In this document: positions 1-24,406 of the stretch, one piece after another
Layout of the letters: each line of letters opens with the position of its first letter
Position numbering within the stretch: the first letter of the stretch is position 1
IMG/VR virus record: IMGVR_UViG_3300031857_001327
Location: 1 to 24,406 of that record
Source: a virus
Direction: 5' to 3' (one strand)
Length of the DNA stretch: 24,406 nucleotides
Made by a program: the position numbers and the translations under genes
Notes under the pieces: generated by a model
Told to the model about the DNA's origin: nothing
The model's input: only the letters and a program-made list of their open reading frames with translations
The model's database searches: none

Positions 1-271
1 TGATTAACGCTTTCTTTTGATTTGTTACGTGATTCATTCCGCGCAGTTGTTCATTTTCTGCCTTAAGCAATCGAGCAACGCGAACGATGTTATCACCACA
101 AGACAACGCACCGCGTTCATAGTTCTCAAAGAAAAAAGATGGTTCTAATTTCTTTCTTTTCGCTTCGAGTTTCCAAATTGCGATGCACAACTTACGATTT
201 GATTCACGTAGTGCAGGTCTCTTTTCAAGTAATGATTTTACTTCTTGTGTTAAGTTAATTAACTTTTTCAT
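1..271 (-). CDS. Conserved small phage protein, partial (runs off left edge)
   Basis: An open frame reads leftward from the ATG at 271 and has no stop before the window ends, giving 90 residues of an incomplete protein. It begins MKKLINLTQEVKSLLEK, and its later part contains a pattern like NIVRVARLL...NEQLRG. From memory this resembles small phage proteins of unknown function that carry a 'L..RP.LRESN.KL...IW' N-terminus and an 'SI.R.RR..Q...P.LRG' C-terminus. No catalytic motif is visible and the protein is charged and helical. The start has an A-rich leader with AAAACAAAATG, the same style as the other leftward genes. It is the furthest downstream visible gene of the leftward operon. The function is unknown. 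Confidence 0.7.
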   Translation of the reverse strand, partial: MKKLINLTQEVKSLLEKRPALRESNRKLCIAIWKLEAKRKKLEPSFFFENYERGALSCGDNIVRVARLLKAENEQLRGMNHVTNQKKALI

Positions 272-284
272 TTTGTTTTGTTTT

Positions 285-746
285 TTAGAATGGAATATCT
301 TCCGTGTTATTAGTTGTTGTTGATGTGTTCAATCCGCTCATTATAAAGTTCTCGAATGCAGATGCAATTGTGAGCACGTCAAGTTCAGTTGCTGAATCTT
401 TACTTACTGCCCAATTAACTGCGTTCGTTAAAGCGTTCATTCGTGCAATGCGTGATTGTTCTTCGGGTGATTTAGCGAATGATTTAAAACCACCATTACC
501 ATTACCACCATTAGAACCACCAGTTGGTGCAGGATTATATACTGCTTTCACTTTATGACCTTTACCCATTGGCGTAAATTCGTATTCAACTTCTTTGCCG
601 ATTGGAAAGTTCTTTTGAACGCTTGATTCTTCTTTACAGAAGCAGGTACCGGTATCACCGTTCTCGAAATCGATATCGAATTTGAACATTCCGTTCCAAG
701 TACCTGCACTTTGAACGTGTTTAACTACACTTTTTTTGTTACTCAT
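285..746 (-). CDS. SSB-like single-stranded DNA binding protein
   Basis: This 153-residue protein probably coats single-stranded DNA during phage replication or recombination. Residues 1-72 are beta-rich and include the stretch TWNGMFKFDIDFENGD, compatible with a small OB-like fold. A glycine/asparagine-rich linker covers about 76-87. A helical segment spans about 94-138. The protein ends in TEDIPF, the acidic DIPF-type tail by which bacterial SSB proteins recruit partners. I chose the ATG at 746 because it follows the leader AATTAAAATCAAATACAATG, nearly identical to that of the next upstream gene. An in-frame ATG at 821 would add 25 charged residues and sits only 3 bases after the upstream stop, so it remains possible. 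The tail and linker are seen; the OB fold is inferred. Confidence 0.7.
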   Translation of the reverse strand: MSNKKSVVKHVQSAGTWNGMFKFDIDFENGDTGTCFCKEESSVQKNFPIGKEVEYEFTPMGKGHKVKAVYNPAPTGGSNGGNGNGGFKSFAKSPEEQSRIARMNALTNAVNWAVSKDSATELDVLTIASAFENFIMSGLNTSTTTNNTEDIPF

Positions 747-824
747 TGTATTTGATTTTAATTGTTTACTTTGTTGTTTTTTTTCGTTGCGTTCTTCCCA
801 ACGCTCTAATTCATAATCCATATC

Positions 825-1157
825 TTAAAAATTTATTGGTGCGAAATCTTTGTGACGAAAACGAGTGTGAAACCAATCAGTGTTCAATCCCCACCACACA
901 TTCTCAATATTTGACTGAAGTTCTGCATCTATGCATTCGTAGTGATCCACACCATCGTGTTCTGTCCATTCACCATACGTGCGTAGCTTGTACAACCTGC
1001 CATTTAATGCAACTGGTGTTATCACTTGTTCTTTGTAATCAGATTCAAGAGCGCAGATTTTGATGTGCGCAAAGAACGAATTCCGAAATGATGTTAGTTG
1101 TTCGTGCGTGAGCGCAATGTTTTCGCACACACCACTTAATTCAAATTGATTTGTCAT
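825..1157 (-). CDS. Hypothetical phage protein, 110 aa
   Basis: I do not recognise this protein. It is acidic to neutral and aromatic-rich, with tryptophans clustered in the C-terminal half (NVWWGLNTDWFHTRF). It has no membrane segment and no metal-binding cluster. The start at ATG 1157 is preferred over an in-frame ATG at 1193 because 1157 follows the leader CCAATTAAAACAAAATACAATG, shared almost base for base with the SSB-like gene downstream. The stop lies close to the SSB-like gene, so the two are probably co-transcribed leftward from the promoter near 2390. The early-operon position suggests a role in host take-over or DNA metabolism, but nothing in the sequence shows it. Confidence 0.6.
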   Translation of the reverse strand: MTNQFELSGVCENIALTHEQLTSFRNSFFAHIKICALESDYKEQVITPVALNGRLYKLRTYGEWTEHDGVDHYECIDAELQSNIENVWWGLNTDWFHTRFRHKDFAPINF

Positions 1158-1176
1158 TGTATTTTGTTTTAATTGG

Positions 1177-1377
1177 TTACAAATATGGTTCAATAATGCT
1201 ATCGTTCCAACGCAATTCTGAAATCTTTTTGCACTTCACAATGTTGTTTGAAATTTCATTGTGCGTAAAGTTGTAAGCATCAGCAGATTTTTTAACGCAA
1301 ACATACTTGCGTTTATTTGTCGAATTTGCCAGTGATAAATTTGTTGAGTATTGATTCAAGTTCGTCGATTCTTGCAT
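1177..1377 (-). CDS. Possible small protein with uncertain start
   Basis: Between 1177 and 1312 this frame reads like genuine coding sequence (for example KKSADAYNFTHNEISNN and ISELRWNDSIIEPYL) with codons typical of the neighbours, and no other gene covers the stretch. There is no ATG, GTG or TTG in frame after the stop of the upstream gene (1313-1507). The nearest in-frame ATG, at 1377, lies inside that gene and gives a 66-residue product overlapping it by 65 bases. Alternatives are a plus-1 frameshift from the upstream gene near its stop, a non-standard start, or a sequencing indel. No function can be assigned. Confidence 0.35.
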   Translation of the reverse strand: MQESTNLNQYSTNLSLANSTNKRKYVCVKKSADAYNFTHNEISNNIVKCKKISELRWNDSIIEPYL

Positions 1378-1507
1378 AAAAGTATTCGTCAACGTGCGCG
1401 TTGCCATTACACTTATCTGCGTAGTAATTTTGCGTAGTGATGATAGCATTGTAAATAGCGTTTCGCTCTCGAACGGAAAGTGTGAATGTTTTGTTTTCAT
1501 TTGTCAT
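1313..1507 (-). CDS. Hypothetical small phage protein, 64 aa
   Basis: This is a small hydrophilic, probably all-helical protein beginning MTNENKTFTLSVRERNAIYN and ending GKFDK. The middle contains YYADKCNGNAHVDEYFYAR and a helix IDELESILNKF. I do not recognise a family. The ATG at 1507 follows CATAATAAAACAAATATG, the A-rich leader style used by the other leftward genes. An in-frame ATG at 1534 would extend it by nine residues into the preceding gene and is less likely. The gene is part of the leftward operon. Confidence 0.55.
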   Translation of the reverse strand: MTNENKTFTLSVRERNAIYNAIITTQNYYADKCNGNAHVDEYFYARIDELESILNKFITGKFDK

Positions 1508-1517
1508 ATTTGTTTTA

Positions 1518-1811
1518 TTATGCGTTAATTTCATTTTGTTTTTCTAATGCTTCAGCGTATGAATCTAAAAAGTATTCATCACCTATTTCAAAATCAAAGA
1601 TGATATATTCTACATCTTGACCAAAACAAGATGCAATACTAATTCCATTATCAAGTGCTATGTAAACATAACCAGTGTTTGTATTAAATCCACATTCCAT
1701 AATCGATTCATTCCAGCATTCTTCACGATACGCTTGTTGAACCAATACCCAACTTTCAAAATCTGACGTTCCAAGTTGTGATAAAAAATCTGTGTTAAAT
1801 TGTGTTTGCAT
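1518..1811 (-). CDS. Hypothetical acidic phage protein, 97 aa
   Basis: This is a strongly acidic, aromatic-rich small protein (QTQFNTDFLSQLGTSDFE at the N-terminus, IIFDFEIGDEYFLDSYAEAL near the C-terminus). It has no membrane span or recognisable catalytic motif. Small acidic early phage proteins are sometimes DNA mimics or inhibitors of host proteins, but nothing here demonstrates that. The ATG at 1811 is preceded by CAAAACAAATAATACAATG, the shared ACAATG leader of this operon. That leader overlaps the 3' end of the 40-residue membrane-protein gene upstream. Function unknown. Confidence 0.6.
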   Translation of the reverse strand: MQTQFNTDFLSQLGTSDFESWVLVQQAYREECWNESIMECGFNTNTGYVYIALDNGISIASCFGQDVEYIIFDFEIGDEYFLDSYAEALEKQNEINA

Positions 1812-1815
1812 TGTA

Positions 1816-1938
1816 TTATTTGTTTTGAGTGATTACTGATTCTTGACGCTTTTCAAATTCGTATTCGTCATTGCCAACGATTCCGATAACAACGAAGATT
1901 ACGATTGTTACGATTATCCATTTAAGTTCTTTTTTCAT
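1816..1938 (-). CDS. Small single-pass membrane protein, 40 aa
   Basis: This short gene encodes MKKELKWIIVTIVIF followed by VVIGIVGNDEYEFEKRQ and a short polar tail. The lysine-rich N-terminus, one hydrophobic helix at about residues 7-22 and a charged C-terminus are a classic single-pass membrane peptide. Its ATG (1936-1938) overlaps the TGA of the upstream gene in an ATGA junction, which is how most genes in this window are coupled. The stop TAA at 1816-1818 falls within the leader of the next gene. It may act at the host membrane early in infection, but its function is unknown. Confidence 0.6.
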   Translation of the reverse strand: MKKELKWIIVTIVIFVVIGIVGNDEYEFEKRQESVITQNK

Positions 1939-2138
1939 ACTGGTTTTGTTTCTGAATAAATGATTTTGATTTCTTGTGTTGGTTGGTTTAAATTATCACA
2001 AGCGTATAACTTGTCTTCTCTGATTGTAATTCGCATTTGATACGCGTGGTAAAGTAATTTTTGCATTGCCTTCCAGCGCGTTGGAAATCTATATTGGTTA
2101 AACAACTTACCATCGATTATAAATTGAACGTAGTACAT
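1935..2138 (-). CDS. Hypothetical small basic protein, 67 aa
   Basis: This 67-residue protein starts MYYVQFIIDGKLFNQYRF and continues with RWKAMQKLLYHAYQMRI, ending IIYSETKPV. It looks like a compact alpha/beta fold with basic and aromatic surface residues. I do not recognise a family. The same frame is open upstream to 2402, but the extra residues are a low-complexity shadow of the neighbouring gene at 2140-2331, so the ATG at 2138, one base past that gene's stop, is preferred. The stop overlaps the next start as ATGA. Confidence 0.55.
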   Translation of the reverse strand: MYYVQFIIDGKLFNQYRFPTRWKAMQKLLYHAYQMRITIREDKLYACDNLNQPTQEIKIIYSETKPV

Positions 2139-2139
2139 A

Positions 2140-2331
2140 TTAGTGAGCGCGTTCGTAACGTGCGCAATTGTCATAAGCAACATCGCACATGATAAGTTTT
2201 TCGTTCGTTGCAAAATCAATTGCACCAGTTGTTTCACCGTACTCGTAAGATACGTTGGTTGGTTTGATGTTTCTTTGTTCGCACTCAGCGATGAAGATTT
2301 CGATGTTACTGAAATAGATGTGTGTGTACAT
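2140..2331 (-). CDS. Hypothetical small phage protein, 63 aa (first gene of leftward operon)
   Basis: This is the first gene downstream of the leftward promoter at 2373-2403. It encodes 63 residues starting MYTHIYFSNIEIFIAECE and containing SYEYGETTGAIDFATNEK. There is no recognisable motif. The 5' leader of about 35 bases reads AATTAAAACAAAAAACAAAACACAATG, unusually rich in A and C and free of Shine-Dalgarno sequence, as expected for a Bacteroidota phage. Being promoter-proximal, it is likely among the earliest and most abundant products of this operon. Function unknown. Confidence 0.6.
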   Translation of the reverse strand: MYTHIYFSNIEIFIAECEQRNIKPTNVSYEYGETTGAIDFATNEKLIMCDVAYDNCARYERAH

Positions 2332-2372
2332 TGTGTTTTGTTTTTTGTTTTAATTATCTTTGTTTGATGGAG

Positions 2373-2403
2373 CAAATATAAAACGACATTTTGAAATACC
2401 AAA
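2373..2403 (-). promoter_or_regulatory. Bacteroidota-type promoter for the leftward operon
   Basis: Read on the minus strand, TTTG lies at 2403-2400 and TATATTTG at 2380-2373, separated by exactly 19 bases. This matches the Bacteroidota housekeeping promoter consensus (minus-33 TTTG, minus-7 TANNTTTG). Transcription would start near 2367, leaving a leader of about 35 bases before the ATG at 2331. The match is read directly from sequence; activity is inferred. Confidence 0.7.
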
Positions 2404-2404
2404 C

Positions 2405-2423
2405 TTTTTTTTCACTTTTTTTT
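2405..2423. repeat. Short mirror repeat T8-CAC-T8 in the divergent control region
   Basis: Two runs of eight T flank CAC, so the 19 bases read the same in both directions on one strand. It lies beside the leftward promoter and just upstream of the first rightward gene. Such a stiff T tract can affect promoter geometry. Low complexity makes chance a real possibility, but a much larger polypyrimidine mirror repeat occurs at 4042-4099, before the next operon. Confidence 0.6.
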
Positions 2424-2448
2424 ATGACTAATATCTAACTGATTGAAA

Positions 2449-2853
2449 ATGAACGTAAAAACTTTACATAGAAAACCTAAAAAAACATACAAGAAAGGTG
2501 TTTTGAACGTGAATAGCGAAGCATATCAGCAACAATTGGTGATACAATTTATACGTGCTAACTATCCAAACGCACTTTATTGCGCATCAGCAGGTGGTAT
2601 GCGTACAAGTTATTTACAAGCAGTCAAAATGAAACGAACTGGTTATGTAAAAGGATTTCCCGACTTATTTATATATGAACCACGTGGTGAATTTTTTGGA
2701 TTAGCAATTGAAATGAAAAAAGAAAAAGGTGGTACGGCATCACCCGAACAAAAGTGGTGGCGTGACGAATTGCGAATCAGAAACTACGAAAGTTATATTT
2801 GTAAGGGGAGTGACGAAGCAATTCAAATAATAAAGAACTACCTTGACTCTTGA
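2449..2853 (+). CDS. VRR-NUC domain nuclease
   Basis: This 134-residue protein is a stand-alone VRR-NUC nuclease, a PD-(D/E)XK-fold enzyme often found in phages with DNA repair or recombination genes and usually thought to cut branched DNA. Visible motifs are the AGGMRTS loop (about 48-54), the catalytic GFPDLFI with Asp72, and the IEMKKEKG strand with Glu88 and Lys90, followed by SPEQKWW and a C-terminal segment ending ICKGSDEAIQIIKNYL. These match the family core in order and spacing. I chose the ATG at 2449; an in-frame TTG at 2443 would add two residues. Its last bases overlap the TTG start of the sigma-like gene. The first 20 residues are very lysine-rich and may bind DNA. Confidence 0.85.
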   Translation: MNVKTLHRKPKKTYKKGVLNVNSEAYQQQLVIQFIRANYPNALYCASAGGMRTSYLQAVKMKRTGYVKGFPDLFIYEPRGEFFGLAIEMKKEKGGTASPEQKWWRDELRIRNYESYICKGSDEAIQIIKNYLDS

Positions 2854-3337
2854 TGCATACATAAGCAAGAATTATGACCATCTCAAAAAGTTGGCACGTA
2901 ACATTGCGCGGAATGCTGAATGGTATGAAGACCTTTTGCATGAATCAATCATTAGTGCTATCACAAGTAAACATATTGATAATCTTTTGCAGAATGACGA
3001 ATTTGAATTCTATTTGATACGTGTTATGTACTTATCAGTTAATTCACCATCATCACCGTTCTACAAATTACACATCGAATACAAAAGAAACAAACGTGAT
3101 TTTGTAGATAAGAATTATGAAGAAGATAAAACGTGGTTAGGTGCGCGAATGACAAACGAACAATTAGACATTCTAATTAGCAGATTAAGTGAATTTGAAA
3201 GATTAGTGTTTGAAGAATATATTTTAGAAGATTTCACGTACAAAGAATTCAGTAAACAAACTGGTATACCACAAGTGTATCTTTATAGAACAATAGATAA
3301 AGTAAAACAAAAACTCCGAAACAATGTTATTCGTTAG
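2843..3337 (+). CDS. Sigma-70 family (ECF-like) RNA polymerase sigma factor
   Basis: This 164-residue protein looks like a minimal two-domain sigma factor. Residues about 12-40 (HLKKLARNIARNAEWYEDLLHE) resemble sigma region 2, including the ED-L-E signature. Residues about 118-158 (FERLVFEEYILEDFTYKEFSK and the following IPQVYLYRTIDKVKQKLR) are a sigma region-4 helix-turn-helix. It probably redirects host RNA polymerase to phage promoters, perhaps for the right-hand operons. The start is TTG at 2843, overlapping the VRR-NUC stop; the nearby ATG at 2852 is in another frame and soon meets a stop. Its 3' end overlaps the next gene by 14 bases. Region 2 is degenerate, so it could instead be a sigma-like phage activator. 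Confidence 0.7.
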   Translation: MTLDAYISKNYDHLKKLARNIARNAEWYEDLLHESIISAITSKHIDNLLQNDEFEFYLIRVMYLSVNSPSSPFYKLHIEYKRNKRDFVDKNYEEDKTWLGARMTNEQLDILISRLSEFERLVFEEYILEDFTYKEFSKQTGIPQVYLYRTIDKVKQKLRNNVIR

Positions 3338-3746
3338 AAGTTCTGAATACAATAGACGATTAGAAATCTGTCGCAATTGTAAATTTTTTGAAGCATCAAC
3401 ACAATCGTGTGGATCGTTAATCGTAGGTGGTGAAGAACAAATTGAAGTTATGTACCGCAAGAAATCAATTCACTTGTGTGGTTGCGTTATGCCTATCAAA
3501 GCAAAACTTTCACTTGCAAGTTGCCCAGCAGGTAAATGGAAAGGTCTATTAACAGATGAAGAAAAACTTGCGTTGATTGAATTGCTTGATACAATCGAAT
3601 CAACTGGTAAGATTGACGATGCACAACGTAACAAGTTCTATGCTTACAAAGACCAAATTACACAAGCATACAATGAACGTTCAACTTGTAGTGCGTGTAT
3701 TAAACGCGAGATAAAAACAATGCGTGAATCTTTGAAAAGTTCGTAA
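3324..3746 (+). CDS. Cysteine-rich putative zinc-binding phage protein, 140 aa
   Basis: The N-terminal half carries an ordered set of cysteines: C16-x2-C19 (EICRNCKFF), C29, C52-x-C54 (LCGCVMPIKAKLS) and C67 (SCPAGKW). A further C122-x2-C125 lies in the C-terminal part. This arrangement resembles small treble-clef or zinc-ribbon proteins common in Bacteroidota and T4-like phages, where the 'CGC.MP.KAK...CP.GKW' signature recurs without known function. Zinc binding is inferred from the spacing. The middle is a charged helix (LTDEEKLALIELLDTIES). The start at 3324 overlaps the sigma-like gene, so the two are probably translationally coupled. It is the last gene before the terminator-like hairpin at 3849. 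Confidence 0.7.
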   Translation: MLFVRSSEYNRRLEICRNCKFFEASTQSCGSLIVGGEEQIEVMYRKKSIHLCGCVMPIKAKLSLASCPAGKWKGLLTDEEKLALIELLDTIESTGKIDDAQRNKFYAYKDQITQAYNERSTCSACIKREIKTMRESLKSS

Positions 3747-3848
3747 CAGTTGGTAACTTTATTTTTATATCAAGAATAATCAAACGAAATTTGCACCAAT
3801 GCAATTTGTCATATCATATTTAGTTAGTTTAGGATTTCCAAAATCAAA

Positions 3849-3898
3849 AGGAAGCGCATTTGGTGGTTTGTTGCATTACTCCATTTGCGCTTTTCTTT
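3849..3898 (+). terminator. Terminator-like hairpin after the sigma / zinc-protein operon
   Basis: AAGCGCA (3852-3858) pairs with TGCGCTT (3886-3892). A TT/TT internal loop separates this from an inner TGG/CCA pairing (3861-3863 with 3881-3883) around a 17-base loop. The right arm runs into TTTTCTTTT, giving the U-rich tail of a rho-independent terminator. It would end transcription from the 2449-3746 genes. Confidence 0.6.
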
Positions 3899-4041
3899 TA
3901 CTCTTATTTGATGCGTAGCATTAATCAATTAACCTGCGTAGGACATAGCGCAGTATCAAATGTCAACACTTGCAATACACCAATGCTTGGATCGTGTAAA
4001 TGCTCTTATTGAGCGTGAACGTTTGTTTTTCTTGGGGGGTC

Positions 4042-4099
4042 TTTTTCTTTTCTTTCTTTTTCTTTTTTAAACTTTTTTCTTTTTCTTTCTTTTCTTTTT
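4042..4099. repeat. Perfect 27-base polypyrimidine mirror repeat (potential H-DNA)
   Basis: The left arm, 4042-4068, is T5 C T4 C T3 C T5 C T6. The right arm, 4073-4099, is T6 C T5 C T3 C T4 C T5, the exact reversal on the same strand. The arms are separated by AAAC (4069-4072). Homopurine-homopyrimidine mirror repeats are the known sequence class that can fold into an intramolecular triplex (H-DNA) under supercoiling. A G6 run (4034-4039) lies just to its left. The structure sits 62 bases before the ParB-like gene. The symmetry is seen directly; any role in replication, packaging or transcription is inference. Confidence 0.9.
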
Positions 4100-4160
4100 A
4101 ATATCATTTATATAGATTAGTATATTTAAGTAAATTAGCACAAAATTATATTATACAATT

Positions 4161-4742
4161 ATGAAAACAACTATCGTTAAGATTTCAGAAGTGAAATCAA
4201 ATCCAAACAACCCACGTTTAATTAAAGATGACAAATTCAACAAACTGGTTAATTCAATAAAACAGTTTCCGAAAATGTTGGAGTTAAGACCAATTGTTGT
4301 TAACGATGATATGATTGTTCTCGGTGGTAATATGCGTTTAAAAGCGTGTAAAGAAGCAGGATTAAAAGAAATACCAATTATCAAAGCATCAGAATTGACT
4401 GAAGATGAACAACGTCAATTTATAATTAAAGATAATGTTGGTTATGGTGAATGGGATTGGGAAATGGTAGCCAACGAATGGGATTCTGATATGCTTGTTG
4501 AATGGGGTTTAGATGTTTGGAAAGCACCAGCAGATGTTGATTATTCTATTTTAGATGAAGGTGATGATTTAGATGATTTAATTTCTGATATGGCTGATGG
4601 CGTAAAGAAAGCAATCCAAATTGAATTTGAAGCAGAGCATTACGAAGAAGCATATGAACTTGTAAAGTTTTGGCGCGAACGAAATGCTTATGTTGGTGGA
4701 ATGATAATGGAATATCTTAAATCAGAAAAAGAAAAGTTATGA
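4161..4742 (+). CDS. ParB/Srx-like N-terminal domain protein of the DNA-modification cassette
   Basis: Residues 1-90 form a ParB/sulfiredoxin-like domain with the family motifs NPNNPR (14-19), LRPIVV (42-47) and GGNMRLKA (55-62), where the GGxxR box binds nucleotide in this fold. The rest is acidic (DEGDDLDDLISD) with a C-terminal helical segment containing HYEEAYELVKFWRERN. Unlike chromosomal ParB proteins it lacks an obvious helix-turn-helix, so partitioning is unlikely. Such ParB-like domains recur in phage operons with TET/JBP enzymes and TET-associated glycosyltransferases. Its TGA overlaps the glycosyltransferase start as ATGA, so the three genes are coupled. It may bind or license DNA for modification, but its exact job is not known. 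Confidence 0.75.
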   Translation: MKTTIVKISEVKSNPNNPRLIKDDKFNKLVNSIKQFPKMLELRPIVVNDDMIVLGGNMRLKACKEAGLKEIPIIKASELTEDEQRQFIIKDNVGYGEWDWEMVANEWDSDMLVEWGLDVWKAPADVDYSILDEGDDLDDLISDMADGVKKAIQIEFEAEHYEEAYELVKFWRERNAYVGGMIMEYLKSEKEKL

Positions 4743-5470
4743 TTTGTTTTATACCAAGTAAGTCAAGACCAACAACAAAAACGTATAAACTTTTTGAAAA
4801 AGTTGGAATTGAAGTTCGCCATTTTATTGAACCGCAGGAAATAGACAGATACCCAGTTCCAAATAAAGTTTCTATTTTAGAAAACAATAAAGGAATTGGA
4901 TATGTCAGAAACTTTATGCTTGATTACGCAAGAAAGAACAATCACGAATGGGTTATTGTCTGCGACGACGATGTAACTTCCTTCGGAATATACAACGGCA
5001 AGACAGTAAAGAAAGACGCTTCTATTTGGTTTGATATTTTAGATAAGGCAAAGAAACTTCCTTTTGAAATTGTTGGTATCAATTACACGCAGCACGCTTG
5101 GCATGAAAAAACAAATTACTCAATAAATAAAAAGTTTGCAGAAGTTTGTGTTTTGATGAATGTCAAGAAAATCTCTTGGAATTACCGTTCAGAGTTTAAC
5201 CTAAAAGAAGATAGGGACTTTGCCTTGCAAACAATAAAGAATGGTAATGGTATACTGCGCTTCAATAGATATTGGTTTGCTTGTCCAGATGTTGGAAGCA
5301 ATGCAGGTGGGTTGCAGGATATGTATAAGGCAAAGAAAGATGAGGAATCTGCAAAGAAGATGTGTAAAGAGTGGAATCCTTTTGTAACCTTGCAAAGAAA
5401 AGGTGAGCGCGTGGATATGAAGACTGACATAAAAGGGTTGGCTACTCACTACAAAAAAATAGTAAAATGA
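4739..5470 (+). CDS. TET-associated glycosyltransferase (TAGT-like, GT-A fold)
   Basis: This 243-residue protein has the features of the TET/JBP-associated glycosyltransferases of phages. They are an N-terminal IPSKSRPTT strand-loop, GIGYVRNFMLDYA (52-64), a metal-binding WVIVCDDDV (71-79) matching the DxD motif of GT-A enzymes, and KEDRDFALQTI (156-166), the typical acceptor-side acidic motif. It would transfer a sugar to a hydroxymethylated base in phage DNA, the base being oxidised by the TET/JBP enzyme encoded immediately downstream (ATGA overlap). The sugar and the base cannot be read from sequence. Arginine codons are mostly AGA, unlike the structural genes, hinting at separate ancestry. 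Confidence 0.78.
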   Translation: MICFIPSKSRPTTKTYKLFEKVGIEVRHFIEPQEIDRYPVPNKVSILENNKGIGYVRNFMLDYARKNNHEWVIVCDDDVTSFGIYNGKTVKKDASIWFDILDKAKKLPFEIVGINYTQHAWHEKTNYSINKKFAEVCVLMNVKKISWNYRSEFNLKEDRDFALQTIKNGNGILRFNRYWFACPDVGSNAGGLQDMYKAKKDEESAKKMCKEWNPFVTLQRKGERVDMKTDIKGLATHYKKIVK

Positions 5471-6267
5471 AAAGAATTGATTTAACACCTATTCCTCACA
5501 GCAGAAAGATTGGTGAGGCTTGTGAATACATTGAACCTAATATAACAGAAGATTGTATCTTTTATTCAGATGGTATTCCAATTGGTTTCTATCTTACCAA
5601 GATGCCAGATAAAATGTGTAAACTTGCGGATTTGGCTAATGCGGAATTTAGAAGTAAAAATGTTCCAAAGTCATATTTAGATAGAATGGAAACAGTTAAA
5701 TTATCTAAAGAAGGAATGAAAAGAAGTGAGGCAAGAAAAATAGGCGTTAGTCAAATGAGTGCGATTATTGGAAGTGTTCCTCCAAAACCAGTAATGAGAA
5801 GACCATACGCAACTATTTCAAGTATACATTCAGAAAAAAAAGCACAAACATTTATAAAAGCAATGTTGTTACTTGCAATTGAAAGCGAACAATTAATAAA
5901 AGAAATATTACCACAACAGTATGAACAGCAGGTCAAATTGTTTGAAGCGGTAAAACAAAAATGGAGATTTGCAAATTTTTTTACTTCTTCAATTTCAAAC
6001 TACAATATCAGCGCACCATTCCATCGTGATACTGGAAATATAGTTGGAGCAGTAAACGTAATTATCTGCAAGAAACATAATTCAAAAGGGGGTGATTTGC
6101 ATATACCAGATTACAATGCTACAATCGGACAACAAGATAATTCAATACTTGTTTACCCAGCGTGGAAAAATGTTCACGGTGTTACACCAATTATCCCAAC
6201 ACACGAAGGGGGGTATAGAAATTCATTGGTGTTCTATCCTTTGAAAGCATTTGTTGGATTAGATTAA
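5467..6267 (+). CDS. TET/JBP-family 2-oxoglutarate/Fe(II)-dependent DNA base dioxygenase
   Basis: This 266-residue protein is a phage TET/JBP-type dioxygenase. The double-stranded beta-helix core is in the C-terminal third. FHRDTGN gives the iron ligands His186 and Asp188, GGDLHIPDYN (208-217) is a family signature, VHGV supplies the third ligand His237, and GGYRNSLVFYPLK supplies Arg251 for 2-oxoglutarate. The N-terminal half (about 75-170) is basic and helical, as in other phage members, and probably contacts DNA. Known relatives oxidise 5-methylcytosine or thymine in DNA to the hydroxymethyl form, which a partner glycosyltransferase can then decorate. All four expected active-site residues are present, so it should be active. 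Ten of eleven arginine codons are AGA. Confidence 0.82.
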   Translation: MKRIDLTPIPHSRKIGEACEYIEPNITEDCIFYSDGIPIGFYLTKMPDKMCKLADLANAEFRSKNVPKSYLDRMETVKLSKEGMKRSEARKIGVSQMSAIIGSVPPKPVMRRPYATISSIHSEKKAQTFIKAMLLLAIESEQLIKEILPQQYEQQVKLFEAVKQKWRFANFFTSSISNYNISAPFHRDTGNIVGAVNVIICKKHNSKGGDLHIPDYNATIGQQDNSILVYPAWKNVHGVTPIIPTHEGGYRNSLVFYPLKAFVGLD

Positions 6268-6288
6268 ACAACCGAAAAGCAACCGAAT

Positions 6289-6663
6289 ATGGCAAACAAA
6301 TTAGACAACTTGAAGAAGGGTGATGGATTTGATACACACCCCGAACGAATAAATAGAAAAGGCAGACCACGCAAGTATGTATCATTATTAAAAGAGAACG
6401 GTTATAAACTGAGCGAAATCAATGATACAATTCAAGCAATGATGGCAATGGATATTGAAGAACTAAAAGAAGTGTGGGACAACCCACAAGCCACAATACT
6501 TGAAAAGACAATTGCAAACGCAATGCGCAAATCATTAGAAAAAGGTTCTTTGTATTCTATTGAAACATTATTGTCACGTGTTTATGGTAATCCAAAACAA
6601 ATGACTGAATTAACTGGTGCAAATCAAGAACCATTACAAATTGTAATCAACGATAAGTTATGA
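6289..6663 (+). CDS. Putative small DNA-binding protein, DUF5681-like; possible small terminase
   Basis: The N-terminus carries a basic GDGFDTHPERINRKGRPRK segment (about 11-29), the 'NP..(GR)P' type found in DUF5681 and some small terminase subunits. After it come helices around SEINDTIQAMMAMD and a repeat-like acidic helical part, then LEKTIANAMRKSLEKGSLYSI and a short tail. In related phages proteins of this kind are annotated as DNA-binding or small terminase, but the large terminase is not next to it here, so I leave that open. The gene starts 21 bases after the TET/JBP gene with ATG in a CGAATATGGC context, and ends in ATGA overlap with the next gene. Confidence 0.5.
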   Translation: MANKLDNLKKGDGFDTHPERINRKGRPRKYVSLLKENGYKLSEINDTIQAMMAMDIEELKEVWDNPQATILEKTIANAMRKSLEKGSLYSIETLLSRVYGNPKQMTELTGANQEPLQIVINDKL

Positions 6664-6902
6664 ATGAAATCGAAGTGTTCATTAATCGACTGAAAAAAAT
6701 AGGCATTGAAATTTCGCTTGTGGGTAATTACCCGTGGATATATCTTGATGCTGTTAATGGTAACAAAGTTCAACGCGAAGATTTTGTTAATGCCAATCAC
6801 GGATATACCATTGCGTGGAGTGGTTCAAAAGTAAATGACAAACCGCATTTAAACTGGCAAGACATAAAAAAAACTTTTGAGTTAATTCGCAAGTACAAAT
6901 GA
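6660..6902 (+). CDS. Hypothetical phage protein, 80 aa
   Basis: This is an 80-residue alpha/beta protein with aromatic residues typical of a small folded domain (VGNYPWIYLDAVNGNKV in the middle, LNWQDIKKTFELIRKY at the C-terminus). I see no catalytic or metal-binding motif and do not recognise the family with confidence, although short proteins of this look occur beside tail genes of Bacteroidota phages. It overlaps both neighbours by ATGA junctions, so it belongs to the same transcript as the gene at 6289. Confidence 0.6.
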   Translation: MNEIEVFINRLKKIGIEISLVGNYPWIYLDAVNGNKVQREDFVNANHGYTIAWSGSKVNDKPHLNWQDIKKTFELIRKYK

Positions 6903-7141
6903 AAGCAACATTAACTTTTAATTTAGACGATGGTGATGATGCACTTGCGCATTTACGTTGCGTGAAAGCAACTGATATGGCAATGATGCTTTGGGAGTTA
7001 CAAACGAATTCTTATCGCACATTTACTAAATACAACGTCAATCAAAATTCAGATTATCAAAAAGGAATTGAAGAAGTGTTTGAACACATTAGAAATCTAT
7101 TTGAAGAACACGATATCAACACACATAAATTAATTATATGA
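6899..7141 (+). CDS. Conserved hypothetical phage protein, 80 aa
   Basis: The protein begins MKATLTFNLDDGDDALAHL and contains ATDMAMMLWELQTNSYR, an order that matches a widespread family of small phage proteins ('F.LP.D......A..A..M...L.E....LR') of unknown function. The C-terminus is helical and charged (EVFEHIRNLFEEHDIN). The match is a family resemblance from memory, not a search result. It is coupled to its neighbours by ATGA overlaps. Confidence 0.6.
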   Translation: MKATLTFNLDDGDDALAHLRCVKATDMAMMLWELQTNSYRTFTKYNVNQNSDYQKGIEEVFEHIRNLFEEHDINTHKLII

Positions 7142-7368
7142 GCGTTTTAGAATCAATGCTTCAAGAATTGTGGAATGCGCCAAAAGACAAATGGGCATGG
7201 AATGTTATATTAAAAAAAAATAAACAAATTATGAGCGACAACAACAACGCATTTTTGCGTTCACAAATCAAAGCGTTCCATCCAACGTGGAGTGAAGAAC
7301 AAATCAATGAAGAAATCGAACGCATACTAAATGATAACGGCAACGATTGTTTTGTTTGTGGATCGTAG
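7138..7368 (+). CDS. Hypothetical phage protein, 76 aa; start uncertain
   Basis: As read, the gene starts with ATG overlapping the upstream TGA and encodes 76 residues, ending in a small cysteine pair (CFVCGS). The segment around 7212-7233 is an A9 run followed by TAAACAAATTATG, which looks like the A-rich leader of a separate gene. The second part, from the in-frame ATG at 7231 (MSDNNNAFLRSQIKAF and the helix WSEEQINEEIERIL), may therefore be the real protein of 45 residues. A minus-1 slip on the A9 run would end the first part at TAA 7221-7223. Function unknown. Confidence 0.55.
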   Translation: MSVLESMLQELWNAPKDKWAWNVILKKNKQIMSDNNNAFLRSQIKAFHPTWSEEQINEEIERILNDNGNDCFVCGS

Positions 7369-7412
7369 ACAACAAAAAGAACATTTAAGTTGAAAATAAA
7401 CAACATAATAAT

Positions 7413-7988
7413 ATGGCATTACGTGTAAGTATACCAGCAGATTATTCAAGCATCACGCTTAAACACTATCGCGATTTTAAACAAGCGAAAAATGAAATCG
7501 AACAAGTGTGTGCGTGCTGTCAAATCGATAAAGAAAAAGCGAAGCAAATACCAGTTAAAGATTTGCCGACTTTGATTAACGCGTTTGTTGATTCGTTGCA
7601 AGAAGAACGCGCAAAGTTCTTTCAAGTGATTACGATTAAAGACAAAGATTTTGGTTTCATTCCAAATCTATATGACATTACAGCAGGTGAATATGCCGAC
7701 ATCAGCGAATGGTGCAAAGATGTGCATACTAACATCGTTAAGATTATGGGTGTGTTGTACAGACCAATTGATAAACGTGTTGTTGACAAGTACACAATTG
7801 AAAAATACACAATTGAAAATCGTGTGCTAAATGAATCGTACGTTGAGCAAATGACGTTGGAACAATTCAACGGTGCGATGCTTTTTTTTTCGACTTTGCT
7901 AAGCGAACTAAACAACAATTCCCAAGAATTTTTGGAGCAGACGCTGATGGAGTTGAAGAACAAGATGCAAGATTTGACGATGGATTAA
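7413..7988 (+). CDS. Tail assembly chaperone, upstream (G-type) reading frame
   Basis: This 191-residue protein sits where tail assembly chaperones lie, upstream of the tape measure. It contains a helical start (LKHYRDFKQAKNEIEQV) and a compact middle (FGFIPNLYDITAGEYADISEW), as in the gpG-type proteins of siphoviruses. Such proteins keep the tape measure soluble and guide tube assembly. Near the 3' end lies T9 (7882-7890) with the in-frame heptamer T_TTT_TTT at 7883-7889, where a minus-1 shift gives a longer GT-type product ending at 8164. A tandem 15-base duplication at 7791-7820 encodes a repeated YTIE-K motif. The ATG follows AACAACATAATAATATGGC, an A-rich leader. Confidence 0.7.
   Translation: MALRVSIPADYSSITLKHYRDFKQAKNEIEQVCACCQIDKEKAKQIPVKDLPTLINAFVDSLQEERAKFFQVITIKDKDFGFIPNLYDITAGEYADISEWCKDVHTNIVKIMGVLYRPIDKRVVDKYTIEKYTIENRVLNESYVEQMTLEQFNGAMLFFSTLLSELNNNSQEFLEQTLMELKNKMQDLTMD
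7791..7820 (+). repeat. Tandem duplication of 15 bases inside the tail chaperone gene
   Basis: The unit TACACAATTGAAAA(A/T) occurs twice in a row, giving the repeated peptide YTIEKYTIEN. It keeps the reading frame and looks like a recent slippage duplication. Confidence 0.8.
7883..7889 (+). other. Candidate programmed minus-1 frameshift site (T_TTT_TTT)
   Basis: Inside T9 (7882-7890) the heptamer T_TTT_TTT is in the correct phase for simultaneous slippage of two tRNAs. The minus-1 frame is open from 7847 to 8164 and downstream of the site reads like protein throughout. Frameshifting in tail chaperone genes is a conserved feature of long-tailed phages. Confidence 0.75.
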
Positions 7989-8164
7989 AACAAGTGTTAG
8001 ATCGCTATGGTTTTTATCATATGTTTATGGAAGCGTGTGATAGAGATTTAACAAAGTTGGATTTAATTAGCGAAAAAAAGGCGTGGGAGCTATTTACTTA
8101 TATGAACTATATGCTCGATTATAATTATGTCACAAATACAATCATTAAACGAAGTTATCAATAA
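7889..8164 (+). CDS. Tail assembly chaperone, frameshift extension (T-type)
   Basis: This is the minus-1-frame part of the chaperone. It continues from the T9 slip site for 91 residues (FDFAKRTKQQF, then DADGVEEQDARFDDGL, then RYGFYHMFMEACDRDLTK and WELFTYMNYMLDYNYVT). There is no in-frame start near 7889; the first ATGs come only about 135 bases downstream, well inside the coding-looking stretch. Without the shift, 7989-8126 would be non-coding. Fusion with the upstream frame gives about 250 residues. The T part of such fusions binds the tape measure in phage lambda; I infer the same here. It overlaps the start of the next gene by 38 bases. Confidence 0.7.
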   Translation, partial: FDFAKRTKQQFPRIFGADADGVEEQDARFDDGLKQVLDRYGFYHMFMEACDRDLTKLDLISEKKAWELFTYMNYMLDYNYVTNTIIKRSYQ

Positions 8165-8588
8165 ATTCCAAACGTGGGTTGATGCTCATTACATCATCAA
8201 AGAATTTCGCTTTGGTCACATCGATACGTTCGACATTGAAAAGTGGAATGAATTTCCAATGTTCCAAGTTATACCACCAAGTGTAAGTTATGCAACTGGT
8301 GCGAAAACATTTTCTTTTCAAATAATTCTCGCAGATTTACCACGTGACAAAGAAACAAAAACTGATTATCAAAAAGAAGTGTTGAGTGACTTGCAACAAA
8401 TCGTTGAAGACTTCATTGCAAACGTTATGACGAATAGACAAGTGTTTGGTGAATTGATAAGTGTGCAGAACGTAAGCATTGAACCATTCATCGAAGAGTT
8501 CGCAAACGTGTTAACTGGTTGGACAATTACATTCGATATGGTAGTGCCTTATTATTGGAGTTCTTGTGATACACCTTCAAGTATATGA
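8127..8588 (+). CDS. Putative tail completion / neck protein, 153 aa
   Basis: This 153-residue protein is probably a tail completion or terminator-type protein of the neck, judging from its size, its place among tail genes and a resemblance to minor tail proteins of Bacteroidota siphoviruses. It starts with a helix (SLNEVINKFQTWVDAHYI), contains FPMFQVIPPSVSYATGAKTF and a helix around YQKEVLSDLQQIVEDFIANV, and ends in a beta-rich region WTITFDMVVPYYW. It overlaps the frameshifted chaperone at its 5' end and the fibre gene at its 3' end (ATGA). The specific role is inferred. Confidence 0.5.
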   Translation: MSQIQSLNEVINKFQTWVDAHYIIKEFRFGHIDTFDIEKWNEFPMFQVIPPSVSYATGAKTFSFQIILADLPRDKETKTDYQKEVLSDLQQIVEDFIANVMTNRQVFGELISVQNVSIEPFIEEFANVLTGWTITFDMVVPYYWSSCDTPSSI

Positions 8589-9670
8589 GTAAAGATTTCT
8601 ACATAAAAGCAGTTGCAAGTGGTGGTGGTGGTGGAGTGCCATACACAGGTGCAACCCAAAATGTTGACTTGGGTGAATATGGTTTAGATGCAGGTTTTGT
8701 TAATTTCGATACAACACCAACCGGAACGCCAACTACTCAGGGAACTTTAAGTTGGGATGTTGACCACAGTACGCTACAGCTTGTTTTAAATGGGCACGTG
8801 GGGCAGTTAATGCAAGATACGTTTTACTATGCAAAGAATCAGACAGGCTCTACTATTCCTGCAGGTACGGTAGTAAGAGCTGACGGTACACTAGGCGCAA
8901 GTGGTAGAATTAAAATAGCGCCATTCTTAGCTAATGGAACCTACCCAAGTAAATATTGCATGGGTGTAACGGCTGAATCAATTGCTAATGGAGCAGATGG
9001 AATGGTTATGCATTTTGGACAATTGCGCGGTATCGATACAAGTGCATTTGCTGATGGTGATATTCTTTACGCATCAAGTACAAGTGCAGGTGGTTTTACT
9101 ACTACTATGCCGACATATCCAAACAACCAAGTAACGGTTGCAATTGTAATTCATAGTGCAGTTAATGGTGTGTTACAAATAAGACAAACATTTGAACAGC
9201 CACTTCCAATCATTAATAAAATCAAGACAACAGATGGTACTGCGGTAACTGGCACAACTGCAAACACATTAACGGATAGCATTTTAATACCTGCAAATAC
9301 AGTTGCAGTTGGTGATGTAATTACATTTCGAAATCGCGTTCGTAAAACGGGCACGGCAGGTTTGTTATCTGTTCGCGCATATGTAAATACAACTGCAGTA
9401 ATAGGTGGTGCTAACGTTGCTATTTCGTCGAATGCCAACACTTCAAGATTCTCACAAATGGTTCGACAATTAGCAGTTAAATCAAGTACAAACACTGAGA
9501 GCTTTCCAATAGCTGGGGTATACACAGATGATGCGCAAACTGGTACCGTTGTAGTGAGTTCAAATATCGATTGGACAATTGACCAATATCTTGTAATATC
9601 AGTTCAAAATACAAGTGCAGCAGATAGCACAATAAGCTCATTTATACACGTACAAATTAACAAAGGTTAA
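8585..9670 (+). CDS. Tail fibre-like / receptor-binding structural protein
   Basis: This 361-residue beta-rich protein is rich in Gly, Thr, Ser, Ala and Asn and poor in charged residues. The N-terminus has a polyglycine stretch and then VPYTGATQNVDLGEYGL, a segment frequently seen in fibre proteins of Bacteroidota phages. The middle has repeated short beta-strand segments (AGTVVRADGTL, DGMVMHFGQLRGIDTSAFADGD), and the C-terminal half holds a jelly-roll-like run (SILIPANTVAVGDVITFR and so on). Such fibres bind the host surface. Composition is more GC-rich and less lysine-rich than neighbouring genes, as often seen in exchangeable fibre genes. Host target unknown. Confidence 0.65.
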   Translation: MSKDFYIKAVASGGGGGVPYTGATQNVDLGEYGLDAGFVNFDTTPTGTPTTQGTLSWDVDHSTLQLVLNGHVGQLMQDTFYYAKNQTGSTIPAGTVVRADGTLGASGRIKIAPFLANGTYPSKYCMGVTAESIANGADGMVMHFGQLRGIDTSAFADGDILYASSTSAGGFTTTMPTYPNNQVTVAIVIHSAVNGVLQIRQTFEQPLPIINKIKTTDGTAVTGTTANTLTDSILIPANTVAVGDVITFRNRVRKTGTAGLLSVRAYVNTTAVIGGANVAISSNANTSRFSQMVRQLAVKSSTNTESFPIAGVYTDDAQTGTVVVSSNIDWTIDQYLVISVQNTSAADSTISSFIHVQINKG

Positions 9671-9671
9671 G

Positions 9672-9869
9672 ATGATGGAAGCATTAGAAATTAAAGGTTT
9701 AGAATTGACGTACAGAAACAACGTGTATGTATTTCACGAATATGAAATCATAGATGACAAATGTATACACTTGCATTTGAACGAAGGTATTTATGCAATC
9801 ATTTTACCATGCATCATAAACACGCAAGTAATTAATACACTTGAAGAATTTAAAACCGTGATGAAATGA
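9672..9869 (+). CDS. Hypothetical small phage protein, 65 aa
   Basis: This 65-residue protein (MMEALEIKGLELTYRNN, then HEYEIIDDKCIHLHLNEGIY, ending EEFKTVMK) looks like a single small beta-rich domain. I cannot assign a function. It begins two bases after the fibre stop, with a second in-frame ATG at 9675, and ends in ATGA overlap with the neck-protein gene, so it is part of the tail operon. Confidence 0.55.
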   Translation: MMEALEIKGLELTYRNNVYVFHEYEIIDDKCIHLHLNEGIYAIILPCIINTQVINTLEEFKTVMK

Positions 9870-10408
9870 CGCGAGAAAAAATGCCGAACTTCTTTTCTGT
9901 AATCGATGAAATGGCAAAGCGTTTTATTGAGTTAATGCAAAGTGATTATCGAATGAAACGCAGAACAACAACGGGTGCAGGGCGTTCATTAACAACAAAT
10001 CGCGTTAATACTGGAACGTTAAATAAATCACTTGCATACAGATTGAAAATCAAAAAAACATCAATCGGCGTTAGTGTATTTGCGAAAGGAAAAGCAAGTA
10101 AATATTTTGGTTCAATGGAAGAAGGGCGCGGAGCGAATAAAAAAGCACCACCTTCAAATGTGATTTACGAATGGATCAATCAACGTGGTATTAAGCTACG
10201 CGATAAAGATGGTCGTATACAAAAGCAAACTGAATCGTTAAAGCGAAGTGTTGCATTCTTGATTGCGCGTAGCATTGGTAAGAAAGGCATCAAAGGTTGG
10301 AATGCATTTGAGTATGCGCTCGAAAACACATGGGATGAATACGAAGAAAAATTATTTGTTGCGTATGGAAAAGATTTTGAAGCAACATTAAATACTGAAT
10401 TTAAATAA
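9866..10408 (+). CDS. HK97 gp10-like neck / tail-component protein
   Basis: This 180-residue basic protein resembles the HK97 gp10 group of head-tail joining or tail-completion proteins. It begins with a helix (NFFSVIDEMAKRFIELM), has a basic RMKRRTTTGAGRSL stretch and then the typical GSMEEGRGANKKAPPSN box, where the 'E.G......P' pattern is common in this family, followed by VIYEWINQRGIKLRD. The C-terminal part IARSIGKKGIKGWNAFEYAL matches the usual G-I/F-x-hydrophobic ending. It would act at the interface between head and tail. It overlaps its upstream neighbour in an ATGA junction. Confidence 0.6.
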   Translation: MTREKMPNFFSVIDEMAKRFIELMQSDYRMKRRTTTGAGRSLTTNRVNTGTLNKSLAYRLKIKKTSIGVSVFAKGKASKYFGSMEEGRGANKKAPPSNVIYEWINQRGIKLRDKDGRIQKQTESLKRSVAFLIARSIGKKGIKGWNAFEYALENTWDEYEEKLFVAYGKDFEATLNTEFK

Positions 10409-10414
10409 AGAATT

Positions 10415-11644
10415 ATGGCAATTACAATTCAACAACAACCAGAACAATTCACACCAGTTGGTCAACGTCTTATCTACGTTGCATCTTCAACGAATAGTGG
10501 TAACGCAGGTTTTCGTTACATATTTGATTTTGGTGATTTCACAATTAACGTACAACCCAACGCAAGTGGTTATGGTGTGTTAGATATAGCACCAATCATA
10601 CGTGAAAAATTATACCATTCAACACTTGCAAATTTTGCAAACATTCAAGATGAAACAAGTTCAGTTGTTTACGCACGTGCAACTATTAAAGAAGGTTGGT
10701 TAATTAATGGAGTGTTCACACCAACAACCGTTGGTCAAGCATTATCGAGACGCGGTTATTTTTTCCTTGCAGAATATCAAGTGAGTGATGGATTTTTACC
10801 CGATACAAATACACGTTATGCGCTCAACACAACAGATAAGTATTTATTATCAGAACGCTTGAACACAACCCACGTTTGGAGTGATTACACAAGTGTTGGT
10901 GGTTTAACAACTGATGAAGTTTACATACCTGCACGATTATCTGATTACGGTGTTATGTATTCAGTTGGTCAAATATCAACGCAGTTACCCGATACAGAAG
11001 CGGTTGAAATTGCGATTAACATTTTCAATCAATCCAACACACTAATTGATACAATCACATATGCGTTAAGTGGTGATCCATTAGCAGTAAACGCATTCGG
11101 TGCATACCCAATGAACTTGTTGTCTGATGGGGCAACAATGACGAATTGGAAGTGGTATGATGTGTATGCGCGTAACATAGGTGGCACAAGGGTTTCAAGA
11201 CGTTATGTGTTTTACAAAATTGATGATGATTGCTTATTCGATAACGTGCGATTGATGTGGACAAATACGTGCGGTGGTGTTGATTATTTCAACTTCACAA
11301 AGCGAAGTGAACTAACATATAATTATGAGCGCAAACAATATCAAAAAGTAATTGGTGATTACAATTCTACAACGTTTGGATTCAACACATACGATAGAGG
11401 TGTAACAGATAGGTACGTAAACACAACGAAAGGTCTTGTGATTAATAGTGACTGGTTGAGCGTTGGCGAATTTGAATTCTTGCAAACTTTGTTACGCTCG
11501 AATGATGTGTTCATTGTTAGTGATGATGGTTCGCAAACACCAGTATTAATTGCAGATTCGCAGTTTACAATTAAGAATGAAAAGTATAGCAAGTTGTTTA
11601 ACGTCACATTGAATTTAAAATATAGTCAAGGAGTAGGTCTATGA
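10415..11644 (+). CDS. Phage tail structural protein, 409 aa
   Basis: This protein of 409 residues is beta-rich and starts with MAITIQQQPEQFTPVGQRL, followed by RYIFDFGDFTINVQPNASG. It resembles tail structural proteins found next to large tail proteins in Bacteroidota siphoviruses, with no known enzymatic motif. The middle has DNVRLMWTNTCGGVDYFNF, a pattern (W.N..GG.D.FNF) that recurs in such proteins, and the end has EFEFLQTLLRSNDVFI. I infer a distal-tail or baseplate role from the position between the neck protein and the 966-residue tail protein. It ends in an ATGA overlap. Confidence 0.55.
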   Translation: MAITIQQQPEQFTPVGQRLIYVASSTNSGNAGFRYIFDFGDFTINVQPNASGYGVLDIAPIIREKLYHSTLANFANIQDETSSVVYARATIKEGWLINGVFTPTTVGQALSRRGYFFLAEYQVSDGFLPDTNTRYALNTTDKYLLSERLNTTHVWSDYTSVGGLTTDEVYIPARLSDYGVMYSVGQISTQLPDTEAVEIAINIFNQSNTLIDTITYALSGDPLAVNAFGAYPMNLLSDGATMTNWKWYDVYARNIGGTRVSRRYVFYKIDDDCLFDNVRLMWTNTCGGVDYFNFTKRSELTYNYERKQYQKVIGDYNSTTFGFNTYDRGVTDRYVNTTKGLVINSDWLSVGEFEFLQTLLRSNDVFIVSDDGSQTPVLIADSQFTIKNEKYSKLFNVTLNLKYSQGVGL

Positions 11645-14541
11645 TAAACGAAGTTATTTTATCGGTTAATAATGGTGATGGTACTTATGCAACTTTAGAT
11701 TTGTACGAGAATGAAAAACTGCATCTGAATTTTAAGTTCACAGATATCACAGATTTTAGCGCAGTTGGTAATTACTCGCGTGAGTTTCGCATACCTGCAA
11801 GTAAAACAAATGTTGATTTTTTCGGTGCTATTTATAACGTCAATTTCGATGGGTGGTTTGACTATCGAATTAAAACTGAAGCAACGTTAACGAATAATAC
11901 AATACCAGTTGCAAGTGGTCACATACAAGTTAAGCGCGTGTATTGGTCGCAAGGCAAGTTGTTTGAATTTGAAATTGTTTTCTTCGGTGAAGTTCCAAAT
12001 CTTGCACGTGCATTAAATGAAAAAATGCTACGTGATATCAGCACAATTGCTAATGGTGATTTAGATTATCAGTTATTATATGAGAACGTGAGTGGTATGA
12101 CTGATGATGTGATTCTTACGTTGTGCGATAAGTTTAATTTTACTGCAAGTAATCTTGAAGGGCAACCGATTTATTATAATCAAACAGATGCGCAATATGG
12201 TGGCACACCTTTGTACGTTGGTCATTTAACACCTGCTGTAAAAGCAAAGTATTTGTTTGACCAAATTATGCTCGATGCAGGCATTAGTTACGAGAGTGAT
12301 TATTTAGATAGCATTCTTACAAATGTCTATGTACCATTCGTAAATTCACAATACTTAAATGGTGCTAATACAACTGGTTTATTCGCATCGAATTTAGCAT
12401 TAGCAAGTAACATCAATAACATCACGTTGACCACAACAAGTAGTCAATACGATATCTATACACAATTTACAGAATACGAAGATGCATCGAATAGTTGGAG
12501 CGGTGGCATATTTACTGCGCCACAAACTGGTGACTTTACATTTCGTTTTTGGTTACACGGAAGTGCAACGCGTAACAATACAAATACCGATTTAACTAAC
12601 ACAACATTAGTTGTATTATACTACGTCAATGACCAAATTGTTAATTATGAGCAGGCAACAAATATAATTCAACAAGGTACGATGACTTCAACAGATGTGA
12701 GTTGTGATATACTTAACACAATTGCATTGCAGACTGGTGATATTTTAAAAGTTAAAATTGCTTGTTATGGTTTAGCAAGTGGATTAAATCCCGGTGTTAT
12801 ACCTTCGTTGGATTTAGATTTGATTGGTAATGGTTCAAATAATTATACAGGCACAGGTCTTGAACTTCAAAGTGTAACATCTGAATTGTATGGTAATGTG
12901 AATGTGTTTATGGAATTCAACGCGCCCGAAATGAAGCAAATTGATTTCATAAAAAGCATTCAGCAAATGTTCAATTTAGTTTTCGTACCCGATAAGACAT
13001 TACCAAATACGTTGCGAATCACACCAATGAACGAATACATCGCAAGTGGTAACACGTTGGATTGGTCAAAGAAATTAGATTTAAATAAAGACATTGTTTA
13101 TTCACCAACAACAGATTTACAAAAGAAGAAATTTACATTCACATATACTGCTGATGGTGATTTTTGCAACAAGATTTATCAAGATAATGGTCGCGTTTTC
13201 GGAAGGTATGAAGTGACTGAAAATGATTTTGATGTCATCAATGATTTCGCAACTGGTGAAGAAAAAATTGAACTTGCATTTGCATCAACACCGTGTAATG
13301 GAATTGATGGTAGTGATGTTGTTGTACCAAAATTCTTAAACGAAAGCGGTGAATTTGTAAACCCTAAACCACGCATACTTTACTATTTCGCAAACTTCAA
13401 CGTGCAGATGTACAATGAATTCACAGATGCAATTGAAACAACAAGTGTTAAATGCTTAAGCAATTATTCTACAATGAATGCAGGTGTGAACGATTTAGAT
13501 TTGAATTTTGCACCCGAAGTTCCATTACACACAATTACTGCATCACCTTACAACAATTTGTACAATCGTTTTTGGCGTAATTACTATCGTGAAATTTACG
13601 ATGGACAAGCACGTATAATGGAAGGTTATTTTGCTTTAACACTTGAAGATATTTTTACATTTTCATTCGCTGATAAAATATGGATCATTGATTCGTGGTG
13701 GCGCGTGTTGGATGTCGAAGGTTATGTACTTGGTGAAATGGATGTTACGAAAGTGAAATTGATTCGTGTGTTGGATATAGATAATTCGTGTGATGCAACA
13801 CCAGTAAGTGCGAATAGAGATAAGACATTGAATTGGGAAGATTCAAACGGTGACCCAGTTGAAGCGACAGAAGATTGTTGTAGACGTTATGGTTACTTTT
13901 GGAATTCAGTAAATGATAAGTGTTATTCAATTCCATCGAGCGGAACGAAGAATTTATTACAAGCAAAAACGAATGTATTAGCACCAAAGTTTTTCGGTGA
14001 CAATGTAAAGTTCACAACACCAATTGAAAGACCAATTAAAATTGTTTCAACTGATTACGCGGTTACTCGCAATGACAATTACATATTAACTCAAGATATG
14101 ACTGCAGACATTACGTTGTATGTACCTAATGCAACGCAATACAAAGGTCAATCAATTACATTCAAGAACATCGATGCAACTTATGGTGTGACATTGCAAC
14201 CATACGGCACACAAAAAATTGACGATGTGTTGACGTATGTAATGAACACAACTAATAGCGCAGTTACATTGGTAAGTGATGGTAGCAACTGGTATATCAA
14301 CAATGAAAATGATACAAGTGTGTTGTGGACAATTGAATTGATGGCAGTACAAACGATTGATGTTTACGCACCTTATGATATGTCAATTAACACGATTGAT
14401 AACGTTGTTGGTGCTCCAACCATTACAATAACAGATGATGCAGTTGCGTACACGTTGGGTAATACAATCGCTGAAGGTTCATTGATTAACATAACAGCAA
14501 GTGTTGCATCAGTAATTAATTTAAACATCGAGCAATTATGA
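11641..14541 (+). CDS. Large tail / baseplate protein with fibre-like C-terminus, 966 aa
   Basis: This is the largest protein in the window. Residues 1-130 carry the pattern LYENEKLHLNFKFTDI, SREFRIPASKTNVDFF and a following strand-rich part, which I associate with baseplate or tail-hub proteins of Bacteroidota siphoviruses. The middle is beta-rich (about 240-410) and then contains IDFIKSIQQMFNLVFVPD, as in tail hub proteins. The last 170 residues hold a fibre-type module: DYAVTRNDNYILTQDMTAD, LYVPNATQYKGQSITF and VTLVSDGSNWYINN, similar to the trimeric fibre ends of phages. The product probably forms the tail tip and may contact the host. It ends in ATGA overlap with the next gene. Confidence 0.6.
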   Translation: MINEVILSVNNGDGTYATLDLYENEKLHLNFKFTDITDFSAVGNYSREFRIPASKTNVDFFGAIYNVNFDGWFDYRIKTEATLTNNTIPVASGHIQVKRVYWSQGKLFEFEIVFFGEVPNLARALNEKMLRDISTIANGDLDYQLLYENVSGMTDDVILTLCDKFNFTASNLEGQPIYYNQTDAQYGGTPLYVGHLTPAVKAKYLFDQIMLDAGISYESDYLDSILTNVYVPFVNSQYLNGANTTGLFASNLALASNINNITLTTTSSQYDIYTQFTEYEDASNSWSGGIFTAPQTGDFTFRFWLHGSATRNNTNTDLTNTTLVVLYYVNDQIVNYEQATNIIQQGTMTSTDVSCDILNTIALQTGDILKVKIACYGLASGLNPGVIPSLDLDLIGNGSNNYTGTGLELQSVTSELYGNVNVFMEFNAPEMKQIDFIKSIQQMFNLVFVPDKTLPNTLRITPMNEYIASGNTLDWSKKLDLNKDIVYSPTTDLQKKKFTFTYTADGDFCNKIYQDNGRVFGRYEVTENDFDVINDFATGEEKIELAFASTPCNGIDGSDVVVPKFLNESGEFVNPKPRILYYFANFNVQMYNEFTDAIETTSVKCLSNYSTMNAGVNDLDLNFAPEVPLHTITASPYNNLYNRFWRNYYREIYDGQARIMEGYFALTLEDIFTFSFADKIWIIDSWWRVLDVEGYVLGEMDVTKVKLIRVLDIDNSCDATPVSANRDKTLNWEDSNGDPVEATEDCCRRYGYFWNSVNDKCYSIPSSGTKNLLQAKTNVLAPKFFGDNVKFTTPIERPIKIVSTDYAVTRNDNYILTQDMTADITLYVPNATQYKGQSITFKNIDATYGVTLQPYGTQKIDDVLTYVMNTTNSAVTLVSDGSNWYINNENDTSVLWTIELMAVQTIDVYAPYDMSINTIDNVVGAPTITITDDAVAYTLGNTIAEGSLINITASVASVINLNIEQL

Positions 14542-14729
14542 TAAAAGCAGATAACGTTACTACGTGTTTAGAGTTCATCAAGAATGATATCAAAGGAAAA
14601 TCATTCGTATCACAAATCGCACAAGGCAAATATGAATTAGACCTTCGCAAGTATTACGCATTAAAAGTTTTCCGAATAAGTGTAAACGTTGCGTTTTATC
14701 TATTTATTAGTTATCTAATCTTTTTTTAA
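14538..14729 (+). CDS. Small protein with C-terminal membrane segment, 63 aa
   Basis: This 63-residue protein begins MIKADNVTTCLEFIKNDIKG and ends in the hydrophobic stretch VNVAFYLFISYLIFF, a probable membrane helix. It sits between the large tail protein and the tape measure and overlaps both (ATGA and TAATG). I do not recognise it; small membrane proteins in this position might help tape-measure insertion, but that is speculation. Confidence 0.55.
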   Translation: MIKADNVTTCLEFIKNDIKGKSFVSQIAQGKYELDLRKYYALKVFRISVNVAFYLFISYLIFF

Positions 14730-16582
14730 TGGCTACAAAGGAATTCAATATAACTGGCAATGGCGTTCAATATATGAACGATGTTGCGCAAGCATCAGAA
14801 CAAAGTGCGCAAGGATTTAAAAGTGCGAAGGCAGAATTACGTGCGTTGCAGAATCAGATGCTTGAGATGGATCAATCAAGCGAAGAATTCAAAAAAGCGT
14901 CAGCACGTGCAGCAGAATTAAAGGATAACATAAGTGATTTAGCACAAGAATTAAGTGCGAATGCAGGTAATGCATTTGAGCAGGTATCAAATAACGTTGG
15001 TTTGTTTGGTGACCGAATTATGTCATTAGATTTCAAAGGTGCTGGTATTGCGTTAAGTGGTTTTGGTAATGCACTTGGGCAATTGAATTTCAAAACCATT
15101 AAAGAAGAATTAGGTGGTTTGATTAAAGGAATTGGTGATATGGGTAAAGCGTTACTTGCAAATCCAATTTTCTTAATAGCAGGTACAATTGCAGGTGTAA
15201 TTGCATATTGGAGTGAATTAACAACAGCAGTAAAAAACTTCAATATAACGCAAGAAGAATCGATTGATAAAATGATGCGTAGTGAGGCGGTGATGAAAGA
15301 AATGGATTCAGTTAAAGTTCAAACTGCACAAATTGAATTATTAGTACGTGCGGTTAATGACCATTCGAAAAGTGAAGATGATAGAAAGAAAGCATTAGGT
15401 GAAGTGAACAAAGCGTTAAAAGCAAATGGTATTGAAGCAATTAATGATATCAACGCAACGAACGATATCATCAATGCAAAAAATCAATTGATTTTAAAGT
15501 TACAACAAGAAGCAAAGGTTCGTGGTAAGTTAAAATATCTTGAAGACCTTTATGCTAAACAATCACAATTACTTGCGAATAAAGGATTCACAACTACATT
15601 ATCAGAAGCAAATCAAGCAGGTCTTTCATTACTTGGATTGCAAGGTGGTTTTATTCAGAGCATCACAGATATGGGTGCATCTATGGTTGGAACAACCGTA
15701 ACTGATTTGCAGAATATTCAAAAAGAAATTGATTTCATTAGTGAAGATATTTATAATGACCAAGAAGCATTAGCAAAACTTACCATAAAAGGAAACGAAG
15801 AAAATGAAGATAAGAAAGGTGATATTATAAAAAAAGGAGCAGAAAAAAGAAAGAAAACACGTGATGAAATTCTGCAAGAAGAAGCCGATGCTTTGAAGAA
15901 AGCAATGGATGAAGCGTATGAAGCAGAGCGTGTGAATGAACGCAATTTGGATTTGTTATATGAAACGCAAGGTATACAAAGAATCGAAGGTGCGTTACAA
16001 ACAACGGACAAAATAATTGAAATAAAGAAAATTGAGAATGATGCATTAGATTCGCTCGATGCAGAACAAGCATTCCGCGCACAAGAACGTCAACGTGAAT
16101 TAAATGCAAAGCGTTTACAAATGGCAAGTGATGTATTTGGTGCGTTGGGTAATCTTGCAGAATCGTTTGGCACTAAATCAGAAAAAGATGCGAAGCGACA
16201 ATTTGAAGTTGTGAAAGCATTCAATTTAGCACAAGCAATTGTTGCAACTTACACAGCAGTTAACAACGCATTAACGGCAGGTGGTAACCCTGCAAAACTT
16301 GCAACTGGCGCACAATTCGTTGAAGCAGGTGTTGCACTTGCGGCAGGTCTTGCAAACGTTATTAAAATACAACAAACGAAATTTGAAAGTAAAACACCAC
16401 CAAGCGGTGGTGGTGGTTTAAATGGAGGTACAAATGTTGGTGGTTCACCTTCACCACTATCACTTTCGTTTTTGCAGAATCAACCTAATCAACAACCACC
16501 GTTTCAAGCATATGTAATTAGTGGTCAAGTATCGAATTCAATAGAGGCACAACAATTAATAAATAATCAATCAAAATTATGA
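14729..16582 (+). CDS. Tail tape measure protein, 617 aa
   Basis: This protein sets tail length in the assembling siphovirus tail. The N-terminal half is a long helical, coiled-coil-like region rich in Ala, Gln, Lys and Glu (ELRALQNQMLEMDQSSEE). A hydrophobic segment at about residues 138-165 (LLANPIFLIAGTIAGVIAY) may cross the host membrane during DNA ejection. A second Ala/Gly-rich hydrophobic stretch lies near 510-540, and a Gly/Pro-rich end follows (PPSGGGGLNGG). By the usual 0.15 nm per residue the tail would be near 90 nm. It starts at TAATG overlapping the small gene before it and ends in ATGA overlap with the protease gene. Confidence 0.85.
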   Translation: MATKEFNITGNGVQYMNDVAQASEQSAQGFKSAKAELRALQNQMLEMDQSSEEFKKASARAAELKDNISDLAQELSANAGNAFEQVSNNVGLFGDRIMSLDFKGAGIALSGFGNALGQLNFKTIKEELGGLIKGIGDMGKALLANPIFLIAGTIAGVIAYWSELTTAVKNFNITQEESIDKMMRSEAVMKEMDSVKVQTAQIELLVRAVNDHSKSEDDRKKALGEVNKALKANGIEAINDINATNDIINAKNQLILKLQQEAKVRGKLKYLEDLYAKQSQLLANKGFTTTLSEANQAGLSLLGLQGGFIQSITDMGASMVGTTVTDLQNIQKEIDFISEDIYNDQEALAKLTIKGNEENEDKKGDIIKKGAEKRKKTRDEILQEEADALKKAMDEAYEAERVNERNLDLLYETQGIQRIEGALQTTDKIIEIKKIENDALDSLDAEQAFRAQERQRELNAKRLQMASDVFGALGNLAESFGTKSEKDAKRQFEVVKAFNLAQAIVATYTAVNNALTAGGNPAKLATGAQFVEAGVALAAGLANVIKIQQTKFESKTPPSGGGGLNGGTNVGGSPSPLSLSFLQNQPNQQPPFQAYVISGQVSNSIEAQQLINNQSKL

Positions 16583-17490
16583 TGAATAAAAAAATAAAAG
16601 TTATCGAGTATGGCATAGACGATACTGGTATGTTAGGCGTTCACGCAATAAGTGTTGTTGAAGACCCTGCAATTGGTGTTGACTTCGTTGCGTTATCAGA
16701 CGAAAAACGTTATGTAACACTTGCATCAGAAGAACGCAAGATGTTATACGGTGCGTTGCTCATTCCCGACCAATTAATTTACAGATACGATGAAGCACAA
16801 GGTGAGTACTATGTGAAGTATAGCAAAGAAACAATTGAAAAAATTGCGCACAATTACTTCAAGCAGAATTTGCATCATAATGCTACTTTAGAACACGAAT
16901 CACCAGTTGTTGGTTTAACGCTTGTTGAATCGTGGTTAATTGAAGGTGAGAATGATAAATCAAAAGAGTTCGGATTTTCATTACCAGTTGGCACGTGGTT
17001 CGGTGGGATGAAAGTTGAAAACGATGAAGTATGGAACAAAGTAAAAAGCGGTGAAGTAAAAGCGTTTTCAATCGAAGGAATGTTCGTACCGAAAAAAGAA
17101 ATGAAGATGTCTGAACAACAAGAACAATGGATCGTTGAACTTGAACAAATGTTGCAGATGGCAAGTGAAGAAGAAATTGTTGCACGTTATGAAGATTATG
17201 TGCGTGTTGTAAATATGAGTTATGATGAACTTAATGAATGGGCAAAATCTGAATGTTCACGATTAGCTTCGTTAGACCGTTCACCCATTGAAAGAAATTT
17301 AGAATTACTCTCAACACCAAAATCTGAATGGACAGAAAAGCATTTTGAATGGGCTGGTAAAACAATTGCATTCGTCAATCGTATGCGTGAAAATAGCGCA
17401 GGTGATTTACTCGTTGATAGCGAAGGTAATGATTGCGGAAGTAAGCGAACTATATCACTTAAAAATTGGGCATTTGACCCGAACAAATGA
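16579..17490 (+). CDS. XkdF-like prohead protease, 303 aa
   Basis: Residues about 1-175 match the XkdF-like (Peptidase_S78_2) serine protease domain: AISVVEDPAIGVDFVAL (24-40), ATLEHESPVVGLTLVESW with candidate catalytic His106, the PVGTWFGGMKV strand, and VKAFSIEGMF with the candidate nucleophile Ser164. It would process the scaffold or capsid during head maturation, which fits its place before the scaffold and capsid genes. The C-terminal part (about 176-303) is a separate helical and polar domain with SEWTEKHFEWAGKTIAF and NDCGSKRTISLKNWAFDP, a module seen in other phage proteins but without known function. Two adjacent ATG codons (16579, 16582) can serve as start. Confidence 0.75.
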   Translation: MMNKKIKVIEYGIDDTGMLGVHAISVVEDPAIGVDFVALSDEKRYVTLASEERKMLYGALLIPDQLIYRYDEAQGEYYVKYSKETIEKIAHNYFKQNLHHNATLEHESPVVGLTLVESWLIEGENDKSKEFGFSLPVGTWFGGMKVENDEVWNKVKSGEVKAFSIEGMFVPKKEMKMSEQQEQWIVELEQMLQMASEEEIVARYEDYVRVVNMSYDELNEWAKSECSRLASLDRSPIERNLELLSTPKSEWTEKHFEWAGKTIAFVNRMRENSAGDLLVDSEGNDCGSKRTISLKNWAFDPNK

Positions 17491-17663
17491 ACATCGAAGG
17501 TGGTGCATTCTTACGTATTGAATTGAACAATGGTGATGTAAATAATTTCATCAACGCAATTCAAAAAATCTGCAATGAAGAAACAAAAATTGCAATAAAA
17601 AAGTATGGTTTGAACGAAGAAGAAATTGAGTTATTCAAACGATTGAATTCATACTTCGATTAA
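17487..17663 (+). CDS. Hypothetical small acidic protein, 58 aa
   Basis: This short gene overlaps the TGA of the protease gene as ATGA and ends right at the terminator. It encodes 58 residues beginning MNIEGGAFLRIELNNG and ending EEEIELFKRLNSYFD, mostly helical and mildly acidic. I do not recognise it. Its position between prohead protease and scaffold suggests a role in head assembly, but there is no direct evidence. Confidence 0.6.
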   Translation: MNIEGGAFLRIELNNGDVNNFINAIQKICNEETKIAIKKYGLNEEEIELFKRLNSYFD

Positions 17664-17698
17664 AAAGAAAAGGTGCTACGTTTAGCACCTTCTTTTTA
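17664..17698 (+). terminator. Strong rho-independent terminator after the tail/protease operon
   Basis: AAGGTGCTA (17670-17678) pairs with TAGCACCTT (17683-17691) around a CGTT loop, nine base pairs without mismatch, followed by CTTTTT. The A-rich left flank gives the reverse strand a T-rich tail too, so it may work in both directions. It separates the tail module from the head module. Confidence 0.85.
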
Positions 17699-17794
17699 TC
17701 AAACAAAAAACAATAACACAGAACAATCATCTGAATTATGAAACAAAATTACGTGATGTTCTATTTACTAATTGAATTAATATATAAACACATT

Positions 17795-18376
17795 ATGAAC
17801 CTTAAAGAAAAAGTACAAGAGTTGTTTGCAAAATACAACGTCAACTTATCTGTATCAGAAGAAGTTGTTGAAGTAAAGCAAATGACCGAAGGAATTCTTG
17901 AAGACGGTTCTTCTATTTACACCGATAGTGATGCGTGGGCAGTTGGTGTTCGTGTTCTTGTTAAAGATGCAGAAGGCAACGATGCACCTTTGATGGATGG
18001 CGAATACAAACTTGCTGATGGATCAACAATCGTTGTTACCGAAGGTGTGATTGCTGAAATCAAACCAATGGAAGAAGAACCAAAAGTTGAAGTTGAAGTT
18101 GAAGCAGAAGCAACTGAAGTTGTTGAGCAGTCAACTGAAATGAATGCTCAATTCGAAGCAATCCTAAACGTTGTTGCAAATCTTGAAAAAGAAATCGCAA
18201 CATTAAAAGCAGAAAAAGAAAACTTGTCAGCGCAAGTAACAAAACTATCTGCACAACCAGCAGTTGAATCAGTAAAAACTGAATTTAAAAAAGCGGTTAA
18301 AGAAGCACCGAAGAAATCATTTAAACAAATGACTTACGAAGAACGCTTCGCATACAACTTAAATAAAAACAAATAA
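17795..18376 (+). CDS. Head scaffold-like protein, 193 aa
   Basis: This 193-residue acidic protein lies directly upstream of the major capsid gene. The N-terminal domain is MNLKEKVQELFAKYN followed by a beta-rich part containing DAWAVGVRVLVKDAEGN and a Lys/Asp loop. Then comes an acidic stretch (KVEVEVEAEATEVVEQ) and a coiled coil (VVANLEKEIATLKAEKENL). It ends in a basic tail (FKKAVKEAPKKSFKQM), as in scaffold proteins that bind capsid subunits via a basic C-terminus. I chose ATG at 17795 because it has the A-rich context AATATATAAACACATTATG. An in-frame ATG at 17738 would add a hydrophobic stretch (MFYLLIELIYKHI) that looks untranslated. It probably interacts with the XkdF-like protease. 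Confidence 0.6.
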   Translation: MNLKEKVQELFAKYNVNLSVSEEVVEVKQMTEGILEDGSSIYTDSDAWAVGVRVLVKDAEGNDAPLMDGEYKLADGSTIVVTEGVIAEIKPMEEEPKVEVEVEAEATEVVEQSTEMNAQFEAILNVVANLEKEIATLKAEKENLSAQVTKLSAQPAVESVKTEFKKAVKEAPKKSFKQMTYEERFAYNLNKNK

Positions 18377-18394
18377 AAAAAAGAAAAATAAAAA

Positions 18395-19297
18395 ATGGCT
18401 ACAACCACTTCACTTACATCAACCTATGCTGGTAAAGAAGCAGCAGGTTACATTCGTTCGGCGTTCTTGTCAAACGAAACATTGCAGTATATCACCGTTA
18501 AAGAAAACGTTGAATACAAGCAAGTAGTACGCAAATTAGTTGACGATATCACTTTCGCAAATGCGACTTGTGACTTCACACCAACTGGTACTGTTACATT
18601 AACAGAGCGCGTTTTAACACTTGAGAAATTTCAAGTACACAGACAACTTTGCAAGAAGGATTTCCTTGCGGATTGGGAAGCAAAATCAGAGCAGAACGGA
18701 CAACTTCACGCTTCACTTGCTGATGCAATAATTGCTAATATGATGGCAGGAATTGCAGCAAGAAACGAAGTAGTTATTTGGCAAGGTGTTAACGCAACTG
18801 CAGGTGAGTATGATGGATTCGAAACATTGTTCTTGGCTGATGCATCTGTACTTGATGTTTCTTCACCAGTTGCAATTGACGAAACAAATGTTATAGATGA
18901 AATCAAAAGATTAGTTGATACTTGTCCTTTGAAAGTTCGTCGCTCAACTGAAAAGCCACGCATCTATGTTTCATCTAATGTTGCTGAAGCATTCCGCTAT
19001 GCGATTCTTGGATTGGGTAATGGTTCATACTTGTATCAAGGTGAAACCGTTGTAATGACTTGGTTAGGTCAATACGAAATCGTTGAATGTCCCGGTATGT
19101 CAAACGATACAATGGTGATGGCGCAAGCGTCTAACCTATGGTTCGGTACTAACTTACTTTCTGATTGGAACGAAGTTGCATTGTTGGATATGTACGATAA
19201 GGATTTATCAGACAACGTTCGCTTCGGTGCGAAATTCTTCGCAGGTGTTCAGTATGGATTCGGTAACGAAATCGCATTCTACCAATACACTGCCTAA
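18395..19297 (+). CDS. Major capsid protein, 300 aa
   Basis: This protein is a major capsid protein of HK97-like fold, inferred from position (scaffold upstream, terminator downstream) and features. The N-terminus TSTYAGKEAAGYIRSAFLSN is typical of Bacteroidota phage capsids. A helical middle segment ADAIIANMMAGIAARNEVVIW and the strand/loop order that follows are compatible with the HK97 core. The end NVRFGAKFFAGVQYGFGNEIAFY resembles the C-terminal P-domain strands. The leader AAAGAAAAATAAAAAATGGC is extremely A-rich, consistent with high expression. It is followed by a terminator-like hairpin that may cap the abundant capsid message. Confidence 0.78.
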   Translation: MATTTSLTSTYAGKEAAGYIRSAFLSNETLQYITVKENVEYKQVVRKLVDDITFANATCDFTPTGTVTLTERVLTLEKFQVHRQLCKKDFLADWEAKSEQNGQLHASLADAIIANMMAGIAARNEVVIWQGVNATAGEYDGFETLFLADASVLDVSSPVAIDETNVIDEIKRLVDTCPLKVRRSTEKPRIYVSSNVAEAFRYAILGLGNGSYLYQGETVVMTWLGQYEIVECPGMSNDTMVMAQASNLWFGTNLLSDWNEVALLDMYDKDLSDNVRFGAKFFAGVQYGFGNEIAFYQYTA

Positions 19298-19322
19298 TTA
19301 ATTAAATAACCCTTGTACAATT

Positions 19323-19353
19323 GTGGTGCGTCAAACAAGGACGCATCACTTTT
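19323..19353 (+). terminator. Hairpin after the capsid gene (partial terminator / mRNA end)
   Basis: GTGGTGCGTC (19323-19332) pairs with GACGCATCAC (19340-19349), ten pairs with one G-U wobble, around AAACAAG and followed by TTTT. It lies 25 bases after the capsid stop, within the gap before the next gene. Partial termination there would yield extra capsid mRNA. Confidence 0.65.
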
Positions 19354-19377
19354 GTGCAAATAATAAACAATAAAAAT

Positions 19378-19890
19378 ATGGCTTGTGAATTAACAACTGG
19401 TTTTACACTTGATTGTAAAGATGGTGTTGGTGGAGTTAAGCAAATCGTATTGGTTGACAAGGAAATTGTAACTGGCTTCACGCTTGATGCAAACGAAATT
19501 GTTACTGCAATTGCAGGTGCAACTGATGCTGATTATTTTACTTACGAATTACCAACGCAAACTGCATCACTTGAAGAAACGATTAACTTCAATCGTGATA
19601 ATGGAACGGTGTTCTACACGCAAACGGTGAACGTTATGCTTCATAAATTATCGAGCGCAAAAAGATTAGAATTACAAACCGTTGCAAAAGCACGTGTAAT
19701 TGTTTTCGTTCTTGATGCTAATGATAATTGGTGGGCGGTTGGTTATGAAAATGGTGCAGACCTTTCAACTTCAACATCTGCAACTGGTACTGCTTTAGGT
19801 GATATGAATGGTTACACACTTGCATTCACTCACGAAGCACCAAAACGTGCATACAAATTGAGCGGTTCACCTGCTTCAATTACTCCGTAA
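19378..19890 (+). CDS. Probable tail tube (major tail) protein, 170 aa
   Basis: This 170-residue protein resembles Bacteroidota phage tail tube proteins. It starts MACELTTGFTLDCKDGVGG, and its C-terminal half contains RVIVFVLDANDNWWAVGY, NGADLSTSTSATGTALGDM and NGYTLAFTHEAPK. The 'GxENGAxLT...TGTA.GD..GYT..F...E' order is typical of tail tube folds. The start is ATG 19378, preceded by AATAAACAATAAAAATATGGC; the frame is open upstream but only across the terminator. It follows the capsid gene rather than the tail module, an unusual place for a tube protein, so a head decoration or head-tail role is an alternative. Confidence 0.5.
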   Translation: MACELTTGFTLDCKDGVGGVKQIVLVDKEIVTGFTLDANEIVTAIAGATDADYFTYELPTQTASLEETINFNRDNGTVFYTQTVNVMLHKLSSAKRLELQTVAKARVIVFVLDANDNWWAVGYENGADLSTSTSATGTALGDMNGYTLAFTHEAPKRAYKLSGSPASITP

Positions 19891-19908
19891 TAAACAATTA
19901 TAATTTAT

Positions 19909-19946
19909 GTTAACATTTGGTGGTCACACAACCACCATTTGTTAAC
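19909..19946 (+). terminator. Strong inverted repeat between tube-like and small structural gene
   Basis: GTTAACA (19909-19915) pairs with TGTTAAC (19940-19946), and TGGTGGT (19918-19924) with ACCACCA (19931-19937), with a TT/TT internal loop and a CACACA loop. TTTACTT follows. It may be a weak terminator, a processing site or a dyad operator; the U tract is poor. Its core CATTTGG...CCATTTG is shared with the hairpin at 3852-3892. Confidence 0.55.
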
Positions 19947-19963
19947 TTTACTTACAAGGAAAA

Positions 19964-20347
19964 ATGATTTATCTACTTACAAATACTGCAAACCAAACAA
20001 CGTATTTAACGTTGAATGAAGGGCGTAGTTATTACACAACTGCATTCACGCATTATTTGTTGGTGTTGACCTACGAAATGACTGGTGATACATTAGGTCA
20101 AGTGGTTAGTGTGATAAGCGAGAACGAAAGAATCACCACAATTGAATTAACAACTGCAACACTTGTTGATGCAGGGCGTTACAGATATGAAGTGTATGGT
20201 CAAAATTCTTCAAGCAATACAGACCCAACAGATGCAAGTGTTGTTGGTTTAGTTGAAAAAGGAATTTTTGAACTAACTGAAAATGTAAATTACTATGATG
20301 TTTCAACGCCAACAATTCCAGTTGACGTTATTTATACTGGCACTTAA
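19964..20347 (+). CDS. Putative structural protein, 127 aa
   Basis: This 127-residue beta-rich protein starts MIYLLTNTANQTTYLTLNEG and includes YRYEVYGQNSSSNTDPTDA, with a Thr-rich and acidic end (VSTPTIPVDVIYTGT). It lies between the tube-like gene and the portal and is TAATG-coupled to the portal. I recognise its general type (small structural proteins near the capsid genes of Bacteroidota phages, with an immunoglobulin-like fold suggested by the strand pattern), but no specific function. It could be a head decoration protein. Confidence 0.5.
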   Translation: MIYLLTNTANQTTYLTLNEGRSYYTTAFTHYLLVLTYEMTGDTLGQVVSVISENERITTIELTTATLVDAGRYRYEVYGQNSSSNTDPTDASVVGLVEKGIFELTENVNYYDVSTPTIPVDVIYTGT

Positions 20348-21618
20348 TGACTAACATACAACAATTCAACTTCGCAAAATATCAACCAACGGAAGCAATT
20401 GAAAAAGAGAATCGCGCAGGTTGGATTGACTACGGTGATAACAATTTATATCCGCAATACTTAATTAATCTTTATCACAATTCACCAATACACAATGCGT
20501 TGGTGAATTCGATTTCGTTTATGATTGCTGGTAAAGGTACTGATACGATTCTTGATAATGCGTTAGATGGAATTGCATTCGATTTAAAATTGCAAGGTCA
20601 ATTTGTTGCTGAAATTATATGGTCATTAGATGGTACACGCGTTGCGCAAATCAATCACTTGCCTTTCGAGAATTGCAGACTTGCATACGATAAAGAATGT
20701 GAAGAAGTAAATGGTATTTGGTATTCGTACGATTGGAGTAACACGCGCAGTAAAAAAGGTAAACCATATTTCATTCCTTTGTTTGATCCATCGTGCGCAA
20801 AAGAATATCCACGTCAAGTAATTTATGACCATTCGATGTGTGCTGGTTCTATGTACTATGCTAAACCCGATTATTATGGTTCTTTGAATTACATCGAGTT
20901 ATCATATCAGATGGGAATGTATCACGTGAATAACATTATGAATGGATTATTCCCATCGTTCATAATTAACTTCTTGAATGGCATACCACAAAAAGAAGAA
21001 CGCGAACAAATACGTAGAGAATGGGAAGCAAGATTGAGCGGTGCGAGTAATGCAGGTAAGTTCTTGATGACATTCAATGAAGACCCTGCACGTGCGCCAC
21101 AAATAGAGCCATTTCCAATATCTGATGCGGATAAACAATATCAATTTTTGAGTGAAGAAACTGCGAAGCAAATTATGATTGGCCATCGTATCACATCACC
21201 TTTACTTTTTGGTATTCGTGATAATGGTGGATTTGGTAGTAACAAAGATGAAATGGTTGTTGCGTTGGATATCTTCAACCATCAAGTGATTCAACCATAT
21301 CAAAGATTAATTACTGATGTGTTCACACCAATCATTGGTGATATTGAAATTGCATTGAATTCACCTTTTGAAATTGTTGAAACTGCATTACCAACTGAAT
21401 CAATTGTTATTGATACACCAGTTGACCAACCAACAACAACTGATGTAACAGCAGAAGTAAAGGTATCTGATGTGACATACAACGGTGCACAAATTGCATC
21501 AGCAATTGACATTGTTTCAAAAGTAAAAGAAGGAATTTTAACGCAAGAACAAGCGATTGTTTTCTTGGTGCAGTTCTTACAGGTTGATGTTGAAGTTGCA
21601 ATCAAAAAAAAAAAGTAA
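20347..21618 (+). CDS. Portal protein, 423 aa (zero frame)
   Basis: This protein would form the ring at the capsid vertex through which DNA is packaged and ejected. It has the N-terminal WIDYGDNNLYPQYLINLYHN and SPIHNALVNSISFMIAGKG, typical of phage portals of this group. Helical stem-like segments follow (SYQMGMYHVNNIMNG), then KEEREQIRREWEARLSG and GKFLMTFNED, and a clip/crown part containing GHRITSPLLFGIRDN. The zero-frame product ends at an A11 tract (…IKKKK). A minus-1 shift at A_AAA_AAG (21609-21615) would extend it by 213 residues, so 423 residues may be the shorter form. It starts at TAATG overlapping the upstream gene. Confidence 0.8.
   Translation: MTNIQQFNFAKYQPTEAIEKENRAGWIDYGDNNLYPQYLINLYHNSPIHNALVNSISFMIAGKGTDTILDNALDGIAFDLKLQGQFVAEIIWSLDGTRVAQINHLPFENCRLAYDKECEEVNGIWYSYDWSNTRSKKGKPYFIPLFDPSCAKEYPRQVIYDHSMCAGSMYYAKPDYYGSLNYIELSYQMGMYHVNNIMNGLFPSFIINFLNGIPQKEEREQIRREWEARLSGASNAGKFLMTFNEDPARAPQIEPFPISDADKQYQFLSEETAKQIMIGHRITSPLLFGIRDNGGFGSNKDEMVVALDIFNHQVIQPYQRLITDVFTPIIGDIEIALNSPFEIVETALPTESIVIDTPVDQPTTTDVTAEVKVSDVTYNGAQIASAIDIVSKVKEGILTQEQAIVFLVQFLQVDVEVAIKKKK
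21609..21615 (+). other. Candidate minus-1 frameshift / slippage site (A_AAA_AAG) at portal end
   Basis: Eleven A residues (21604-21614) end in AAG and then the zero-frame TAA. The heptamer A_AAA_AAG is in phase, the same one used in E. coli dnaX. AATCAG (21628-21633) can pair with CTGATT (21642-21647) just downstream. Adding one A by polymerase slippage would give the same fusion. A homopolymer sequencing error is the main alternative. Confidence 0.65.
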
Positions 21619-22256
21619 AGAAAAATAAATCAGAACCAAAACTGATTAATGGTGTACCTGCGCACATTAGTGAAGAAGATTCTAATGCGTGGTTAAAACA
21701 CCTTGCTGATAAAGCCGAATACGTTGATGAAGAAGAATGGGAATGCATATCAGATGAAGAAGTAACAGACCCACACAACGAAGAAGCGTATCGAAAAGAA
21801 TATATGTCATTGCGTTCATATGCAAAGCCGAATGAACGTTCGGATGAAACAGATAAAGGTCTTTATAAAATTCGGTATTACTATTCAAAGAATTTAACGT
21901 GGCGCGATGGCGAAATGGTAACGCGTGAGTTTTGTCGCGAGATGGTTGCACTTTCAAAAGCAGGTGCAGTTTATCGTTATGAAGACATCATTGCAATGGA
22001 AGGCGAGAATGAGAAGTTCGCACCAGCAGGGTCGAATGGGTATTCGGTCTGGCATTGGAAAGGCGGTTGCTATTGTCACCATAAGTTCTTTCGTAAGATA
22101 TATTTCAGAAAAAGAAAAGGTGGTCAATTCTTACCGAACAAAGGTCTTGCAAATGATTCAGTTGTAAAAGATAACGTTGATAGTTTAAAACCAAAAGGTG
22201 TTGAAGCAATTCGACCAATTGACACACCATCACGTGGTTCACTTAAATACAAATAA
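21615..22256 (+). CDS. Portal extension / head morphogenesis-like domain (minus-1 frame)
   Basis: The minus-1 frame after the portal A11 tract is open for 213 residues. The first 63 codons (SEPKLINGVPAHISEEDS, then WLKHLADKAEYVDEEEWE) read like coding sequence but contain no ATG, GTG or TTG, so translation is most easily explained by frameshift from the portal. If not, a product from ATG 21804 (150 residues) remains. The domain has TREFCREMVALSKAGAVYR, then W-KGGCYCHHKFF, a Cys/His pattern resembling C-terminal modules of phage head morphogenesis (Mu gpF-like) proteins; the resemblance is from memory. The fused product would be about 636 residues. Confidence 0.65.
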   Translation, partial: VKKNKSEPKLINGVPAHISEEDSNAWLKHLADKAEYVDEEEWECISDEEVTDPHNEEAYRKEYMSLRSYAKPNERSDETDKGLYKIRYYYSKNLTWRDGEMVTREFCREMVALSKAGAVYRYEDIIAMEGENEKFAPAGSNGYSVWHWKGGCYCHHKFFRKIYFRKRKGGQFLPNKGLANDSVVKDNVDSLKPKGVEAIRPIDTPSRGSLKYK

Positions 22257-22267
22257 AAAAAATTAAT

Positions 22268-22846
22268 ATGGCACTACAACCAGAAGTTCTTTTAGTTGAC
22301 GAAAACTATATCAAAAAATACACGTGGGTAAATGGTTCAGTTGATCCATTGCTTATGTACCCTGCAATTTATTTAGCGCAAGATGAACACTTGCAACAAT
22401 ATCTCGGAACAGATTTATATAACAAGATAAAAAGTGATGTTGCAAATAATACAATTAGTGGTAATTACTTGACGTTGCTCGATAACTGGGTGCGTAGAAT
22501 GGTGTGTTGGTGGGCAATGTATGAAATGCTTCCGCACTTGTATATGAAAACAGATAATGGTTCATTGGTTATTCGCACAAGTGAAGATTCACAACCAATT
22601 ACACAAGACGATTTGCAGAATTATCGTGAGCAGTCAAGACAAAAAGCGATGTTCTACACAGCACGTATGGTTGATTATTTGTGTGATAACACTTCGTTGT
22701 TTCCAGAGTATTCAACGAACACGCAGAATCAATTGTATTCAGATACTGATGTGTACCCATCTAACAATTTTGAGATATCAATGGGAAGTGATAGATATGT
22801 GAAAGGTCAGTACAAGCGTGGTTGGTTAGATTCTTATTTTCAATAA
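22268..22846 (+). CDS. Head-tail connector-like protein (DUF6712 type), 192 aa
   Basis: This 192-residue protein is mostly helical and begins VLLVDENYIKKYTWVNG, then DPLLMYPAIYLAQDEHLQ and YLGTDLYNKIKSDV, like the connector proteins (DUF6712-like or gp6-like) that sit beneath the portal in Bacteroidota phages. A basic, Trp-rich segment follows (WVRRMVCWWAMYEMLP). The tail is acidic and aromatic and ends in GWLDSYFQ. It lies directly downstream of the portal and starts in the A-rich context AAAATTAATATGGC. The connector role fits both sequence and position. Confidence 0.6.
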   Translation: MALQPEVLLVDENYIKKYTWVNGSVDPLLMYPAIYLAQDEHLQQYLGTDLYNKIKSDVANNTISGNYLTLLDNWVRRMVCWWAMYEMLPHLYMKTDNGSLVIRTSEDSQPITQDDLQNYREQSRQKAMFYTARMVDYLCDNTSLFPEYSTNTQNQLYSDTDVYPSNNFEISMGSDRYVKGQYKRGWLDSYFQ

Positions 22847-22852
22847 ATAAAT

Positions 22853-22975
22853 ATGTCAAGGGGAAGAAAAAAAGATTTAGAAAAACAACAAGTGTACTTT
22901 GAAAAATTAAAGAAGTACATCAAGAAAAAAGAACAACAAGTAAAACGATTGCAAAATGGTCAAGCCAACAATTAA
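22853..22975 (+). CDS. Small basic coiled-coil protein, 40 aa
   Basis: This tiny gene encodes a 40-residue lysine/glutamine-rich peptide beginning MSRGRKKDLEKQQVYF and continuing with a helix KYIKKKEQQVKRLQNG, an amphipathic coiled coil without any hydrophobic membrane segment. It lies six bases after the connector gene, with AATAAATAAATATG as leader, and overlaps the next gene by 20 bases. I do not recognise it. Confidence 0.5.
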   Translation: MSRGRKKDLEKQQVYFEKLKKYIKKKEQQVKRLQNGQANN

Positions 22976-23507
22976 ACAATTACAAGACGAATTCGCTAAA
23001 CACAAATATGATTTCGCAATGAAATTTCATTTGGTTGGAATACGTTCACGCGCTAATGTTCCAAACCGATTTGATGATTTAGTTGGTGTGATTAAAGACG
23101 ATGAAGTGTATTGGTTTACTGCAACAACAAATGCAGGTCGACATTGGTTATTGAATCTGATGAATCCAAAAGGTACTGCGATGGTTGTACCTAATCAGTA
23201 CAAAAATTCGTGGGTGTTAGGATATCATAAAGGGCAATACAGAGCATTAACGCAATACGCACCAATTGATGTTTATCGCGATTCAAATAAGAACGAAATA
23301 GCAGAAGTAACAACCAATATTGAGCGTGGTATTTTTGGAATCAATATTCATCGCGCAAATCCAAATGCAATTAGTACACTTGTTGAAAAATGGAGTGCAG
23401 GTTGTCAAGTGTTGAATAACCCACAAGAATTTGCACAACTGATTTCGATGTGCGAAGCAAGTGGTCATAAATTTTTCACGTATACTTTATTCAATGAATG
23501 GTTATGA
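22956..23507 (+). CDS. Putative endolysin / peptidoglycan-active enzyme, 183 aa
   Basis: This 183-residue protein lies immediately upstream of two small membrane-segment genes, the classic place for an endolysin. It has no signal peptide. It contains GRHWLLNLMNPKGTAMVV, then FGINIHRANP with His132, and WSAGCQV with Ser147 and Cys150. The 'IHRA... SAGCQV' pattern is reminiscent of the His and Cys motifs of L,D-transpeptidase-like or related murein enzymes and is typical of lysis-region proteins of Bacteroidota phages. Which bond it cuts cannot be read here. Its stop overlaps the next start in ATGA. Confidence 0.5.
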   Translation: MVKPTIKQLQDEFAKHKYDFAMKFHLVGIRSRANVPNRFDDLVGVIKDDEVYWFTATTNAGRHWLLNLMNPKGTAMVVPNQYKNSWVLGYHKGQYRALTQYAPIDVYRDSNKNEIAEVTTNIERGIFGINIHRANPNAISTLVEKWSAGCQVLNNPQEFAQLISMCEASGHKFFTYTLFNEWL

Positions 23508-23752
23508 GCCACGAAAACGAAACGCATTTGATACATGAAGAAATACAATTGCTGAATCGCAAAATTGATAGAGTGTTATTAACGTTAATCGGTGACGATG
23601 AAATGTTACAAGAAGGATTGGTGAAGAAAGTTGAGCGTCACGAACGTTATATTCAAAATCAAAGATTGCAAGTTGCGAAGTTTACTGGCATTGCAACCGG
23701 TATGGGCATCGTTGGTGGTTTCATTGTTGAATTGCTGATGAAGTTATTATGA
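23504..23752 (+). CDS. Coiled-coil / transmembrane lysis-region protein, 82 aa
   Basis: An N-terminal charged helix (EEIQLLNRKIDRVLLTLIG) is followed by an amphipathic segment (KKVERHERYIQNQRLQVA) and one C-terminal hydrophobic helix (FTGIATGMGIVGGFIVELLM). This order, coiled coil then a single membrane span, resembles XhlA-like holin-accessory proteins. It probably helps the holin gene downstream to release the endolysin. I chose ATG 23504, which overlaps the endolysin TGA as ATGA; ATG 23498 would add two residues. It ends in ATGA overlap with the holin gene. Confidence 0.6.
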   Translation: MSHENETHLIHEEIQLLNRKIDRVLLTLIGDDEMLQEGLVKKVERHERYIQNQRLQVAKFTGIATGMGIVGGFIVELLMKLL

Positions 23753-24012
23753 AGGAATGGATTAACAATTTATTTAGTTATTCAAAAAGTGTTAGCAGTA
23801 AAAGAGTTACTGCTATTTTTATTGTAATTAATTTGATTGTATTAGCATACGTTGGAACATTCACCAGTTACATCGCACCACAATTTATGTATGATGCATT
23901 AGCAATTGTTGCAGGTGGTGTTTTAAGTACAACCGTTGTTGAAGCATTCACAAATAAAACGAATGGGACATCCAAAAACACAAGCGCATCTAATGGCGAA
24001 GAAAGTGTGTGA
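23749..24012 (+). CDS. Holin-like small membrane protein, 87 aa
   Basis: This 87-residue protein has two hydrophobic helices, at about 20-41 (VTAIFIVINLIVLAYVGTF) and about 49-66 (DALAIVAGGVLSTTVVEA), separated by a short polar turn. An amphipathic start and a polar Asn/Ser/Thr-rich tail follow. Small two-span proteins next to an endolysin are the usual holins, which make holes in the inner membrane at a set time. Its 3' end overlaps the next gene. Confidence 0.65.
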   Translation: MKEWINNLFSYSKSVSSKRVTAIFIVINLIVLAYVGTFTSYIAPQFMYDALAIVAGGVLSTTVVEAFTNKTNGTSKNTSASNGEESV

Positions 24013-24406
24013 GCAGTTTGCAAACACACCATCACTAACACTTGCTAAAAAACTATTTGCAGAACACCCCGAAGTTTACACAGATGTTGAACACGCACGT
24101 TCACACATAAGAAAACTACGTGGTAAGACTGGCGTTGCGAATAGAAATAAAACAAAAGATAAAGCATTGTTTGAAGACAAACCACGCGCGTTAAATCCAT
24201 TCAAATTACCAAAATCATACGCGAAGAAACGTCAACACATTGATGTGAAAGGTTCAAAGATTCTTGTACTATCTGATGTACATATTCCATATCACGATAT
24301 CGAAGCGTTAACACTTGCCATTGATACTGGTATACAAGAACAATGTGACACAATTATTTTAAATGGCGATGCGCTCGATTGCCATATGATTAGTGACTTC
24401 GTGAAA
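23963..24406 (+). CDS. Calcineurin-like metallophosphoesterase, partial (runs off right edge)
   Basis: The frame from ATG 23963 stays open to the window end (148 codons seen). The N-terminal region (about 1-95) contains SLTLAKKLFAEHPEVYTD and HARSHIRKLRGKTG, a segment found upstream of phage phosphoesterase domains. The domain itself begins at about residue 100: ILVLSDVHIPYHD is motif I (D-x-H) and TIILNGDALDCHM is motif II (G-D-x-x-D) of the metallophosphoesterase superfamily. It may hydrolyse nucleotides or nucleic acid ends; the substrate is not visible. The start overlaps the holin gene by 50 bases; ATG 23993 is an alternative with 20 bases of overlap. Confidence 0.75.
   Translation, partial: MGHPKTQAHLMAKKVCEQFANTPSLTLAKKLFAEHPEVYTDVEHARSHIRKLRGKTGVANRNKTKDKALFEDKPRALNPFKLPKSYAKKRQHIDVKGSKILVLSDVHIPYHDIEALTLAIDTGIQEQCDTIILNGDALDCHMISDFVK

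Follow-up and report, generated by a model that had tools for sequence, protein, structure and literature searches.

A conserved phage RNA element ending in a polypyrimidine mirror repeat, a candidate triple-helix clamp

The perfect polypyrimidine mirror repeat in the window (the whole analysed stretch of 24,406 nucleotides, from IMG/VR virus record IMGVR_UViG_3300031857_001327) is the 3' part of a conserved element, of which more than 140 distinct copies were found, nearly all from uncultured phages. In these relatives mirror symmetry is kept while the sequence changes. The element is probably a stand-alone RNA gene, judging from its promoters and arrangement, and its arms are likely to form a triple helix. 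That the RNA ends in a triplex clamp with DNA as first-choice partner is a proposal to which we give an even chance. The complete reading is more tentative: a widespread phage non-coding RNA whose mirrored pyrimidine clamp would form a sequence-defined triple helix on its own template DNA, plausibly priming replication.

Selected roles for triplexes in bacteria and phages are an old open question, usually argued from sequence abundance. In this element evolution has in effect performed a repeated double-mutant experiment, in which arms change together and loops vary freely. A natural triplex would become directly testable, with many ready variants, in an undescribed phage RNA. If true, it would be, as far as we found, the first natural triplex in phages or bacteria backed by covariation of arm with arm, and a new way of tethering an RNA to its own gene, plausibly for replication priming.

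Mirror symmetry in the window and in its relatives

The arms TTTTTCTTTTCTTTCTTTTTCTTTTTT (4042-4068) and TTTTTTCTTTTTCTTTCTTTTCTTTTT (4073-4099) match at 27 of 27 mirror positions around the spacer AAAC (4069-4072), and a G6 run lies 5' of them at 4034-4039; both features had been described in the original prediction and are confirmed. Within the window no second mirror repeat was found with arms of at least 12 bases and spacers of at most 20. Between the end of the tract and the ATG at 4161 there are 61 bases.

Chance had been judged an unlikely source of the symmetry. Dinucleotide shuffling of the tract, repeated 3,000 times, never gave 27 matches (best 24), and a perfect mirror appeared in 13 of 200,000 base shuffles of both arms. 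Shuffling the order of runs in both arms gave a perfect mirror 3,300 times in 200,000 (1.7%), and because of this figure the single copy needs comparative support; on its own, the window copy is suggestive and its chance argument is not overwhelming. The judgement stands firmly once relatives are added.

The ParB-like protein encoded downstream of the window element served as first bait and gave 80 loci, four of which (L001, L002, L003 and L029) carry the tract upstream of the ParB-like gene in an identical layout. Further copies were fetched from IMG/VR with DNA patterns. The common layout consists of the header TTGGnnCRnnYA, a U-rich stretch, a G run and the two arms. The longest G run before the arms has 2-7 G in 141 of 142 distinct copies, and the G run is part of the element.

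Because the arm finder scores symmetry and many copies had been fetched by arm patterns, two checks independent of the arms were made. All 51 distinct copies retrieved by a header pattern that is silent about the arms are mirrored, with arms of at least 18 bases (50 of 51 lie above an alternative mirror-score cut-off), although not all of them are independent lineages. All ten loci found only through the neighbouring sigma-like protein are mirrored as well; these are close kin of the window. In one of them (L431) both arms are altered together, reading T4CT4CT3CT4CT8-ATTA-T8CT4CT3CT4CT4. T/C tracts that carry the same 20-base right-arm seed without the RNA header are for the most part unmirrored: a score of at least 17 was reached in 8 of 56 cases, and at least two of these eight are elements truncated at a contig end. 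Retention of symmetry in relatives had been set beforehand as a test, and it was passed. Relatives devoid of symmetry and shuffles that often give 27/27 were both sought, and neither was found.

Mirrored copies span about 20 run patterns and many loops, including AAAC, ACCT, ACTC, GTCC, AGC, GGTTAC, GCCTAC, ATTA and others. Over 33 distinct arm pairs, loops ignored, the mirrored positions comprise 633 T/T, 96 C/C, 23 other double interruptions and 6 one-sided interruptions, which places 119 interruptions in both arms and 6 in one arm. When the 5' arm of one element was set against the 3' arm of another, the means were 28.7 double and 177.2 one-sided interruptions. Of the 119 double interruptions, 23 are combinations other than C/C, namely C/G, G/C, A/G, A/A, G/G and A/C; left-A/right-G was seen in four cases and the reverse never. 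These relatives, which change bases and retain symmetry, support the predicted triplex-type mirror repeat and suggest that it is under selection.

Accident, or a mutational artefact that leaves a symmetric T/C-rich tract, has a negligible probability in our estimate. The 1.7% of run-order shuffles speaks for it in a single window, but it is refuted by the mirrored relatives that were found without use of the arms and have many different sequences. No mutational process known to us would duplicate a sequence in reverse without complementing it.

The RNA element and its genomic surroundings

The element in the window has the following features, all on the plus strand.

3786-3793, plus strand: -7-like promoter GAAATTTG, a degenerate version of the motif with one mismatch to TAnnTTTG
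3934-3953, plus strand: P1 hairpin, CTGCG (3934-3938) with CGCAG (3949-3953); 100% of cells paired, 3 of 5 pairs changed on both sides
3942-3964, plus strand: pseudoknot, GACA in the P1 loop (3942-3945) with TGTC (3961-3964); the middle pair occurs as U-A, A-U and G-C
3972-3986, plus strand: P2, GCA (3972-3974) with TGC (3984-3986); compensatory changes, 15 stem versions in distant copies
3987-3998, plus strand: conserved header TTGGATCGTGTA, family pattern TTGGnnCRnnYA
4002-4014, plus strand: P3, GCTC (4002-4005) with GAGC (4011-4014); 98.6% of cells paired, 4 of 5 pairs changed on both sides
4022-4033, plus strand: U-rich stretch TTTGTTTTTCTT, nearly invariant across window-type copies
4034-4039, plus strand: G run preceding the arms
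4042-4068, plus strand: 5' pyrimidine arm, mirrored at 27 of 27 positions and covarying in mirror with the 3' arm
4069-4072, plus strand: loop AAAC between the arms, 3-6 nt in most relatives and variable in sequence
4073-4099, plus strand: 3' pyrimidine arm, mirrored, probably the 3' portion of the RNA, with no ordinary terminator within 120 nt beyond it

The original prediction had described a bare intergenic DNA motif. What we find instead is a conserved structured RNA element, in most cases with a promoter of its own, and the repeat forms its 3' end. Across 30 window-type sequences, P1, the pseudoknot, P2 and P3 together have 92.9% of cells paired, and 11 of 19 pairs changed on both sides. 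Their covariation score is 0.306, against 0.121 for shuffled (0 of 500) and at most 0.050 for slid sequences. A four-base P2 stem is present in 86 of 127 distinct upstream windows, in 15 versions. A second subfamily has the same architecture in a different register. Minimum-free-energy folding of the window region was no better than shuffles (z -1.17 and 0.17) and therefore uninformative; the informative signal came from covariation alone. The promoters, and six G-U cells at one pair, support the assignment of the RNA to this strand.

The -7 promoter consensus of Bacteroidetes is TAnnTTTG (PMC6847099). Of 160 copies, 139 have this motif in the 260 nt upstream, mostly at 50-70 or 150-190 nt; by chance 0.20 would be expected per stretch. 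In the window the RNA probably starts about 5 nt downstream of GAAATTTG, and predicted RNA lengths range from 112 to 343 nt with a median of 137. An intrinsic terminator (a G+C-rich hairpin followed by a U run) was found in the 120 nt after the arms in 2 of 141 copies and in 1 of 137 random pieces. The element is antisense to both flanking genes in 36 of 150 loci, and each of nine near-complete records holds one element. It is probably a stand-alone RNA gene because it usually has its own Bacteroidetes-type promoter, is often antisense, and occurs once per near-complete record. A riboswitch or attenuator leader of the downstream operon was rejected because of the antisense loci and the single copy in those nine records.

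Two other identities were considered. Rfam gave no gathering-level match in the window, L003, L029, L094, L203 or L232, and none in a marine copy; the other strand of the window region had a sole weak chance match (E 3, below the gathering score). A known RNA family was rejected on these results for the tested copies. A short peptide (open reading frames, clusters 14 and 26, cross the element) was also rejected, because loop and run lengths shift by single bases, and one subfamily has an in-frame stop, read by eye.

Contigs that bear the element carry tailed-phage genes. In window-type phages it follows a VRR-NUC gene, a sigma-like gene and a Cys-rich gene; other phages have lysis genes upstream, with NinG, SSB, Erf or helicase genes nearby. 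Among the 23 loci whose flanks are complete, 22 have the sigma-like gene (2843-3337 in the window) near the element. No tRNA genes were found in the window, and GC skew gave no sign of an origin at the element. Positions 4161-6267 of the window encode a ParB-N protein, then a TET-associated glycosyltransferase (TAGT), then a TET/JBP dioxygenase, probably a DNA hypermodification cassette. The suggestion that the ParB-like protein reads the repeat is unlikely to be right, because most ParB relatives lack the element and most elements precede other genes. The position upstream of the ParB/DNA-modification cassette looks incidental.

The source phages probably infect Bacteroidetes, as indicated by the promoter type and by single-cell genomes. 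Two marine Bacteroidetes single-cell genomes, AG-891-I06 and AG-892-D16, contain two chromosomal copies each (L400, L403, L405 and L406); the two copies in AG-892-D16 form an inverted pair separated by 5.3 kb. Wide occurrence in host chromosomes was rejected: among 396 scanned genomes of the order, only the centre genome has the element, apart from one match that looks spurious. The structured region had no blastn match among cultured phages. The element is absent from the cultured relative Nonlabens phage P12024S, which has VRR-NUC and sigma genes in the same order as window-type phages.

A putative triplex clamp and its alternatives

In a pyrimidine-motif triplex, the two pyrimidine strands are antiparallel and recognise one shared purine strand. 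From established nucleic-acid structure, mirror symmetry with double changes would be a requirement of base-triple geometry; inverted-repeat pairing, protein dimers and the mutational processes known to us would not predict it. To our knowledge nothing else explains a mirror kept by double changes, and triplex formation by the arms appears likely. A hairpin of U.U pairs between the arms was rejected, since it would accept U and C equally well opposite a C and leaves the matched interruptions unexplained.

In the proposed mechanism, a host-type promoter would start the RNA and the structured 5' domain would fold, followed by the U-rich stretch, the G run and the two pyrimidine arms with their short loop. 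The arms would clamp a purine strand through U.A-U and C+.G-C triples, and they would have to mirror each other because one would bind by Watson-Crick pairing and the other in parallel orientation in the major groove. The irregular spacing of mirrored C positions points to a purine strand with G at set places. This strand would most likely be the element's own template DNA, which has G opposite every mirrored C. The template is favoured because it matches automatically and because no purine tract elsewhere in nine phage genomes matched clearly above shuffles; DNA, rather than RNA, is nevertheless a partner whose probability we put at roughly one half. Clamped in this way, the RNA would stay attached to its own gene in a triplex or R-loop for which the G run is the seed.

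In ColE1 and in human mitochondria, primer R-loops are anchored by G-rich stretches (PMC6317783). Like ColE1 RNA II and the mitochondrial LSP/CSBII transcript, the phage RNA would be a promoter-driven transcript with a G-rich stretch near the would-be anchor site, and such a stretch of 2-7 G precedes the arms in nearly all copies. One such anchored transcript in each genome might act as a primer for replication, a guess that rests on the resemblance of a promoter-driven, G-anchored, one-per-genome transcript to these primers. A replication role, our first guess at function, is possible but doubtful. Those systems, in contrast, have no described mirror clamp, and priming in the phages is a guess.

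Some points count against the clamp on template DNA. Neutral pH weakens C+.G-C triples, and a hybrid of pyrimidine RNA with a purine template strand is weaker than one in the opposite orientation. Several of the 23 mirrored non-C/C interruptions are hard to reconcile with a strict DNA triplex. Over a T-A pair, G is the usual third base. The left-A/right-G cases agree with this and hint at the 5' arm as the Watson-Crick strand, although there are few of them and they are related.

A clamp made of RNA only is an unlikely but serious alternative in our view. ENE/MALAT1 elements also have two U-rich strands at or near an RNA 3' end that could hold an A-rich strand, and in ENEs two U-rich tracts together bind poly(A) by forming U.A-U triples (PMC12501189). 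The phage arms can likewise be aligned on one A-rich strand (633 T/T over the 33 distinct arm pairs), which might be the RNA's own added tail or a host target; with a tail, the clamp would shield the RNA against exonucleases. The arms lie at the probable RNA 3' end without an ordinary terminator, and tolerance of non-C/C double interruptions is expected for a plain A partner. A plain A strand, however, leaves the irregular, mostly C/C interruptions unexplained. The phage arms are also longer than those of ENE/MALAT1, their interruptions are matched, and inspection by eye showed neither an encoded A-rich strand downstream nor a stem closing the open end, whereas the plant ENE studied needs flanking G-C pairs (PMC12501189).

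Rather improbable, too, yet likewise a serious contender, is a supercoiled intramolecular DNA triplex at the end of the RNA gene that acts as a pause, terminator or replication barrier while the RNA arms are idle. A mirror repeat this long, whose loop in most copies measures 3-6 nt, is a textbook H-DNA sequence (PMC4666352), and no terminators were found downstream. Homopurine-homopyrimidine mirror symmetry with a short spacer is present in the window (27/27, 4-nt spacer) and in relatives, and the phage repeat shares with H-DNA repeats a polypyrimidine mirror, a short loop and, on paper, a pyrimidine-motif triplex. Unlike them, it is joined to a structured RNA, many phages have conserved it, and its arms covary. 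The arms always share a strand with the structured RNA and follow it closely, which H-DNA alone would not require. A protein binding to U runs, with the mirror as a by-product of protein arrangement, is less probable still. Proteins commonly target U-rich RNA, and the sigma-like gene is a near-constant neighbour; this gene is also present, however, in P12024S, which is without the element. No RNA-binding protein known to us needs a pair of single-stranded sites of which one is the reverse of the other, interruptions included.

Relation to known elements, and further T/C tracts

GOLLD and ROOL are likewise conserved structured phage RNAs of unknown function. The present element differs in being much smaller and in giving no Rfam match in the tested copies, and the window has no tRNA genes. 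TMECO and ITxF, intrastrand triplex motifs of bacterial chromosomes, are also intergenic, repeated and potentially triplex-forming, but they are G/C-rich double fold-backs in one DNA strand and are not found in phages, whereas the phage element would be a U/C clamp tied to an RNA. In open-access papers on triplex mirror repeats, RNA triple helices and phage structured RNAs, the element is not described. Base triples and G-run anchors are already known; what is new is a conserved RNA defined by mirror covariation.

Several further tracts were noted. In L233 (minus strand, about 3114-3303) all four in-mirror C residues of the 3' arm are G, and the 5' arm retains three of four, which makes this copy a natural variant for asking which triads matter. 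L174 (about 4690-4780) has a G5C loop between T/C mirror arms and lacks the usual header. L081, L085 and L411 (Pontibacter qinzhouensis) have GGCGCAAAA or GGCGCAAC flanked by T/C mirror arms, and their purine strand could be Lys/Glu-rich coding sequence. L173 (about 5460-5570) has a G/C-rich hairpin between T/C-rich arms and is nearer to ENE/MALAT1 than the window element is.

Follow-up and report, generated by a model that had tools for sequence, protein, structure and literature searches.

A run of adenines in the linker of a phage portal gene is probably kept as a transcriptional slippage site, so that one gene would give both a full-length portal protein and a truncated but complete portal core. 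The DNA analysed here, referred to as the window, is a stretch of 24,406 nucleotides (positions 1 to 24,406 of IMG/VR record IMGVR_UViG_3300031857_001327). Among its relatives, which are metagenomic contigs, the portal core and a C-terminal domain are joined in one gene in nearly all cases examined, the A-run is conserved at the nucleotide level, its presence changes repeatedly on the trees, and stop codons lie just beyond it in slipped frames. From these patterns we infer slippage at the level of transcription, with both products put to use.

The portal ORF of the window (20347-21618) closes with AAA AAA AAA AAG TAA, as the preliminary description had read it; the A11 tract spans 21604-21614 and the stop 21616-21618. 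An open -1 frame begins at 21594 and runs to a stop at 22254-22256. No ATG occurs in it after the tract before 21804, 63 codons on; the open frame and the lack of an early ATG had both been correctly pointed out. The portal ORF matched the phrog_33693 portal profile (1.3e-42, profile residues 12-353), and PF04860 at 1.4e-8, under the cut-off of that family. Foldseek searches with the model of the L003 portal, from a near-identical contig described below, retrieved the solved portals 6toa (GTA portal, 2e-9), 9rkq and 8fwb. The gene is thus placed by fold and profile among the HK97/GTA-like portals. The phrog_33693 profile also matched the extension (E 4e-18, profile residues 374-512), and 16 contigs encode the same extension. 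We conclude on this sequence evidence that the extension is coding, beyond chance, as had been suspected. The features of the region are listed in Table 1. Elsewhere in the window, an ORF at 5467-6267 matches phrog_6059 at 2e-54 (family label queuine tRNA-ribosyltransferase, label as given).

Table 1. Features of the portal region, in window coordinates.
Feature	Position	Strand	Evidence
Portal core (HK97/GTA-type portal fold)	20347..21375	+	phrog_33693; sub-threshold PF04860; Foldseek with L003 model
Helical accessory segment (SDVTYNGAQIASAIDIV...), in the long class only, not the short class	21457..21600	+	Alignment and ORF classes
Junction lacking 49 bp that L003 and G400 have	21601..21602	+	Contig comparison
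A11 tract, proposed slippage site	21604..21614	+	Sequence; conservation in relatives
TAA, read in frame 0 only due to the missing 49 bp	21616..21618	+	Sequence; relatives
C-terminal domain (SRxFC ... KGGxxCxHxW motif)	21651..22256	+	-1 frame in window; portal frame in relatives

A -1 frameshift had been thought necessary to extend the portal in the window. This requirement was removed by contig L003 (IMGVR_UViG_3300042691_024701), which matches the window base for base over 4,356 bp apart from 49 extra bp immediately 5' of TC-A11, and in which portal and extension form a single 652-aa ORF. In the L003 frame the tract reads CAA AAA AAA AAA GTA, and the TAA falls outside that frame. It follows that 49 bp are absent from the window through a deletion or through a gap in assembly, both being possible, and a programmed -1 shift there was rejected in view of this otherwise identical contig with its open frame. 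The same 49 bp formed the longest gap within a structural-module gene in a comparison with contig G400 (93% similar to the window), the smaller gaps being judged by eye as boundary or compensating. The junction in the window reads GTTGCAA-TCAAAAAAAAAAAG. No microhomology was found at the break, and this junction was found in no other viral contig, in a search that may omit the window's own record. Both the gain or loss of an 80-aa helical segment (window 21457-21603) and the 49-bp loss stop just where the A-tract begins, a site that may be prone to rearrangement.

The preliminary description had suggested alignment with relatives in which portal and extension are one gene. A tract of A10-A12 (rarely A9) was found between the portal core and the C-terminal domain in 138 relatives, in 14 clusters at 65% core identity, and 137 of these 138 ORFs run through it in frame into the extension. 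The sole exception, L016, has an intact A11 and is broken elsewhere, by a separate frame break inside the C-terminal domain (about 3100-3140; mutation or assembly error). All close relatives reaching the tract region carry the tract, and they form two classes: a long class (about 650 aa) with A11 after CAA, and a short class (about 567 aa) with A10 after TTA that is without the helical segment of about 80 aa. The tract is phased as xAA AAA AAA AAA or xxA AAA AAA AAA, each followed by G, or as xAA AAA AAA AAG.

Core loci were collected with core patterns that excluded the tract, apart from one pattern that included it and touched L003-L018 only, and distant scans gave 111 representatives at 90% identity. 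The longest linker A-run was bimodal in this set, with 7 or fewer in 60 representatives and 9-12 in 51 (one A9, 32 A10, 17 A11 and one A12). Its position relative to the core and to inserted domains varies, and among the relatives listed it lies between the core and the C-terminal domain. Carriers include L258 from a Pricia MAG (A10) and L265 from genome G217 (A9). As 60 of the 111 representatives have a fused portal gene without the tract, the tract is not essential to the one-gene architecture. No tract carrier was found in the phage records searched, where Nonlabens P12024S/L gave the only full-length matches and are without the tract. Some phages of the group were found in Flavobacteriaceae genomes, and the hosts are, or appear to be, Bacteroidota, the latter judged from a handful of loci in Flavobacteriaceae and Bacteroidia.

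One alternative is that the gene in the window is split by a 49-bp deletion or a gap in assembly, the tract in the relatives being just a poly-lysine linker with no role in slippage. The identity of L003 apart from the 49 bp, the relatives' product, which reads as a normal single protein, and the disorder of the linker in the structural model are all consistent with this. We accept the part that concerns the window. The absence of function is however in conflict with codon usage: the lysine triplets in the tract were A-only in 48 of 48 cases (run of at least 9), compared with 0 of 7 for neighbouring linker KKK, which is AAG-rich, and 1 of 28 elsewhere in the same ORFs. Synonymous recoding retained an equally long run with a mean probability of 0.25 per representative, or about 3e-11 when multiplied over the 14 clusters, a product that applies to clusters that were selected for having the tract and are only partly independent. 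Because of this selection the comparison of A-only lysine codons is the fairer test. No other A-run of 10 or more was present in plus-strand ORFs of at least 100 aa in the same loci (304 kb), and long A-runs are avoided in many bacterial genomes (PMC1088944). Furthermore, tract presence required 11 changes on the tree of cores, at least 9 of them forced by well-supported branches, and 13 changes on the extension tree, at least 7 of them forced, with gains and losses counted together and not told apart. These repeated changes and the stop placement described below also speak against a functionless linker, and we regard this explanation as unlikely. A homopolymer of at least 9 with length conserved among homologues has been taken as the mark of programmed transcriptional slippage (PMC1088944), and the A9-A12 tracts in 51 of the 111 representatives and in 138 ORFs are of this kind.

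The ends of the slipped frames were examined in the 51 representatives with the tract. Of these, 49 have a stop no more than two codons after the tract in one slipped frame, the exceptions being L086 and L137. Synonymous recoding gave 30.9 +/- 3.3 of 51 (maximum 42 in 500), so that this null alone places a near stop in over half of cases, a high value that is due to the AT-rich DNA; the expectation at random positions was 21.1. With one representative per 65% cluster (14), near stops numbered 12.5 versus 7.7 expected (P 0.0015). The near stop was in the minus-A frame in 28 and in the plus-A frame in 22. In the clade of the window, Val-Val after the tract is encoded as GTA GTT or GTT GTA, so that the minus-A frame meets a stop. 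Other clades have their stop in the plus-A frame, for example where AAG ATT AAT becomes AAA GAT TAA. Nearly all representatives thus have a defined alternative end in a slipped frame.

We propose that, in a fraction of the transcripts of this gene, RNA polymerase inserts or skips an A at the stretch of 10-11 A's. The gene encodes a portal core, a disordered linker and a C-terminal domain that may be head-associated. Translation of the slipped transcripts would be ended by the stop one or two codons on. The outcome would be a full-length portal and a truncated but complete core, perhaps with just a subset of the ring's subunits bearing the C-terminal domain. Because Bacteroidia genomes contain a few portal relatives of about 380-440 aa that have no extension, it is plausible that the short product is a complete portal. 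The idea of two portal forms made by transcript slippage had been raised in the preliminary description and is supported by the conservation of the tract, but the direction is reversed: the gene of the relatives reads straight into the long form, and it is the short one that slippage would produce. In the window, the upstream loss of 49 bp would make the frame-0 product short, and the long form would need slippage.

Slippage of the ribosome rather than the polymerase would predict a -1 slip at A_AAA_AAA/G, or sliding on iterated AAA, to give a short portal. Tracts do contain a -1 heptamer, and sliding of E. coli ribosomes on iterated AAA is reported (PMC4363877). The near stop however lies in a frame that cannot be reached by -1 shifting in 28 of the 51 representatives, and the tracts are longer than a heptamer needs. 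The A_AAA_AAG heptamer that had been pointed out is in phase in the window, but this phase arises solely from the 49-bp loss and is not found in the closest relatives, in which the equivalent TAA terminates the slipped (-1 A) frame. Similarly, the stem reported at 21628-21647 is present as a weak stem in the window and L003 (z -1.8) but is not conserved in other relatives: no conserved downstream stem was found in L009, the extension of which is 90% identical, or in five other relatives. No enrichment of ribosomal heptamers was seen in the linkers of tract-less relatives. With its heptamer phase arising from the deletion, its stem not conserved and the near stops of the window's clade outside the -1 frame, dnaX-type programmed -1 ribosomal frameshifting is not supported. 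Translational recoding in general also appears improbable. Near stops in both slipped frames, together with tracts that exceed a heptamer, favor transcriptional over ribosomal slippage.

Two further explanations are very improbable. Homopolymers of 10-12 are typical of contingency loci, and tract-length mutation could toggle the C-terminal domain at the DNA level; however, all but one (L016) of the 138 ORFs continue in frame into the extension, and no out-of-frame tract-length variant was seen among them. Translation leaders of Bacteroidota are A-rich, and the tract could serve as a leader for internal initiation of a separate C-terminal protein, but the first in-frame ATG lies 8-102 codons past the tract, with no fixed spacing.

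The L003 model has a confident portal core, a disordered linker (437-455) that contains the tract, and a C-terminal part of lower confidence; a model of the extension alone was of middling confidence (pLDDT 69). The extension had been described as a Cys/His domain similar to head-morphogenesis proteins. Invariant C, C and H residues are indeed present, but no MuF or known head-morphogenesis family was recovered. Neither a consistent Pfam match (79 members) nor a PDB match was obtained, and a MuF or SPP1 gp7-like identity was not adopted. The C-terminal domain structurally resembles the C-terminal domain of predicted XkdF-type head-protease proteins. The window also has a separate XkdF-type protease gene at 16579-17490 (PF14550, 1.5e-18). 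In L139 and L158 a domain matching phrog_2859 is inserted between the tract and the C-terminal domain, and the insert of L158 has further matches to halovirus proteins that carry prohead protease, portal or head morphogenesis annotations. In SPP1, a few copies of gp7 reach the head through its portal (PMC6316719), a placement to which the C-terminal domain can be likened by analogy only.

Other systems offer partial precedents for slippage at the portal tract. The dnaX gene of Thermus thermophilus has about 50% transcriptional slippage at an A9 run (PMC1088944), and there, as in the portal relatives, the in-frame gene encodes the long product and slippage gives a shorter one; dnaX however encodes a DNA polymerase subunit and its slippage is demonstrated, whereas here the protein is a virion component and slippage is deduced from sequence. 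Type VI secretion tssM genes provide both arrangements. In Citrobacter rodentium tssM1 a frame-0 stop follows an A11 run, as in the window, with 20-25% slippage and mRNAs carrying 10-15 A's, and in Yersinia pseudotuberculosis tssM3, long in frame 0 like the portal relatives, slippage gives the short form (PMC4256274). Because an A11 upstream of the stop in tssM1 gives 20-25% long product, the broken form in the window might, by analogy, make both products. The tract is reported for only two tssM genes (PMC4256274), while it recurs here in 138 portal ORFs. Two virion forms per gene, with and without an extension, are also known from T7/T3 gene 10 and the Kuravirus major capsid protein, where a ribosomal -1 frameshift gives a longer capsid protein (PMC5009743, PMC9965538); here the protein is a portal and the probable transcript slippage would lead to a shorter form. 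The excerpted text of PMC7302621 describes Microbacterium phages with portal and MuF head domain fused in one gene, an architecture like that seen here; slippage is not described in that text, and the C-terminal domain here is without a detectable MuF match. Slippage or recoding of a portal was not reported in the literature searched, which yielded capsid and tail recoding and portal-MuF fusions and had most subscription papers outside its scope; the word portal is absent from the excerpted text of the main recoding review.

Mis-assembly at the tract or its flank would lead annotators to split the portal gene in such contigs. Portal rings are commonly taken as homomers. If the proposal is true, a sloppy polymerase would let a single gene produce two kinds of portal subunit. 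Transcriptional slippage of this sort would also be a rarity among tailed phages, and its conservation in many lineages makes the function testable. More tentatively, and with chances that we place slightly below even, the tract would be a conserved, repeatedly evolved slippage switch that leads to mixed portal rings, in which the slippage rate sets the number of subunits bearing the C-terminal domain.
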